A stretch of 64,000 nucleotides of DNA from Novosphingobium sp. (GTDB taxonomy: Bacteria > Pseudomonadota > Alphaproteobacteria > Sphingomonadales > Sphingomonadaceae): positions 1-64,000 of the forward strand of contig SECS01000002.1 of the NCBI GenBank assembly GCA_004211435.1, in the 5' to 3' direction. The notes below the pieces were generated by a model, which was not told the origin of the DNA, did no database searches, and saw only the letters and a list, made by a program, of their open reading frames with translations. The first letter of the stretch is position 1. Every line of letters begins with the position of its first letter. This document shows, one piece after another, positions 1-64,000 of the stretch. The translations under genes and the position numbers were made by a program.

Positions 1-56
1 CCATGCTCTCGCAGGCCAACCAGTCGGCGCAGAGCGTCCTCTCGCTGCTCCGCTAA
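1..56 (+). CDS. Flagellin, C-terminal end (partial)
   Basis: The open frame entering from the left edge ends MLSQANQSAQSVLSLLR and stops at TAA 54-56. This is the highly conserved C-terminal D0 helix of bacterial flagellin (typically AxxMLxQANxxxxxVLxLLR), which packs in the core of the flagellar filament. Only the last residues are visible, so length, N-terminus and variable domain cannot be judged. Two terminator-like hairpins follow. The family call rests on this short but very characteristic tail. Confidence 0.85.
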   Translation, partial: MLSQANQSAQSVLSLLR

Positions 57-141
57 GAGCACCGACGAGACCGAATACGACAACCAACGACTACACAACC
101 GATTGATCGACTGCCGCGGGTCCCTTCCCCGCGAAACACCA

Positions 142-175
142 GAGCCCGGCGTCACAGCCATGATCCGCCGGGCTC
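142..175 (+). terminator. Terminator-like hairpin downstream of flagellin (copy 1)
   Basis: Perfect 10-bp arms GAGCCCGGCG and CGCCGGGCTC are separated by a 14-nt loop, about 85 bases after the flagellin stop. The following tract (CCCGTTTCC) is only weakly T-rich, so termination here may be incomplete, which would fit the presence of a second unit downstream. Confidence 0.6.
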
Positions 176-267
176 CCGTTTCCGTCAAACAGGCGCGACT
201 AGTTCCCGCGCCTCCGTCGGACGCAGGCGATCGACAGGACAAAACAGCCGGTCCCTTCCCGGCACTC

Positions 268-307
268 GAGCTCGGTGGCCGCCATGACCACCGGGCTCTT
301 TTCTTTT
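268..307 (+). terminator. Rho-independent terminator (copy 2)
   Basis: Arms GAGCTCGGTGG and CCACCGGGCTC (11 bp, one G-U wobble in RNA) are followed at once by TTTTCTTTT. This is a textbook intrinsic terminator for transcripts coming from the flagellin side. Confidence 0.8.
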
Positions 308-434
308 GCGCTACGCTTCGTCGCTTGGGGCATTTCCTCCCACGGCAGTGCCGGTACAGGCGGATGGTTTGCTGTCACGGACCTGCTAGGCCGGTCGACA
401 TGACCAGGCTGCCATACCGGACCAGGAGAACGAG

Positions 435-794
435 ATGAGTGTTTCGGCGAAACCATGGAACGGCGAGCAGGTTCGCAAATGGCTGGACTGCCGCATCGAC
501 GCGGCGGCTCTCGATCAGGCCGCGGCCGACCGGCGCGGTTATGAGGCGCAGGACGATTACGACAAGGCCGCCGCCGAAGAATGGGTCTGCCGCAACCTGA
601 AGGCGGCCGCGGGCAAGGATGACCAGGCCGCTTTCGCCGATCGCCTCAAACAATTGCTCGGCCAGGACGAGTACCGGGTCACGGGCATCTACGATGATCG
701 GCGTTTCGAGAGGCATGTTCGCGCCAGCCTTCGCAAACTCTCTCGGATGACCAAGACCAATGAGGGTTTCGAGAACACCTTGCACTATCAGTGA
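435..794 (+). CDS. Hypothetical protein, 119 aa
   Basis: An AGGAGAA Shine-Dalgarno 4-5 bases before ATG 435 supports the start. The protein is hydrophilic, Ala/Asp/Arg/Lys-rich and mostly predicted helical by eye, with no signal peptide, membrane segment or motif that I recognise. It is followed by another small gene on the same strand after about 100 bp. Codon use matches the surrounding high-GC genes. The function is unknown; I am fairly sure only that it is a real gene. Confidence 0.6.
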   Translation: MSVSAKPWNGEQVRKWLDCRIDAAALDQAAADRRGYEAQDDYDKAAAEEWVCRNLKAAAGKDDQAAFADRLKQLLGQDEYRVTGIYDDRRFERHVRASLRKLSRMTKTNEGFENTLHYQ

Positions 795-890
795 GCGCCG
801 ATCGCGTTGCAAAGCCGCAGCGCCCGTGTTGCCTCACCGGCGCAATGACCTATGGTCCGGCAACGACAAACCCTGAAGGCGTCATTCTCA

Positions 891-1130
891 ATGCAAGATC
901 GATCCGAGCACTTTGCTTATTGCGTGCAACTGTTCGGGGGGACCACGGCGGCATCGCGACGCCTGGGCATAGACGAGCGTGCCCTCCGCCGTTTCATCAA
1001 CGGCGAAAGGCCTCTCGGTGACGGTCTGCTGGAAGACACGGCAACGGCCCTGCGTCGGCTCATCTCCGAAGCGACCGAGGCCGAAGGCCTGATCCTGGCA
1101 GCATTGGGCGCCAAATCGAACGAACCGTAA
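891..1130 (+). CDS. Small helix-turn-helix-like protein
   Basis: About 79 aa from ATG 891; an in-frame ATG at 852 would add 13 residues. The middle part (FGGTTAASRRLGIDERALRR followed by FINGERPL) has the spacing of a Cro/XRE-type helix-turn-helix: Gly turn, AxxLGI and a basic recognition helix ending at a P-L wing. It could be a small DNA-binding regulator, possibly YdaS-like. No ligand domain is present. Targets are unknown. The family call is inference from the pattern only. Confidence 0.5.
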   Translation: MQDRSEHFAYCVQLFGGTTAASRRLGIDERALRRFINGERPLGDGLLEDTATALRRLISEATEAEGLILAALGAKSNEP

Positions 1131-1479
1131 GGCGGCGTATGGGGGGCCTGTCGCATCGTCGCTGGCCACAAGACGAAGCGACGCGGCACGCGTCCACTGC
1201 TTCCGAAGTCAGGGCAGAGATCGACAATTCGCGCGATGCGCGCCGGTTGCGCTTGGAAATCCAGCGGCTCGACCCTATCTGGCTCGCGGTACAGTCGCAA
1301 ATTGACGGTCTTCGGGACTCCGCGCCCCCAACTCCTTCTCTCTCGCTTCTCATCCCCCTCCGGCGCAGCCGGCGGTCGGTCGCGCATGAAGAGCAGGATC
1401 AACGATCACCGTCAGGTGCCTGCTCGTCAGCATTCCAACGCCGCCAATGTTGCGACCTATCCAGTGAAAGACATCCACG
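1131..1479. other. Intergenic stretch without a convincing gene
   Basis: Several open frames cross this stretch on both strands (for example from 1139 on the plus strand), but none has a ribosome-binding site, recognisable domain or consistent codon bias. I see no tRNA, repeat or strong hairpin here. It may hold a decayed gene. Confidence 0.35.
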
Positions 1480-1662
1480 ATGCCGATACAGGTCCAGTTC
1501 CCCGATGGCAGCACAGTCGAGGTGCCCAGCCGCCGCGCCGTGGCTCGAAGCCGCAAGAGAAGCATTTCGCCGCCGTCGGTCGCCGAATACCCCGATCCCG
1601 ATCCCTTCTGGCTGTTTCAGCAGGACGGCAATGGCAAGTGGCACGCCAAGCCTCGTCGCTGA
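1480..1662 (+). CDS. Hypothetical small protein, 60 aa
   Basis: The frame begins MPIQVQFPDGSTVEVPSRRA, which looks like a genuine beta-rich N-terminus, then becomes basic and ends FQQDGNGKWHAKPRR. The Shine-Dalgarno is weak (GAAAGA about 10 bases upstream). No family was recognised. It could be a real small protein or chance; the confidence is deliberately low. Confidence 0.35.
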   Translation: MPIQVQFPDGSTVEVPSRRAVARSRKRSISPPSVAEYPDPDPFWLFQQDGNGKWHAKPRR

Positions 1663-1750
1663 CGGCTGTGCGTGACTGCCCATTTCGATCAAGCAACGCG
1701 AAAAGGTCAGCGCGCGTGTTTGAGCGGACGATGCCGAGGTCGTATAAAGG

Positions 1751-2053
1751 TTATTCGACCGTGAGGAGCAACGCGTCGTCCGAACGTGGCGGTGTGGGCT
1801 CATACCCCGATATCGGCGCAAATGTTTCGTCGAGGAGTTCAGGCGCGATCAGGCCGGCAAGTTTGAATTGTCCCAGCCTGGGCTCCTCGTCGGCTCGCCA
1901 GGTTTTGCTCAAATTCAAGGCCGAGACAAACAGGTCGCCATGGCGTTCGAACAACAGGTGGGGCGCCAGTTTGACCTGACCTCCGTTGTATTGCGCCATG
2001 ACTGTCCTCTTGCACGCGATGGCTTCCATCAGCGTCATGCGGGTTGCGCTCAC
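1751..2053 (-). CDS. Hypothetical protein, 100 aa, WYL-like strand pattern
   Basis: The start is GTG 2053, with an in-frame ATG at 2038. The body (MTLMEAIACKRTVMAQYNGG, then VKLAPHLLFERHGDLFVSAL) resembles the opening of a WYL sensor fold: an LxxAIxxxRxVxxxYxGG helix-turn, a basic/aliphatic strand and a P-H-hydrophobic strand. There is no DNA-binding domain, so it would be a stand-alone ligand or nucleotide-sensing module. It lies downstream of the kinase that ends the Kai operon, separated by 118 bp, so co-transcription is possible but not shown. The WYL resemblance is my inference. Confidence 0.5.
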   Translation of the reverse strand: MSATRMTLMEAIACKRTVMAQYNGGQVKLAPHLLFERHGDLFVSALNLSKTWRADEEPRLGQFKLAGLIAPELLDETFAPISGYEPTPPRSDDALLLTVE

Positions 2054-2171
2054 GAAGGGCTTCTCGCGATGGGATCGACGGGGGATTGCTGCATCGCGGC
2101 ATTTTAGTCAGACAAGTTGACGGCGGCAAGCGCTAGCTGGTCTGCACGGCGTTAGAAGTTCACCGGCTGGC

Positions 2172-3806
2172 TCAGACTCCGCTTCGCGTCAAGGACAGGG
2201 CGACTTCGATTGCCCGAGCCAATTCCTGTTCGCTGAACGGCTTGTTCAACTTCACGATGTGCGCAGGTGCGCCTGCTGGAAGTTCGCCATAGCCCGTCGC
2301 CAGGATGATGGGCAGGGCAGGGCGCTCGTCCGCAACGTGTTGGATTAACTCGGTTCCTGTCATTCTCGGCATTGCCTGGTCCGTGATCAGCAGCTGGATT
2401 CCCGGCTCCTGACGCAGCAGTTCCAGCGCGGTCTCGCCCGATCCCGCATCGAACACCTCATGCCCCATGTCCTCGAGCATGGATGACACGTTCATCCGAA
2501 TGAGGACGTCGTCGTCGACCGCAAGAATCCTCATCGGGCGAATATCTGCCGGTGCATCATCCGACGCGATGGGCGCCGGACTCTCGGGAAAGGTTTCGTC
2601 CGCGGCGGGCAGCCACAAGCAGGCCGTGGTGCCGTCGTCAGGGGAACTTTGCAGCACGAAAGTCCCGCCGAGCTGCTTTGCCAGTCCGTGAACCATCGGA
2701 AGGCCCAGTCCCGTGCCCTTGCCCACGCCTTTCGTCGTGAAGAAGGGCTCGGTCGCCCGCATCAGCGTGTCGGCGTCCATTCCCTCGCCGCCGTCGATCA
2801 CGCTCAGGCAGACGTATCGGCCCGGACGCAATCCGTGTTTTTGGTCGGCATCGATCACGGCAAGCTCGGCTGATATGATGATGTCGCCGCCGTCGGGCAG
2901 GGCGTCTCTCGCGTTTACCGCCAGATTCAGCAGCGCCATCTCGATCTGGTTGGCATCTGCGAGAACCGGTGGCAGATCGTCCGAGAATGCGATCTGCAAG
3001 GACCAGGCCGGTCCGAGGGTCCGCTGCAGCAGGTCCATCATGCCACGCGTCAGTTCGGTCAGGTCCACGCGCTCGGCCTTGAGATCCTGCCGGCGGGCGA
3101 AAGCCAGCATTCGCTGGGTCAAGGCCGCGCCGCGCTGAGCGCCCTGCCTGGCGTTGTCGAGAAGCCGCTGCGTCTGCGGATCGTCAGAGACCCGTTTCTC
3201 CAGCATCTCGAGGCTGCTCGAAATTGCCATCAGGAGATTGTTGAAGTCGTGCGCGATGCCGCCGGTCAATTGCCCGACCGCATCCATCTTCTGAACCTGA
3301 CGCAGCACGTTCTCGGCCGCTCGTTTCTCACTCAGATCCGTGACGATGCTGCAGAACATTTTTGGTGCGCCAGCTTCAACCTGAAGCTCGACGATCGACA
3401 TGTTGGCCGGCGTATGCTGACCGTCCCTACGGATCAGCATCACTTCGATGGTTGCCGTCTCAGCGCCGCTCAGCATCGCCTTGATGGGCCCGGGATCAAC
3501 GACGTGATCGTAGAGACAGGAGCCGATGAGGCGTCCGGACGCCTGCTTGACGAGGTCGCTGAAGCTTCGATTGACGTAGAGGATGACACAGTCCGCATTG
3601 AGCGTGACCGCACCCTCTTTCATCTGCTCGACAAGCACCCGGTAAGGACGATCGGCGTTCTCCAGCGTGTAGACGAACTGGCCCACTTCGCCGCCCACGA
3701 CGATCGCGTCGACTTCGCCGTTGCGGATGGCGTCGAGAGTCTCGTTGGCCTCCTGAAGCAAGGCTTCGAGCTCGGCGATCCGCCTGCTTTGATCGGCAAT
3801 TGCCAC
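2172..3806 (-). CDS. Hybrid histidine kinase of the Kai operon (PAS-HisKA-HATPase-REC)
   Basis: The protein has 544 aa. Order: a short N-terminal helix (1-30), a PAS-like domain (about 48-160), HisKA with GGIAHDFNN (phosphoacceptor His186), a HATPase_c with N-box N298 and G-box GKGTGLGLP (363-370), and a C-terminal receiver with acidic DDD (431-433), phosphoacceptor Asp476 and conserved Lys522. No membrane segments are seen, so it should be cytosolic. It begins 2 bp after the second kaiB stop, so it is translated with the clock genes. In cyanobacteria KaiC signals through the kinase SasA; here the linked hybrid kinase could be the output or input partner. No separate DNA-binding response regulator lies in the operon. 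The partner role is inference from gene order. Confidence 0.9.
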   Translation of the reverse strand: MAIADQSRRIAELEALLQEANETLDAIRNGEVDAIVVGGEVGQFVYTLENADRPYRVLVEQMKEGAVTLNADCVILYVNRSFSDLVKQASGRLIGSCLYDHVVDPGPIKAMLSGAETATIEVMLIRRDGQHTPANMSIVELQVEAGAPKMFCSIVTDLSEKRAAENVLRQVQKMDAVGQLTGGIAHDFNNLLMAISSSLEMLEKRVSDDPQTQRLLDNARQGAQRGAALTQRMLAFARRQDLKAERVDLTELTRGMMDLLQRTLGPAWSLQIAFSDDLPPVLADANQIEMALLNLAVNARDALPDGGDIIISAELAVIDADQKHGLRPGRYVCLSVIDGGEGMDADTLMRATEPFFTTKGVGKGTGLGLPMVHGLAKQLGGTFVLQSSPDDGTTACLWLPAADETFPESPAPIASDDAPADIRPMRILAVDDDVLIRMNVSSMLEDMGHEVFDAGSGETALELLRQEPGIQLLITDQAMPRMTGTELIQHVADERPALPIILATGYGELPAGAPAHIVKLNKPFSEQELARAIEVALSLTRSGV

Positions 3807-3808
3807 GA

Positions 3809-4132
3809 CTACGAGATCTGACGAGGTTCGCCGGTGACCGGAGTCAGATTGAGGCCCGTCAGCACTTTCTCCCGGTCCGAAAGATCGCCGATGATCCGCC
3901 GGAGAGGCTCGGGAAGCACCTTGACCAGGGTCGGCGTCGCAACCACCTGAAGTTCACGGGTCGCCTCGGGCTTCTCGTATACGTCGATGATCTCGAGATC
4001 ATACTGCCCCGCGAGCTCCTGCTCGCAGATCTTGCGCATGTTCGCGATGGCGCGCTGGGATCGGCTGGTTGTTCCCGTGACGAACAATCGAAGCACGTAG
4101 CGACCTGTTTCCGACGGGGCTGGCCATGTCAT
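3809..4132 (-). CDS. kaiB: KaiB family protein (downstream copy)
   Basis: The protein has 107 aa with the KaiB thioredoxin-like core: [20 protein letters not shown] at residues 12-31, an [11 protein letters not shown] strand, the cis-Pro region [13 protein letters not shown], and [19 protein letters not shown]. KaiB binds the CI ring of KaiC after a fold switch. The start overlaps the end of the upstream kaiB by 4 bp (ATGA), so the two copies are translationally coupled. The residues TPTLVK and GDLSD match canonical KaiB. It differs from the other copy over much of its length, so this is an old duplication and not a recent one. Confidence 0.93.
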
Positions 4133-4458
4133 GCTTCGGTCTCCCCTATGGAAACGATGTCGAGTCCCACCAGGACCCGCTCGGTATCGGAGAGGTTTCC
4201 GATGACGCGCTTGATCGGTGGAGGCAGTCGGCGAACCAAGGTCGGCACGGCCAGGATCTGGTCACCGGCCGCGAGCTGGGGGCTCTGGATCAGGTCGATG
4301 ACCTCGACCGTGTATCGCCCGGACAAGTGCTCCTCGCAAATCGTCTTCAGATTGGCGATTGCGGTCAGCGACTTCGGCGTCTGACCCGCGACGTAAAGCC
4401 GCAGGTTGTAGTGGCCGGGAATGGCGCTCTCTTGGGTGGTCTCGGCGCCCTCGCTCAC
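4129..4458 (-). CDS. kaiB: KaiB family protein (upstream copy)
   Basis: The protein has 109 aa. Its KaiB core reads [20 protein letters not shown], then [35 protein letters not shown] and [10 protein letters not shown]. The AGQTPKS and [11 protein letters not shown] segments are close to cyanobacterial KaiB. It overlaps the kaiC stop by 4 bp (ATGA) and the next kaiB by 4 bp. A 14-residue acidic N-terminal extension precedes the core. The pairing of two dissimilar KaiB proteins with one KaiC suggests split roles, for example KaiC binding versus kinase binding, which is inference. Confidence 0.94.
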
Positions 4459-6155
4459 TGGCTCGCTCCTCGCTTGGCCGCCATGGCGGTACGATTGGAT
4501 TGGATATGGCCCTCTCGCTCGTCGTCCTGCGTGAAGCGGAGGTCCAACTCTTCCTCGTCGGCGTCCAGCGACGCCTTCAGTTCGGCGATCTGCCTTTCCA
4601 CGGCCTTGCGCTTGCGATCACGAGCGCGTCGACGCTGATCATGGGATTGGCGACGTTCGAGTTCCTCTGCGCGTTCGGAGACCTCCTGCGCGAGGCGCGC
4701 GGCGCCTGTCAGGACGCCGTTTTGGCCGATGTAAGGCTCGATCAACCTGATGCCATCGTCGGTAAGCAGGTATTCGCGAATCTGGTTGGAATGCTTCATG
4801 CCGCGCGACTTGAGGACATAGAGTACGCGATTGCGTTCACCGTTGGATTCCACGTCGCTCAGCGAGATCCAGCTGTCCATCAGCGACGAGACGCTGCGGT
4901 CGGCTTCGGTCACGTGGTCGGCGGCCAGCGACAAGCTGGTCAGGACTGCGGTGATGCCGCGCCCTTTGCAGATGTCGACCAGTCTCAAAAGCGTCGCGTG
5001 GATTTCCGACTGGACCCCGCGCAGCGCCGAGATCGGATCGATGATCACCGCGCTGGGTTCGAACTCCTCGATGTCCCGGTTCATGCGGGCAAGGTGCATT
5101 TCCAGGCCGAACAGGCTGGGACGGGCGGCCTCGAAACATAGCAGTCCGGCGTCGACGTGACGCTGCAGGTCGATCCCCGCCGATCGCATGTTGCGTATGA
5201 TCTGCGCCGGCGATTCTTCGAATGCGAAATATAGGCATCTCTCGCCGCGGGAGCAGACCGCATTTGCAAAAGTCGCGCTGAAGGTCGATTTTCCGGTGCC
5301 TGCAAGGCCCGAGATCAAGATGCTCGATCCGCGGAAGAACCCGCCGATGCCGAACATCGTGTCGAGGTCTGCGATGCCGGTCGGCACGACTTCCGAGGAC
5401 GTCTTGTGATCGAGGCCTGCCGATGTGATCGGCATGACGCTGATACCGCGACCGTCGATGAGAAATGGGTATTCGTCCGTGCCGTGCGAGGATCCGCGAT
5501 ATTTCACGACACGCAGGCGCCTCGTCGTCACCTGGTCCAGCACGCGGTTATCGAGGAGGATCACGCAGTCGGAGACGTATTCCTCGATGCCATAGCGCGT
5601 GAGTTGACCCTCACCGCGCTCGGCCGTGATGATCGCGGTGACGCCCTTGTCCTTGAGCCAGGTGAAGAGGCGGCGAAGCTCTGCCCGCAGGACGCCCTGA
5701 TCGGTGAGGCCCGAGAACAGCGCCTCTATCGTATCGAGCACGACCCGCTTCGCGCCGATCTTGTCGATCGCATAGCCGAGCCGAACGAACAGGGCTTCCA
5801 GGTCATACTCGCCGCTGACCTCGATCTCCGCCGGCTCGATGCGGACATAGTCGATGGCCAGGCGATCCTCGGCGATCAGCTTTGCGACGTCATAGCCAAG
5901 CGAGGCGACATTCTCGATCAGGTCGTCGGAGCGTTCCTCGAAGCTGACGAATACGCCATTTTCATTGAACCGTGTGGCGCCGTTCACGAGGAAGGTCATC
6001 GCGAAAAGCGTCTTGCCGCAACCCGCAGCGCCGCAAAGCAGGGACGGCCGGCCACTGGGCAGGCCACCCAGCGTGAGATCGTCCAGCCCGTTAATACCGG
6101 TAAGAGATTTCAGCAGCGCCCTCGAAGGGCTGTCCGGAGCGTTGACGATGGTCAC
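4455..6155 (-). CDS. kaiC: KaiC, double-domain circadian clock-type ATPase
   Basis: The protein has 566 aa with two RecA-like domains. CI has Walker A GAAGCGKT (42-49) and catalytic Glu pair E73-E74. CII has Walker A GLAGTGKS (283-290) and E313-E314. The CII autophosphorylation site, Ser-Thr in Synechococcus KaiC, reads S423-S424 in RSVSSLMD. Beyond about residue 485 a tail of roughly 80 residues follows, rich in Arg, Glu and Lys with heptad-like spacing ([13 protein letters not shown]), probably a coiled coil. It lies where cyanobacterial KaiC carries the short KaiA-binding tail. No kaiA is present. The gene starts inside the stop of the upstream ribbon-helix-helix gene (4-bp overlap) and runs into kaiB. 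It is expected to act as a KaiA-independent, timer-type KaiC hexamer. Confidence 0.95.
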
Positions 6156-6361
6156 CGAATTGCATCCCCCTGTTTTGATTCTGTCGTCCTTGCCCGCGGC
6201 ACAGTCTCTCCAACAGAGCCATCGATGCTCTGGAGAGCGCGCAGAACCGCGGTTTCGACGAAATTTGTGAGGCTGCGGTTGTCGGCACTGGCATGCCGCC
6301 GCGCACGTTCGAGGAGTTCGCAGTCGAACCTGAAAGTCACAGGTTTTCGCATCCCCGCCAT
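6152..6361 (-). CDS. Ribbon-helix-helix (CopG/Arc-like) protein, first gene of the Kai operon
   Basis: The protein has 69 aa. Residues 5-45 (RKPVTFRFDCELLERARRHA, then SLTNFVETAVLRAL) match a ribbon-helix-helix DNA-binding fold: an alternating basic beta-strand, helix A, an N/S-L-T turn and helix B. The C-terminal 25 residues are polar. Its stop overlaps the kaiC start by 4 bp, so it is part of the operon. An alternative start at ATG 6352 has the better GGCGGGG Shine-Dalgarno. An inverted repeat lies 11 bases upstream of the gene, so autoregulation of the operon is the simplest expectation. An antitoxin role is unlikely because no toxin gene is adjacent. Confidence 0.75.
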   Translation of the reverse strand: MAGMRKPVTFRFDCELLERARRHASADNRSLTNFVETAVLRALQSIDGSVGETVPRARTTESKQGDAIR

Positions 6362-6371
6362 CGCCCCCGAG

Positions 6372-6392
6372 CGTATTTACAATGGTAATACG
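6372..6392. promoter_or_regulatory. Inverted repeat upstream of the Kai operon, candidate operator
   Basis: The arms CGTATT(T)AC and GTAATACG flank AATG. The site lies 11 bp upstream of the ribbon-helix-helix start in the 288-bp region shared with the divergent DUF885 gene. It is the only AT-rich dyad there and could bind the small regulator encoded next to it. I saw nothing else in the rest of this intergenic region. Confidence 0.4.
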
Positions 6393-6649
6393 TGCGCGCG
6401 TGAAATTGGTTCCGTGGGCATGTGCTGCGATTTGCGTTTATTTTTCAGATGCCTGTCCGGCAATGTCATAGCAGAGGCACGGAGTCGGGCGACGTGAAAT
6501 GGCTTGAGGAGACGCGGCTCGGCCCGGCCTCATTTCTGCCCGATGTCGAAGAGATGACCTTGTCGTCCACGGACGGCGCCGTTTCCGCGCCGATTGTGTT
6601 TCCTCGCATGCTTGGCGTAAGCTTGTGAGAGCCAGTTCGGAGCCCCCCG

Positions 6650-8494
6650 ATGATCGACCGCCGCTATTTTCTCACCTCCGCCTCCGCAGGCGCAGCCCTG
6701 TTGGCAGCCGGGCCGGCGTTCGCCCGGGCGCCCGGTCGGCAGGCTGGTGGCCCGTCAAACCCCGCCCTGGCGGCCTTCATGGACAGGTATTTCGAAGCCC
6801 AGATCGACGCTTCGCCTGAGACGGCAACAAGCCTCGGGCTCGACACCGGCGCTCGCGCCGCGCTGAAGTCTCACTTCACAATTCCCACGCGTGCGCGCGA
6901 AGAGGAAAACCGCCAGCGCAATCGGATGGCACGCGCCGATCTCGGCAAGCTCGACCGTGCATCGATGGGGACGCAGGACGGCATCTATTACGACACGCTC
7001 GAGGCAAATTTGGATGCGGTCATCCGCACCTATGCCATTCCCTATGGGCAGGGGGGCTGGCCGGAGGTCTACCGAGTCAGCCAGGGTGGAGGTGCCTACC
7101 TCACGACCGGAGACTTCCTCGACAACCAGCATACAATCAAGAACGGGGCCGATGCCGAGGCCTATGTCTCGCGAATCAACGACTTCGCAGACGTGCTTGC
7201 CGCCGAGACCGACCGTATGCTCGAGGACTTCGGCATCGGTGTCATTCCGCCAGATTTCGTCTTGCAGAAGACCATTGGCCTCCAGGCGGGCATGCTGAGT
7301 ACGCAGGCAGCCGCTTCCCCACTGGTCGGCTCGATCGTGCGTCGCACGAACGAGCAGTCGATCGCGGGCGACTGGCGCGCGCGCGTCGAGAGGTTGGTGG
7401 CCGACCGGGTCTATCCGGCGCTGCAGCGCCAGAACGATGCGCTGAAGGCGGCTCTACCCAAGGCTGGGCACGATGCTTCGGTCGCGCGCTTGCCGCAGGG
7501 CGAGCAATATTACGCGAACAGCCTGAGCTACATCACCACCACGCGCATGACAGCGGACGAAATCCACCGCGTCGGTCTGGCGCAGGTCGCGGAACTGACG
7601 GCGCTTTCGGACGCACTGCTGAAGAAATTGGGCTATGCCAAAGGGACCGTCGGCGAGCGCATGGCTGCGCTCAACGCGGATCCTGCCAATGTCTATCCCA
7701 ATACGGATGCCGCGAAAGTCGAACTGGTCGCGCACCTCAACACGCAGATGGCGGCCATGCAGAAGCTGCTGCCCAAGGCCTTCGGCCGCCTGCCCCGCGC
7801 TGGGGTGGAGATCAAGCGTGTCCCTCCCGAAATCCAGGAAGGGGCATCACAGGGCTATTACAACCCGCCCAGCCTCGACGGTACGCGTCCGGGAATCTAC
7901 TGGATCAATCTCACGGACACGGCCAACTGGCCCAAATACGGCTTGCCGACGCTGACCTATCACGAGGCGTCTCCCGGTCATCACTTGCAGATTGCGCTAC
8001 AACAGGAGAGCGCCGCCGCGCCCAAGGTGATGAACCTGTTTTTCTTCTCCAGCTATGGTGAGGGCTGGGGCCTCTACGCCGAGCAATTGGCCGACGAGCT
8101 TGGCGCCTACGACGACGATCCGCTCGGTCGCGTCGGATTTTACCAGAGTCTGCTCTTCCGTGCAGTTCGCCTCGTCGTCGATACGGGCCTACACGCGAAG
8201 GGCTGGAGCCGCGAGCGGGCCATTCGCTACTTGATCGACAATACGGGACGCGCCGAGGGAGGTGCGACATCCGAGGTAGAGCGCTACTGTTCGTGGCCGG
8301 GCCAGGCCTGCGCCTATAAGGTTGGTCACAACGAATGGCTGCGTCTGCGAGCGAAGGCGCGTTCGGCGCTAGGCGCGCGCTTCGACATGCGGAGCTTCCA
8401 CGATACGGCACTGGCAGGCGGCGGCATGCCGCTGACGGTCCTGGAGCGCGTGATCGACAACTGGATTGCAGCCCGCAGGTCCGGCGCTGCTTGA
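6650..8494 (+). CDS. DUF885 family protein, Tat-exported putative metallopeptidase
   Basis: The protein has 614 aa. The N-terminus MIDRRYFLTSASAGAALLAA with cleavage near AFA is a twin-arginine (Tat) signal with an RRYFLT motif. The mature part matches DUF885, including TYHEASPGHHLQ with H438-E439 and H444-H445. This is an HExxxxHH arrangement thought to bind metal in these predicted periplasmic carboxypeptidase-like enzymes. A GGAG sits 7 bases before the ATG. Length is normal for the family. It is divergent from the Kai operon and followed by an unrelated minus-strand gene, so it is probably monocistronic. The substrate is unknown. Confidence 0.88.
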   Translation: MIDRRYFLTSASAGAALLAAGPAFARAPGRQAGGPSNPALAAFMDRYFEAQIDASPETATSLGLDTGARAALKSHFTIPTRAREEENRQRNRMARADLGKLDRASMGTQDGIYYDTLEANLDAVIRTYAIPYGQGGWPEVYRVSQGGGAYLTTGDFLDNQHTIKNGADAEAYVSRINDFADVLAAETDRMLEDFGIGVIPPDFVLQKTIGLQAGMLSTQAAASPLVGSIVRRTNEQSIAGDWRARVERLVADRVYPALQRQNDALKAALPKAGHDASVARLPQGEQYYANSLSYITTTRMTADEIHRVGLAQVAELTALSDALLKKLGYAKGTVGERMAALNADPANVYPNTDAAKVELVAHLNTQMAAMQKLLPKAFGRLPRAGVEIKRVPPEIQEGASQGYYNPPSLDGTRPGIYWINLTDTANWPKYGLPTLTYHEASPGHHLQIALQQESAAAPKVMNLFFFSSYGEGWGLYAEQLADELGAYDDDPLGRVGFYQSLLFRAVRLVVDTGLHAKGWSRERAIRYLIDNTGRAEGGATSEVERYCSWPGQACAYKVGHNEWLRLRAKARSALGARFDMRSFHDTALAGGGMPLTVLERVIDNWIAARRSGAA

Positions 8495-8578
8495 CGGTCG
8501 AAAACAGCTTCTGGCCTCGGCCGCCGATGTGATGGCGGTTCGAACGAAGCGGCGAGGGACCTGATACCGGCCGTCGGT

Positions 8579-8974
8579 TCAACGGCCGCTAGTCACCGGA
8601 GAGCAGTGGCCGGCAATGATCTTCCACCGTTCGTCTTCGCGATGCCAGATGCGCGTGTAGGCGAAGAATCCGGAGAAGGGTTGTCCGTCAAAGCTGCCTG
8701 TCACTTCCGTTTCGATACGGACGACGGTTGCGTCGGCGAGATGGCGAAACTCCGGTGCGCCGCAGTTGTCGAGGGTGTGGATCTTCAGCATGCCAGAGGC
8801 ATGAGCTGCCAGGTCATCCGACTTAGACAGCCGCATACCATCTTGATTGGTGAAGATGAGGTCGTCGCTCAAAAGCTCGTCGAGCTCCGTTACGGCGCCG
8901 CGCAACATCGCATCTCGCAGGCGCGCTTCATATTCTTCGGCGCGCATCGCAAACGTGTCGTTTTGATCAGCCAT
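8579..8974 (-). CDS. NTF2-like / DUF4440 (SnoaL-fold) protein
   Basis: The protein has 131 aa. It opens with a helical ADQNDTFAMRAEEYEARLRD segment, then LDELLSDDLIFTNQDGMRLS and ends RIWHREDERWKIIAGHCSPV. This is the cone-shaped NTF2-like fold seen in DUF4440 and SnoaL proteins, where the conserved terminal strand reads W+ii.gH.S. Such proteins bind small molecules or act as minor isomerases and hydrolases. No operon partner is evident, and the specific role is unknown. Confidence 0.75.
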   Translation of the reverse strand: MADQNDTFAMRAEEYEARLRDAMLRGAVTELDELLSDDLIFTNQDGMRLSKSDDLAAHASGMLKIHTLDNCGAPEFRHLADATVVRIETEVTGSFDGQPFSGFFAYTRIWHREDERWKIIAGHCSPVTSGR

Positions 8975-9176
8975 GCCGCTTTCTAGCGCGTCAAGGCAGC
9001 GTGGTCGACGTGGTCAGCCGTCGACGTCTGCGGGCCACCGTGCTCGTCGGCGATCGCATTTGAGTCCGTTTTTCACGACGACCGCCGCATCTGTGGCTTG
9101 TGGGCTCGGAGCCATGGTTCGATGATCGGGACGTAGCCGCAACGATCGGTTGCCGATCATGGAGATGGAGCAGCGC

Positions 9177-10040
9177 ATGGAACGCCAGGAAGAGCTGAAT
9201 CTGACCGGGAAGGTCGTCATCATCACCGGTGCCAGCCGCGGCGTGGGGCGGCAAGCGGGGATCGATTTCGCCCGGCGCGGCGCGAAGGTCGTCCTCGCCG
9301 CACGCACGGTCGAGGCGGATTCGGCGCTGCCGGGCACGATCGGCGAGACGCTGCGGGAGATCGAGGCGCTGGGCGGCGAGGCGATCGCCGTCGCCACCGA
9401 TCTTGCCAAGGAAGAGGATCTGGAGCGCCTTGTCGCCGCAGCGGTCGAGCGCTTCGGCGGCGTCGACGTGCTGGTGAACAACGCGGCCGCGACCACGGGC
9501 GACATCTGGGGCAAGCCCTTCTCCCAACTGACCCGCGCCGAGTGGCTGTACCAGTTCGACGTCAACGTCCATGCGCCCTTCACCCTGACCCAGCTCTGCG
9601 TGCCGATCATGGAAAAGCGCGGCGGAGGGCGGATCATCAACCTCAGCACGGGCAGCGGCGAGGTCTTCCGCAAAGTGGAGGAGCCGCCCAAGCTGGCGGC
9701 GCAGGGCACGTTCAGCCTGGCTGTGCCGGGCTACTATTCCAGCAAGCGCGCGCTCGACCGCTTCGGCAACTGCATGGCGCCCGAATTCTTCACACAGAAC
9801 ATCGCCATCATCGGCGTGCATCCGGGCCTGGTCGCGACCGAGCTCGTGGCGATCCGCGTGAAGGAAAAGGGTCTCGATCCGAGCGTGGCGGTGCCGACCA
9901 CCGTGCCGTCGCGGATGCTGGTCTATTTCGCGGCCTGCGCAAATCCCTTCGAATATACCGGCCGCCTGTTCTGGGCAGAGCGCGAGATGGCCGACATGGG
10001 CATCGAACTGGATGCCGAGACCACGGCATGCCCCGCGTAG
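9177..10040 (+). CDS. Short-chain dehydrogenase/reductase, DHRS1-like
   Basis: About 287 aa from ATG 9177, chosen because GGAG lies 6 bases upstream; in-frame starts at 9150 (TTG), 9159 and 9165 lack this. The Rossmann motif TGASRGVGR follows strand 1, NNAA marks strand 4, and the active site is S of NLSTGSG with YYSSK further on. About 27 extra residues lie between the catalytic Ser and Tyr. An ALPGTIGETL insertion after strand 2 is typical of DHRS1-type SDRs and recurs in the SDR at 39773. It reduces or oxidises an unidentified alcohol/ketone with NAD(P). It is followed after 34 bp by a second SDR, so the two are probably co-transcribed. Confidence 0.88.
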   Translation: MERQEELNLTGKVVIITGASRGVGRQAGIDFARRGAKVVLAARTVEADSALPGTIGETLREIEALGGEAIAVATDLAKEEDLERLVAAAVERFGGVDVLVNNAAATTGDIWGKPFSQLTRAEWLYQFDVNVHAPFTLTQLCVPIMEKRGGGRIINLSTGSGEVFRKVEEPPKLAAQGTFSLAVPGYYSSKRALDRFGNCMAPEFFTQNIAIIGVHPGLVATELVAIRVKEKGLDPSVAVPTTVPSRMLVYFAACANPFEYTGRLFWAEREMADMGIELDAETTACPA

Positions 10041-10074
10041 GACCGATCCGCTATGAATTGGGAAGGATGAACTG

Positions 10075-10890
10075 ATGGATCTGCAGAAATACGGCCCCTG
10101 GGCCTTGGTGGTCGGCGGCTCGGAAGGCGTCGGCGCGGAATTCGCCCGGCAACTCGCAGCGGACGGCTTCAAGCTGGTGCTCGTCGCGCGCAAACCCGGC
10201 CCGCTGGAAGAACTGGCCGAAGAGCTTCGCGGGCAGGGCGCCGAAGTGCGCACGGTTTCCGCCGATCTCAGCCAGAGCGATGCGCTGGACCAGGTTCGCA
10301 AGTCTACCGACGATGTCGAGATCGGCCTGCTGATCTACAACGCCGGCGCCAACAACACGCGCGGACTGTTCGTGGAACTGCCGAAGGAGGTCACGCAGTC
10401 GGTATTGTCGATCACCGTGCTGGGCCAGGCCGATTTCTCGCGCCATTACGGTGCGCTGATGGCCAAGCGCGGGCGCGGCGGCATCATCCTGGGCGGGTCG
10501 CAGAGCAGCTATCTCGGCTCGCCGACGCTTGCCGCCTATACGGGCGCCAAGGCCTTCAGCCGTATCTTCTCCGAAGCGCTGTGGGGCGAGATGAAGCCGC
10601 TCGGCGTCGACGTGCTGCATCTCAACATCGGCTTTACCGCGACCCCGGCCATGGCGCGTCTCGGCATGCCGATCGAGATGGCCGAGCCGTCGGAGACGGT
10701 CGCGCGCGAGGGCTTGGAGAATATCGCCAATGGTCCGGTATGGATCATCAGCACGCCCGGTAACATCGAGCATATCCGGCGCATCAACGATGTCGAGAAC
10801 CGCGCCGAAACGGTCCTGGCCCACGCCATCAAACCGCGCGACCAGACGGCTGCGGCGGCCATCGAACACGCGAAGCTGGCCGGTACTTAG
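10075..10890 (+). CDS. Short-chain dehydrogenase/reductase
   Basis: The protein has 271 aa; GGAAGG lies about 9 bases before ATG 10075. It has the NAD(P) motif VVGGSEGVGAEFA (a variant GGSEGVG in place of TGxxxGxG), the NAG motif in YNAGANN, a catalytic Ser in GGSQSSYLGS and Tyr-Lys in YTGAK. The C-terminus is longer than minimal SDRs. It lies directly after the DHRS1-like SDR, so they may carry out consecutive steps. The substrate is not deducible. The nearest look-alikes are 17-beta-hydroxysteroid or 3-oxoacyl reductase types. Confidence 0.87.
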   Translation: MDLQKYGPWALVVGGSEGVGAEFARQLAADGFKLVLVARKPGPLEELAEELRGQGAEVRTVSADLSQSDALDQVRKSTDDVEIGLLIYNAGANNTRGLFVELPKEVTQSVLSITVLGQADFSRHYGALMAKRGRGGIILGGSQSSYLGSPTLAAYTGAKAFSRIFSEALWGEMKPLGVDVLHLNIGFTATPAMARLGMPIEMAEPSETVAREGLENIANGPVWIISTPGNIEHIRRINDVENRAETVLAHAIKPRDQTAAAAIEHAKLAGT

Positions 10891-10988
10891 CAAGCTCCAG
10901 TGCGCGGCGATCAGATCGGCTGCCTGAACGAGGCCAGCGATCCTGATATCCAGAGACTCGTACGGCTGAGGCAGGATAGGAGCGCAAT

Positions 10989-11019
10989 GGCATAGGCGAT
11001 CACCAAGATCGCCTATGCC
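10989..11019. terminator. Bidirectional hairpin between convergent genes
   Basis: Perfect 13-bp arms GGCATAGGCGATC and GATCGCCTATGCC flank a 5-base loop, in the space between the SDR stop and the sulfatase stop. There is no T-tract, so it may rely on structure alone or on Rho. Confidence 0.6.
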
Positions 11020-11022
11020 GTC

Positions 11023-12465
11023 TCAGGAATGAGGACCTGCCTCGGCCTGTGCCCCTTCCGCCTTGTGCGGCGAGAACTGACCCGCCAGCCAGGGATCCTT
11101 GGTATTCTCACGAAAAGCATGCAGTTCGCGGCGGAGCTGCACGAGAGTGCCCTGTGCAGAAGGAGCATTGGCCAGGTTCACGATCTCTTCGGGATCGCTG
11201 CGCAGGTCGTAGAGTTCCTCTGCCGGCCGTTGAAGGTAGGCCTGTTGGCTGCGCTTCCCCAATGCGATACTCGGATCGCTTGCGATCGCCTTCCAGCTCT
11301 CGGATTCGGCGACGTCGCCGGCGATGGGGTAAGGCAACTGCCAGGCGAGGTTCTGGATATAGCTGTGCGTGCGCGTGCGTATGGCGCGCATCGGATAATA
11401 CTGGTTGATCTCGTGGAACTCGTGGCTGGCGAAGACCTTGTCCCAACCGGCGCCGCCGGGCTGGCCGAGCAGCGGCAACAGCGAACGGCCCGGCAGCGGA
11501 TAGGCGGGACCCTTGGCGCCGGTCCAGGCGAGCAGGGTGGGGACGATGTCGGTCCAGCTGACCATGGCCTCGTTCGTCCGGCCGCCGCGGCTGCCCGGGG
11601 CGTGGACGATCAGCGGCAGGTGCAGGCCCGGATCGTAGAGATTGGTCTTGGCGCCGGGAAAGGGGCGGCCGTTGTCCGATAGGAACACGATCAGCGTGTC
11701 CTCGGCATGGCCGGTGCGCGCCAGGGCCTCGACCAGCATGCCCACGCCGCTGTCGAGCCGGCTCAGCGATTCGTAATACTGGGCCAGATCGGCGCGGACC
11801 GCCGGCAGGTCGGGCAGGTGGCTCGGCACCGTGACCTTGGCGGGATCGTAATGGACTTCCTCGACGCGCGGCCAGGCGCGGTCGTTGCCGAAGTTCACCG
11901 GCGCGCGGTGCGGGTCGCTGTAGGCGACGGTGACGAAGAACGGCGTCTCGCCCGCGGCCTTGATGAAGCGCTCGGTCTCGTCGGCGATCAGCGCGACGTC
12001 GCGGATGCCCGAGCGCTCGGGCGCGAGTTCGGCGTCGTAGGGAAAGGCGCTGTCGGGGCGGACGTGTTTCTTGCCGACGAGCGCCGTGGTGTAGCCGGCC
12101 GCCTTGAGCAGCACGGGCAATGTCGTCACGCCGTCGACCAGCCCTTGGTTGTGGACCGAGTGGGCGAGGCCGTACATGCCGTTCTGATGGCCGTAGAGCC
12201 CGGTATAGAGCACCGAGCGGCTCGGGCTGCACGATGAGACCGCGGCATAGCCTTGCGAGAAATAGGTGCCGCGCCTGGCCAGGGCGTCGAGATGCGGGGT
12301 GCGCACCGCGACGCCCGCGCGGCCGAGATCGAGCCCCTGATCGTCGCTGACGATAAGCAGCACGTTGCGCCGTGCCGGTGGCGCGGCGACTGCCGTCGCT
12401 GCTCCGCTTGCCGCGATCGTCGCGGCAGCACCGGTCATGCCCTTAAGCAACGTGCGGCGGTCCAT
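11023..12465 (-). CDS. Tat-exported type I sulfatase (heparan N-sulfatase-like)
   Basis: The protein has 480 aa. The signal MDRRTLLKGMTGAAATIAAS is of the Tat type. The sulfatase core starts NVLLIVSDDQG (metal-binding D41, D42), and CSPSR at 79-83 is the site where Cys79 would be converted to formylglycine. DNGRPFPGAK supplies the second metal/Lys cluster. The C-terminal LYDLRSDPEEIVNLA and DPWLAGQ blocks recall N-sulfoglucosamine sulfohydrolases. It would hydrolyse a sulfate ester or sulfamate in the periplasm. It sits 14 bp downstream of a TonB receptor in a LacI-headed run that also holds an MFS permease next to a trehalase, so a sulfated saccharide is the likely substrate. Maturation by an anaerobic or FGE-type system must be encoded elsewhere. 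Confidence 0.9.
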   Translation of the reverse strand: MDRRTLLKGMTGAAATIAASGAATAVAAPPARRNVLLIVSDDQGLDLGRAGVAVRTPHLDALARRGTYFSQGYAAVSSCSPSRSVLYTGLYGHQNGMYGLAHSVHNQGLVDGVTTLPVLLKAAGYTTALVGKKHVRPDSAFPYDAELAPERSGIRDVALIADETERFIKAAGETPFFVTVAYSDPHRAPVNFGNDRAWPRVEEVHYDPAKVTVPSHLPDLPAVRADLAQYYESLSRLDSGVGMLVEALARTGHAEDTLIVFLSDNGRPFPGAKTNLYDPGLHLPLIVHAPGSRGGRTNEAMVSWTDIVPTLLAWTGAKGPAYPLPGRSLLPLLGQPGGAGWDKVFASHEFHEINQYYPMRAIRTRTHSYIQNLAWQLPYPIAGDVAESESWKAIASDPSIALGKRSQQAYLQRPAEELYDLRSDPEEIVNLANAPSAQGTLVQLRRELHAFRENTKDPWLAGQFSPHKAEGAQAEAGPHS

Positions 12466-12479
12466 CGTGGGGTCTCCTT

Positions 12480-14927
12480 TTAGAACTTGTAGAGCGCGGA
12501 AAGCTGGAAGGCGCGCCCGAAGATCGAACGGGCGATCACCGATCCGCTCGTCGTGCCGATGATGCGCGCGTTGCCCTCGGTCAGTCCCAGCGAGTTGGTG
12601 ACGTTGGTGACGAGGCCCTGCAGCTCGAGCGGCCCGGCCTTGAACGTCGCGCCCAGGTCGAGCGTATCGTAGGCCGGAAGCTGCTGCAGGTTCTGGATGT
12701 CCGAGAACCGCTTGCCGACGTGCTGGTAGGCGCCGAACAGGGTCAGCGTGGTCTCGCCCAGCGGGATCGTGTAGCTTGGCTCGACGCGGGCCTGGAACCG
12801 CGGCTGGCGCTGGATCTGGTTGCCGTTCTGGACGCCGGTGGCGACACCTGCGGTGATGTCGCGGAACTCGCCGTCCATCAGCGTGCCGTTGAAACGCAGC
12901 TGGAAGGCGTCGAACGGCCGCAGCACGCCGTCGAGCTCGGCACCCCAGACACGCGAGCCGGCGATCGCGACCACGGTGGTGATCGAGTTGTCGGGGTTGA
13001 CCACCTGCTGCGTGTAGGTCTGGCCCTTGAACTTGTTGTAGAACAGGGTCAGCCCGGCGCTGAGCCAGGGCTGCGCGGTCTTGAAGCCGATCTCGTACTG
13101 ATCGACCTTCTGGACCACGCGCGAACCCTCGCGCAGATCGTCGAAGTGCGGGAACTTGTAGCCCGAGTTCACGCGCGCGAAGGCGCTGAAGTCGGGCAGG
13201 AAGCGCCAGTTGGCGCCGGCCGTGTAGGACACCTTGGTCTGCTTGTAAGCGACGGTGCGGGTGCCGCCGTTGAGCACGGTCGAACCGTTATTGTAGAGCG
13301 TCGCCGGATTGCCATCGAGATCGACGTTGGCCGTGGTCAGGCCCACCGTGCCGTCGGCCTTGAACTCCTCGACGCGCACGCCGGCATCGACGCGGAAGGT
13401 GTCGCTGAGCTCGAACTCGTCGGCGGCGAAGGCGGCGAGGTTGCGCCCGTTCCAGCTCGCGCGGGTCTGGCCGGTGGTGGCGCTGACGATGCCGTTACGC
13501 GTCAACTGCGCGCCGTTGTTGAGCGTCACGTTGATCAGGCGGGCGTTGGGCTCGAAGGCGAAAAGCGCGTTGTTGCCCTGGTACCAGAGGTCGTCGACCG
13601 AATAGTCGGCATAGTAGCCGCCGATCGTCAGCGTGTTGGCGCCGAAGCTCTTCGACACGCGCAGTTCGTTGGTGAACGAGCGCAGGTCCTTGTCGATCGA
13701 CCACAGGCCGGCGACGATCACCGGCTGGCTGGCCGCGGCCGCGCCGCCGCCGACGAAGCTGCCCGTGCCAGAGGTAGCGGCCCCGCGGCCGACCGTGCTG
13801 GCGGCGCCGAGGCGGCTGGTGATGTAGGCGCCCAAGGTCGTCGGCACGGCGCTGGTGAAGATCGCGCGCACGTCGGCGCGACCGTCGAGGAAGCTGAAGT
13901 TGTCGCTGATCGTCCAGCCGTCACCCGGGGTCAGATTGACGCTGCCGCCGAACTGGGTGAGATCGACCGTGCGCCCGTCACCGAAGTCGCGGCTGACCGT
14001 GCCCGGCGTCGCGCCGGGGCTGATCTCGAGCACCTGATAGCGGTTGGCATTGCCCGCCAGCGTGTCTTTGCGCTGGTCGAAATAGGGATAGACGTCGAGA
14101 TCGGCGCCGTTGTTGGTCGACTGCAGCGGCGCGCCCGAGAAGAACGCGTTCTGATCGTGGACCTTGCGCACGTAGAGGCTGATTTCGCCCAGGCCGTCCC
14201 AGCGCTTGGTCAGGTTGGCGCTGAACTGGCCACCCTTGTCGCCGACGTACTGCGTGTCGCGGATGCCGTCGTCGAAGCGGTAGAAGCCGCCCGCGCTCAA
14301 ATACCAGCCGTTGCCCAGCGGGCCACTGGCATAGGCGTCGACACGGCCCATGCCCTGGGCGCCGGCGGTCAGGCGCACGCTGCCCTCGGGATTGTCGGTG
14401 CCCTTCTTCTGGATGAAGTTGACCGTGACGCCCGGCTGGCCGTTCGAGAACACGGGGCTGGGGCCGCCACGCAGCACTTCGGTGCGCTCGACCGTATCGT
14501 CGATACGGAACAGGCTGAAGGTCTCGAGGAACGAGAGCGTGTTCGGCGCGAAGATCGGCGAGCCGTCCAACTGGACCGTGGCGAAGGCGCCGCCGCCGTT
14601 CTGCGGGAAGCCGCGGACGCCGACGTGGACGCCGGCGGTGCCGCCGCTGGTTTCGACGAAGATGCCCGGAACCAGGCGCAGGATGTCGGCCGTGCTGCGC
14701 GGCGCGAGGCGTTCGACCTGATCCTGCGAGATCGTGCTGATCGAGAAGCCGGCGTCGAGACGGTTGAGGCCATCGCGACGCGGCGTACCTGTGACAACGA
14801 TATCATTTGCGGGCGAAGAAGCGTCGGCATCGTTCGGAGCCGAGCTCTCCTGCGCGAAGGCGGCCGTGGCGACGGTCAGTGCCAGGGCCGAAGAGGCCAA
14901 GCGAATGGTGGTCGAAAATGCAGTCAT
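12480..14927 (-). CDS. TonB-dependent outer-membrane receptor
   Basis: The protein has 815 aa. A Sec signal peptide ends near AFA-QES, followed by a TonB-box-like NDIVVTGTP. The plug domain runs from about residue 55 to 170 with VPGIFVETSGG and VEVLRGGP-like VERTEVLRGGPSPVFSNGQP. The beta-barrel ends ..SALYKF with the expected terminal aromatic. The start has AGGGGG 7 bases upstream. TonB/ExbBD energy would drive uptake of a substrate too large or rare for porins. Position between the MFS and sulfatase genes suggests that it imports the same (possibly sulfated) sugar. Siderophore uptake is less likely because no iron genes are near. Confidence 0.93.
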   Translation of the reverse strand: MTAFSTTIRLASSALALTVATAAFAQESSAPNDADASSPANDIVVTGTPRRDGLNRLDAGFSISTISQDQVERLAPRSTADILRLVPGIFVETSGGTAGVHVGVRGFPQNGGGAFATVQLDGSPIFAPNTLSFLETFSLFRIDDTVERTEVLRGGPSPVFSNGQPGVTVNFIQKKGTDNPEGSVRLTAGAQGMGRVDAYASGPLGNGWYLSAGGFYRFDDGIRDTQYVGDKGGQFSANLTKRWDGLGEISLYVRKVHDQNAFFSGAPLQSTNNGADLDVYPYFDQRKDTLAGNANRYQVLEISPGATPGTVSRDFGDGRTVDLTQFGGSVNLTPGDGWTISDNFSFLDGRADVRAIFTSAVPTTLGAYITSRLGAASTVGRGAATSGTGSFVGGGAAAASQPVIVAGLWSIDKDLRSFTNELRVSKSFGANTLTIGGYYADYSVDDLWYQGNNALFAFEPNARLINVTLNNGAQLTRNGIVSATTGQTRASWNGRNLAAFAADEFELSDTFRVDAGVRVEEFKADGTVGLTTANVDLDGNPATLYNNGSTVLNGGTRTVAYKQTKVSYTAGANWRFLPDFSAFARVNSGYKFPHFDDLREGSRVVQKVDQYEIGFKTAQPWLSAGLTLFYNKFKGQTYTQQVVNPDNSITTVVAIAGSRVWGAELDGVLRPFDAFQLRFNGTLMDGEFRDITAGVATGVQNGNQIQRQPRFQARVEPSYTIPLGETTLTLFGAYQHVGKRFSDIQNLQQLPAYDTLDLGATFKAGPLELQGLVTNVTNSLGLTEGNARIIGTTSGSVIARSIFGRAFQLSALYKF

Positions 14928-14943
14928 GGGAATACCCCCTCTG

Positions 14944-14956
14944 GAAACGGTGTTTC
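14944..14956. promoter_or_regulatory. Candidate LacI-type operator before the TonB receptor
   Basis: GAAAC GGT GTTTC is a perfect 5-bp inverted repeat located 17 bp upstream of the receptor start. A loosely related site, GAGACGTTTACG (16282-16293), lies just before the MFS start. They share CGTnTCC when read on the minus strand. Both would suit the LacI regulator encoded upstream, but the similarity is weak. Confidence 0.3.
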
Positions 14957-14973
14957 TCTACTTTATTGGTTGA

Positions 14974-16269
14974 CTAAGTCGATGCAGGCAAATCTTTAGG
15001 CGTGGACAGCGGCGCTTTGCGCAGGCGGCGGTCGAGCAGGACGACGAGCAGTCCGAGCAGGAGCGCGGGTACGACGACGAGTCGGAAGGCTGCGATTCCG
15101 CCGAAGGTGGCGAAGACGCGGCCGGTGATGAACGAGCCCGTGGTGCCGCCCAGGGCCGAGAAGCCGATGATAAGGCCGGTCATGGCCGCGTGTTGGCTGC
15201 GCGGCAGGGCCGACAGGATCGTCGAAACGATCGTGGGATAGATCGGCGCGAGGCACAGGCCGATCAGCGGCATGGCGTACCCGTACCAGGGCAGGTCGGC
15301 CCAGCGCTCTATGCGGCCAGGAGCGTGCCCCTCGGCGAGCGGCACGACTATCATCACGATCACGGCAATGCCCGCCACGCAGAGCGCCAGCAGACGCAGC
15401 CAGCCGATCCGCGTGATCAGCGGCGCTGCGCCGAGGCGGCCGAGTGCGAGCGCGGCGGCGAAGATGCTTGCGCCCTGGACGCTCATCGGTGCTGACAGAT
15501 GCAGCACCTCGGCGTTGAAGGTCGGCAGCCAGGTGCCGACGCCCTGTTCGACCAGCACGTAGAGAAATGCGGCGCCGGCGAAGAGCAGTACCGCCGGGCG
15601 CACTATCAGGCCGATTATCAGCCGCCCCTCAGCCAACGGCGCCGTTTCGCTTCCTTGTGCTTCTCGCTCGTCGAGGTGAGCCGAGAGCAGCAGGACGACG
15701 ATCGCTATCGAGAGCGCTGCGAGCAGCCAGTAGACCTGCAGCCAAACGGGATTGCCGGGAGCAGACGGGTCGATGAACAGGCCGAAGATCCAGTAGCCCG
15801 ACAGCACGCCCAGCATGAAGCCGCCTTCGATGCGATTGGTCAGCGCGGCATGCCGAGCGGCGTCCTCGGTAAGCAGGCCGATAAGGGTATAGGTCGCGGT
15901 CTTGACCAGGGCGAAGCCGACGCCGGTGGCCAGGAACAGCAGGCGCGCCATCGCAAAGCCCGGGACGAGTGCCATTGCCAGGCAGGCGAGCGCCACGATC
16001 GCCTGGCCGACGATCAGTGCGCGGCGCAGCCCAAAGCGCGGCAGATAGGCCGCGACCGCCAAGGAAACGAGCGCGATCGGCAGATCCTTGAAGGCTTCGA
16101 GCGTGGCGGCTTCGGGCTTGCTGACACCGAACCCGTTGATCGCCTGGAGGATGACCGTGCCGACGCTGTTGAGCAGGATGGCGAACTGGGCATAGGACAG
16201 CATCAATGCCGCGATCAGAAGCCGACGCGACAAGGCGGCGCTCTTGCTGGCTGATTTCTGGCCGTTCAT
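14974..16269 (-). CDS. MFS permease of the trehalase/sulfatase locus
   Basis: About 431 aa from ATG 16269, chosen because AGGGGG sits 7 bases upstream; an in-frame start at 16326 would add an unlikely basic leader. Alternating hydrophobic stretches are consistent with 12 membrane helices. A PRFGLRRALIVG loop between helices 2 and 3 resembles the MFS A-motif, and GSFITGRVFATFGG appears late. It is a proton- or sodium-driven inner-membrane transporter. Context suggests that it brings a disaccharide, probably trehalose, into the cytosol for the divergently encoded trehalase. Confidence 0.85.
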   Translation of the reverse strand: MNGQKSASKSAALSRRLLIAALMLSYAQFAILLNSVGTVILQAINGFGVSKPEAATLEAFKDLPIALVSLAVAAYLPRFGLRRALIVGQAIVALACLAMALVPGFAMARLLFLATGVGFALVKTATYTLIGLLTEDAARHAALTNRIEGGFMLGVLSGYWIFGLFIDPSAPGNPVWLQVYWLLAALSIAIVVLLLSAHLDEREAQGSETAPLAEGRLIIGLIVRPAVLLFAGAAFLYVLVEQGVGTWLPTFNAEVLHLSAPMSVQGASIFAAALALGRLGAAPLITRIGWLRLLALCVAGIAVIVMIVVPLAEGHAPGRIERWADLPWYGYAMPLIGLCLAPIYPTIVSTILSALPRSQHAAMTGLIIGFSALGGTTGSFITGRVFATFGGIAAFRLVVVPALLLGLLVVLLDRRLRKAPLSTPKDLPAST

Positions 16270-16367
16270 GGCCGCCCCCTGGAGACGTTTACGTGCTTTT
16301 GAAGCTTCGTAGACCGTCTTTCCCAACGCGGACAGCGAAAAATGATATCGATGCCATCCGGCTTTCG

Positions 16368-17372
16368 CTATGTGTCGCGCGTTACGAGGCGCGTGGGTAG
16401 CGAAGGGGGATGCGGACTTTGGCCGGCAATCAATTCGAGCAGGGTCTGCGCCAGCAGCCGGCCGCCACCAAACCAGTCCTGACTGACGCTCGTGATCCCG
16501 AAGGCGACGGCGGTCGGACTGTCATCGTAGCCGACGATAGCCACGTCGCGTCCGGCGCGCGCCGCCGCGCGTTTTGCGCCGGCGGCCATCAGGTCGCTGC
16601 CCGCGAAGATCGCATCGATGCCGCCGTCCTCGGCCAGCAGGCGTTCGACCTCGGCTTCGGCGGCCGCTGCGGTGAGGTCGCTGTCCACATCGATCAGCCC
16701 TTGCCCTTGTTCTCCGAGCGCCGCCGCACACCCGTCGCGCCGCGCACGCATTTCGGCGTGGCGAAGGTCGCCGAGGAATGCGCAGCGATCACGCCCGCGC
16801 GACAAGAGGTAGGTTGCGGCTTGCGCTCCGCCGAGCCGGTTGTCGCTTCCAACGACCACGGGACCCGGGCTCCCGCTGCCGTCCGCCTCGCCCCAGACGA
16901 CCAGCGGCAGGCCGAGCTCCGAATATTCCTTCACGGTGTGCTGGTCGGCACCCTGACCGAGCAGGATCAGTCCGCTGGTATCCGAGACCTCAGCGCCCAG
17001 TGCCGGATCGCTGGTCGTCACCACCGCCGCATAGCCCGCCGTCGCCAGGGCTTCGACCGCGCCGCCGAGCAGGACCAGCGGATAGGGATCGGACATCGGC
17101 CGCGCGTCGTTGGGCGTCCAGTCCATGACGATCGCGACGCGACGACGATGGCTGAGGCGCAGATCGCGTGCGGCAAGGTTGATGCGGTATCCGGCTTCTC
17201 GCGCCGCGGCTTCGATTTTCTCGCGAACGGCAGGGCGCACCTTCGGGCTTTTCCGCAAGGCCCGGGAAACCGTGATCTTCGAAACCTCACAGATCCGCGC
17301 GATGTCCTCCAGCGTGACGCGGCGATGTGGCCCGGCAACGGGTTCGGACTTGTCGTTGGTCTGTTCCGCCAT
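16368..17372 (-). CDS. LacI-family transcriptional regulator
   Basis: 334 aa from ATG 17372; a GTG at 17381 is a possible start. The helix-turn-helix is residues 20-40 (TLEDIARICEVSKITVSRAL), followed by a hinge (YRINLAARDLRLSHRRR) and a periplasmic-binding-protein-like sensor domain with FAGSDLMAAGA and VGYDDSPTAVAF. It heads the minus-strand run lacI - MFS - TonB receptor - sulfatase and is divergent from the trehalase gene, so it probably represses both until a sugar inducer binds. Only 14 bp separate its start from the trehalase start, leaving no room for ordinary promoters between them. Longer upstream frames reach 17735 but lie on top of the trehalase gene and are spurious. Confidence 0.9.
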   Translation of the reverse strand: MAEQTNDKSEPVAGPHRRVTLEDIARICEVSKITVSRALRKSPKVRPAVREKIEAAAREAGYRINLAARDLRLSHRRRVAIVMDWTPNDARPMSDPYPLVLLGGAVEALATAGYAAVVTTSDPALGAEVSDTSGLILLGQGADQHTVKEYSELGLPLVVWGEADGSGSPGPVVVGSDNRLGGAQAATYLLSRGRDRCAFLGDLRHAEMRARRDGCAAALGEQGQGLIDVDSDLTAAAAEAEVERLLAEDGGIDAIFAGSDLMAAGAKRAAARAGRDVAIVGYDDSPTAVAFGITSVSQDWFGGGRLLAQTLLELIAGQSPHPPSLPTRLVTRDT

Positions 17373-17386
17373 ATAGGCCACGCATA

Positions 17387-18862
17387 ATGCAATCGCACTC
17401 GACGACAAGCGACAATGACGCCGGGATCGAACCGCCGTCGCTGCTCTATGGCGCGCTGTTCGCGGCCATCCAGGAAAGCGGAATCTTCGCGGACAGCAAG
17501 ACCTTCGCCGATGCCGTGCCACTGCGCGAGGCTCAGGCGATTCTGGCTGAATATCTCGCATTGGGAACTGCCGGACCCGAGGATCTTCGACGCTTCGTCG
17601 CGGCGAATTTCGCTCTGCCCGAAGAGGAGGACGCCAACCCGACGGCGGATCGTGCCGCGGAGGACATTGCGCAGCATATCGCGCGCACCTGGCCGCGGCT
17701 CGAGCGCGACGGCGCCATCGAGCAGGGCTCGGCAATCGGCCTCGCCCATCGCTTCGTAGTCCCCGGTGGGCGCTTTCGCGAACTCTACTATTGGGACAGC
17801 TATTTCACGATGCTCGGTCTCGTTGCCCAAGGGCGGCAGGACCTGGTCGAAGAGATGGTCGATCTCTTCGCGGATCTGATCGATCGCTTCGGTCACGTGC
17901 CCAACGGGACGCGAAGCTACTACCTGTCGCGCTCGCAGCCGCCCGTCTTCTATCTCATGGTCGGCCTGTCGGAGCGAAAGCGCGATCCCCGGCTGCTGCG
18001 TGCGCTGCGGCGCGAGCACGAATACTGGATGTCGGGCGGCCGCGTCGTGAGCCTTGCCGGCGGTAGAAGCCTCAACCGCTATTGGGACGACGCCGATCGC
18101 CCGCGGGACGAGAGTTGGACCGAGGACCTTGCGACGGCACGCAAGAGCGGGCGACCCGAGGCTGAAGTCTGGCGCGAACTGCGTGCGGGCGCGGAAAGCG
18201 GTTGGGATTTCACCTCACGCTGGTTGGCGGATGGCCGTCGTCTCGAAACCATCCGCACGACGCGGATCGTACCCTGCTGCCTCAACGCCCTGTTATTCGG
18301 CCTCGAAAGCGCGCTGGCCGAGGCCGGTGATCCGGCAATGGAACGTGCTGCGCTGATGAGGCGAGAGGCGATCGCGCTCCTGAACTGGAACGAGGCCAAG
18401 GGCTTCTTCGCCGATTACAGCATGGACGACGAAACCGTGTCCGACCAGCCGACGGCGGCCATGCTCTATCCGCTCTTTACCGGCTGCGCCGATCCGTCCG
18501 CTGCCGCCCGCACGATCGCGGCGGCGCGCCGCCATCTGATGGCTCCCGGGGGGCTCAGGACAACCTTGGTGGAGACGGGGCAACAGTGGGATGCGCCCAA
18601 TGGCTGGGCGCCGCTCCAGTGGATCGCCTGCCAGGCGTTCGTGAGCCATGGTGAGCCCACGCTGGCACAGGATCTCGCCGGTCGCTGGATTGCTACCGTC
18701 AAAACGGAGTTCGCGGCCACCGGACGGATGCTCGAGAAGTACGATGTCGAGCGGGGCGGAAGTGGGGACGGCGGCGAATACGTCACGCAAGAGGGCTTTG
18801 GCTGGACGAACGGCGTCACTGCGGCGCTGGCGGCAAGGCTGGATTCATCGCGTTCCGGCTGA
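17387..18862 (+). CDS. treF: Cytoplasmic trehalase, glycoside hydrolase family 37
   Basis: 491 aa from ATG 17387. Both GH37 signatures are present: PGGRFRELYYWDSYF (126-140) and QWDAPNGWAP (400-409). ESGWDFTSRW (270-279) holds the general acid Asp274, and the Gly-rich GSGDGGEY (458-465) holds Glu464 as candidate base. There is no signal peptide, so it is of the TreF type and acts in the cytosol on alpha,alpha-trehalose, giving two glucose. Length is close to the usual 500-550. It is divergent from the LacI gene and should belong to its regulon together with the MFS permease, TonB receptor and sulfatase. No good Shine-Dalgarno is seen, which fits the cramped divergent start. Confidence 0.93.
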   Translation: MQSHSTTSDNDAGIEPPSLLYGALFAAIQESGIFADSKTFADAVPLREAQAILAEYLALGTAGPEDLRRFVAANFALPEEEDANPTADRAAEDIAQHIARTWPRLERDGAIEQGSAIGLAHRFVVPGGRFRELYYWDSYFTMLGLVAQGRQDLVEEMVDLFADLIDRFGHVPNGTRSYYLSRSQPPVFYLMVGLSERKRDPRLLRALRREHEYWMSGGRVVSLAGGRSLNRYWDDADRPRDESWTEDLATARKSGRPEAEVWRELRAGAESGWDFTSRWLADGRRLETIRTTRIVPCCLNALLFGLESALAEAGDPAMERAALMRREAIALLNWNEAKGFFADYSMDDETVSDQPTAAMLYPLFTGCADPSAAARTIAAARRHLMAPGGLRTTLVETGQQWDAPNGWAPLQWIACQAFVSHGEPTLAQDLAGRWIATVKTEFAATGRMLEKYDVERGGSGDGGEYVTQEGFGWTNGVTAALAARLDSSRSG

Positions 18863-19289
18863 CCGTCGAACGCCGCTCGCTGCGAACGATGGCTAGCGTC
18901 GACGTCAGTTAGGTTTCGGCGGGGTATTTTCTGCATATCGGGTTCGCGATGCGACCCAAAAGCGCATCACCGGTCGGACCATGAGGTCTGTCCCTGCGAC
19001 GTATAGCGGCAATTTGCTCCGTTCGTCCGGGCAGGCCACTTCCTGCGATGGCGATCAACGTACCCGGATTTCACCTCTTCCGCTATCAGCCACGCGGGCA
19101 GGTGCGCCCAAGCCAGACGGTGGAGGATACGGGCAAGTAGGCGAAATTGAGCGAGGCCTTCGGGATTCTGCGCTATGACATGCGCGGCCAAGCTGTGGGG
19201 CGTTTGAGCGGAACCATCCCGCTCTCCAAAACGTAGATAGGGTGAAGCGGCCGCGCAATCCCGCCCCCTCCCGCTCGCACCAAACTTTC
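18863..19289. other. Intergenic stretch, no gene recognised
   Basis: Short overlapping frames exist on both strands but none has a ribosome-binding site or known domain. No tRNA or repeat is visible. It may be remnant coding DNA. Confidence 0.4.
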
Positions 19290-19311
19290 AACTCCCGCTT
19301 CGGCGGGGGTT
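19290..19311. terminator. UUCG-loop terminator hairpin
   Basis: Arms AACTCCCGC and GCGGGGGTT (one G-U pair) close a TTCG tetraloop, followed on the plus strand by CTCTTT. It lies 16 bp beyond the stop of the minus-strand membrane protein gene and could serve either strand. Confidence 0.65.
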
Positions 19312-19326
19312 CTCTTTGCGGGCAGT

Positions 19327-19869
19327 CTAGGGACGGACGTAGCTTGCGGCCACACCTAGCGGCACCAAAACGACCACGGCGATGAGGAGGGCTTTGGTGG
19401 CTCGATAGAATGGCTCACCGTCCTTCACTCTGTCCCACTCGTCCTTCAACAATGGGTGGGCAACCGTGATCACCTTTGCCGAAAGGTCCGTCCATTCCGA
19501 TGGAGCGTAGTCTTCTGGGTTGGCCTCGAGGCGTCGTACGAGCATTTCCGCGCTCCGGATGCATTGCTCGAGCTCGCGATGAAGTGCTTCCTTAAGGTTG
19601 AGACGAAGCTCCAAACGAGAGAGCGCGGCAATGAAGCGAGCCCACTCCCGATGCATCTCTTCATCCTTTTTGCTCTCATGCAATAGCTGCAGGATCACCG
19701 TCAGCGTCGATGCTGCTGACATCGCTTCGGCCAGATCCGCTCTAAAGTCATTAATCCAGGCCTGCCGAAACTCCGAAACCTTCTGCTCCTTGGTGATCAC
19801 TATCGTGATGAGGGCAACGAACGCAGCCAATGTTGCTGCAAGAAGGGTTGCGGTCGCTTCGGTGATCAT
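19327..19869 (-). CDS. Hypothetical two-helix membrane protein, 180 aa
   Basis: There is an N-terminal membrane helix (about residues 7-25, LLAATLAAFVALITIVIT) and a C-terminal one (about 160-176, LLIAVVVLVPLGVAA). Between them is a long charged helical region, ADLAEAMSAASTL to ERLEANP, probably a cytosolic coiled coil. This hairpin-like layout is common in small unknown proteins near tRNA genes. Codon use is slightly less GC-biased than its neighbours, and it sits next to a tRNA-Ser, a frequent insertion site, so it may have been acquired. The function is unknown. Confidence 0.7.
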   Translation of the reverse strand: MITEATATLLAATLAAFVALITIVITKEQKVSEFRQAWINDFRADLAEAMSAASTLTVILQLLHESKKDEEMHREWARFIAALSRLELRLNLKEALHRELEQCIRSAEMLVRRLEANPEDYAPSEWTDLSAKVITVAHPLLKDEWDRVKDGEPFYRATKALLIAVVVLVPLGVAASYVRP

Positions 19870-19963
19870 TCGGGGTCAGCTCCTCGCCAGCGTGTGGAAG
19901 AGAGTGGGGAAGATCTTCAATCCGAAAAAATTCTGAACATTGTCAAGCGGTTAGGGTGGCATG

Positions 19964-20054
19964 TGGCGGAGCGGGAGGGATTCGAACCCTCGATACGCTT
20001 TTGACGTATACTCACTTTCCAGGCGAGCGCCTTCGACCACTCGGCCACCGCTCC
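19964..20054 (-). tRNA. tRNA-Ser (anticodon GGA)
   Basis: Read on the minus strand, the acceptor arms GGAGCGG and CCGCTCC pair, and CCA is encoded at the 3' end (19964-19966). The D-arm begins GTGGCCGAGTGG, the anticodon loop CTGGAAA carries GGA, there is a long class II variable arm as in serine tRNAs, and the T-arm reads GGGTTCGAATCCC. It reads UCC and UCU codons. The length of 91 bases including CCA is normal for tRNA-Ser. Confidence 0.96.
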
Positions 20055-20122
20055 GCATGCTCTGGAAGGCGCGCCCTAGCGGCAGCCGGAGCGCTGCGCA
20101 AGGCATGGCCTGCTATTTCCCG

Positions 20123-22231
20123 TCAGATGCGTTCGGCCTCGGCCACGGCCTCGCTCGCGCGCAGCGAAGAGATGATCCGGCTGAGGTGCGCGACGTCCTT
20201 GACCTCGAGATCGACCTCGTAGGTGCCGAAAGGGTCGTCGCGCTGGATCATGTGCAGATCGGTGACGTTGGCGCGGTTGTTGGCGAAGATCGCGGTGACT
20301 TCGGCCAGGGTGCCCGGGCGGTTGTAGAGCACCACGCGCAGGCGGCCGACGGCGCCGGTCGAGCGCTCGCCCCACGACAGGTCGAGCCAGTCGGCATCGA
20401 TGCCGCTGGCCAGGCTCAGGCAGTCGATCGTGTGGACCTCCACGCCCTTGCCGGGCTGGCGCAGGCCCACGATGCGATCGCCCGGCACCGGGTGGCAGCA
20501 GTCGGCGAGATGGAAGGCCATGCCCGGGGTCAGGCCGCGGATCGAGATCGCGCGCTCCTGCTTGGGCCAGTCGTGATCGTCGGCGAGATCGGCGGCGCTG
20601 CCGGGGACGAGCGCTTCCATGACCTCCCGGTCTGACAGCTTGGCCGTGCCGATCGCCGCCATCAGCTCTTCCTCGCGCGCGAAGCCCAGGCGCTTGACCG
20701 CGTCGGCGATCGCCTTCTTGCCGATCTTGGTGGGCAGCCGCTCGACGATCTCCTCGAACAGCTTGCGGCCGATCGCGGCGATTTCCTGAAGCTCCTTGGC
20801 GCGCACCGCGCGGCGGATCGCCGCGCGCGCCTTGCCGGTGACGACGAAGCCCAGCCACGAGAGCTGCGGCTGGGCGTTGCGGCTCTTGATGATCTCGACC
20901 ACGTCGCCGTTGTTGAGCGGGGTGCGCAAAGGGATGTGGCGGCCGTTGATCTTGGCGCCGACCGCGGCATTGCCCAGATCGGTGTGCACGGCATAGGCGA
21001 AGTCGACCGGGGTCGAGCCCTTGGGCAGCTGGTGCAGCGAGCCCTTCGGCGTGAAGGCGAAGATGCGGTCCTGGTAGATCGCCAGCTTGGTATGCTCGAG
21101 CAGTTCCTCGGCGTCGTGGCTGGCGTCGACGATCTCGACGAGGTCGCGCAGCCAGCCCACTTCTTCGTCGGGTCGCGGACCGTCGGGGCGCTCGCCGCCC
21201 TGCTTGTAGGCCCAGTGCGCGGCAAGACCGTATTCGTTGGTCTGGTGCATGTCCTTGGTGCGGATCTGCACTTCGACGCGCATCGAATTCTCGTAGATCA
21301 GCGCCGTGTGCAGCGAGCGGTAGCCGTTGGTCTTCGGCGTCGACATGTAGTCCTTGAAGCGGCCGGGGATCATCTGCCAGGTCTGGTGGAGCACCCCGAG
21401 CGCCTTGTAGCTGTCCTCGACGCTGTCGGTGATGACGCGGAAGGCCATGATGTCGGTGATCTGCTCGAAGGTGACGTGGCGCTCGGCCATCTTCTTCCAG
21501 ATCGAGTAGGGATGCTTCTCGCGCCCCGAGACCTCGACCTTGAGCCCGGTTTCGGCCAGCGCCTGCTTGACCGACAGCGCGATCGCGCCGACCTGGCTGC
21601 CTTCCTGGCTGCGGATCTGCGCGAGCCGGCCGGTGATCGTCGCATAGGCCTCGGGCTCGAGCTGCTCGAAAGCGAGCAACTGCATCTCGCGCATATATTC
21701 GTACATGCCCACGCGCTCGGCGAGCGGAGCATAGATATCCATCGTCTCGCGCGCGATGCGGCGGCGCTTGTCCTCGCTCTTGATGAAATGGAGCGTGCGC
21801 ATGTTGTGCAGGCGGTCCGCCAGCTTGACGAGCAGGACGCGCAGGTCCTCGCTCATCGCGAGCAGGAACTTGCGCAGGTTCTCGGCGGCGCGTTCGTTCT
21901 CGGTCAGCGTCTCGATCTTCGAGAGCTTGGTGACGCCGTCGACGAGGCGGGCGACGTCGGGCCCGAAGAACTTCTCGACCTCCTCGATCGTCGCCAGGGT
22001 GTCCTCGACCGTGTCGTGGAGCAGCGCGGTGACGATCGTCTCCTGGTCGAGCTTGAGCTCGGTCATCAGGCCGGCGACTTCGACCGGATGGCTGAAATAG
22101 GGATCGCCCGAGGCGCGCTTCTGCGTGCCGTGCTTCTGGACGGTATAGACGTAAGCACGGTTCAGCATGGCCTCGTCCGCATCGGGATCGTAGGCCTTCA
22201 CACGTTCGACAAGTTCGTATTGACGCAGCAT
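20123..22231 (-). CDS. rsh: Bifunctional (p)ppGpp synthetase/hydrolase (RelA/SpoT homologue)
   Basis: The protein has 702 aa. It has an N-terminal HD hydrolase with H48, LLHDTVEDT (H72-D73) and DRLHNMRTLHF. The synthetase domain carries HPYSIWKKM, TDIMAFRVI, RFKDYMSTPKTNGYRSLHTA and EVQIRT. Its RFKD motif, rather than the EXDD of RelA-only enzymes, points to a bifunctional Rel/SpoT type. The TGS domain reads IFAFTPKGSLHQLPKGST, and the C-terminal ACT domain is near 625-700. It makes and degrades the stringent alarmone (p)ppGpp from ATP and GDP/GTP. Alphaproteobacteria usually have one such long enzyme. It stands alone between tRNA-Ser and a divergent signalling gene. Confidence 0.96.
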   Translation of the reverse strand: MLRQYELVERVKAYDPDADEAMLNRAYVYTVQKHGTQKRASGDPYFSHPVEVAGLMTELKLDQETIVTALLHDTVEDTLATIEEVEKFFGPDVARLVDGVTKLSKIETLTENERAAENLRKFLLAMSEDLRVLLVKLADRLHNMRTLHFIKSEDKRRRIARETMDIYAPLAERVGMYEYMREMQLLAFEQLEPEAYATITGRLAQIRSQEGSQVGAIALSVKQALAETGLKVEVSGREKHPYSIWKKMAERHVTFEQITDIMAFRVITDSVEDSYKALGVLHQTWQMIPGRFKDYMSTPKTNGYRSLHTALIYENSMRVEVQIRTKDMHQTNEYGLAAHWAYKQGGERPDGPRPDEEVGWLRDLVEIVDASHDAEELLEHTKLAIYQDRIFAFTPKGSLHQLPKGSTPVDFAYAVHTDLGNAAVGAKINGRHIPLRTPLNNGDVVEIIKSRNAQPQLSWLGFVVTGKARAAIRRAVRAKELQEIAAIGRKLFEEIVERLPTKIGKKAIADAVKRLGFAREEELMAAIGTAKLSDREVMEALVPGSAADLADDHDWPKQERAISIRGLTPGMAFHLADCCHPVPGDRIVGLRQPGKGVEVHTIDCLSLASGIDADWLDLSWGERSTGAVGRLRVVLYNRPGTLAEVTAIFANNRANVTDLHMIQRDDPFGTYEVDLEVKDVAHLSRIISSLRASEAVAEAERI

Positions 22232-22463
22232 CTCTGCCTAAATGGGCGGAGAACCCCTGCGAGGGCAAGGGGGAAGCGCCGAAGCTTGAGGGAGAAGCCT
22301 GTCGCCGCCAGCTTTGAGCACTCGGGCCCAGGGAGGATAGGCGGCGACAGTTACACCCTATACGCGCGAGCATGGCGATCGGTTCCCGCCTGAACGCGCC
22401 TTTTTGGATTTTTTCGCTGCGGAGAAACAGGCTTAACGCACCAGTAAGTAGTTATGCGGATAA

Positions 22464-23561
22464 ATGGCCGCGAAACGGCGGAAAACGTCGGGTTTGGGAA
22501 GGGGTGTCCTGCGCGAGGCGATCATACGCGACGGCGGGGGCGCTACATTGCAAGACGACATTCTGACACTCGCGCTCGATCTGTCGCGCAACACGGCCGA
22601 GAAGATCAGCTCGATCGACATGATCATGGTCAAGACGCAGATGTTGGCGATGAACGCCCGGCTCGAGGCCGCGCGCGCCGGCGAGGTCGGCAAGAGCTTC
22701 GCGGTCGTCGCGCACGAGATGGGCGAAGTGACCAAGGAGGTCAGCGCGCTGTCGGCGGGCCTGCGCACCGCGATCAACGACAACGCCGGCCGTATCGAGG
22801 CGGCGGGACGGCAGATGCTGCTCGATTCCCGCGGCAATCGCTTCGCCGACATGGCGCACAACGCGGTCGAGATCATCGATCGCAATCTCTACGAGCGCTC
22901 GTGCGACGTGCGCTGGTGGGCGACCGACACCGCCGTGGTCGATCTGCTCGAGCAGCCTTCGTCCGAAGCCCAGGCCCATGCCACGCGGCGGCTCGCGACG
23001 ATCCTGCGCTCCTACACGGTCTATCTCGATCTCTGGATCGCCGATCGCAACGGCGTGGTCGTGGCGAATGGCCGGCCCGATCGCTACGGTTCGGTCGTCG
23101 GGCGCAATGTCGCCGGCACCGAGTGGTTCCGCAACGGCATGGCCACGATCAGCGGCGACGCCTTCACCGTCTGCGACATCGAACGCAATCCAGCGCTCGA
23201 TCGCGCCGAGGTCGCGACCTATGCCACGGCGATCCGCGCCGGCGGCGTCGAGCACGGCCAGCCGCTGGGCGTGCTCGGGATATTCTTCGACTGGGAGCCG
23301 CAGGCCAAAGCGATCGTCGAGGGGGTGCCGCTCGATGCCGAAGAGCGCAAGACCACGCGCATCATGCTGCTGAACGCCCAGCACCGCGTCATCGCCTCTT
23401 CGACCGGACACGGCGAGGCCGAGACCTATTCGCTCCAGGCCGGCAGCAAGCGCGGATTCTATCAGAACGGCGCCAAGCTGGTCTCCTATGCCTTGACCCC
23501 GGGATACGAAACCTATGCCGGCCTCGGCTGGTACGGCTGCATCGAAACCGCGGGCGGCTGA
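22464..23561 (+). CDS. Soluble chemoreceptor-tip protein fused to a C-terminal Cache-like sensor
   Basis: The protein has 365 aa with no membrane segment. Residues 33-110 resemble the hairpin tip of methyl-accepting chemotaxis proteins; the signature MLAMNARLEAARAGEVGKSF (60-79) is the region that contacts CheA/CheW. It is followed by a Cache-like sensor (about 145-300, with YLDLWIADRNGVVVANGRPD and VVGRNVAGTEWF). The order is reversed compared with classical receptors, where the sensor is N-terminal and periplasmic, and the signalling helices are very short, with no clear methylation helices or HAMP. It would sense a cytosolic ligand or redox state. No che genes lie nearby. Whether it joins receptor arrays is inference. 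Confidence 0.8.
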   Translation: MAAKRRKTSGLGRGVLREAIIRDGGGATLQDDILTLALDLSRNTAEKISSIDMIMVKTQMLAMNARLEAARAGEVGKSFAVVAHEMGEVTKEVSALSAGLRTAINDNAGRIEAAGRQMLLDSRGNRFADMAHNAVEIIDRNLYERSCDVRWWATDTAVVDLLEQPSSEAQAHATRRLATILRSYTVYLDLWIADRNGVVVANGRPDRYGSVVGRNVAGTEWFRNGMATISGDAFTVCDIERNPALDRAEVATYATAIRAGGVEHGQPLGVLGIFFDWEPQAKAIVEGVPLDAEERKTTRIMLLNAQHRVIASSTGHGEAETYSLQAGSKRGFYQNGAKLVSYALTPGYETYAGLGWYGCIETAGG

Positions 23562-23663
23562 CCCAATCGTCGCCGATGCGGGCGATTGTATACGAGCGCG
23601 TTGACCTTGGCGCGATGTCTGGCACAAGCGCCCGACAACAAGATGCCGAGGAGAGTTCAGCCC

Positions 23664-24917
23664 ATGCCCGCTTCGTTCGCCGTCGGCTGGCGCCAGGTCG
23701 GCATCTGCTTCCTGCTGCTTTCCGCCTCGGGCATGATCGCCTCTACCTATTCGCTGGTTGCCGTGCCGCTGGCGCAGGAATTCCAGCCAACCCGCATGGT
23801 GCTGATGCTGGCGATGACGGTCTATTCGGCCGTGAGCGCGGTGCTGATGCCCCTGATCGGCAACCTCGCCGACCGCTTTTCGGTGCGCAGGCTCATGATC
23901 GCGGGCGGTTGCTTCCTGGCGGCCGGCTATACGGCGATCTCGCTGGCGACCTCGTTCGTCCAGGTCCTCGTCGCCTTCGCCCTGCTGATTGCGCCGGCCA
24001 ACGCGCTGATGGGGCCGGTGGCGGCGACGGTGCTGCTTTCGCGCTGGTTCGCCAATCTGCGCGGCCGTGCGATCGGCGTGGCCATCGCGGGCATCTCCGC
24101 GGGCGGCTTTGCCTTTCCGCTGATCATCCAGGGGCTGCTCGATACCCATGACTGGCGACAGGCGCTGCAACTGCTCTCGCTGGTGCTGATCGTCTGGACC
24201 GTGCCGGCGGCGCTGCTCGTCGTCGAGCGGCCCGCCGATCGCGCGCTCCATCCCGACGGTGCGCCCGAAGCGCCCGAACTGGCGCGTCAGGAACTGGGCC
24301 GGGCACCGATCTCCGCCCGGCAGATCCTGACCGATCCCGCGTTCTGGGCCATCGCCGGCACGGTCGCGATCGTCACGGCCGGGATGAAGGGGATGATCAC
24401 CAACCTGGCGCCGCTGGCCAAGGACAGCGGCATCGACGCGACCCGGGCGGCGACGCTGATCTCGGTCTATTCGGCCTGCAGCTTCGTCGCCAAGCTCAGC
24501 TTCGCCGCGCTGGCCGATCGCGTGGGGCCGCGCACGCTGATGTTCGTCGCGCTCGGCGGTTTTGCCGTGGGTATCGGCCTGCTGACCCAGGCCAGCGCCG
24601 GCTACAGCGCGATCGCGCTGGGCGTGGCCTGCATCGGCATCTTCGGCGGACTGATGATCCCGATCGAGAGCTTCATCGCGCCGCGGGTCTTCGGCCAGCG
24701 CGCGGTCGGTCGCGCCATGGGGCTTCTTTCGGGGGTCATCCTGATCGCGATGCTGGCGACGCCGCCGCTGTTCGGCCTGATCTTCGACCTGACCGGCAGC
24801 TACAAGGGGATCTTCTGGACCTTCTGCGCGCTGGGCATAGCCGCCATGTTCTGGTTGCCGGCAATCCGGCTGCACGCACGTCAGGAGCCGACGCTGGAGG
24901 CCGCTCCGGCCGAATAG
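23664..24917 (+). CDS. MFS transporter
   Basis: About 417 aa from ATG 23664; GAGGAGAG lies 8 bases upstream, whereas the longer frame from 23586 has no such site. Twelve hydrophobic segments are apparent. GNLADRFSVRRLMIAG is the A-motif between helices 2 and 3, repeated in degenerate form as ALADRVGPRTLMFV in the second half. It resembles monocarboxylate/oxalate-type MFS proteins. It precedes a P450 gene by 103 bp on the same strand, so it may import that enzyme's substrate or export its product. The substrate is unknown. Confidence 0.85.
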   Translation: MPASFAVGWRQVGICFLLLSASGMIASTYSLVAVPLAQEFQPTRMVLMLAMTVYSAVSAVLMPLIGNLADRFSVRRLMIAGGCFLAAGYTAISLATSFVQVLVAFALLIAPANALMGPVAATVLLSRWFANLRGRAIGVAIAGISAGGFAFPLIIQGLLDTHDWRQALQLLSLVLIVWTVPAALLVVERPADRALHPDGAPEAPELARQELGRAPISARQILTDPAFWAIAGTVAIVTAGMKGMITNLAPLAKDSGIDATRAATLISVYSACSFVAKLSFAALADRVGPRTLMFVALGGFAVGIGLLTQASAGYSAIALGVACIGIFGGLMIPIESFIAPRVFGQRAVGRAMGLLSGVILIAMLATPPLFGLIFDLTGSYKGIFWTFCALGIAAMFWLPAIRLHARQEPTLEAAPAE

Positions 24918-25020
24918 CGACGCATTTCATCGCGGGGGCGAAGGGGGAAACCGCGTTCTCGCCGATGATTGCCCGCAAGGCGGGTTGGTGGCATGCACCT
25001 CTCCAATAAGGGAGAAGATC

Positions 25021-26325
25021 ATGTCTGCGTCGACCGCCACCGCACCGCATCCCAAGAGCCTCGACGATATCCGCGTCGATTTCCCCGATGCGCCTTCGCA
25101 CGTGCCCAAGGACCGGATCGTCGACCTGTCGTGGACGATGGGCGGCGTGCCCAACGATCAGGTCGATCCTTACGAGCACATGGGCTGGCTGGCGGGCCAG
25201 AACATCCCGCGCCTGCTGTTCAACCCGCCCGCCGCCGGCGGCCTGGGCGCGATCGCGGGCGGCTCGGCCACCGGCAACTGGGTGGTCACGCATTACGAGG
25301 ACATCGACCGCGTCTATTGCGACAACGAGCATTTCTCGAACAAGGGCACGGCCGAGTTCCAGCGGCTGATCGGCGAGACCTTCCCGTCGATCCCGCTCGG
25401 CCTCGATCCGCCCGAGCATACGCCTTACCGCATGTTCCTCACCCAGTTCCTCGGCCCGGCGACGATCACCCGCGTGATGGAGCCGATGATCCGCGAAGTG
25501 CTCGACGAGATGATCGGCGAGATCGAGGACAAGGGCGAGGTCGACATGGCCTGGGATTTCGCCCGCGTGTTCCCGGTGCGCATCTTCATGGGCATGATGG
25601 GCTTCCCCAAGGAGATGTTCGACGATTTCCTCGAATGGGAGTGGAACATTCTCCATTCGGGCAGCCTCGAGAAGATGCAGTGGGCGCTGCGCAGCGTGCT
25701 CGATTTCCTGCGCGGGTTCATCGCCGAAAAGGAAAAGAACCCCGACCAGTTCCTCACCTCCTCGATCGTCCACGGCGACATCAAGGGGCGCAAGTTCACC
25801 GATGACGAGAAGATCGGCATGGTCTGGTTTCTCTGGCTCGGCGGGCTCGACACGGTCGCCGCCACGATCGCCCAGATGTTCCGCCGCATGGCGCTGCAGC
25901 CCGAGATCCAGACCCGGCTGCGCGACAATCCCGAGCTGATCAACGGCGCGGTCGAGGAATTCCTGCGCACCCAGCCGATCCTCTCGTCGGCGCGCCGCGC
26001 GATCAAGGACTTCGAGTGGCACGGCGTCCAGGTTAAGGCCGGCGACAGCTTCTCCTGCCTCAACCCCGCGGGCAACTTCGATCCGGCGCGCTTCGAGAAC
26101 CCGCGCGAATTCGATCCCACGCGCAAGGGCAACCGCCACTTCACCCTGGTCGGCGGCGTGCATTCGTGCCTCGGCGGGCATCTCGCCCGGCGCGAGTTGC
26201 GCCTGCTGCTCGACGAGTGGTTCAAGCGTATTCCCGAATTCCGCGCCAAGCCGGGCAGCGACACTTCGGTGTTTCCCGGCCTTCTCTCGATCCGCAACCT
26301 GCCGCTGGTTTGGGACGTCAAATAG
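25021..26325 (+). CDS. Cytochrome P450
   Basis: 434 aa from ATG 25021, with GGGAGA 6-7 bases upstream. I-helix: WLGGLDTVAATI (272-283), with the acid/Thr pair D277-T278. K-helix ExxR: E313-R316. The haem loop LVGGVHSCLGG has axial Cys383; the usual Phe seven residues before the Cys is Leu376. There is no membrane anchor, so it is a soluble class I enzyme needing ferredoxin and reductase, neither of which is encoded beside it. It hydroxylates a hydrophobic substrate with O2 and NAD(P)H. The unusual NYxxGxF-like NPAGNFDPARF meander is otherwise normal. Confidence 0.93.
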   Translation: MSASTATAPHPKSLDDIRVDFPDAPSHVPKDRIVDLSWTMGGVPNDQVDPYEHMGWLAGQNIPRLLFNPPAAGGLGAIAGGSATGNWVVTHYEDIDRVYCDNEHFSNKGTAEFQRLIGETFPSIPLGLDPPEHTPYRMFLTQFLGPATITRVMEPMIREVLDEMIGEIEDKGEVDMAWDFARVFPVRIFMGMMGFPKEMFDDFLEWEWNILHSGSLEKMQWALRSVLDFLRGFIAEKEKNPDQFLTSSIVHGDIKGRKFTDDEKIGMVWFLWLGGLDTVAATIAQMFRRMALQPEIQTRLRDNPELINGAVEEFLRTQPILSSARRAIKDFEWHGVQVKAGDSFSCLNPAGNFDPARFENPREFDPTRKGNRHFTLVGGVHSCLGGHLARRELRLLLDEWFKRIPEFRAKPGSDTSVFPGLLSIRNLPLVWDVK

Positions 26326-26493
26326 ACCGGCATTCTCGATGATTCTGCCGCCGCCCCGACGGGAACGGGGTGGCGCAGTTCACAAATAATAACTGACTCC
26401 GACCGGCGACGATGGCACAAACAACCATTCCGGTCGTTTTCGCCGGAGCGCGGCCGATCGGGCGCGGATGGAACGTGCAGAGGGCGAGCGGGG

Positions 26494-28110
26494 ATGCCGG
26501 GTCTTTCGGGCAATGCGGAGCATTATCGAACGCTCTTCGAGTCCATGGATGAGGGTTTCTGCATCATCGAATTCATCGATGGTCCGCACGGCCCGCTCAG
26601 CGACTACGTCCATGTCGAGGCGAACCCGGCCTACGAGCGAAACGCCGGCCTGCTGAACGTCGTCGGCCAGAAGGTGCGCGATCTCGTCGGTGACGAGGCC
26701 GACGGCTGGGTCGAGACATACGGCGGCGTCCTTGCGAGCGGCCGTTCGATCCGCTTCGAGCGCGAGATCGTCGCGACCGGCCATCACCTCGAAGTCTCTG
26801 CCTACCGCGTCGGCGATGGCAGCGAGAACCAGGTTGCGGTCCTGTTCAAGGACATCACCCCACGCGTCCAGGCCGAGACCGCGCTGCGCGAGCTCAACGA
26901 GACGCTGGAGGCGCGGGTCGCCGAAGCGCTGGCCGAGCGCGAGGAGGCCGAAGCGGCGCTCCGCCAGGCACAGAAGATGGAGGCCGTCGGCCAACTCACC
27001 GGCGGCTTGGCACACGATTTCAACAATCTGCTGGCGGGAATCTCGGGGGCCTTCGAGATGATCGGCACGCGTCTGGCGCAAGGCCGTACCACCGATGTCG
27101 AGCGCTATCTCCAGGCAGGGCAGGGTGCCGCCCGTCGCGCGACCGCGCTGACACACCGCCTGCTCGCGTTTTCGCGGCGGCAGAATCTCTCGCCCAAGCC
27201 GCTGCTGGCCAATTCGCTGCTGCAGGAACTCGCCGAACTCGTGCGGCGCACGGTCGGTCCGAGCATTAAGGTGGAGACCGTCGCGGCAAGCGGCCTGTGG
27301 TCTACTCTGGTCGACGAGAACCAGCTCGAGAACGCGCTGCTCAATCTCTGCATCAACGCCCGCGATGCCATGCCCGACGGCGGCCGCATCACGATCGAGA
27401 CCTCGAACCGCTGGATCGACGCGCGCGCCGCCGCGCAGCACCGGCTCGATCCGGGCCAGTACGTGACGATCTGCGTCAGCGACACCGGCACCGGCATCGA
27501 GAAGGAGGATCTCGAGCGCGTGTTCGATCCCTTCTTCACGACCAAGCCGATCGGCCAAGGCACGGGTCTGGGGCTGTCGATGGTCTACGGCTTCGCGCGC
27601 CAGAGCCACGGCCATGTCCGCATCTATTCGGAGATCGGCCAGGGCACGATGGTCTGCATCTACCTGCCGCGTCACGACGGGCCGAGCGAAGATGAGGAGC
27701 CGCGCGTGCAAGCGGCCGCCGCTGCGCCGCGTTCGGGCGAGACGGTGCTGGTGATCGACGACGAGCCGATGGTGCGGATGCTGATCGTCGATTCGCTCGA
27801 GGATCTCGGCTATGGCTGCCTCGAGGCGGGCGACGGTCCTTCGGGGCTCCAGATCCTCGAGAACACGCCCGACATCGATCTCCTCGTTACCGATGTTGGC
27901 CTGCCCGGGGGGCTCAACGGCCGCCAGGTGGCCGAACGCGCGCGCCAGCTCAGGCCGGGTCTGCGCATCTTGTTCGTCACCGGCTATGCGGAAAATGCCG
28001 TACTCAACCACGGCCATATCGAACGCGGCATGCAGGTCCTGACCAAGCCTTTCGCGGTCGAGGAACTGGGCCGGCGCATCAGCAACCTGATGCAGCAGAA
28101 AGACGGCTGA
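26494..28110 (+). CDS. Hybrid histidine kinase (PAS-HisKA-HATPase-REC)
   Basis: The protein has 538 aa. A PAS-like sensor occupies residues 8-122 ([20 protein letters not shown], then [23 protein letters not shown]). A coiled-coil linker (125-160) leads to HisKA with GGLAHDFNN (His174). HATPase_c has N288, SDTGTGI and GQGTGLGLS (355-362). The receiver has DDE (422-424) and phosphoacceptor Asp467. It is cytosolic. The arrangement parallels the Kai-operon kinase (2172-3806), and the kinase cores are alike ([19 protein letters not shown] versus [19 protein letters not shown]), so they are paralogues. It has no cognate regulator nearby, and its stop lies 3 bp from the convergent MFS stop. Confidence 0.93.
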
Positions 28111-28113
28111 GGG

Positions 28114-29361
28114 TTACGGCGTGTCGCGCGCTTTCAGCGCAGGGGCGGGCCCCAGGGTTGCAAACAGCACGCCCGCAAGGATGAAGCCCGGAACGGTCGC
28201 CCAGATCACCGGCGTATAGGACTTGCTGACGTCGTAGATGTGATTGGCGATCAGCGGGCCGATGCCCATCGCGACGGTCGTGGTGATGCTGATGACGCCG
28301 TAGAACAGCCCGAAGCTCCGCGCGCCCATGTGCGTGCTGACCAGGTAGACGATCGCGTTCATCTTCATCCCGCCGGTCAGGCCATAGGCGATGATGCCGG
28401 CCATCGCCGCCCAGAAGGTCCCCGCGCCGAGCAGCAGCGATAGCGGCAGGCCGAGCGAGACCACGCAGGCGCCGATCGCCAGGCGGCGCACGTCGTAGCG
28501 GTCCATCAGGTAGCCGCCGACGATGCGCCCCACGATCGAGGCGATCCCCATCGATCCGGCGATCGTGACCGCCTCGGTACGCGTCAGTCCGGTGAAGGTC
28601 AGCACGGGCACGAGGTTGAGGATCAGCGCCACGCCGGTCATGGCAGAGAGCAACGAGGCGAAGAACAGAATGTAGAGCGTCGGCGAGGCAAAGCCCTCGC
28701 GCGGGGTTAGGCCGACGTTGCGATCCTGCACGGGCGCCAGGGCCTCTTCCGCCTCCTCCACTGGGGCGATGTGGTTGGGTACGAAAGCCAGGACCAGCGG
28801 CAGGACCGCCGCGCACCACATCACCCCCAACGCCAGCAGGCCGGTGCGCCAGCTGTAATGCTGGACGAACCATTCGGCGATGCCCGGGGCCAGGGTCATG
28901 CTGATCCCGGTGCCCGAGACGGTCAGCGCGATGGCCATGCCGCGGCCCGAATGGAAGATCGTCGAGACCGGCGCCATCCACACGGTCGAGGTGAACGAGC
29001 CGGCGATGCCGAACACCGCCCAGCAGGCCCACCATTGCCAGAGCTGGTTGCCGATCGCCGACATCGCCGCCATCGAGGCGAACGAACAGGCGATCACGAC
29101 GAGCCCGCAGCGCCGGGCGCCGAAGCGGTCGATCAGGTGGCCGGCGGGGATCGCCAGGAACAGCCCCATCATCGAGACCACGGCGGGACCCGACGAGATC
29201 TCGGCGCGGGTCCAGCCGAATTCCCGTTCGATCGGGCCGAGGATCACGCCGAAGACCGAGGTCAGCAGCGCTGCCAGCGACATGCCCATCATCGTCGCGG
29301 CGACGAGCGGCCAGTGCTTGCGCCATTCGGCCAGCGCCGAGCCCGGAATCGTCGTCGCCAT
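28114..29361 (-). CDS. MFS transporter, second of a coupled minus-strand pair
   Basis: 415 aa from ATG 29361, whose A is shared with the upstream gene's TGA (TGATG), implying translational coupling. Twelve hydrophobic segments are present. IDRFGARRCGLVVIA is the A-motif, and LPLVLAFVPNH and EGFASPTLYILFFASLL mark the central loop and helix 7. It is homologous over its whole length to the partner at 29361-30620 (shared EFGWxRxxIS, SGRGxAxAxTxxGxGIS, KSYTPVxWxxVP). It resembles oxalate/formate or monocarboxylate permeases. A frame that runs on to 30732 is open only by chance. Confidence 0.88.
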   Translation of the reverse strand: MATTIPGSALAEWRKHWPLVAATMMGMSLAALLTSVFGVILGPIEREFGWTRAEISSGPAVVSMMGLFLAIPAGHLIDRFGARRCGLVVIACSFASMAAMSAIGNQLWQWWACWAVFGIAGSFTSTVWMAPVSTIFHSGRGMAIALTVSGTGISMTLAPGIAEWFVQHYSWRTGLLALGVMWCAAVLPLVLAFVPNHIAPVEEAEEALAPVQDRNVGLTPREGFASPTLYILFFASLLSAMTGVALILNLVPVLTFTGLTRTEAVTIAGSMGIASIVGRIVGGYLMDRYDVRRLAIGACVVSLGLPLSLLLGAGTFWAAMAGIIAYGLTGGMKMNAIVYLVSTHMGARSFGLFYGVISITTTVAMGIGPLIANHIYDVSKSYTPVIWATVPGFILAGVLFATLGPAPALKARDTP

Positions 29362-30620
29362 CAGGCCGCGGCCTCCTGTTTCGTGAAATCCGGATAGGGC
29401 CCGAGCGACAGATAGAGCAGCGCGGCGATCGCCAGGAAGGGCACCGCGGTCCACATCACCGGGGTATAGGACTTGGTCAGGTCGTAGACGTAGTTGGCCG
29501 CGAGCGGGCCGAGTCCGACGCCGAGCGCGATCGCCGTGTTGGTCGCGCCATAGAGCGTGCCGAAGGCGCGCGCGCCGAAATGACGGCTGGCGAGGTAGGC
29601 GACCGCGGGCACTTTGGCGCCGCCGAGCAGGCCATAGATCGCGACGCCCGCGGTGGCTGCCATGACCGATCCCGGCGCGATCAGCAGCAGCGCGGGCAGG
29701 GCGATCGCGCCGGCCGAGGATAGCGCTGCGATCGTACCCGCGCTCATGCGGTCCATCAGCCAGCCACCGGCGATGCGGCCGACGATCGTGGCCAGGCCGA
29801 TCACCCCGGCGACGGCGGCGGCGTTCGCCGGGGTGAGGCCGGTGTAGCGCAGGACCGGCACCAGGTTCAGGATCAGCGCGACGCCGGCCGACATCGAAAG
29901 GAACGCCGCGAGCGCCAGCTTGTAGAACTTGGGCGAGGCGAAGCCTTCGCGCGCGGTCAGGCCGGGCAGCGGCGCCATCGGCTCGAGCGCCTCTCCCGCC
30001 GTCCTGCTCGGTGCGACGGGTGCCTTGGGGGCGCTGCGAAAGAACAGCAGGACCAGCGGCAGCACGACCGCCGCCCAGATCGCGCCGAGCCCGAGATAGG
30101 CGCCGCGCCAGCCATATTCGGCGAGCAGGGCATTGGCGACGATGGGGATCAGCGAGGTGCTGATGCCCGATCCGCAGAGCGTGATCGCCACGGCCAGGCC
30201 GCGGCCCGACTGGAACAGGCTGGTGACGGGCAGCAGCCAGACCGTGGGCATGGCCGAGGCGGCCAGGCCGACCACGAGCCAGAGGCTCCACCATTGCCAA
30301 AGCTCGCCCGCGACAGCCGACATCAGCGACACACCCGCGCACATCAGCGCCGCCGCGACGATGCCGACGAAGCGGGCGCCGAGCCGGTCGATCGCCAGGC
30401 CGACCGCCGTGGCGAGCAGGACTGCCATGAACGAGACGAGCGAGGTTCCGAGCGAGATCTGGGTCCGGCTCCAGCCGAACTCCTGCTCGATCGGCTCCAT
30501 CATCACCCCGAGCGACGAGACGCTGACGGCGGAGAGCGAAACGCCCGCCGCGGCGGCGAGCACCACGGTCCAGTGGGCGCGCCACTCGGTTGCGGCCGTG
30601 GCCGGCAGCTTTTCTGGCAA
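29361..30620 (-). CDS. MFS transporter, first of a coupled minus-strand pair
   Basis: The most likely start is TTG 30620, because AGGGAGAGAGGA lies directly before it; a TTG at 30650 is possible. This gives about 419 aa. The sequence has EFGWSRTQISLG, the A-motif IDRLGARFVGIVAA, GRGLAVAITLCGSG and a C-terminal YDLTKSYTPVMW. It forms a tandem pair with the downstream MFS gene (TGATG junction). The divergent TonB receptor starts about 340 bp away, so the three may handle one substrate across both membranes. The transported compound is unknown. Confidence 0.86.
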   Translation of the reverse strand: MPEKLPATAATEWRAHWTVVLAAAAGVSLSAVSVSSLGVMMEPIEQEFGWSRTQISLGTSLVSFMAVLLATAVGLAIDRLGARFVGIVAAALMCAGVSLMSAVAGELWQWWSLWLVVGLAASAMPTVWLLPVTSLFQSGRGLAVAITLCGSGISTSLIPIVANALLAEYGWRGAYLGLGAIWAAVVLPLVLLFFRSAPKAPVAPSRTAGEALEPMAPLPGLTAREGFASPKFYKLALAAFLSMSAGVALILNLVPVLRYTGLTPANAAAVAGVIGLATIVGRIAGGWLMDRMSAGTIAALSSAGAIALPALLLIAPGSVMAATAGVAIYGLLGGAKVPAVAYLASRHFGARAFGTLYGATNTAIALGVGLGPLAANYVYDLTKSYTPVMWTAVPFLAIAALLYLSLGPYPDFTKQEAAA

Positions 30621-30963
30621 TCCTCTCTCCCTTTTGCGCGAAGCTCCCAATTGCAGGCCGCCGTGTCAATCGCCGGGCAGTCGCTTTTCGCTCCGTTCGA
30701 CCGGTTCGGCGGGCTGGGTCCCCAAGCAGCACGATGCTTTTTCGTTTGAGGTCAAGCCGGTGCGCCGCCCGCCCGTCGGAAACATGGGACTAAAGTTCCA
30801 AGTGTTGCTTGACACCTCACGAATAAAGGCCAAAAAACCGATGCGAAAAGCAAGAAATCGGTTGGGAAGGTGGGCAGAAAACCGCCCGATCCTGCGCATC
30901 GTACCAAGCACGAGCGACAGCTGCGGAAAGCGGCCGACCGGCGGGGATAGTGGGGAGGATAAA
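30621..30963. promoter_or_regulatory. Divergent control region between the MFS pair and TonB receptor
   Basis: There is no gene in these 343 bp. A TTGACA (30809-30814) followed 17 bases later by an A-rich hexamer is a candidate promoter towards the receptor, and AT content rises around 30820-30850. I saw no strong operator dyad. Confidence 0.35.
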
Positions 30964-33504
30964 ATGAAAAGCACGAGGAACTTTGCTTTAGCGGCAACGG
31001 CCATGGCCGTGGTCATGACGACACCGGCTTTCGCCCAGGAGGCGGCCGAGGCCAGCGCCGGCGACATCATCGTGACGGCCCGTCGCATGGACGAACGCCT
31101 GCAGGACGTGCCGATCTCGATCACGGTCTACAATCCCGAGCAGCTCGCCGCGCGCAACATCGTCAACAGCACCGACCTGGCGACCTATACGCCGTCGCTG
31201 ACCGTCAACGGCCGCTACGGCCCCGACAAGTCGAGCTTCGCGATCCGCGGCTTCTCGCAGGATCTGAACACGGCGCCCTCGGTCGCCGTCTACTTCGCCG
31301 AAGCCACGGCGCCGCGTCTGTCCTCGAACATCACCAGCGGCAACGGAGCCGGCGTGGGCCAGATGATGGACCTGCAAAACGTCCAGGTGCTGAAAGGCCC
31401 ACAAGGCACGCTGTTCGGCCGCAACACCACCGGTGGCGCGATCCTGCTCGTGCCGCAGAAGCCGACCGACCGGTTCGAGGGCAATGTCGAAGGGACGATC
31501 GGCAACTACGATCAGTGGCGCGTGCAGGGCGTGCTCAACGTGCCGTTGAGCGACAGCATCCGCTTCCGCGTCGCAGTGGATCGCAACAAGCGCGATGGCT
31601 ACATCCGCAACCGCTCGGGGGTGGGGCCGAGCACGTTCAACGACATCGACTACTGGGCGGCGCGCGTCAGCCTGGTGATCGATCTGACTCCCGATCTCGA
31701 GAACTACGCGATCTTCAGCTGGGCCAAGTCCGACACCAACGGCTACATGGGCAAATATGCCTACTGCAACCGCGGTACGGTGGCCGGTTCGGACGGCAAT
31801 ATCGGTACGGCGCTGACCTCGCGCGCGGCCAACTGCACCGAGCTCGATCGACAGACCGCGGCCCGGTACGGCTATTACGACGTCGCCAACAACAACCAGA
31901 ATTCCTTCGTCAAGAACGAGACCTGGCAGGCCATCAACACGACGACATGGCGCGCGAGCGACGAGATCACCGTCAAGAACATCTTCAGCTACGGCAAGGC
32001 GAAGGAATCGTACTCGTTCAACCTGTCGGGCGACGCCTTCCTGCTGCCCGGTGATACCGTTCCCCGGTCCTTCGTCATCACCAATCCCGGTCCCGACGGC
32101 GGACAGGGCGATCAATGGACGTTGAGCGAGGAGCTCCAGCTCCAGGGTCATACGGCGGGCGACAAGCTGGTCTGGCAGGTTGGCGGCTATCTCGAGCACA
32201 GCGCGCCCAACAAGCAGCAGACCCAATATACCGCGATCCTGTCGAACTGCGTCAATCAGGCCGATGTCTGGGCCTTCCGCTGCAGCGCGCTGGGCAACAT
32301 CTCGATCGCGCATAACAATTACTTCTACAAGAATTACGGCCTCTACGCCCAGGCGACGTTCAAGCTGACCGAGCAGTTCGCCATCACCGGCGGCATCCGC
32401 AACACCTGGGACCGGGTGCGGGTGGAAGCGGACAACATCCAGGTCATCCGCAACGCGGCGACGGGCGTGCTGACCTATCGCTGCGCCCGCGCGGCGCAGC
32501 CGGTAGGCGGCGCCACCGCGGCCGTCCTGACCAACGGTGCCTGCGGCATCGGCCGCTCGTTCCAGACCCGTTCGAGCAAGCCGACCTGGCTGATCAACCT
32601 GGACTTCAAGCCCGATCCCGACACGCTGCTCTATGCCAAGTACGCGCGCGGCTATCGCGGCGGCAGCGTCAACGAGGCGAACCTGCAGTTCGAGGCCTGG
32701 CAGCCCGAATATGTCGACAGCTTCGAGCTCGGTGCCAAGACCAGCTTCAACAGCGGCGACGTGCGCGGCAACCTGAACTTCGCGGCCTTCCTCAACAAGT
32801 TCAAGGATCAGCAGGTCTCGGTGTTCATCCCGCAGTGCCTGCCGCTGACCAACGCCAACGGCGTGCCGAATACCGGCGGCCGTGCGACCTGCACGGCGCC
32901 GGCGCCGACGGGAATCAACGGCATCCAGAACGTCGGCAGGTCCGAACTCAAGGGCGTCGAGGTCGATGGCTCGCTGATGATCGGCGATTCCTGGCGCTTC
33001 GACCTGGGCTATGCCTATCTCGATGCCAAGGTCGTTCAGGGCGGCGGTACCGTGACGAACTGCAACAACGCCGCGTTCAACTGCGACCAGGCCAGCGGCT
33101 TCGCGAAAGGCACGATCCTGCCCTTCGCACCGAAGAACCGCGTGACCCTGACCGCGACCTATACGCTGCCGCTTTCCGAGGAGGTCGGGAAGGTCTCGTT
33201 CGGGGCGACCTTCACCCATACCGACAAGCAGTTCAGCAACCACGGCAACGATCGCGCCTTCGCCCAGGGCGCGATCCCCTACAACGCCAGCATCGCGCCG
33301 GCGACCGACCTGCTGAACCTCAACTTCAACTGGAACTCGATCGCCGGCAGCGGCGTCGATCTTGCGGTGTTCGCGACCAACGTCACGGGCGAGAAGTATT
33401 GGGTGGCTTCGAGCAACGGCCTCGCGTCGTCGGGGGCCGAATGGATACTCCTCGGCGCACCGCGGATGTACGGCATGCGCGTGAAGATCCACTTCGGCAG
33501 CTAA
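30964..33504 (+). CDS. TonB-dependent outer-membrane receptor
   Basis: 846 aa from ATG 30964, set by GGGGAGGA just upstream; the frame is open far upstream but that part overlaps the divergent MFS gene and is spurious. A signal peptide ends AFA-QEA, followed by the TonB box GDIIVTARR. The plug domain has VPISITVYNP, NVQVLKGPQGTLFGRNTTGGAI and the barrel-start motif, and the C-terminus is GMRVKIHFGS. It lacks a terminal Phe as last residue but has the usual alternating strand. The FGRNTTGGA signature is of the IroN/FecA-like plug seen in sphingomonad catabolic receptors. It probably imports a hydrophobic carbon source for the surrounding oxygenases, which is inference. Confidence 0.93.
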   Translation: MKSTRNFALAATAMAVVMTTPAFAQEAAEASAGDIIVTARRMDERLQDVPISITVYNPEQLAARNIVNSTDLATYTPSLTVNGRYGPDKSSFAIRGFSQDLNTAPSVAVYFAEATAPRLSSNITSGNGAGVGQMMDLQNVQVLKGPQGTLFGRNTTGGAILLVPQKPTDRFEGNVEGTIGNYDQWRVQGVLNVPLSDSIRFRVAVDRNKRDGYIRNRSGVGPSTFNDIDYWAARVSLVIDLTPDLENYAIFSWAKSDTNGYMGKYAYCNRGTVAGSDGNIGTALTSRAANCTELDRQTAARYGYYDVANNNQNSFVKNETWQAINTTTWRASDEITVKNIFSYGKAKESYSFNLSGDAFLLPGDTVPRSFVITNPGPDGGQGDQWTLSEELQLQGHTAGDKLVWQVGGYLEHSAPNKQQTQYTAILSNCVNQADVWAFRCSALGNISIAHNNYFYKNYGLYAQATFKLTEQFAITGGIRNTWDRVRVEADNIQVIRNAATGVLTYRCARAAQPVGGATAAVLTNGACGIGRSFQTRSSKPTWLINLDFKPDPDTLLYAKYARGYRGGSVNEANLQFEAWQPEYVDSFELGAKTSFNSGDVRGNLNFAAFLNKFKDQQVSVFIPQCLPLTNANGVPNTGGRATCTAPAPTGINGIQNVGRSELKGVEVDGSLMIGDSWRFDLGYAYLDAKVVQGGGTVTNCNNAAFNCDQASGFAKGTILPFAPKNRVTLTATYTLPLSEEVGKVSFGATFTHTDKQFSNHGNDRAFAQGAIPYNASIAPATDLLNLNFNWNSIAGSGVDLAVFATNVTGEKYWVASSNGLASSGAEWILLGAPRMYGMRVKIHFGS

Positions 33505-33526
33505 GTCTTTCCCCGAGCGGAACAAA

Positions 33527-33566
33527 ACGGCGGCGGTCCCTTGCCAAAGGGGCCGCCGTCTCGTTT
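33527..33566 (+). terminator. Terminator after the TonB receptor
   Basis: Stem ACGGCGGC..CCCTT pairs with AAGGGGCCGCCGT (33527-33559, small bulge, loop GCCA) and is followed by CTCGTTT, 22 bp after the receptor stop. Confidence 0.7.
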
Positions 33567-33594
33567 AACCGTGCGGGACGCGCGGGAGAGGACA

Positions 33595-34860
33595 ATGAAA
33601 CAGGACGCGCCGCTGACGGCGTTGGGCGAATGGCGGCGGCACGGGCTGCTGCCGATCGCCGCCGGGATCGGCTATTCGACCATGGCGATCCAGACCTATG
33701 GGATCGGGCCTTTCGTCGCGCCGCTCGAGCAGACCTTCGGCTGGTCGCGCTCGGAAGTGATGCTGGGCCTGACGATCTCGAACACGATCGGCGTCCTGTT
33801 GAACTTTGCGGTCGGGGTGCTCGCCGATCGCGTGGGGCCGCGGCGCGTCGCGCTGGGCGGCGTCATCGTCAAGGCCGGCGCCATCGCCATGTTGGCCACG
33901 GCGACGGGCACGATGCTGAACTGGTCGCTGCTTTGGCTGCTCGTTGCCTTCGGCGCCGTGCTCGCCCAGGCCAACGTCTGGGCCAGCGCCGTCGCCAGCC
34001 GCTTCGACAAGGGCAGGGGGCTGGCCCTGGCAGTGACGCTCAGTGGATCTTCGTTCTGCGCCGCGATCGTGCCCGTGCTCGCGACCTGGCTGATCGGCGC
34101 ATACGGCTGGCGGCTGGCGCTTGCCGGCGTTGCCGGGATTTGGCTGCTGGTCGCGCTGCCCGTCGTGTTCCTGTTCTTCCACGGCCGGCAGGACGAGGAT
34201 AGGCAGGCCCGCAAGACGCGGCCCGCCGAGGCCGAAGCACCCGCCGCGCTTGCCGTCCTGCCCGGCGTCACGATCGGCGAAGGGCTGCGCATGCGGGCCT
34301 TCTGGCAGCTGATGGTCGCGGCTTTCGCCTTCGCCTTCTATACGATGTCGATCGCGCCCAATCTCGTGCCGCTGATGAGCGAGAAGGGGCAGACCGCGCT
34401 GGTCGCCGCGCAACTCGCGGCGCTGATGGGCATCGTCGGGATCGTCGCGCGGATATCGGCCGGCTTCCTGCTCGATCACTTCTCGGCGACGATCCTCGGT
34501 ACCGTGGTCTTCACCCTGCCGGTGATCGGCTGTGGCCTGATGCTGGTCGACGTGCCCGGCTATCTGGTCCTGGCGCTCGCCGTGGCCAGCTTCGGCATCA
34601 CCATCGGCGCCGAATACGACGTCGTGTTCTACCTGGTATCGCGCCATTTCGGGCTCAAGAGCTTTGCGTCGCTGATGGGCGCGCTGTTGACCTCGGGCGC
34701 GCTCGGCGGCGCGACGGCACCGTTCATCGCCGGCCGGCTGCACGACAGTTCGGGCGGCTACGACCAGATGCTGATCCTGCTGATGGTGCTGATGGGCGCG
34801 GGCGCCGTGGCGATCGCGACGATGGGCCGGCCCAAGCACGACTGGAGCCTCGGACACTGA
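33595..34860 (+). CDS. MFS transporter, first of a coupled plus-strand pair
   Basis: 421 aa from ATG 33595; GGGAGAGGA precedes it. Two sixfold hydrophobic halves are separated by a charged loop (HGRQDEDRQARKTRPAEAEA). The A-motif is LADRVGPRRVALGG. Near the N-terminus YGIGPFVAPLEQTFGWSRSE is shared with the next gene, as is the C-terminal MGRPKHDW. Its stop overlaps the next start as TGATG. It belongs to a monocarboxylate-permease-like MFS group. Tandem coupled MFS genes raise the option of a heterodimer or of two substrates such as enantiomers (inference). Confidence 0.88.
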   Translation: MKQDAPLTALGEWRRHGLLPIAAGIGYSTMAIQTYGIGPFVAPLEQTFGWSRSEVMLGLTISNTIGVLLNFAVGVLADRVGPRRVALGGVIVKAGAIAMLATATGTMLNWSLLWLLVAFGAVLAQANVWASAVASRFDKGRGLALAVTLSGSSFCAAIVPVLATWLIGAYGWRLALAGVAGIWLLVALPVVFLFFHGRQDEDRQARKTRPAEAEAPAALAVLPGVTIGEGLRMRAFWQLMVAAFAFAFYTMSIAPNLVPLMSEKGQTALVAAQLAALMGIVGIVARISAGFLLDHFSATILGTVVFTLPVIGCGLMLVDVPGYLVLALAVASFGITIGAEYDVVFYLVSRHFGLKSFASLMGALLTSGALGGATAPFIAGRLHDSSGGYDQMLILLMVLMGAGAVAIATMGRPKHDWSLGH

Positions 34861-36098
34861 TGCAAGCTGGAGATCGCAAGGCAGGCGCGGTCGAATGGCG
34901 CGCCTATTGGCCGCTGACCCTGGCCGCTCTCGTCGGCTATTCGACGATCGGGCTGCAAAGCTACGGCATCGGCCCGTTCGTGCCGCATCTCGAACAGGCC
35001 TTCGGCTGGACGCGGACCGATGTGATGATCGGCCTCTCGCTGTCGAACGCGGTGGGCGTGTTCCTCAACATCCTGATCGGCATGATCGTCGATCGCTTCG
35101 GCCCGCGCCGCGTCGCCTTGACGGGACTGCTGGTCAAGACGGGCTCCTTCGCGCTGCTCGCCACGGCGACGGGCACGCTGCTCAACTGGTCGCTGCTCTG
35201 GATGGTCCTTGCGGTCGGCGTGGTGCTCGTGCAGTCGACCGTCTGGACCAGCGCCGTCGCCGCCAGGTTCGACCATTCGCGCGGGCTCGCCATGGCAGTC
35301 GCCCTCTCGGGTACGCCGATCACCGCCGCGGTCGTGCCCGTGCTGGCGACCTGGCTGATCGGCGACTACGGCTGGCGCGTGGGCTTCGTCGGTGTCGCTG
35401 GCGTCTGGATTCTCGCGACCTTCCCGGTCGTGTTCCTGTTCTTCAGGGACGGTCGCAAGCCGGGCGAGGCGGCGCAGGTCGTCGCCGGACCGGTGCCTGG
35501 CCTGACCCTGCGCGAAGGCATGCGCACGGCCGCGTTCTGGCGGCTGCTCGTCGCCTTCGGGGCCTTTTCGCTCTACAACATGGCGATGTCGGCCAATCTC
35601 GTGCCGCTGCTGAGCGAGACCGGGATCGGGCCGATGCAGGCCGCGCGGATCGCCTCGGTCATGGGCCTCGTCGGTATCGTCGCACGTCTCACCGTCGGCT
35701 TCCTGCTCGATCGTTTTCCCGGGGGCCTGCTCGGCGCGGCCACCCAGTTCCTGCCGGTGATCGGCTGCGCCATCCTGCTGCTCGACGCGCCCAGCGTGCT
35801 GCTGCTGACCCTGGCGGTCGCCTGCTTCGGCATCGCCACGGGCGCCGAGATCGACGTCGCCCTTTATCTCGCGACGCGGCATTTCGGCTTGCGTGCCTTT
35901 GCCGCGCTCTTCGGTGCGATCATCACCTTCGGCGCGATCAACGCCGCGATCGGTCCCTATGTCGCGGGCTGGCTGCACGACCGCTCGGGCAATTACGACG
36001 GCCTGCTCGTCACGGTGATGGTGGCGATGACGATCGGTGCTGTGGCCATGGCGACGATGGGCCGGCCGAAGCATGATTGGCGGTTGGAAGCGCACTGA
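34860..36098 (+). CDS. MFS transporter, second of a coupled plus-strand pair
   Basis: The protein has 412 aa; ATG 34860 shares bases with the upstream TGA. The A-motif is VDRFGPRRVALTG, and the sequence shares YGIGPFVPHLEQAFGWTRTD, TGTLLNWSLLWM and MGRPKHDWRLEAH with its partner, so the pair arose by duplication. Twelve membrane helices are expected. It is followed by a TetR regulator after about 125 bp, which may control the pair and the dioxygenases beyond it. Confidence 0.88.
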   Translation: MQAGDRKAGAVEWRAYWPLTLAALVGYSTIGLQSYGIGPFVPHLEQAFGWTRTDVMIGLSLSNAVGVFLNILIGMIVDRFGPRRVALTGLLVKTGSFALLATATGTLLNWSLLWMVLAVGVVLVQSTVWTSAVAARFDHSRGLAMAVALSGTPITAAVVPVLATWLIGDYGWRVGFVGVAGVWILATFPVVFLFFRDGRKPGEAAQVVAGPVPGLTLREGMRTAAFWRLLVAFGAFSLYNMAMSANLVPLLSETGIGPMQAARIASVMGLVGIVARLTVGFLLDRFPGGLLGAATQFLPVIGCAILLLDAPSVLLLTLAVACFGIATGAEIDVALYLATRHFGLRAFAALFGAIITFGAINAAIGPYVAGWLHDRSGNYDGLLVTVMVAMTIGAVAMATMGRPKHDWRLEAH

Positions 36099-36224
36099 GT
36101 TTGCTATGCTCGTGGGGGCGATGTCGCAGGCTTCCGCGGGCAAAGCCCACAGGTGCGAGCCCCGCTTTCCTTGACTTGAGCGCCCGTGGTCCTAGGTGAT
36201 GGAGCCCGTAGTCAGGGGTTTTGG

Positions 36225-36851
36225 ATGGCAGTCACGCCACGCAGGGTTGGAGCGGAGAATTCGGCGACAAGGGCGCTGATCCTCGAAGCGACCGAACAGT
36301 TGATCCGCGACGAAGGCTATGCCGCCGTGAGCACGCGCCGGGTTGCGGCCAAGGCCGGGCTCAAGCCCTCGCTCGTCCATTACTACTTCACGACCACCGA
36401 CGACCTGCTGCTCGCGGTTTCGCGTCACGGCGCCGAGCACAGCGACCGCATGATCGAAGAGGCGCTGCTCTCCGACGATCCGATCCGCGCGCTCTGGGCC
36501 TATCTGACCGACACCAGCCGCATCGCCATCGCGCTCGAATTCATGGCGCTCGCGAACCACCGCAAGGCGGTGCGCGCGCATATGGCCGAGCATTGCGAAG
36601 CGATGCGCCAGCGCGAGGTGGAGATCTTCACCAAGCTGCTGGGCGAACGCCTGGCCGGTCCCGACGGCGTGCCGCCGGCGGGGCTCAGCCTCGTGCTCGC
36701 GGGCATCGGCCGCGCGCTGGTCATGGAAGGCGGGCTCGGCGTGACCTCGGGCCATGACGAGGCGCGCGCCTTCGTCGAGCAATGGCTGGACAAGCTCGCG
36801 CCGCCGTTGGAGAAAAGCGCCGAACTGGCGGAGGCCCTGCGCCAAGGCTGA
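36225..36851 (+). CDS. TetR-family regulator
   Basis: About 208 aa from ATG 36225, with AGGGG about 8 bases upstream. The N-terminal helix-turn-helix is TRALILEATEQLIRDEGYAA then STRRVAAKAGLKPSLVHYYF, with the typical LxxHYYFxxxDDLL end. The C-terminal ligand/dimer domain is helical and shows no known signature. The first dioxygenase gene begins 26 bp after its stop, so it is transcribed with that gene and likely controls the TauD/SDR block. The effector would be the pathway substrate or a CoA ester (inference). Confidence 0.9.
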   Translation: MAVTPRRVGAENSATRALILEATEQLIRDEGYAAVSTRRVAAKAGLKPSLVHYYFTTTDDLLLAVSRHGAEHSDRMIEEALLSDDPIRALWAYLTDTSRIAIALEFMALANHRKAVRAHMAEHCEAMRQREVEIFTKLLGERLAGPDGVPPAGLSLVLAGIGRALVMEGGLGVTSGHDEARAFVEQWLDKLAPPLEKSAELAEALRQG

Positions 36852-36877
36852 GGCCCGCCCGGTTCGGGAGAGAAGCC

Positions 36878-37711
36878 ATGGCCAGCGAGGCGGCGAACCG
36901 GCTCGACCATCGTGCGATCAAGCCGGCGATCGGTGCCGAGGTGCTGGCGGACAAGCCGGCCTTGCTCTCGGGAGGCCATGCCGCGGAGCTGCGCGCGCTG
37001 CTCGAAGATCGCGGCGTCCTGATCTTCCCGCGGATCGATTTCTCCGAGGCCGAACTGGTCGCCTTCACCAAGACGCTCGGTACCTATGCGCCCGATCGTG
37101 ACGACGAGGGCGTCACGCCGATCTCTATCGACCCCGCCGGCGGCCGCAGCGCCGACTACACCCGCGCTTCGTTCTTCTGGCACTTTGACGGCTACATGAA
37201 CGCCGCGCCGATCCTCGCCTCGATCCTCTGCGCCAAGGTCCTGTCGGAAAGCGGCGGCGAGACCGAGTTCTGCAACACCTATGCCGCCTGGGAGGCGCTA
37301 CCCGAAGCGCGCAAGCGCCAGATTGCGGGGCTGCAGGCGGTCCACGCGATGGCTGGCGCACAGCGCGCGGTCGATCCCGAGCCGAGCTACGAGACGCTGC
37401 AGCAATGGCTCGAGGTACCGCGCCGGACCCTGCCGCTGGTCTGGACGCACCGTTCGGGCCGCCGCTCGCTGGTGATCGGCAATACCGCGGTCAACGTCGT
37501 CGGCATGGACCCGCTCGAGAGCTTCGAACTGCTCGTCTGGCTGCGCGAATGGGCGACGCAGGAGCGCTTCCACTATGCGCATAGCTGGTCGCGCGGCGAC
37601 GCGGTGATGTGGGACAACACCGGGACCTTGCACCGCGTGCGGCCCTATCCGGCCGACAGCGGCCGTCTGATGGTCCGCACCAAGCTTGCCGGCGAGGAGC
37701 CTCTGGGCTGA
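36878..37711 (+). CDS. TauD/TfdA-family Fe(II)/2-oxoglutarate dioxygenase (copy 1)
   Basis: 277 aa from ATG 36878 (GGGAGAGAAG upstream). The iron triad is H102-x-D104 in FFWHFDGYM and H252 in NTGTLHR. R263, 11 residues after the distal His as in TauD, would hold the 2-oxoglutarate carboxylate. It couples oxidative decarboxylation of 2-oxoglutarate to succinate with hydroxylation of a substrate, often cleaving a C-O, C-S or C-N bond. It is the first of three tandem homologues and the most divergent (shorter, FYTRASFF-like front). The substrate is unidentified. Confidence 0.92.
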   Translation: MASEAANRLDHRAIKPAIGAEVLADKPALLSGGHAAELRALLEDRGVLIFPRIDFSEAELVAFTKTLGTYAPDRDDEGVTPISIDPAGGRSADYTRASFFWHFDGYMNAAPILASILCAKVLSESGGETEFCNTYAAWEALPEARKRQIAGLQAVHAMAGAQRAVDPEPSYETLQQWLEVPRRTLPLVWTHRSGRRSLVIGNTAVNVVGMDPLESFELLVWLREWATQERFHYAHSWSRGDAVMWDNTGTLHRVRPYPADSGRLMVRTKLAGEEPLG

Positions 37712-37751
37712 GCAAATCGCTGTTCGAATTCAGATCAAATTAAACTGTACA

Positions 37752-37766
37752 CGATCACAGTGATCG
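37752..37766. promoter_or_regulatory. 15-bp palindrome before dioxygenase copy 2
   Basis: CGATCAC A GTGATCG is a perfect palindrome with 7-bp arms, 80 bp upstream of the start. A TTGACG 17 bp from GAAATA (about 37778-37806) downstream of it could be the promoter. A regulator site is plausible, for example for the nearby TetR. Confidence 0.4.
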
Positions 37767-37846
37767 CCTCGGCGTCCTTGACGGCCAGCCTTGCTTGGCA
37801 GAAATAGACGCGAGCAGTTCGTTTTTCTCATTGATCGGAGTTCGCC

Positions 37847-38698
37847 ATGGCCACCGCCGCCAAGACCCGCCTTTCCGTCGAGGACATCAAGCCCGGGATC
37901 GGCAGCCGCATTCTCAACAGCAAGGAAGAGCTGCTCCGCGGCGAAAACGCCGAAGAGCTGCGCGATCTGCTCGAGCAGCGCGGCGTCCTGGTCTTCCCGC
38001 AGGTCAACTTCACCGACGAGGAGCAGGTCGCCTTCACCAAGACGCTCGGCACTTTCGCGCCGGAGATGACCGACAAGGGCGGTGAGGACAAGGTCCACCC
38101 GATCACCCTCGACGAGAAGGTCAACCCGAGCTCGGCGATCTACCTCAAGGGTTCGCTGTTCTGGCACATCGACGGCACGATGAACCAGATGCCGATCCGC
38201 GCCTCGCTGCTGCGCTGTGTCGTTCCGTCGCCCAAGGGTACGGGCAACACCGGTGTCGCCAACACCTATGCCGCCTACGACGCGCTGCCCGAGGACAAGA
38301 AGGCCGAGTTCGACGGCTACCGCGTCCGTCACGGCGCCTGGCCGACCCTGATGTACTGGAACCCGGAGCCCAACCAGGAACTGCTCGAGCGCATGCAGAG
38401 CATCGGCGACGTCGAGATCCCGCTGGTCTGGAACCACGAGTCCGGCCGCAAGTCGCTGGTCATCGGCAACACCGCGCACACGATCGTCGGCAAGGACCAC
38501 TTCGAGAGCGTCCGCATCCTCAACTGGCTGCGCGAGTGGGCGACGCAGGAGCAGTTCGTCTACAGCCACGAATGGTCGGTCGGCGACATGATCATCTGGG
38601 ACAACACCGGCACGATGCACCGCGCCGAAGCCTATGATCCCGCCACGGGCCGCATGATGGTGCGCACCAAGCTGGAAGGCGAAGAGCCGCTCGTCTGA
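37847..38698 (+). CDS. TauD/TfdA-family Fe(II)/2-oxoglutarate dioxygenase (copy 2)
   Basis: The protein has 283 aa; GGAG is 7 bases before ATG 37847. Triad: H107-x-D109 in FWHIDGTM and H258 in NTGTMHR, with Arg269 at +11 for 2-oxoglutarate. Compared with copies 1 and 3 it has KGTGNTGVANT in place of GGETEFCNT, so the substrate-facing loop differs. The 135-bp upstream space with its own palindrome suggests separate control. The C-terminal LEGEEPLV end is shared by all three copies. Very similar start segments (MATA...) in copies 2 and 3 point to a recent duplication. Confidence 0.92.
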   Translation: MATAAKTRLSVEDIKPGIGSRILNSKEELLRGENAEELRDLLEQRGVLVFPQVNFTDEEQVAFTKTLGTFAPEMTDKGGEDKVHPITLDEKVNPSSAIYLKGSLFWHIDGTMNQMPIRASLLRCVVPSPKGTGNTGVANTYAAYDALPEDKKAEFDGYRVRHGAWPTLMYWNPEPNQELLERMQSIGDVEIPLVWNHESGRKSLVIGNTAHTIVGKDHFESVRILNWLREWATQEQFVYSHEWSVGDMIIWDNTGTMHRAEAYDPATGRMMVRTKLEGEEPLV

Positions 38699-38722
38699 GC
38701 GCCTTCGTTCGCAACGTTTGCA

Positions 38723-38752
38723 GCGGCCGTCCTCGCGAGAGGGCGGCCGTTT
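38723..38752 (+). terminator. Terminator after dioxygenase copy 2
   Basis: GCGGCCGTCCTC pairs with GAGGGCGGCCG around GCGA (38723-38749) and is followed by TTT. It separates transcription of copy 2 from copy 3. Confidence 0.7.
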
Positions 38753-38756
38753 CGCG

Positions 38757-38786
38757 TTGACGCTCGCGCGCGTCGCGCTGTACAAG
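38757..38786 (+). promoter_or_regulatory. Candidate promoter for dioxygenase copy 3
   Basis: TTGACG (38757-38762) and TACAAG (38781-38786) are spaced by 18 bases, directly after the terminator and 44 bp before the start codon. Confidence 0.4.
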
Positions 38787-38829
38787 TGTTCAACAACAAG
38801 GCCCGCAAGGCTTATGGGAGAACACGAAG

Positions 38830-39678
38830 ATGGCGACAGCCGTATCCTCACGCTGGGAAGTCACCGACGTCGCGCCGAAGATCGGCTCGGCCATCCACAC
38901 CGACAAGACGACGCTGCTTTCGGGCGAGCGCGCGAGCGAAATTCGTGAGCTCATGGAGCGCCGCGGGGTCATCGTCTTCCCCGAGATCAACCTGACCGAT
39001 GACGAGCAGATCGCCTTCACCCACACGCTCGGCACTTTCGCGCACGAGGATGGTGAGGCGGCCGGCGGCAAGGATGCGGTCTATCCGATCACGATGGATT
39101 CGAGCATCAACCCGATCGCCGAATACCTCAAGGGCGCCTTCTTCTGGCACCTCGACGGGACGATGTCGGACAAGCCGATCCTCGCCTCGATCATGAGCGC
39201 GCGTGCGCTAGCGCCCGTCGGTGGCGAGACCGACTTCTGCAACACCTATGCCGCCTGGGACGAACTGCCCGAGGACGAGAAGGCGCAGATCGAGGGCCTG
39301 CAGGTCGACCATGCGATGTGGCGTTCGCAGCTCTACGTGAACCCCGAGCCGAGCTATGCCCTGCTCCAGCAGTGGCAGTCGCGCGGCAAGAACACGCTGC
39401 CGTTGGTGTGGAAGCACCGTTCAGGCCGCAAGTCGCTGGTGCTCGGCGCGACCGCGCTTTCGGTGCTCGGCAAGGACCCGACCGAGAGTGAATCGCTGCT
39501 CGTCCGTCTGCGCGACTGGGCGACGCAGGAGCGCTTCTCCTACCGCCACACCTGGAAGCTCGGCGACATGGTGATCTGGGACAACACCGGCACCATGCAC
39601 CGCGCGCTGCCCTATGACCACAAGTCGGGCCGCCTGATGATGCGCACCAAGCTCGAAGGCGAGGAAGCCTTCGCCTGA
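38830..39678 (+). CDS. TauD/TfdA-family Fe(II)/2-oxoglutarate dioxygenase (copy 3)
   Basis: 282 aa from ATG 38830 (GGGAGAACACGAAG upstream). Triad: H107-x-D109 in FWHLDGTM and H257 in NTGTMHR, with R268 at +11. The GGETDFCNTYAAWDELPED block resembles copy 1, whereas the N-terminal half is closer to copy 2, so the history includes duplication and perhaps recombination. It lies 94 bp before an SDR gene, which could oxidise the hydroxylated product. No metal-site residue is lost in any copy, so all three are probably active. Confidence 0.92.
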   Translation: MATAVSSRWEVTDVAPKIGSAIHTDKTTLLSGERASEIRELMERRGVIVFPEINLTDDEQIAFTHTLGTFAHEDGEAAGGKDAVYPITMDSSINPIAEYLKGAFFWHLDGTMSDKPILASIMSARALAPVGGETDFCNTYAAWDELPEDEKAQIEGLQVDHAMWRSQLYVNPEPSYALLQQWQSRGKNTLPLVWKHRSGRKSLVLGATALSVLGKDPTESESLLVRLRDWATQERFSYRHTWKLGDMVIWDNTGTMHRALPYDHKSGRLMMRTKLEGEEAFA

Positions 39679-39772
39679 GGCTTCCCAGCAGGTTGGCGAA
39701 GTGCCGGGACGGCATTGACCGTCCCGTGCGCATCCCGCTAACAACCTGACGAATCTTTTCAGGGAGAGCAGT

Positions 39773-40654
39773 ATGAGCCAGCCACCAGTCGCGATCGTCA
39801 CCGGTTCGAGCCGCGGCGCGGGCAGGGGGATCGCCACGGCGCTGGGTTCGCATGGCGCCACGGTCTACGTCACGGGGCGCTCGCAGAAGGAAGGCGACGC
39901 CTCGATGCCGGGGACGATCCACGCCACCGCCGCCGAGGTCACCGCGGCCGGCGGCAAGGGTATCGCCGTCGCCTGCGACAGCAGCAAGGACGAGGAGGTC
40001 GGCGCGCTGGTCGAGCAGGTCATCGCCGAGCAAGGCCGGGTCGACATCCTGATCAACAACGCCTGCGCCATCTACGACGAACTGTCGATGCCCGGAAACT
40101 TCTGGGAAAAGCCGCTCAAGATCGGCGACATGATCAACGTCGGCGTGCGTTCGGGCTTCGTCGCCTCGTGGCACGTCGCGCCGCATATGGTGAGGCAGGG
40201 CCAAAATGGAAAAACGGGCGGCCTGATCCTGTTCACCTCGTCGCCCGGGGCCATGCACTACTGCTTCGGCCCCGCCTATGGCGCGCACAAGGCGGGCATG
40301 GACAAGATGGCCTTCGACATGGGCGTCGATTTTGCCGATGCCGGTTCCAAGGTCGCCGCCGTGTCGATCTGGATGGGCGCGCTGACCTCCGAACGCCTGC
40401 TCGAGATGATGGCGGCCGAGCCCGAGAAGTTCAAACACCTCGAAGGCCAGCTCGAGTCCACCGGCCTCACCGGTCATGTCGCATGGGCGCTCTTCAACGA
40501 TCCCAAGCTGCTCGACTACAACGGCAAGACCTTGGTCGGCGCGGACATGGCCAAGCACTACGGCATCACCGACCTCGGCGGTCAGTTCGCCCCCTCGTTC
40601 CGCGAGCAGACCGGCATAGCGCCCGCGGAGTACGGGGCCTACAAGGTGAAGTGA
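39773..40654 (+). CDS. Short-chain dehydrogenase/reductase, DHRS1-like
   Basis: 293 aa from ATG 39773 (GGGAGAGCAG upstream). NAD(P) motif: TGSSRGAGRG. NNAC follows strand 4. Ser of FTSSPGA and YGAHK form the active site. The ASMPGTIHATAAEV insertion after strand 2 matches the SDR at 9177, marking the DHRS1-type group. It ends the plus-strand dioxygenase block, and its stop lies 10 bp from the convergent molybdopterin oxidoreductase stop. It likely acts on an alcohol produced in the same pathway (inference). Confidence 0.88.
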   Translation: MSQPPVAIVTGSSRGAGRGIATALGSHGATVYVTGRSQKEGDASMPGTIHATAAEVTAAGGKGIAVACDSSKDEEVGALVEQVIAEQGRVDILINNACAIYDELSMPGNFWEKPLKIGDMINVGVRSGFVASWHVAPHMVRQGQNGKTGGLILFTSSPGAMHYCFGPAYGAHKAGMDKMAFDMGVDFADAGSKVAAVSIWMGALTSERLLEMMAAEPEKFKHLEGQLESTGLTGHVAWALFNDPKLLDYNGKTLVGADMAKHYGITDLGGQFAPSFREQTGIAPAEYGAYKVK

Positions 40655-40664
40655 GCGCGGTGGC

Positions 40665-42710
40665 TCAGGCCGCCACCGGCTCCACCGCGATCGGGATCCC
40701 CGTATAGAGCACCATGCCGGTCAGCCGATCGACCTCCTCGACGCTGGTCAGCAGGTTGACGTTCGCTGCCTCGTGCCCGTGCGGAATCGAGGCGACGCCG
40801 CGGCGGATAGTATCGCTGACGTTTGCGGTCAGCACGATCTCGCCGCGCGTCGTGCTCACGCGCACCGCGTCGCCGTGGACTATGCCGTTGGCCTCGGCAT
40901 CGGCGGGGTGGAGGATAATGTCCGCGGGGCTCCCCAGGAAGCTCAGCGCGGCGTTCAGCTTGCGGCGCTGGCGGCGCGAGATGAAGCACAGCGGGCGCGG
41001 TCGGCCCAGCGCGGCCTGGTCCTCGGCGCGCAGTTCCTGCCAGAAGCCGACCAGTGCGGGCGGCGCGAGCTTCCAGCCGCCCATGCGTTCGATGTGGGCA
41101 TCGACCCAGGTGCCGGGAAACTCCAGCGGCAGCACCACGGTGCCGTTTGCCGCGACCTCTTCGTAGCTGACGCGCGCATGGGGCATCAGCGCGGCGAGCA
41201 TCGCCTCGTCGGCGCCCTGCTGGAGATCGCTCTCGGGCACGTAGTCGGGCAGGGGCAAACCGACGCGCTTCATGATCTGCGCGATCACCCACCAGGCCGA
41301 GCGCCGTTCGCCCTGCGGTTCGACCAGCGCCGGCGTGTGCAGCATCGACAGACTGCCCGAGAGCGTGTCCCAGAAGGCGATGTCGGGGCGTTCGACCTGG
41401 TCCTTGGTCGGCAGGACGTGGGTCGAGAGCGCGGTCGTCTCGTTGGCGATGATCTCGAAGGTGACGTGGAGGTCGAGGCTTTCGAGCTGCGGCGTCAGCA
41501 CGTTGGCATCGGGGAACGAGCGCAGCAGCGCGCCGCCGAAGTTCATCAGCGCGCGGATATTGCCCGCTTCGATCTCACCGGGCAGCGCCGCGCAGGGCCA
41601 GTCGCCGAAGATGCCCGAGACTTCGGGCATGGTCGGCGCGCCCGGCGTGAACGGATCGTCGAGCACGGGCAGTTCGAAGGAGTCGAACTGGGTGATGAAG
41701 CCCGGGTGAAACCAGGTACCGCCTGCGCGGTTCATCCGCCCGGTCAGGATATTGATGACCCAGCCGAGCCATACGGTGACGTTGGCGCTCCGCGACATGG
41801 TCACGCCGGTTCCCGTCTCGATCGTGACATGGCCCTTGCGGCGGACCGCGGCGAGGAGGTCGGTCAGATCCTGTTCGGGCACGCCGGCGATCTGCGCGGC
41901 CGTTGCGAGGTCGAAGCCGGCGAGCGCCGCGCGCAACTCTTCCAGCCCCTGGATCGGCTGCGCCGGCGTCATCGGCCCACCCTCGATGATCTCGCGCGCC
42001 AGCCAGGCGAGCACGGCATAGTCCTTGCCCGGATGGGGCTGGACGTGGCGGGTCGAGAACTTGGCGGTCTCGGTGAATAGCGGGTCGATCGTCCAGACCT
42101 CGCCGCGCTTGGCCATGGCGCGGATCGGTCCGGCAGGGTTGAACATGCCGGTGTTATGGCCGTGGCTGACCATCGGGTTGGTGCCGACATAGACGAGCAT
42201 ATCGCAGGCCTTGTCGTCGGTCTTGGGATTGAGCCCGGGAAACCCGCCGACCTGCATCGCCACGAGCAGCTTGGCCGTGCCGTCGATCGTCAGCGGCGAG
42301 AACTTGGGCGGGGCTCCCAATGCCTTGTAGAACGTATCGACCAGGCGATAGCCCGAGGCGTCCATGCCCAGCCCGCTGCCGAAATAGACGCCCACCGCGT
42401 TGGGCCCGTGCGCGTCGATCACGCCGCGCAGCTTGGCGGCGATATCGTCGAGCGCCTCGTCCCAACTTACCTCCACCAGAGCGCCCTGCTTGCGCATCAT
42501 CGGGCGGGTGATCGCATCGGGGTGATGGTGGATGCCGCCGATCGCGCGACCCTTGGGGCAGGAGTAGCCCTGGCTCAGCGGATGCTCGCGGTCGGCGCGA
42601 ATCTTGACGATCTGCTCGATGCCGGCCTCGTCCCGGGCGACATCGATCACCATGCCGCACTGGTTCGTGCAGATGCGGCAATAGGTCTTCTTGCTGACCG
42701 CATTTTCCAC
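40665..42710 (-). CDS. Molybdopterin (bis-MGD) oxidoreductase with N-terminal 4Fe-4S site
   Basis: About 681 aa. The start is taken as GTG 42710, because GGGGAG lies 8 bases upstream inside a longer TTG-started frame. C11, C14, C18 and C51 (YCRICTNQC...SCPKG) hold a 4Fe-4S cluster as in formate dehydrogenase/nitrate reductase-type enzymes. The following domains are typical of the DMSO-reductase family: GSGLGMDASGYRL, TNPMVSHGHN and the C-terminal dinucleotide-binding domain with LHPADAEANGI and GVASIPHGH. No selenocysteine or Tat signal is evident, so it is cytosolic. It is divergent from a TetR gene with an operator between them. The substrate is unknown; such stand-alone subunits need an external electron carrier. 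Confidence 0.9.
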   Translation of the reverse strand: MENAVSKKTYCRICTNQCGMVIDVARDEAGIEQIVKIRADREHPLSQGYSCPKGRAIGGIHHHPDAITRPMMRKQGALVEVSWDEALDDIAAKLRGVIDAHGPNAVGVYFGSGLGMDASGYRLVDTFYKALGAPPKFSPLTIDGTAKLLVAMQVGGFPGLNPKTDDKACDMLVYVGTNPMVSHGHNTGMFNPAGPIRAMAKRGEVWTIDPLFTETAKFSTRHVQPHPGKDYAVLAWLAREIIEGGPMTPAQPIQGLEELRAALAGFDLATAAQIAGVPEQDLTDLLAAVRRKGHVTIETGTGVTMSRSANVTVWLGWVINILTGRMNRAGGTWFHPGFITQFDSFELPVLDDPFTPGAPTMPEVSGIFGDWPCAALPGEIEAGNIRALMNFGGALLRSFPDANVLTPQLESLDLHVTFEIIANETTALSTHVLPTKDQVERPDIAFWDTLSGSLSMLHTPALVEPQGERRSAWWVIAQIMKRVGLPLPDYVPESDLQQGADEAMLAALMPHARVSYEEVAANGTVVLPLEFPGTWVDAHIERMGGWKLAPPALVGFWQELRAEDQAALGRPRPLCFISRRQRRKLNAALSFLGSPADIILHPADAEANGIVHGDAVRVSTTRGEIVLTANVSDTIRRGVASIPHGHEAANVNLLTSVEEVDRLTGMVLYTGIPIAVEPVAA

Positions 42711-42733
42711 GGCCGTTCTCCCCAAAAGCCCAA

Positions 42734-42769
42734 TAAGTGGTCAATCGGCCACTTACGATACCTTGTCAA
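42734..42769 (-). promoter_or_regulatory. TetR-type operator overlapping the oxidoreductase promoter
   Basis: TAAGTGG and CCACTTA form a perfect 7-bp inverted repeat with an 8-bp spacer (42734-42755). On the minus strand a consensus -35 TTGACA (42769-42764) is 17 bp before a weak -10 (GATTGA) that falls inside the dyad. A regulator bound here would block transcription of the oxidoreductase and probably its own gene. Confidence 0.65.
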
Positions 42770-42796
42770 CGGGAAGCACTCTGATAGGCCGGGGCG

Positions 42797-43360
42797 ATGG
42801 AGTCCGTTCTCGCCGCCAAGCCCGAGCCGAAGCGCCGGAATCTCGAGCAGACGCGCGCACGCATCCTCGCGGCGGCCGCCGACGTCTTCACGCGCTCGGG
42901 CTATGCCCAGGCCGGGCTCCGCGAGATCGCGGTGGAGGCGCAGGTCGCACCCTCGCTGGTCAGCCGCTACTTCGGTTCCAAGGCGGCGCTGTTCGAGGAG
43001 GCGTTGGTCCACGTCCTGCGCACCAATTCGGTGTTCACCTGGCAGAAGATCGGCTTCGGCGAGGCGATGGCGCGGCTGATCCCCGAGCGCAGCAACACGA
43101 ACATCACCGTCATGCTGGTGACGGCGCTGGCCGATCCCGAGGCCAAGGAGATCGCGCGCCGCGTATCGCGCGAACACATGATCCAGCCGCTGGTCGACTG
43201 GCTCGGCCCGCCGCATGCGCTCGAGCGCGCGATGGACATGTTCTCGCTGATGACCGGCTTCGTCATCCAGATGGATGGGCTCTATCCCGAGACGATCCCC
43301 GAGCATTCGCTGCGCTGGCTCGCGCGTTCGCTGCAGGCGATCGTCGACGGCGAGGACTGA
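42797..43360 (+). CDS. TetR-family regulator, probable repressor of the molybdopterin enzyme
   Basis: 187 aa from ATG 42797. The helix-turn-helix is TRARILAAAADVFTRSGYAQ then LREIAVEAQVAPSLVSRYFG, ending GSKAALFEEAL. The C-terminal domain (WQKIGFGEAMARLI to IVDGED) resembles the TetR_C domain of the PA3699/YcdC-like group. It is divergent from the oxidoreductase with the dyad at 42734-42755 between them, the classic layout of an autoregulated local repressor. A phosphotransferase gene starts 2 bp after its stop, so it is in the same operon. Confidence 0.9.
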   Translation: MESVLAAKPEPKRRNLEQTRARILAAAADVFTRSGYAQAGLREIAVEAQVAPSLVSRYFGSKAALFEEALVHVLRTNSVFTWQKIGFGEAMARLIPERSNTNITVMLVTALADPEAKEIARRVSREHMIQPLVDWLGPPHALERAMDMFSLMTGFVIQMDGLYPETIPEHSLRWLARSLQAIVDGED

Positions 43361-43361
43361 C

Positions 43362-44651
43362 ATGATCGAAGACTTCGCGACCGGCCGGGCCACGGGTCTG
43401 GCGATGCCGAGCCATCCCGCGGCGCTGCGCGAGGCCGGTGCCGAGTTCCTTACGCAGGCGTTTCACGCCTTCGGCTCGCTGCCGTCAGACAACGCCGTTG
43501 CGCGGATCGTTGCGGTCGAGCCGTGTCATGCTGGCAATTCGGGGCAGAAGCTGCTGCTGTCGGTCGAATATGCGCGGCCCGATCCCGCGCTGCACACCGA
43601 TCTTTTCGTCAAGCTGTCGCGCGATTTCGCCGACGCCTTCCGGGATCGCCGACGCTACGAGCTCGAAGCCGAAGTGCGCCTTGCCGAACTCGCCCGGCTG
43701 TCGTCTTTCCCGGTTGCGGTGGCGAGGCCCTATTTTGCCGACTTCGATCCCGACACCGGTTCTGGCCTGCTCATCACCCAGCAGATCGCCTTTGGCGAGC
43801 AGGGTCTCGAACCGCTGCGCGCGAAGTGCCGCGATCACGAGCTGACCAACGCGCTCGAACACTACCAGGCGACCGTGACCGCGCTTGCGGCGCTCGCCGC
43901 TGCGCAGCATCGGGGCGCGCTGTCGCCCGAACTCGAACGGCTGTTCCCGTGGGACCGGACCGCCGCTGCCGCCGACCTGCCGATCCCGCAGGGGCCCGAA
44001 CAGATTCGCGCCAAGGTCGCCGCGATCGGCGCGCTGGTGCAGGGCAGCCCGCAGCTGTTCCCGGCCGCGGTCCGCGATCCTGGCTTCGTCGAGCGGCTCG
44101 AACGCGACGCGCTGGCTTTGCTCCGCCACGAGGCTGCCGTGCGCCGCTTCCTCCACGCCGATCCGCGCTTCGTCGCGCTGACCCACTGGAACACCAACAT
44201 CGACAACGCCTGGTTCTGGCGCGACGCGGGTGGCGTGCTCCGCTGCGGCCTGCTCGACTGGGGCATGGCCCGCCAGATGAACCTCGCTTACGGCCTATGG
44301 GGCGGGCTCTCGGCCGCAGAGGGCACGATGATCGCGGCGCATCTCGACGATTTGCTGACCCTGTTCGCGCGCGAACTCGCGGGGCATGGCGGACCCGACT
44401 TGCCGCGCGACCTGCTGGATATTCATTTCGACCTGTCGGTCGCCATGCTCGGTCTCGCACTGATGCTCGATTTCCCCGCGCTGCTCGCCGCGCGCCTCCC
44501 CGAAGCGGCACAGGCGGCCGGCCCGCGCGACCCGCTGATCGACCGCGATCCCGTGGTCCGCGGCTTTCTCCACGTCTCGACCAATTTCCTCGATCTCTGG
44601 GCGCGGCGCGATTTCGGCGCGAGCCTGACGGCGATGCTGGCGCTGCGGTAG
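43362..44651 (+). CDS. APH/ChoK-like phosphotransferase
   Basis: 429 aa from ATG 43362, 2 bp after the tetR stop. The kinase-like fold is suggested by LFVKLSRDFADAF (ATP-binding Lys strand), an LLITQQIAFGEQGLEP hinge, and the catalytic loop LTHWNTNIDNAWFW with H and N at HGDxxxxN spacing (HWNTNIDN; the usual Asp is Asn) and metal-binding Asp in LLDWGMA. Proteins of this type in catabolic clusters phosphorylate alcohols or act on acyl carriers. The Asn for Asp at the catalytic position is notable and could reduce or change activity. The substrate is unknown. Confidence 0.75.
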   Translation: MIEDFATGRATGLAMPSHPAALREAGAEFLTQAFHAFGSLPSDNAVARIVAVEPCHAGNSGQKLLLSVEYARPDPALHTDLFVKLSRDFADAFRDRRRYELEAEVRLAELARLSSFPVAVARPYFADFDPDTGSGLLITQQIAFGEQGLEPLRAKCRDHELTNALEHYQATVTALAALAAAQHRGALSPELERLFPWDRTAAAADLPIPQGPEQIRAKVAAIGALVQGSPQLFPAAVRDPGFVERLERDALALLRHEAAVRRFLHADPRFVALTHWNTNIDNAWFWRDAGGVLRCGLLDWGMARQMNLAYGLWGGLSAAEGTMIAAHLDDLLTLFARELAGHGGPDLPRDLLDIHFDLSVAMLGLALMLDFPALLAARLPEAAQAAGPRDPLIDRDPVVRGFLHVSTNFLDLWARRDFGASLTAMLALR

Positions 44652-44720
44652 GTTCGTGGCTGTAGACACCCTTCGCAACTTCACTTGGCGTTCAGCACAC
44701 CGCTGGTTATAGACCCCGCC

Positions 44721-45518
44721 ATGCTCGATCGATCGCCGCTGAAACTCACCGTCCTTGCCATCGCCACCGGCGCCATGCTGCTCACCGCGGGGTGCGGCGG
44801 GCGCGGGGGCAAGAACCGCGATACCGCCTATGTCGCGCGCGACGTCGATACGCTCTATGCGGCGGCCAAGTCCCGGCTCGATCGTGGCGATACCCGCCAG
44901 GCGGCAGCTCTGTTCGACGAGGTCGAGCGCCAGCATCCCTATTCGCCCTGGGCACGCCGCGCGCAGCTGATGAGCGCTTTCAGCTATTACGTGGCGCGCG
45001 ACTATACCAAGTCGATCCAGTCGTCGCAGCGCTTCCTGTCGATCCATCCGGGCAACAAGGACGCGCCTTACGCCTATTACCTGATCGCGCTCTGCTATTA
45101 CGAGCAGATCAGCGACGTGACCCGCGACCAGAAGATCACGCTCCAGGCCAAGACCGCGCTGACCGAAGTCACGCGCCGCTATCCCAACACGCGCTATGCC
45201 AGCGATGCGCGGCTCAAGATCGATCTCGTCAACGATCACCTTGCGGGCAAGGAAATGACGATCGGCCGGCTCTACGAGCGCACGGGCCGCTGGGTCGCCG
45301 CGACCTTGCGCTTCCGCAATGTCGTCGACAATTATCAGACGACCAGCCATGCGCCCGAGGCTCTGTTTCGCCTGGTCGAAACCTACCTGTCGCTCGGCGT
45401 GCCCGAGGAAGCGCAGAAGGCCGCGGCCGTGCTCGGCAACAACTATCCCGACAGCGAGTGGTACAAGAAAGCCTACGAACTGATGAGCCAGCACGCGCCG
45501 GGCACCACTGCGAGCTGA
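44721..45518 (+). CDS. bamD: Outer-membrane assembly lipoprotein BamD
   Basis: About 265 aa from ATG 44721. The signal peptide ends in a lipobox LLTAGC, so Cys is lipidated and the protein is held at the periplasmic face of the outer membrane. Five TPR-like repeats follow (AKSRLDRGDTRQAAALFDEV, ARDYTKSIQSSQRFLSIHPG, YYLIALCYYEQISDVTRDQ and onwards), ending in YPDSEWYKKAYELM. With BamA it folds outer-membrane beta-barrels, including the TonB receptors here. It precedes rrf2, recN and ligA, an order I associate with sphingomonads. Confidence 0.94.
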   Translation: MLDRSPLKLTVLAIATGAMLLTAGCGGRGGKNRDTAYVARDVDTLYAAAKSRLDRGDTRQAAALFDEVERQHPYSPWARRAQLMSAFSYYVARDYTKSIQSSQRFLSIHPGNKDAPYAYYLIALCYYEQISDVTRDQKITLQAKTALTEVTRRYPNTRYASDARLKIDLVNDHLAGKEMTIGRLYERTGRWVAATLRFRNVVDNYQTTSHAPEALFRLVETYLSLGVPEEAQKAAAVLGNNYPDSEWYKKAYELMSQHAPGTTAS

Positions 45519-45583
45519 TTTTCTTCAGGACTTTCTACTCCCCAAGTTGACATTTCCGACTGGGGCGCGCTGAGTGCGGGCAC

Positions 45584-46027
45584 ATGCTTTCGCAGAAGAC
45601 TCGCTATACGATCCGCGCATTGCAGCATCTGTCCGACACCTGGCGGCAGGGACCCGTGCGTCTGGATGCCATCGCCGAAGCCCAGAACATTCCGCGCAAG
45701 TTCCTCACCGTGATCCTCTCGGAGATGGTGCGCGAAGGCCTGGTCATCTCGCACCGCGGTCGCGAGGGCGGCTACGAGCTGGCGCTGAACCCGATCGACG
45801 TCCGCTATGGCGACATCATCCGTCTGACCCGCGGCAGCCTCGCGCTCGTGCCCTGCGCCGCGCGCAATGCGCACGAGCATTGCAACAACTGCCTGCCCGA
45901 GGCCGAATGCCGCCTGCGCGGACTGATGCTGACCCTGCGCGACGAGATGGCCGCCATGCTCGACAAGGTTTCGCTCGCCGATCCGATCCAACTCGTGCCG
46001 CCCTTCGAAGGCGTCGAAGTCGAGTGA
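45584..46027 (+). CDS. Rrf2-family regulator with four cysteines
   Basis: The protein has 147 aa. The winged helix has RYTIRALQHLSD near the start and IPRKFLTVILSEMVREGLVI, then HRGREGGYELA (wing), as in IscR/NsrR/CymR. C91, C100, C103 and C109 lie after the dimerisation helix. IscR and NsrR use three Cys in this region to bind an Fe-S cluster, so a redox- or Fe-S-sensing role is likely. A TTGACA lies about 35 bases before the start. The neighbours are bamD and recN, not isc/suf genes, so the regulon is not obvious from context. Confidence 0.88.
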   Translation: MLSQKTRYTIRALQHLSDTWRQGPVRLDAIAEAQNIPRKFLTVILSEMVREGLVISHRGREGGYELALNPIDVRYGDIIRLTRGSLALVPCAARNAHEHCNNCLPEAECRLRGLMLTLRDEMAAMLDKVSLADPIQLVPPFEGVEVE

Positions 46028-46063
46028 CGATCTGATTTCGCTGAGCTAGAACGTCCCGCGAAC

Positions 46064-49863
<3,800 letters not shown>

Positions 49864-49878
49864 GGGAATTGGGCAAGC

Positions 49879-49952
49879 CCTTCTCCCGCTGGCGGGAGAA
49901 GGATAGCGTAGCTTGCTCCGTCAGGAGCTAGCGGAGCTTGGATGAGGGTGGC
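49879..49952 (+). repeat. Left 74-bp terminal inverted repeat
   Basis: The palindrome covers 49879-49902. The hairpin is GCT T GCTCC, loop GTCA, GGAGC T AGC (49911-49932). The inner conserved block is 49940-49952. The repeat encodes the last ten residues (HPHPSSASS region) and stop of the DUF559 protein, read on the minus strand. Confidence 0.85.
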
Positions 49953-50289
49953 CAAGCGCGACCTCCAATGCCCGCAGGACCCCCTCGATGTTTTCCAGCA
50001 CTTCGTGGTTCCAGTAGCGCACCACGCGATAGCCCATGCTCTCGAGCAATGCAGTGCGCTGCTCATCGACCGCTGCGCTATGCTGCCCGCCATCGACTTC
50101 GACGATCAATCTGGCTGCATGGCACAGGAAATCCGCCACGAACGGTCCCACGGAGACCTGTCTGCGGAACTTCCAGCCCGCGAACCGCCGTGCACGTAGC
50201 GCATGCCAGAGATACCGCTCGGCGTCGGTCATGTTGCGCCGAAGGTGGCGCGCGTGCGGACTGGTTCGGCGCGTGATTGCCACCCTCAT
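49921..50289 (-). CDS. DUF559 (Vsr-like) putative endonuclease
   Basis: 122 aa from ATG 50289, which is part of the GGATGAGGG block of the right repeat; GGAG stands 4 bases before it. ATG 50232 is an alternative. The core ARHLRRNMTDAERYLW, FRRQVSVGPFVADFL, LIVEVDGGQH and ALLESMGYRVVRYWN matches DUF559, a small relative of the very-short-patch (Vsr) and PD-(D/E)XK nucleases. D53, E64-x-D66 and H70 are the likely catalytic residues. It stands alone between ligA and an HxlR gene. Codon use is like the host's. A role in nicking DNA at its own flanking hairpins is an attractive inference; general repair or restriction is the alternative. Confidence 0.85.
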   Translation of the reverse strand: MRVAITRRTSPHARHLRRNMTDAERYLWHALRARRFAGWKFRRQVSVGPFVADFLCHAARLIVEVDGGQHSAAVDEQRTALLESMGYRVVRYWNHEVLENIEGVLRALEVALGHPHPSSASS

Positions 50290-50352
50290 CCAACTCCGGC
50301 TAGGCGCTGACGCGCCAAGCCTGCGTATCCTTCTCCCGCCAGCGGGAGAAGG
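50279..50352 (-). repeat. Right 74-bp terminal inverted repeat
   Basis: Read on the minus strand it aligns without gaps to the left copy. The palindrome (50329-50352) is identical, the hairpin is GCT T GGCGC, loop GTCA, GCGCC T AGC, and the block GGATGAGGGTGGC (50291-50279) is identical. It supplies the ribosome-binding site and first codons of the DUF559 gene. Confidence 0.85.
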
Positions 50353-50387
50353 ATAGCCGGATCCGCATCGGATCAGTTCTCTTAACT

Positions 50388-50843
50388 TCACCTTGGCGGT
50401 GCGTTTTCCTCGGGCGCGACCATGCGGAGTTCCAGTTCGGCCAGCGGCTTGCCGCTGACCCGATCGATAACGATGGGCTCGATCGCCGCGCCGGTCGCGC
50501 CGTCGGTCATGACATTGAGGCAGCCTTCGCCGAAATGCCGGCGCCCCCAGGCGCCGAGCGCGGACAGGATCGGCAGGAGGTCGCGGCCCCTCTCGGTCAG
50601 GACATATTCGTCGCGCGGCGGCCGCTGGCTGTAGCGCCGCTTCTCGAGCAGGCCGTCCTCGGTCAGTGCGGTCAGCCGCCTGGTCAGGATGTTGGGGGCG
50701 ATGCCCAGGCTGGTGCGGAACTGGTCGAACCGCGTCGCCCCGAAACCCGCATCGCGAAGGATCATCATCGACCAGGTGTCGCCCACGCGCAGCAGTGCAC
50801 GAGCGAGGGGGCAGGGGCCGGCGGAATATTTTTCGATGTCCAT
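50388..50843 (-). CDS. HxlR-family transcriptional regulator
   Basis: The protein has 151 aa. MDIEKYSAGPCPLARALLRV starts with the conserved CPL(A) near the HxlR N-terminus (Cys11 is often redox-active). The winged helix is GDTWSMMILRDAGFGATRFD, FRTSLGIAPNILTRRLTALT and GLLEKRRYSQRPPRDEYVLT with wing and T-E-R-G. A 60-residue C-terminal extension (GEGCLNVMTDGATG to PEENAPPR) is longer than minimal HxlR proteins and may bind a ligand. It is divergent from an SDR gene with a dyad between them, so it probably regulates that gene and itself, possibly in response to electrophiles or quinones. Confidence 0.9.
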   Translation of the reverse strand: MDIEKYSAGPCPLARALLRVGDTWSMMILRDAGFGATRFDQFRTSLGIAPNILTRRLTALTEDGLLEKRRYSQRPPRDEYVLTERGRDLLPILSALGAWGRRHFGEGCLNVMTDGATGAAIEPIVIDRVSGKPLAELELRMVAPEENAPPR

Positions 50844-50850
50844 TGCAGAA

Positions 50851-50870
50851 TGATAGCGACATAACTATCA
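50851..50870. promoter_or_regulatory. Candidate HxlR operator
   Basis: TGATAG and CTATCA form a perfect 6-bp inverted repeat with 8-bp spacer in the 69-bp divergent region, 8 bp before the hxlR start. A second small dyad ACTCG/CGAGT lies at about 50881-50894, nearer the SDR gene. Confidence 0.5.
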
Positions 50871-50912
50871 AAATGCAAGTCACTCGACATCGAGTCGAAA
50901 AGGAGTTGCGAC

Positions 50913-51713
50913 ATGAGCAATATCAACGGCACCGCCCTCGTCACGGGCGCCTCGAGCGGGATCGGCGCGGTCTATGCCGATCGACTGGCCAAGCGTGGCC
51001 TCGACCTCGTCCTGGTCGCGCGCGACACCGCGCGGATGGAGGGTCTGGCTGAACGTCTGCGCGGCGAGACGGGCGTCGCGATCGAGGTGATCGGCGCCGA
51101 TCTCACCGCCGATGCCGATGTCGCCAGGATCGAGGCGCGGCTGGCGGCGGGCGACGTCGCCCTGCTGATCAACAACGCCGGCATGTCGCTCGATGGCAGC
51201 GTGCTCGAGAACGGCCCGGCCGAGCTCGCACGCATCATCGCGCTCAACGTCACCGCACCGACGCGCCTCGCCGCCGCGGCCGCGAAGGCTTTCGTGGCGA
51301 AGCAGGAAGGCGCGATCGTCAACATCGCTTCGGTCCTCGCGCTCGCGCCCGAGATGTTCGACGGCGTCTACAGCGGCACCAAGGCTTTCCTGCTCAACCT
51401 GAGTCAGGCGCTGTCGGCGCAGCTTGCCGACAAGGGCGTCTACACCCAGGCGGTGCTTCCCGGCGCGACGCGCACCGAGATCTGGGAGCGTTCGGGCAAG
51501 GACGTCGATGCCTTTCCGCCCGATTTCGTCATGGGGGTCGACGATCTCGTCGACGCGGCGCTGCTCGGCTTCGATCGGCGCGAGACGATCACGATCCCGC
51601 CGCTGCCCGACGAGGGCCAATGGCAGGCGATGCAGGCGGCGCGGCTGGCGATGGCGCCGAGTCTGTCGAAGGGCCAGGTCGCCCCGCGCTATCGCGAGGC
51701 GGTGACGAACTGA
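50913..51713 (+). CDS. Short-chain dehydrogenase/reductase controlled with HxlR
   Basis: 266 aa from ATG 50913 (AAGGAG 8 bases upstream). The cofactor motif TGASSGIGAV and LVARD with Arg after strand 2 suggest NADP. NNAG marks strand 4, Ser is in NIASVLAL and YSGTK holds Tyr-Lys. DltE-like SDRs of this length reduce small carbonyls. It is divergent from the HxlR gene, a frequent pairing for quinone or aldehyde detoxification. The substrate is not known. Confidence 0.9.
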   Translation: MSNINGTALVTGASSGIGAVYADRLAKRGLDLVLVARDTARMEGLAERLRGETGVAIEVIGADLTADADVARIEARLAAGDVALLINNAGMSLDGSVLENGPAELARIIALNVTAPTRLAAAAAKAFVAKQEGAIVNIASVLALAPEMFDGVYSGTKAFLLNLSQALSAQLADKGVYTQAVLPGATRTEIWERSGKDVDAFPPDFVMGVDDLVDAALLGFDRRETITIPPLPDEGQWQAMQAARLAMAPSLSKGQVAPRYREAVTN

Positions 51714-51798
51714 AGATCGGGCCCGGCGGCGCGCAAGCCAGGCTCGCAATGGCGCGCCGCCTGTCCTAGAAGCGTCATGCTTTCGGGGGACGGTGCCG

Positions 51799-52947
51799 AT
51801 GATCAAAGACTTCTTCCACAATCTCGAGCGCGATCTGCAGGCGCCGATCGAGGTGCGCGGGTTCGGCTCGGGCTGGTTCGCTGGCTTCTTCGCGCTGCTT
51901 TTCGCGATCTCGGGCTTCGGCATGGTCGTGGCGCTGCGTTATCCGGGCCTTTTCGCGATGCCCGAACTGCAGACGCTCAAGGACTGGCCCGAATTCCGCG
52001 TCGCGGTCCACGTCGTGCTGCTGCTGTCCTATGCGCTGTCGCTGCTGTCCTTGCTGCTGCGACCGCGCAAGGCGCTGGGCGTGACGGCGCTGGTCATCGG
52101 CCTCGTCGCCGCGCTGATCGGCGGGTCGAACGTCCAGCCCGCCGAGACGCGCGACTGGGGCATTTTCTTCGGGCTCGACTTCTTCATCGTCAACCTGCTC
52201 GTCACCGGCTTCATGTTCGCGCCGATCGAGCGGTTCTTCCCGCACCGTGCCGAGCAGCGGCTGTTCCGCATCGAGTGGCGCGAGGACCTGTTCTACTACC
52301 TGATCAGCTCGATGATGGTGCAGGCCTTCACCTTCCTCGCGCTGGCGCCGCAGGCCTATGTCAACGCGCAGACCGGCGGCTGGGAAGGCTTCCGCCTGTG
52401 GGTCGCCTCGCTGCCGTGGATCGTCCAGTTCCTCGCGGTGGTCGTGCTCTCGGACCTGTTCCAGTATTGGTATCACCGCCTGTTCCACACGGTGCCGTTC
52501 CTCTGGGGCTTCCATGCCGTGCACCATTCGGCGCCGGCGATGGACTGGCTGGCGGGCGCGCGCATGCATTTCGTCGAGGTCGTGCTGCTGCGCGGCGTGA
52601 CCTCGCTGCCGCTGTTCACCCTGGGCTTCAGCCCTTCGGTGATGCAGGCCTATATCGGCTTCGTCTACGTCTACTCGTCGCTGCTTCACGCGAACCTGGG
52701 CGGCGATTTCAACCGGCTCGGCCAGTGGGTCGCGACGCCGCGGTTCCACCACTGGCACCACGGGCTCGAGCAGGAGGCGGTCGACGTGAACTTCGCGATC
52801 CACCTGCCGTTGCTCGACAAGCTGTTCGGGACGTTCCACCTGCCCGAGAGCCGCTGGCCCAAGGACTACGGCGTACCCGAGAAGGTGCCCACGGGGTACT
52901 GGGCGCAGATGAAGTATCCGTTCGTCAGGAAGCAGTCGAAGGATTGA
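51799..52947 (+). CDS. Sterol desaturase / fatty-acid hydroxylase superfamily protein
   Basis: About 382 aa from ATG 51799 (GGGGGA 8-9 bases upstream; GTG 51793 is possible). It is a polytopic membrane protein with hydrophobic spans near 27-48, 70-110 and 123-142, followed by a pair around the active site. The di-iron histidine boxes are HRLFH (226-230), HAVHH (239-243) and HHWHH (317-321). Members hydroxylate or desaturate lipids, hopanoids, carotenoids or sterols using O2. The extended N-terminus with extra membrane spans is typical of the bacterial subgroup. It is convergent with a TonB receptor across a hairpin. The exact lipid substrate is unknown. Confidence 0.9.
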   Translation: MIKDFFHNLERDLQAPIEVRGFGSGWFAGFFALLFAISGFGMVVALRYPGLFAMPELQTLKDWPEFRVAVHVVLLLSYALSLLSLLLRPRKALGVTALVIGLVAALIGGSNVQPAETRDWGIFFGLDFFIVNLLVTGFMFAPIERFFPHRAEQRLFRIEWREDLFYYLISSMMVQAFTFLALAPQAYVNAQTGGWEGFRLWVASLPWIVQFLAVVVLSDLFQYWYHRLFHTVPFLWGFHAVHHSAPAMDWLAGARMHFVEVVLLRGVTSLPLFTLGFSPSVMQAYIGFVYVYSSLLHANLGGDFNRLGQWVATPRFHHWHHGLEQEAVDVNFAIHLPLLDKLFGTFHLPESRWPKDYGVPEKVPTGYWAQMKYPFVRKQSKD

Positions 52948-52960
52948 GGGGCGGCGGAAG

Positions 52961-52988
52961 TTGGGGAGCCGTGCGAACGACTCCCCAA
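52961..52988. terminator. Bidirectional terminator between convergent genes
   Basis: TTGGGGAG and CTCCCCAA (8 bp) continue inward as CGT and ACG around GCGA after one mismatch. It lies between the hydroxylase stop (52947) and the receptor stop (52996). Confidence 0.7.
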
Positions 52989-52995
52989 GCCACAT

Positions 52996-55197
52996 TCAGA
53001 ACTTGTAGGTCGCTTCCACGCCCCAGCGCCGCGGCGGCGCCTGGTAGAGGTTGGTGAACAGCGTGCCGACATAGGTCGCGGTCAGCGAATACTTCTCGTT
53101 GGTCAGGTTCTTGACCCAGGCCGACAGCTTGAGGTCGTTGTTGCCTTCGGGCGACCAGGTCAGGCTGGCATCGACCAGGTGATAGGCCGCGGCAAAGTAG
53201 TTGCCCGGATCGTTGGCCGGGGTCTTGCCACTGTAGTTGAGCGAGGCGCGGCTGGTGATGACGCCGCCCGAACCCAGGTCGAGGTCGTGGGTGAAGGCCA
53301 GCGTATAGGTCCACTTCGGCGCGCGGATCAGCTGCTTGCCGCTCAGGTTCGTGGTCGTGCCCGGCAGGATGTAGTCTTTGTATTTGGCGTCGAGGTAGCC
53401 CAGGTTCGCGGTCAGCGCGAGGTTGGGGAAGGGCAGGAAGGTGGTCTCGATCTCCGCGCCGTTGACCGTCGCCTTGGCGACATTGGCGATGAAGTTGACC
53501 AGGCCCTGGTTCACCGTGCGCTGAAGGCCGTCGTACTGGTTGTGGAAGGCGGCCAGGTTGACTCGCGCCTTGCCGTCGAGGAATTCGGTCTTGATGCCGC
53601 CTTCGAGCGCCTTGACGACTTCCTGGTCGTAGGGACCCGCGGATTCGTTGGCCGCGGCGGGATTGGCCGGGTTGAACCGGGCGCCGGTCGTGCGGATGTT
53701 GTAGCCGCCAGAGCGGAAGCCCTTGGTCCAGCTGGCATAGACCAGCACGTCGTCGGTCGCCTTCCAGCTCAGGCCGACCTTGGGGGCGAAGTTCTTCCAG
53801 ACGGTCGAGCCTTCGTCGGTCAGGCTGCAGACGAGCTGGACCGTGCACTCGTTCGTGCGGCCCGTCGCCGCGCGCTTCTTTTCCCAGGTGTAGCGACCGC
53901 CGGCGGTGACGAAGAAACCGGGCACCACCTCGTAGTCGCCCTGGGCAAAGACCGACCAGGTGTGGTGGTTGAGCACGCCGCGCGAGCGCTGGTTCGAAGC
54001 GCCGAAGAAGAACACATGGTAGAACTGCTCCATGCGCTGTTCGAAGTAGTAGGCGCCGATCGTATAGTCGAGCTTGCCGCCGAGCGCCTTGCCGGCATAG
54101 CGCAGCTCGGAGCTGAACTGGTGCTGGCTCATCTGGTTGATCGCGCGCGCGGTCTCGCTCTGCGAACCGTCGGTGTCGCCGGTCGAGAAGTAGTCGACCT
54201 TGCGATAGCCGGTGATCGAGGTGAGGGTGCCGCCGCCCAGCTCGACGTTGGCGTCGAGCACGGCCTGCTTCCACTCGATGTCGGTATCGCCCTGGAAGTT
54301 GTTCGAGAGGTTCTCGGCGCCCTTCGGCTCGCGGATGCCCTGCTGGAACAGGAGCTGCGCGGGATCCTCGATGAAGCGGCTGGCGACGCCGTCGCCGTCG
54401 GTCTTGCCGTATTCGCCGATCAGCGTGATGTCGACCGCGCTCGACGGGCGGAAGCGGATCATCGGGCGGACCGCGAAGGTCTCGTCGGCGCCGTGGCGTC
54501 TGCCGGTGGTCAGGTTGTGCCAGTCGCCGTCATAGTCGCTGTATTGCGCGAAGACCTTCGCGGCGACGGTTTCCGACAGCGGACCCTCGATGCCCGCGGC
54601 CAGGACCTTGCGGTTGCCGCTGCCCGAGCCGATGCGGAAGATGCCGCCGAACTCGCCCTCGGGCCGGCGCGAGCGCATGACCACGGCGCCACCGGTGACG
54701 TTGCGGCCGAACAGCGTGCCCTGCGGGCCGCGCAGCACTTCGACCGATTCCAGATCGAGCGTTTCCTGCAGGCCGCCCAGGTTGGCGCCGATGTAGATGC
54801 CGTCGACGAAAGTGCCGACCGTGGGCTCGACCGAGGCGATCGTCGAGTTGAAGCCCATGCCGCGGATCGTGTAGTTCGACACGCCCGGGAAGGCGCCGCC
54901 GTCGTCGAGGCGCACGTTGGGCATGGTCATGCCGATGTCGGTCAGGTCCTGCGCGAACATCGCCTCGATCTGTGCGCCGCTGACCGCCGTCAGCGCGATC
55001 GGCACGTCCTGCGCGCGCTCGGCGGCACCCTTTTTGCGCGCGCGGACCACAATGTCGTCGATCAGCGCCGCGGCCGAACCCTGACGGGCCTCGCTTTCCT
55101 GCGCTGCGGGCGCCGAAGTCGTGTCCTGAGCTTGCGCCGGTGCCGTGAAAAGCACCAAGGATGCGCTGGCAAGCAGCGCCATTTTCGTGTGTTGCAT
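52996..55197 (-). CDS. TonB-dependent outer-membrane receptor
   Basis: 733 aa from ATG 55197, chosen for GGAGGGGGATC just upstream and a proper signal peptide (MALLASASLVLFTAPAQAQD). The TonB box region is DDIVVRARKK. The plug has VPIALTAVSG, VRLDDGGAFPGVSNYTIRGM and VEVLRGPQGTLFGRNVTGGA. The barrel ends GVEATYKF with terminal Phe. The FGRNVTGGAVV plug puts it in the same receptor subgroup as 30964-33504. It has no clear partner genes; the convergent hydroxylase and downstream prmA are unrelated. The substrate is unknown. Confidence 0.93.
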   Translation of the reverse strand: MQHTKMALLASASLVLFTAPAQAQDTTSAPAAQESEARQGSAAALIDDIVVRARKKGAAERAQDVPIALTAVSGAQIEAMFAQDLTDIGMTMPNVRLDDGGAFPGVSNYTIRGMGFNSTIASVEPTVGTFVDGIYIGANLGGLQETLDLESVEVLRGPQGTLFGRNVTGGAVVMRSRRPEGEFGGIFRIGSGSGNRKVLAAGIEGPLSETVAAKVFAQYSDYDGDWHNLTTGRRHGADETFAVRPMIRFRPSSAVDITLIGEYGKTDGDGVASRFIEDPAQLLFQQGIREPKGAENLSNNFQGDTDIEWKQAVLDANVELGGGTLTSITGYRKVDYFSTGDTDGSQSETARAINQMSQHQFSSELRYAGKALGGKLDYTIGAYYFEQRMEQFYHVFFFGASNQRSRGVLNHHTWSVFAQGDYEVVPGFFVTAGGRYTWEKKRAATGRTNECTVQLVCSLTDEGSTVWKNFAPKVGLSWKATDDVLVYASWTKGFRSGGYNIRTTGARFNPANPAAANESAGPYDQEVVKALEGGIKTEFLDGKARVNLAAFHNQYDGLQRTVNQGLVNFIANVAKATVNGAEIETTFLPFPNLALTANLGYLDAKYKDYILPGTTTNLSGKQLIRAPKWTYTLAFTHDLDLGSGGVITSRASLNYSGKTPANDPGNYFAAAYHLVDASLTWSPEGNNDLKLSAWVKNLTNEKYSLTATYVGTLFTNLYQAPPRRWGVEATYKF

Positions 55198-55355
55198 GAT
55201 CCCCCTCCGTATCGTTTTGTTTCCGTTGCTTGCGGCGCGCGCGCCGAATCTGCAACCGGAACGGAGGGATTTGACCGTCACAGGCAAAGTCGATTGCCCT
55301 GCGGAATTGTTCTACGACTTAAGGGAACAGTGTGCTCGCCGAATGGAGAGGCTGG

Positions 55356-56318
55356 CTACCAGCGCCTCGACCACTCGGGCAGCTGGCCGGGCCGGCTGCT
55401 CCGCGAACGAACCGCGGGTCGCCTGCGCAGCCAGAGGATCGACCAGTCGCCGTTCACCAGCCGCGCGGCGAGCCGCAGGCCGGCGCGGCGGCAGGCCGCG
55501 CGGACCTGGGGTTCCTGCGTCTCGAGCAGGCCGGCGAGAAGCAGGCTGCCGCCCGGCACCAGGGCCTTGGCGAAATCGGGGGCGAGTTCGATCAGCGGGC
55601 CGGCGAGGATGTTGGCGATCAGCAGGTCGTAGGGTCCGCGCACCTGCAGCACGGGATGTGCCATGCCGTCGGCCACGACCATCGTCACGGCACCCGCGCC
55701 AGCGCCCAATGGCATATGGTTGAGCGCGGCATTGTCGTCGACCACGCCGATGCAGACGTCGTCGATGTCGCTCGCGGTCGCCAGCGCGCGCGGCCAGAGA
55801 TCGAGCGCGGCGAACGCGAGTAGGCCGGTGCCCGTGCCAATGTCGGCCAGATTGCGCGCGACCACGCCTTCGCGCTTCATATGGGTGAGCATCGTCAGGC
55901 AGCCCGCGGTCGTCGCATGCTGGCCCGTGCCGAAGGCGCGGCTCGCGGGAATCGTGAAGTCGCGGATACCGGGCCTGGCCAGCGGCGGGTGCTCGGGCGT
56001 GTGGACGTGGAACTTGCCCGCGCGGATCGGCTCGAGGCCCTGCTGGCTCTGCGTCACCCAGTCGGTCTCGGGCAGTTCCTCGACCGCCAGCCCCGGTGCT
56101 TCCGTGGCAAACAGCGCGGTGATCGCCGCCTTTTCGGCTCTGCCTGGTTTGCGTGGCAGCCAGACCTCGAGCCGCCAGTCGTCGGGCTTGTCTTCCGCGA
56201 TCTCGCTGCCCGAGAGCACCATGTCGGGATCCCAGTCGAAGGCGTCCTCGTGCGCGATCAACGCGGCTTCGATCACGGCGCGCGGCGCGAAGGCGGTCAG
56301 TTTCCAGGCTTTGCTCAT
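55356..56318 (-). CDS. prmA: Ribosomal protein L11 methyltransferase PrmA
   Basis: 320 aa from ATG 56318 (GGGAAG upstream); longer starts at 56330 and 56378 lack a Shine-Dalgarno. The N-terminal substrate-recognition part is followed by the SAM-binding motif LADIGTGTGLLAFAA, the FGTGQHATT element and the catalytic LLIANILAGPLIELA. It trimethylates residues of ribosomal protein L11. The last 20 residues (RRPAVRSRSSRPG...) are basic and unusual, and may be an extension. It is divergent from sdhC. Confidence 0.93.
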   Translation of the reverse strand: MSKAWKLTAFAPRAVIEAALIAHEDAFDWDPDMVLSGSEIAEDKPDDWRLEVWLPRKPGRAEKAAITALFATEAPGLAVEELPETDWVTQSQQGLEPIRAGKFHVHTPEHPPLARPGIRDFTIPASRAFGTGQHATTAGCLTMLTHMKREGVVARNLADIGTGTGLLAFAALDLWPRALATASDIDDVCIGVVDDNAALNHMPLGAGAGAVTMVVADGMAHPVLQVRGPYDLLIANILAGPLIELAPDFAKALVPGGSLLLAGLLETQEPQVRAACRRAGLRLAARLVNGDWSILWLRRRPAVRSRSSRPGQLPEWSRRW

Positions 56319-56453
56319 GGCGCTTCCCATAGGGAGGCGTGGCGGGATCGCCAAGGCGAAGGCCGCACCGACTTGCACGGCTCGGCGATTTGGCTAAGGG
56401 GGAGCGCATAGAGCAGCGTCGAATGCTGCTATGCACAACGGGGATTCGAGAAA

Positions 56454-56867
56454 ATGGCCCAAGCCAGCCCTTCGGCACGCAAGCGACCGATATCGCCGCA
56501 CCTGATGGACGGTGCCCGCCTTCATTGGCGCTGGGGTCCCGCGATGCTCTCGTCGATCTTGCACCGCGTTTCCGGTGTCGGCGCGACCGTCGGCATCTTC
56601 CTTCTGCTCTGGTGGCTCGGCGCGCTGGTCAGCGGTCCGGCGGCTTATGCCACGTTCCACGGCCTCGCTTCGGCCTGGTACGGCAAGGTCGTGCTGGTCG
56701 GCGTGAGCTGGGCCGTGATCGCGCATACGATCACCGGCATCCGTCACTTCGTGCTCGACATCGGCGCGGGCTACGAGCTGGGGCAGAACAACCTCTGGGC
56801 GACCGTCAGCACGCTGCTTGGCTTCGTCCTCACCGCGGCCTTCTGGGCCGCGCTGCTGCTGCGCTGA
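56454..56867 (+). CDS. sdhC: Succinate dehydrogenase cytochrome b556 subunit SdhC
   Basis: The protein has 137 aa. It has RPISPHLxxxRxxWRWGPAMLSSILHRVSG near the N-terminus, three membrane helices (about 43-62, 78-97, 115-135) and the haem motif AHTITGIRHFVLDIG with His92 as likely axial ligand. It anchors complex II in the inner membrane and forms part of the quinone site. sdhD follows after 15 bp and sdhA after that, so sdhCDA is one operon. It is divergent from prmA. Confidence 0.95.
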   Translation: MAQASPSARKRPISPHLMDGARLHWRWGPAMLSSILHRVSGVGATVGIFLLLWWLGALVSGPAAYATFHGLASAWYGKVVLVGVSWAVIAHTITGIRHFVLDIGAGYELGQNNLWATVSTLLGFVLTAAFWAALLLR

Positions 56868-56882
56868 GATAGGAAGAAACAC

Positions 56883-57266
56883 ATGGGCAACGGAACTTCG
56901 ATCGGACGCGTTCGCGGCCTCGGTTCGGCGCACAACGGCGCGCATCACTGGCTGATCATTCGCTACACCGCCATCGGCAGCCTGCTGCTGACCGTGTGGT
57001 TCGGCGTCTCGCTCTTCCTCCTGCCGAACTTCAGCTACGAGGCGGTCCGCGAATGGATCGTCCGGCCGATCCCGGCGACCGCGCTGGCGCTGTTCGTGCT
57101 GATCAACATCTGGCACGCGCGCCTCGGCGTGCAGGTCGTCCTCGAGGACTACGTCCATGAAGACGCCAACAAGTTCGCGAGTATCGTCGCGCTGAACCTC
57201 ATCACTTTCGCAGCCGCGGCCTTCGGCCTGTTCTGCGTCGTCCGCCTCGCGCTGGGAGCTGCCTAA
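56883..57266 (+). CDS. sdhD: Succinate dehydrogenase membrane anchor SdhD
   Basis: The protein has 127 aa. [20 protein letters not shown] is followed by three membrane helices and the conserved [18 protein letters not shown] with the His and Asp-Tyr used at the haem/quinone site. It pairs with SdhC. Only 1 bp separates its stop from the sdhA start, implying translational coupling. Size is normal for alphaproteobacteria. Confidence 0.95.
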
Positions 57267-57267
57267 G

Positions 57268-59088
57268 ATGGCCACTGCTGCTTCGGGTCAGCCCGCATAC
57301 AAGATCATCGATCACACCTATGACACCGTCGTCGTCGGCGCCGGCGGCTCGGGCCTGCGCGCCACGATGGGCAGCGCCGAGGCCGGTCTCAAGACGGCCT
57401 GCATCACCAAGGTGTTCCCGACGCGCTCGCACACCGTCGCGGCGCAGGGCGGCATCGCCGCTTCGCTGAAGAACAACAGCCCGGACCATTGGACCTGGCA
57501 CATGTTCGACACGGTCAAGGGTTCCGACTGGCTCGGCGACCAGGACGCGATCGAATACATGGTCCGCGAAGCGCCCGCCGCGGTCTACGAGCTCGAGCAC
57601 GCCGGCGTGCCGTTCAGCCGCAACGCCGACGGCACGATCTACCAGCGCCCGTTCGGCGGTCACATGCAGAACATGGGCGAAGGCCCGCCGGTCCAGCGCA
57701 CCTGCGCCGCGGCCGACCGTACCGGTCACGCGATGCTGCACGCGCTCTACCAGCAGTCGCTGAAGTACGACGCGGACTTCTTCATCGAATACTTCGCCAT
57801 TGATCTCATCATGGACAACGGCAAGTGCGTCGGCGTGATCGCGCTGTGCATGGACGACGGCACGATCCACCGCTTCCGCGCCAAGGCCGTGGTCCTGGCG
57901 ACCGGCGGCTACGGCCGCTGCTACTTCACCGCCACGTCTGCCCACACCTGCACGGGTGACGGCGGCGGCATGGTGCTGCGCGCGGGCCTGCCGCTGCAGG
58001 ACATGGAATTCGTCCAGTTCCACCCGACCGGCATCTACGGTGCGGGCGTGCTTATCACCGAGGGCGCGCGCGGCGAGGGCGGTTACCTGACCAACTCGAC
58101 CGGCGAACGCTTCATGGAGCGCTATGCCCCGTCGGCCAAGGACCTCGCCTCGCGCGACGTCGTCAGCCGTTCGATGGCGATGGAAATCCGCGAGGGCCGC
58201 GGCGTCGGCCCCAACGGTGAATACATCTATCTGCACCTCGATCACATCGCGCCCGAAGTGCTGGCCGAGCGCCTGCCGGGCATTACCGAGAGCGGCAAGA
58301 TCTTCGCGGGCGTCGACCTGACGCGCCAGCCGCTGCCGGTGGTTCCGACCGTCCACTACAACATGGGCGGCATCCCCTGTAACTATCACGGCGAGGTCGT
58401 GACTCTGGGCAAGGATGGCCCGGACACGGTCGTCCCCGGGCTGTTCGCGGTGGGCGAAGCCGCCTGCGTCTCGGTCCATGGCGCCAACCGCCTGGGCTCG
58501 AACTCGCTGATCGATCTCGTGGTCTTCGGCCGCGCCACCGGCCACCGCCTCAAGCAGCTGGTCGATCCGTCCGCGGCCTGGCCCGAGCTGCCCAAGGATT
58601 CGGCCGACCTCGCGCTCACGCGCCTCGACCACTTCCGCAACGCCAAGGGCGGTTCGCCGACGGCGCAGGTGCGCATGGAAATGCAGCGTACGATGACCGC
58701 ACACGCGGCCGTGTTCCGCACCGACGAGCTGATGGTCGAAGGCAAGGCGAAGCTCGCCAAGACCTACGAGCGGATGAACGACCTGCACGTCTCGGACAAG
58801 GGCCTGATCTGGAACTCGGATCTGGTCGAGACGATGGAACTCGACAACCTGATCAGCCAGGCGAGCGTCACGCTCCACGGCGCGCAGAACCGCAAGGAAA
58901 GCCGCGGCGCTCACGCGCACGAGGATTTCCCCGATCGCAACGACAGCGAGTGGATGAAGCACACCGTCGCCTGGTTCGACGGCTGGGGCGGCAAGGGCGG
59001 CGGCGTCAAGATCGACTACCGCCCGGTCCACGAATACACGCTGACCGACGACATCGAGTACATCAAGCCCAAGAAGCGCGTATACTGA
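57268..59088 (+). CDS. sdhA: Succinate dehydrogenase flavoprotein subunit SdhA
   Basis: The protein has 606 aa. The dinucleotide fold [14 protein letters not shown] (21-34) and [10 protein letters not shown] with His55 for covalent FAD are present. The active-site region reads [22 protein letters not shown], then [19 protein letters not shown], and the C-terminal [21 protein letters not shown] is typical. It oxidises succinate to fumarate in the TCA cycle and respiratory chain. A strong terminator follows at 59119. The iron-sulfur subunit gene sdhB, usually next, is not here or elsewhere in this window. Confidence 0.97.
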
Positions 59089-59118
59089 GCCATCGCGCTT
59101 CGTTGAGAACACTAGCAA

Positions 59119-59144
59119 GGCCGGGGCGGATGCTCCGGCCTTTT
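59119..59144 (+). terminator. Terminator of the sdhCDA operon
   Basis: GGCCGGGGC and GCTCCGGCC pair around GGAT (one G-U), followed by TTTT, 30 bp after the sdhA stop. Confidence 0.85.
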
Positions 59145-59146
59145 GC

Positions 59147-60292
59147 ATGGAGCGTTGGACGATCGTGCGACTGACCCAATTCGACACCGCCGCCTTCCTG
59201 CGCGACACCTGGCAGCAGCGGCCGCTGCTGATCCGCAATCCCTGGGCGCTATGGCAGAACCCGCTCGAGCCCGACGAACTGGCCGGTCTCGCCTGCGAGG
59301 ATACGGTGGAATCGCGGCTGGTGGCGACCGGCAAGGCGGGCTGGAAGGCCGAGGGCGGGCCGTTCGAGCCGGCGCACTTCGGCAAGCTCGGCAAGAAGCC
59401 GTGGACCTTGCTGGTCCAGGCGGTCGATCACCACGTTCCCGACGTTGCCGCGCTGATCGAGGCGTTCCGCTTCGTGCCCAACTGGCGGATAGACGACGTG
59501 ATGGTGTCCTACGCCAGCGACCGCGGCGGCGTGGGGCCGCATTTCGATCAGTACGACGTGTTCCTGATCCAGGGTCTGGGCCGGCGGCGCTGGCAGATCG
59601 GCGGCACCTGCGACCACACCACGCCGCTTCTCCCGCATGACGACCTGCGCCTGCTCGCGGATTTCGAGCCGGTCGAGGAATGGGTGCTCGAGCCCGGCGA
59701 CATCCTTTATGTCCCGCCCGGCGTGGCGCACAACGGCGTGGCGCTCGGCGACGATTGCATGACCTATTCGATCGGCTTCCGCGCGCCGTCGCGCGGCGAA
59801 CTGATCGCCCACTGGTGCGATCATGTGCTGGGCGGCTTGCAGGATGGCGACCGTTATGGCGACCACGGACTGGCGGCGCAGGACAATCCCGGCGAGGTCA
59901 CCGCCGATGCCATTGCCCGGCTGCAGGCGATGATCGCCGAGAAGATGCTCGATCACGACAGCTTTGCGCGCTGGTTCGGCGAATATACCACCGCGCCGAA
60001 ATACCCCGACATGGACTGGCGGCCCGAACAGCCGTTCGATCGCGCGGATCTGTGCGCCGGCGTGGCGCTGTCGCGCAATCCGGCCAGCCGGTTTTCCTAC
60101 GTGGCGCAAGGGGCGGGCGTGCTGCTGTTCGTCGATGGTCGCACCTGGGAGTGCGGCGCGGACGTGGCCGGGCTGGCAAGGCAGCTGTGCGCCGTGGCCC
60201 GCGTCGTGCTGGTGGAAGATCCGTCCGAAGCGGCAATCGCGCTGCTCGCCGACCTGATCGAGGCCGGCTGTCTTGCGATCGACGAGGACTGA
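59147..60292 (+). CDS. roxA: JmjC/cupin ribosomal oxygenase, RoxA (YcfD) type
   Basis: Up to 381 aa. The iron site is H132-x-D134 in GPHFDQYDVFLIQGLGRRRW and H195 in VPPGVAHNGV. The long C-terminal winged-helix/dimer part (DHVLGGLQDGDRYGD onwards) and the N-terminal FLRDTWQQRPLLIRNPW are as in the bacterial L16 arginine 3-hydroxylase. It is a 2-oxoglutarate-dependent oxygenase that hydroxylates an arginine in ribosomal protein L16. ATG 59147 falls 2 bases after the terminator T-run and has no Shine-Dalgarno; GTG 59165 (MRLTQFD) may be the true start. It is probably transcribed by readthrough or from a promoter inside the sdhA end. Confidence 0.85.
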   Translation: MERWTIVRLTQFDTAAFLRDTWQQRPLLIRNPWALWQNPLEPDELAGLACEDTVESRLVATGKAGWKAEGGPFEPAHFGKLGKKPWTLLVQAVDHHVPDVAALIEAFRFVPNWRIDDVMVSYASDRGGVGPHFDQYDVFLIQGLGRRRWQIGGTCDHTTPLLPHDDLRLLADFEPVEEWVLEPGDILYVPPGVAHNGVALGDDCMTYSIGFRAPSRGELIAHWCDHVLGGLQDGDRYGDHGLAAQDNPGEVTADAIARLQAMIAEKMLDHDSFARWFGEYTTAPKYPDMDWRPEQPFDRADLCAGVALSRNPASRFSYVAQGAGVLLFVDGRTWECGADVAGLARQLCAVARVVLVEDPSEAAIALLADLIEAGCLAIDED

Positions 60293-60378
60293 GGCCTTGC
60301 GCGCACAAACCTTGGCTTGCAGTAAAGGTACTTATGGGTACGATTGAATCGAAAATATAAGATGCCCCGGAGAGAGCG

Positions 60379-62478
60379 ATGCACCCGAAATATCCGAATG
60401 TGTTCTCGCCGATCCGGCTCGGTCCCGTCGAAATCCCTACGCGCTATTTCTTCGCGCCGCATGGCTCGGCGCTGAGCGCCGGCTCGAAGCCGCTCGACGA
60501 TCTCGTCGCCTATAGTGCCGAGCGGGTGCGCGGCGGGGGCTGTGGGCTGGTCGTGGTGGCACTGGCGATCCACGAGCGCGGGCGCACGCGCCAGCCGTCG
60601 CCGCACCCGCCCGAGAACGTCGCGGCCTTCCGCGTCATGGCCGATGCGATCCATGCGGCCGGCGGCAAGATATTTGGCGAGACGCTCTACCACTGGATCG
60701 GCGCGGGGCAGTGGCAGGCGCTGAGCCCGCCGGCGCCGTCGCTGGCGCCCTCGGTGCGGCAGTTCGGGCTCAACGGCCGCGCCGCCTCGACCCGCGCGAT
60801 GACCAAGGCCGAGATTGCCGGCATGCTCGGCGCGATCCGCCAGACGGCCCGGCACATGGCCGAAGCCGGATTCGACGGCATCATGCTCCACGCGAGTCAC
60901 GCCGCGCTCGTCGAGCAGTTCCTCTCGCCCTATTTCAACCAGCGCACCGACGAATACGGTGGCAGCCTAGAGAACCGCATGCGCTTCGTCGCCGAGGCGC
61001 TGCAGGCGGCGCGCGACGGGGCCGGCGAGGTGGAAGGCGCGGAATTCGCCGTGGGCATGCGCTTCAACTGCGACGAGCAGATCGAGGGCGGCTATGGCAC
61101 GGACACCGCCTTCGAAGTCGTGCAGCGGCTCTGCGAACGCGGCCTGCTCGACTACATCGATCTCGATGTCGGGCTCGAGCCGCAGCAGTTCCATCACGGC
61201 ATGCCGACAGGCTTCGAGCGCAAGCAGTATTACCGGCCTTTCGTCGAGCAGGTGCGCAAGGCCGCGGGCGCGGTGCCCGTGCTGTCGGTGCTCGGCAACC
61301 TCACCGACATGGCCGATGCCGAGGCGGCGCTCGCGGCAGGGGTCTGCGACGTGATCGGCTCGGCGCGCCAGCTGATTGCCGAACCGCGCTTCGTCCAGAA
61401 TGCGCGCGACGGGGTCGAACATCTGAGCCGCACCTGCATTGCCTGCAACTGGTGCACAGCAGCGGGCGGGGACGGCGCGCAGGGCTGCGCGATCAATCCG
61501 GCCAGTTACCGCGACCGGGTGTGGGGTGAGGAGAGCTTCAAGTCCGCGCCGCATCGACGCAAGGTCGTGGTGGTCGGCGGCGGGCCCGGCGGGCTCGAAA
61601 CCGCGCGCGTCGCTGCGCGGCGCGGTCACGCGGTCACCCTGATCGAGAAGAATGACCATCTCGGCGGAGCGCTGGCGCTTTGGGCCGCGCTGCCAGGACG
61701 TGAGCACTATCGCCCGGCGATCGACTGGTGGGAACGCGAGATGGCACGGCTCGGGGTCGAGGTTCGGCTCGGTATCGCGGCCGATGCCGACAGCGTTCTC
61801 GCCGAAGCGCCGGACGCGGTGATCGTCGCCACCGGCGCGCGCTACAGCCCCGGCGGGCGCAGCATCACCTTCGATGCCGACATTCCGGGATGGGACCTGC
61901 CTTTCGTCCACCGACCCGAGGCTCTGCTGGCGTGCGGCGTGCGGCTCACGGGCAAGGTCTTCGTGATCGATGCCGAGGGCTATCACACGGGCACGGGGCT
62001 CGCCGAGATCCTCGCGAGCGACGGCGCCGAGGTGCAATTCGTCACCGCCACCTATTCTCCGGTCTCGGGCCGCAACACCGACAATTGGGAGGAACGCTAC
62101 CTCGTCGCCCGGATGAAGCGCGCCGGTGTGCGCCTGCGCCCGAGCACCTGGATCCGCCGGATCGAGCCGGGCGCGGTCGTGCTCTACGACGTCCACACCG
62201 GCGAGGAGAGCCGCGAGGCCGCCGACGCCGTGGTGCTCTCGACCGCGCGCGAGCCGATCGATCACATCGCCCGCGCGCTCGAAGGCCGCGTGCCGCAGCT
62301 CTTCACGATCGGCGATGCGCTGGCGGCGCGGATGCTCGCGGCGGCGCCCTACGAAGGCCAGAAGTTCGCGCGCCTGATCGGCGAGCCCGGCGCGCCGGCT
62401 ACCGTGAGCGAAGCCTGGTTCGCACCCGACGATCCGGCGACCGCGATGTTGCCGGCAGACGTGCCGCGGCGGCATTGA
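60379..62478 (+). CDS. Fe-S flavoenzyme of the OYE / trimethylamine dehydrogenase family
   Basis: 699 aa from ATG 60379 (CCGGAGAGAGCG upstream). The N-terminal TIM barrel binds FMN (FSPIRLGPVEIPTRYFFAPH, then HASHAALVEQFLSPYFNQRT and YGGSLENRMRF). A 4Fe-4S site follows, TCIACNWC...GC, with CX2CX2CX10C spacing, as in trimethylamine and histamine dehydrogenases rather than the CX2CX3C of dienoyl-CoA reductase. The C-terminal half has KVVVVGGGPGGLETARVAA (dinucleotide fold). It would oxidise an amine or reduce an enone/enoyl compound. It has no co-directional partners except creD 65 bp on. Confidence 0.9.
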   Translation: MHPKYPNVFSPIRLGPVEIPTRYFFAPHGSALSAGSKPLDDLVAYSAERVRGGGCGLVVVALAIHERGRTRQPSPHPPENVAAFRVMADAIHAAGGKIFGETLYHWIGAGQWQALSPPAPSLAPSVRQFGLNGRAASTRAMTKAEIAGMLGAIRQTARHMAEAGFDGIMLHASHAALVEQFLSPYFNQRTDEYGGSLENRMRFVAEALQAARDGAGEVEGAEFAVGMRFNCDEQIEGGYGTDTAFEVVQRLCERGLLDYIDLDVGLEPQQFHHGMPTGFERKQYYRPFVEQVRKAAGAVPVLSVLGNLTDMADAEAALAAGVCDVIGSARQLIAEPRFVQNARDGVEHLSRTCIACNWCTAAGGDGAQGCAINPASYRDRVWGEESFKSAPHRRKVVVVGGGPGGLETARVAARRGHAVTLIEKNDHLGGALALWAALPGREHYRPAIDWWEREMARLGVEVRLGIAADADSVLAEAPDAVIVATGARYSPGGRSITFDADIPGWDLPFVHRPEALLACGVRLTGKVFVIDAEGYHTGTGLAEILASDGAEVQFVTATYSPVSGRNTDNWEERYLVARMKRAGVRLRPSTWIRRIEPGAVVLYDVHTGEESREAADAVVLSTAREPIDHIARALEGRVPQLFTIGDALAARMLAAAPYEGQKFARLIGEPGAPATVSEAWFAPDDPATAMLPADVPRRH

Positions 62479-62543
62479 CCTTCGTTCAGCGGTGAGCAAG
62501 TCTCGGTAGGCGAGGTTGATCGAACATCGCGGGAAGGGCATTC

Positions 62544-63968
62544 ATGACCGAACCAGTGCGTAAGGAACGCTCGCCGGGGATCAAGCTGCTGCTTGCGAGC
62601 CTGATCGGGCTCGCGCTCGTGATCCCGCTGATGATGGTCTATGCGCTGGTCTGGGATCGGCAGAGTCAGTCGGAAACCGCGCAGACCGCAATCAACGCCG
62701 GCTGGGGCGGGCCGCAGGTGCTTGCAGGCCCCGTGATTGTCGTGCCTTTCCGCACGACCGAGACGCAGAACGAGACCGGCAGCGACGGCAAGACCACGAC
62801 GCGCACGGTCGAGGTCGAGAAATTGCTCTACGTCTCGCCCATCCAGAACGACGTGACCACGGCGATCAAGCCCGAGGAGCGGCGCAAGTCGATCTATCGC
62901 TCGGTGCTCTACGAAGCTCAGGTCAAGGGCAAGGCCAGCTTCGCGCTGCCCGCCGATCTGCCGCGCTTCGGGGTGACGGCGGACAAGCTGATCTGGGACC
63001 GGGCCGAACTGCGCCTCGGCGCCTCCGATGCTCGCGGACTCACCACCGGCGGGACGCTCACGGCAAACGGTCAAGCGCTGGCTGTGCAGCCGGGCAAGGG
63101 TCCGGGCGCAACCGGGGGGCAGGGCTTTTTCGCTTTCGTGCCTTGGACGGGCGAGGGCACGCTGGCGGTCGACTATGCCTTCGGCCTGCGTGGCAGCCGC
63201 TCGCTGAGCCTCGTCCCGCGCGGCGGTCAGACCAAGTGGGACGTGACGTCGCCTTGGGCCAGCCCGAGCTTCGGCGGTGCCTTCCTGCCTGAAAAGCCCC
63301 AGATCTCGGACAAGGGATTCAAGGCCAGCTATACGATCGACAAGCTCGCGCTCGGCCAGGCGCCGGTGGCGACCGACGACCAGGGCCCGCCGGTTATCGA
63401 CACGGGCTCACCCGAGGGCACCGCGAGCCGGATCGCGATGACCTCGGACGGCGTCGGCGCGAGCTCGGGTCAGGCGCTCGCGGTCACGGTCGGACTGATC
63501 GAGCCGGTGAACCTCTATTCGAAGGTCGATCGTTCGGTGAAATACGGCTTCCTGTTCATCGGCTTCACCTTCCTCGCTTTCCTGCTGTTCGACGTCGTCG
63601 GCGGCGCGCGCGTCGCGGCGGCCGAATACCTGCTGACCGGCGCGGGGCTCGTGCTGTTCTTCGTGATGCTGCTCGCCTTCGCCGAGGTGATCGGCTTCAC
63701 CGCGGCCTATCTGCTGGCTTCGGCCGCGATCATCGGGCTGCTGACGGCTTACAGCGCGGCCGTGCTCAAGTCCTGGCAGCGCGCACGCTTCATCGGTGCG
63801 CTGCTCGTCGGGCTCTACGCCCTGCTGTTCGTCTTGCTCAACCTCGAGGCCTGGTCGCTGGTGATCGGCTCGGTGCTGCTGTTCGGCGCGCTTGCCGGAG
63901 TGATGTATGCGACGCGCAAGGTCGACTGGAGCGCGGTGGGCCGCGCTCCGGGCTCAGCGCCAGCGTAG
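62544..63968 (+). CDS. creD: Inner-membrane protein CreD
   Basis: The protein has 474 aa. A single N-terminal membrane helix (about 13-38, GIKLLLASLIGLALVIPLMM) is followed by a long periplasmic region (YRSVLYEAQVKGKASFALPAD, PWTGEGTLAVDYAFGLRGS, PVNLYSKVDRSVKYG) and a cluster of helices at the C-terminus (about 335-460). This is the CreD/Cet layout. In enterobacteria creD is under CreBC and affects envelope stress and colicin tolerance; here no creBC genes are present. Its stop overlaps the end of a convergent gene by 15 bp. Confidence 0.92.
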   Translation: MTEPVRKERSPGIKLLLASLIGLALVIPLMMVYALVWDRQSQSETAQTAINAGWGGPQVLAGPVIVVPFRTTETQNETGSDGKTTTRTVEVEKLLYVSPIQNDVTTAIKPEERRKSIYRSVLYEAQVKGKASFALPADLPRFGVTADKLIWDRAELRLGASDARGLTTGGTLTANGQALAVQPGKGPGATGGQGFFAFVPWTGEGTLAVDYAFGLRGSRSLSLVPRGGQTKWDVTSPWASPSFGGAFLPEKPQISDKGFKASYTIDKLALGQAPVATDDQGPPVIDTGSPEGTASRIAMTSDGVGASSGQALAVTVGLIEPVNLYSKVDRSVKYGFLFIGFTFLAFLLFDVVGGARVAAAEYLLTGAGLVLFFVMLLAFAEVIGFTAAYLLASAAIIGLLTAYSAAVLKSWQRARFIGALLVGLYALLFVLLNLEAWSLVIGSVLLFGALAGVMYATRKVDWSAVGRAPGSAPA

Positions 63969-64000
63969 CCGCTCGCGGTTGAGTTCGGCGACATTCTTGA
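63954..64000 (-). CDS. C-terminal end of a convergent gene (partial)
   Basis: On the minus strand a frame enters from the right edge and reads KNVAELNRERLRWR before TGA at 63956-63954. The residue choice looks like a real basic/helical C-terminus, and the small overlap with the creD stop is common for convergent genes. Too little is visible for a family call. Confidence 0.35.
   Translation of the reverse strand, partial: KNVAELNRERLRWR

Follow-up and report, generated by a model that had tools for sequence, protein, structure and literature searches.

A DUF559 nuclease gene enclosed by inverted hairpin repeats with mirror purine tails, and a candidate REP-like nuclease-repeat element in bacteria

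The window (the whole stretch of 64,000 nt of Novosphingobium DNA analyzed here) carries a compact unit of 474 bp, at positions 49879 to 50352, in which a single DUF559 gene is enclosed by two inverted 74-nt repeats (Table 1). The arms are 80% complementary at a spacing of 326 nt, and their alignment scored 48, compared with a maximum of 18 at 5,000 random places of the same spacing in the window with the element masked (46 in the unmasked version of this control); the pair of inverted repeats around one DUF559 gene that the initial annotation had described is thus confirmed. The gene product matched PF04480 (DUF559) with an E value of 4.9e-38 and 129.8 bits, against a Pfam gathering cutoff of 20.6. 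Its putative start codon, ATG at 50289 to 50287, is the one contained in the right-arm sequence GGATGAGGG; the GGAG four bases 5′ of it, a plausible Shine-Dalgarno sequence, lies in the same arm, as does a second in-frame start candidate, GTG, two codons after the ATG. The stop codon, TGA (TCA at 49921 to 49923 on the plus strand), falls within the left arm, where its second hairpin has the loop GTCA. In DNA folding, each arm formed two hairpins (z scores of −4.1 for the left arm and −4.7 for the right), and the second hairpins of the two arms differ in sequence while keeping their pairing through paired changes. Sequence and DNA fold together uphold the earlier statement that the putative start codon, the plausible Shine-Dalgarno sequence, and the stop codon all lie inside the repeats. 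An Rfam search of 49700 to 50500 returned a single match, far under the gathering score.

Table 1. Features of the DUF559 unit in the window and of the empty site related to it
Feature	Position	Strand	Basis
Left terminal repeat unit: hairpin, second hairpin, and gene-facing purine tail	49879..49952	+	Inverted arm; fold z −4.1
Left stem-loop CCTTCTCCCGCTGGCGGGAGAAGG (Y arm, loop, R arm)	49879..49902	+	Palindrome search, DNA fold
Left second hairpin, GTCA loop with stop codon	49905..49938	+	DNA fold
Left tail GGATGAGGG, mirrors R arm GGGAGAAGG except for one A-to-T change	49940..49948	+	Mirror-tail comparison
DUF559 (PF04480) gene, predicted PD-(D/E)XK nuclease, 122 aa	49921..50289	-	Pfam; AlphaFold2 domain model
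Right tail GGATGAGGG, includes ATG	50283..50291	-	Sequence
GGAG, plausible Shine-Dalgarno sequence within right repeat	50294..50297	-	Sequence
Right second hairpin	50293..50326	-	DNA fold
Right stem-loop CCTTCTCCCGCTGGCGGGAGAAGG	50329..50352	-	Palindrome search, DNA fold
Right terminal repeat unit	50279..50352	-	Inverted arm; DNA fold
Empty counterpart of the L128 unit site: 10-bp gap, convergent genes	40655..40664		Flanks 89-94% identical, no unit

The genome containing the window (4.49 Mb in 402 contigs) has four DUF559 genes, and the exact palindrome CCTTCTCCC(2-12 nt)GGGAGAAGG occurs in it at four places, two of which are the window arms. Two of the other DUF559 genes (L002 and L003) adjoin C/T-rich palindromic pairs of other types, and by eye the remaining one (L004) has no palindromic pair.

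The AlphaFold2 model of the window DUF559 domain (pLDDT of 85) matched the structures of NGO0050 (3hrl; Z of 14.7), the catalytic domain of I-Bth0305I (Z of 11.8), and Vsr (1cw0; Z of 9.7, with an rmsd of 3.7 over 102 residues). On the basis of this model, the domain is predicted to have the Vsr-like PD-(D/E)XK nuclease fold shared by all three proteins; unlike that of Vsr-type nucleases, however, the window locus showed no mismatch repair or methylase context. In window domain numbering, Asp44, Glu55, Gly58, His61, Asp66, and Arg69 were invariant in 28 family members and Asp57 was almost invariant, and dN/dS ranged from 0.05 to 0.27 in nine DUF559 pairs, two of which had a dS above 1.6, near saturation. 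According to a report on Caulobacter VsrA (PMC12907096), that protein has a DUF559 domain, as the window protein does, and is blamed for the DNA damage response in cells lacking the cytosine methylase, which suggests by analogy that proteins of the DUF559 type can cut DNA in vivo.

Of 99 genomes from the Sphingomonadaceae, the family to which the window belongs, 88 carried DUF559. From the top 66 places listed we took 60, extended by 6 kb in both directions as far as the contig reached; those omitted were the window's own place, two G097 places, a single place in G065, another in G022, and a place sharing locus L066 with one of the others. Perfect hairpins (stem of at least 9, loop of at most 8) numbered 58 in the 250 bp upstream of DUF559 and 66 in the 250 bp downstream, compared with 110 spread over the remaining 46 bins of this size (mean, 2.4 per bin), which amounts to an enrichment of about 26-fold at the gene flanks. 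Only 3 of the 60 loci had no such hairpin; the other 57 had it on one flank or more, with both flanks involved in 44. Twenty lower-rank family loci, picked by hand, had a hairpin in 15 cases (on both sides in 10) and an inverted-arm score above 22.5 in 17.

A wider scan covered one genome per species in 84,980 species, and the 80 loci named here are the best 80 of at least 566 confirmed; because the profile was built from six family members, they are not representative of all DUF559 proteins, and many come from metagenome bins, with names as given for those bins. These 80 loci held 186 hairpins near the gene (4.7 per kb) and 86 elsewhere (0.16 per kb), a difference of about 29-fold, and the arms beat all 320 random controls in 64 loci, among them L151, which did so via runs of N. 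The loci scoring above the controls included several orders of Alphaproteobacteria, Acinetobacter, Luteimonas, Variovorax, Rokubacteria, Methylomirabilota, one of the two planctomycete loci, and three Chloroflexi groups; the arms of the Serratia locus were not above the random controls. When ten loci were taken by hand from 44 plasmid collection records, strong paired arms were seen in only three (Deinococcus, Sphingomonas, and Sinorhizobium), and by eye the remainder mostly had one-sided or degenerate units, with none at L337. The refuting case named in the initial annotation, DUF559 genes elsewhere standing without repeats, was not borne out, since most of the other DUF559 genes examined carry such repeats; the association between DUF559 genes and repeats is common, and we have hardly any doubt that it is real.

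Several individual loci of these sets differed in detail. Picosynechococcus plasmid pAQ6 (L331) has a cyanobacterial DUF559 gene amid CCCCC..GGGGG hairpins with a GGGGG tail, and at the DUF559 gene of the Deinococcus plasmid (L332) the tails are directed outward from the gene, both as judged by eye. On Sinorhizobium meliloti pSymB (L338), a DUF559 gene with inverted arms scoring 100 has an ATP-binding protein gene and an IS4-like element as neighbors, a setting that could be a defense-like context. In many DUF559 proteins, the final residues are encoded by the downstream repeat and form PLPNPSPARGEG-like tails (e.g., L041, L053, and L064).

The two arms of a locus match each other and follow the gene. 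In the 60 family loci, the median score of a locus's own arms was 33; pairing with arms from different loci within that genome gave 14.5, and random places gave 11. This score was above the maximum of 300 controls (22.5) in 44 loci and above the 95th percentile of the controls in 49, leaving 11 at or below the latter, and the partner arm was the best match in 28 of the 32 loci having rivals in the same genome. The left and right stems belonged to the same class in 87 of 102 loci. We mapped stem class onto a tree of 139 DUF559 domains (105 columns, with many forks unresolved; one of the 140 proteins, which has a stop, was left out), labeling 124 loci and leaving unlabeled 9 whose sides differ and 7 without a class. 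Stem class changed 24 times on this tree, compared with a mean of 45.6 and a minimum of 39 in 1,000 shuffles, and when shuffling was confined to within genomes (52 loci in six genomes of mixed stem class), none of 2,000 shuffles (mean, 14.6; minimum, 11) was as low as the 10 changes observed; because linkage alone could yield the same result, we read this signal as co-inheritance of the gene and its ends and not as recognition.

Read toward the gene, the unit has the order pyrimidine arm, loop, purine arm (R), linker, and purine tail. Tails were compared in 236 units, which came from 134 of the 140 loci; in 186 of these units the tail was a perfect mirror of R over 8 nt, with T allowed for A, compared with 14% for permuted R and 16% for R swapped from other units; the mirror orientation was better than the direct one in 95 units, worse in 5, and equal in the rest. 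Examples of R and tail are GGGAGAAGG and GGATGAGGG in the window, whose arms satisfy the rule with one A-to-T change, GGGGGAAGG and GGATGGGGG in Chloroflexi, and GGGAGGGG with a tail of GGGG(A/T)GGG. Where the sequence reached far enough in both directions (232 units), perfect tails faced the gene in 182 cases and stood on the outer side in 43. The linkers of these 182 perfect units included TT (36 units), TTG (19), TCG (16), TTA (15), CTG (10), and CCG (9), and 44 were longer than 6 nt; the window arms use the second hairpin as the linker. A purine-motif DNA triplex needs a mirror purine strand; for a protein reading duplex DNA, the copy would have to be direct or inverted. The CIR repeats of Caulobacter and the RIME elements of rhizobia may be related.

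An intrastrand triplex motif of E. coli, TM_ECO, formerly called BoxC and the PIT element, was described by Holder et al. in 2015 (PMC4666352). According to that paper, it has 23 copies in E. coli K-12, among them five inverted pairs; forms a stable triplex as judged by circular dichroism and nuclear magnetic resonance; and is known from more than 260 genomes, where it has been tied solely to genomic instability. TM_ECO resembles the repeats at DUF559 genes in its CT-rich hairpin, its GGGTGAGGGG tail, and its inverted pairs; its own linker is TTA or CCG. In sequence, the unit flanking DUF559 genes is BoxC/PIT/TM, a triplex motif known from the literature as an orphan. The difference lies in the associations: TM_ECO was found to have no tie to transposons, phages, or plasmids, whereas here the motif is linked to DUF559. 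A term search of the same paper found no mention of endonuclease, DUF, or Vsr. We likewise found no prior report of a DUF559-repeat link in the titles and opening parts of abstracts searched, a body of literature that excludes subscription journals and preprints, and among the literature matches listed for the string CCCTCTCCC, none was related by title. The interpretation given in the initial annotation is supported in part: the pairing of DUF559 with repeats held and is wider than had been supposed, but the mirror tail and the identity with BoxC/PIT/TM had been missed.

E. coli also has a DUF559 gene. YcjD, annotated as DUF559, is encoded between sapF and fabI, and at least 80% of the YcjD stretch was covered in 3,330 of 5,426 E. 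coli genomes. Downstream of ycjD in K-12, at a distance of 166 bp, there is a triplex motif whose stem has one mismatch (L339). YcjD is a DUF559 protein like that of the window, but ycjD has no paired inverted arms (arm scores of 15 and 14). The PF04480 search gave no match in the E. coli control genome, although K-12 carries ycjD. Two E. coli strains lacking ycjD were rejected as clean empty sites; because efflux genes stand after sapF there, we regard these strains as replacements.

Comparison with a related genome revealed a filled and an empty site. The closest relative of the window unit among the matches listed is L128, in Novosphingobium sp. JCM 18896, with a protein that is 74% identical. 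Because the flanks of L128 match window positions 36989 to 44509 at 89 to 94% identity, the two form a filled/empty pair: the L128 unit sits between the counterparts of window positions 40657 and 40663, and the window has no unit at this site, where genes for a short-chain dehydrogenase (39773 to 40654) and a molybdopterin oxidoreductase (40665 to 42725) converge. The window's own unit (at 49879) lies 9 kb from this empty site. The window and L128 units are 77% identical, which is below the identity of the flanks, and since the units are less alike than the flanks, they are best read as separate insertions of one clade and not as a recent jump. The DUF559 copy of L128 has an in-frame stop and two ends of different stem classes; about 20 to 40 nt of extra sequence lies outside each arm, and no target site duplication was evident by eye.

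Other sites tell of inheritance as well as of gain or loss. Units recur in the same operon gaps across genera (odhB-lpd, GatB/YqeY-dnaG, and trpB-trpA), and this sharing of gaps by different genera points to much vertical inheritance. For the trpB-trpA gap, 30 loci were fetched of the 55 genomes with a trpA match. Two of these loci carried a DUF559 unit in the gap, one carried a gene-less pair, and two carried hairpins that were single or degenerate. The gap was empty (−1 or 2 bp) in 11 loci and was occupied in a further 13 by other sequence that did not match DUF559 (in three cases too long to print); the last locus was unreadable. At the level of sequence, gain or loss of units at defined sites is demonstrated. 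The ligA-hxlR interval had been proposed as another place to compare empty and filled sites, with the reservation that it might always contain the gene. In the congeners examined it does not: of the 38 that have a ligA match, 29 were fetched, and their first 1.5 kb after ligA yielded no match to DUF559 or to hxlR. Because hxlR itself did not turn up after ligA in these congeners, the interval is unusable as a test site and was dropped.

Repeat pairs also occur away from any DUF559 gene. By eye, 19 of 20 hand-chosen close palindrome pairs from four genomes had the inward order hairpin-tail...tail-hairpin without a gene, and in one (L221) the tails pointed outward. Outward tails were also found in the two gene-less pairs of the window's genome (L005 and L006), in each of which a palindrome of the window type is paired with a second, related palindrome with no DUF559 gene between them. 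Gene-less pairs of the same genome had similar arms and spacers that were no more alike than shuffled ones (a comparison made without the G033 pair L220, which was unparsable); we accordingly rejected the idea that these pairs are whole copies of one element. REPINs, the gene-less pairs of REP/RAYT systems, have variable spacers, and the RAYT gene is single copy. Among the pairs L208 to L226, one arm with a short linker and one with a long linker were frequently combined, a mixture resembling the type A plus type B pairs of Holder et al. (PMC4666352).

Genome-wide counts link the repeats to the gene, though in a limited way. Copies of TCTCCC(1-8)GGGAGA, counted with those beside the DUF559 gene included, averaged 14.7 per genome where DUF559 is present (88 family genomes) and 1.6 where it is missing (11 of the 99; p = 0.005). 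Each of the 34 genomes reaching 10 copies or more carries DUF559. Across the 99 genomes, the raw correlation between the numbers of DUF559 genes and repeats (rho of 0.57) was gone once two repeats per gene were subtracted (rho of 0.14, p of 0.16).

The known systems closest to this arrangement are REP/RAYT (the REPtron) and the TIRtron (PMC3733652; PMC8266576), in which a small nuclease gene likewise stands between inverted palindromic units; as in REP/RAYT, DUF559 genomes also hold gene-less pairs elsewhere. In contrast, RAYT is an HUH tyrosine transposase, whereas here we find a DUF559 protein predicted to be a PD-(D/E)XK nuclease and repeats with mirror purine tails. Because its enzyme is not an HUH transposase, the DUF559 unit is not a member of REP/RAYT. 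Compared with an insertion sequence, the unit shares inverted ends. We favor, with moderate confidence, the reading that the window unit belongs to a widespread kind of nuclease-repeat element that works in the manner of REP/RAYT. According to this model, the purine tail would fold back onto the hairpin as a purine-motif triplex when the DNA is single stranded or supercoiled; the DUF559 protein, as a Vsr-like PD-(D/E)XK nuclease, would recognize the folded end and nick nearby; and the nicked ends would be copied or joined elsewhere, so that the ends are kept alike and gene-less pairs spread. Cutting and movement are steps that we infer, and DUF559 probably does act on the repeats along these lines. 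The REP-like role with a different enzyme that the initial annotation had put forward is compatible with the gene-less pairs and with the filled and empty sites.

Three other explanations were weighed. DUF559 could be a homing-like selfish nuclease that cuts alleles lacking the unit, after which host repair would copy the unit in, with the repeats serving as a cutting signal or as shared homology. The second-best fold match of the model, to the catalytic domain of the homing endonuclease I-Bth0305I, fits this idea, as does the presence of units in the same operon gaps of different genera. However, units of one DUF559 clade stand at different places in the window and in L128, and because gene-less pairs occupy many unrelated places, homing into one allele fails to explain them; we therefore consider this account unlikely. 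DUF559 could instead be a domesticated host nuclease that orders triplex-prone repeats or repairs DNA, the repeats regulating its own expression or ending transcription. The purifying selection indicated by dN/dS, the mostly vertical placement in operon gaps, and the tie of Caulobacter VsrA to DNA damage without a methylase would all suit such a role. On the other hand, arms matched on two sides, mirror tails, and gene-less pairs exceed what a regulator needs, and earlier work cited in PMC4666352 found neither promoter nor terminator activity in E. coli PIT elements, so that we judge domestication to be quite unlikely. The remaining explanation, that the repeats are spread by another enzyme such as RAYT or by replication slippage, with DUF559 riding between two of them, would fit the orphan copies and site instability of the E. 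coli triplex motif (PMC4666352), but we regard it as very improbable, since such regular pairing with one gene family is not expected of a passenger and Y1_Tnp (PF01797, the RAYT domain) is scarce, with no match in the window's genome and matches in 17 of the 99 family genomes, while the Y1 loci examined lack paired arms (0 of 19, these being 21 matches minus the partial L247 and L248) and had no CT-rich hairpin listed. For these last two reasons, the rarity of Y1_Tnp and the lack of paired arms at Y1 loci, RAYT was rejected as the main explanation for how the repeats move.

Two orphans, the DUF559 family and the triplex motif, may account for each other, and DUF559 may be the partner that these familiar but unexplained bacterial repeats have lacked. 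Should DUF559 act on the motif, a structure of non-B DNA would function as a component of a mobile or genome-shaping system; REP-like systems would then have arisen with different nuclease folds. The question is directly testable in E. coli K-12, which has both YcjD and the motif.

GIY-YIG genes served as a control set, consisting of 30 loci (L249 to L278) that were the best matches in the same family genomes. CT-rich hairpins were absent from all but one of these loci, and inverted arms scoring above 20.5 were present in 22 of 30, compared with 2 of 150 random controls. By eye, the arms of these 22 loci were of the GTCGA type in 17 (e.g., TTCGTCCTGAGC..GTCGAAGGACG), of the CGTCAT type in 3, and of other types in 2. 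Such GIY-YIG genes and their repeats may constitute a parallel nuclease-repeat system. A broader proposal, which we hold only tentatively, is that DUF559 genes and triplex-forming palindromes make up a class of very small, autonomous mobile elements in several phyla, in which a single nuclease of about 110 residues would recognize triplex ends and be the cause of BoxC/PIT/TM, and that GIY-YIG genes with GTCGA- or CGTC-type repeats would be a second, independent system. CGTC-tagged REPs of Alphaproteobacteria were described by Di Nocera et al. in 2013 (PMC3733652) as abundant palindromes without a dedicated transposase. Like the DUF559 repeats, they are abundant alphaproteobacterial palindromes, but they differ in sequence, and they resemble the CGTCAT-type arms found at 3 of the 30 GIY-YIG loci.
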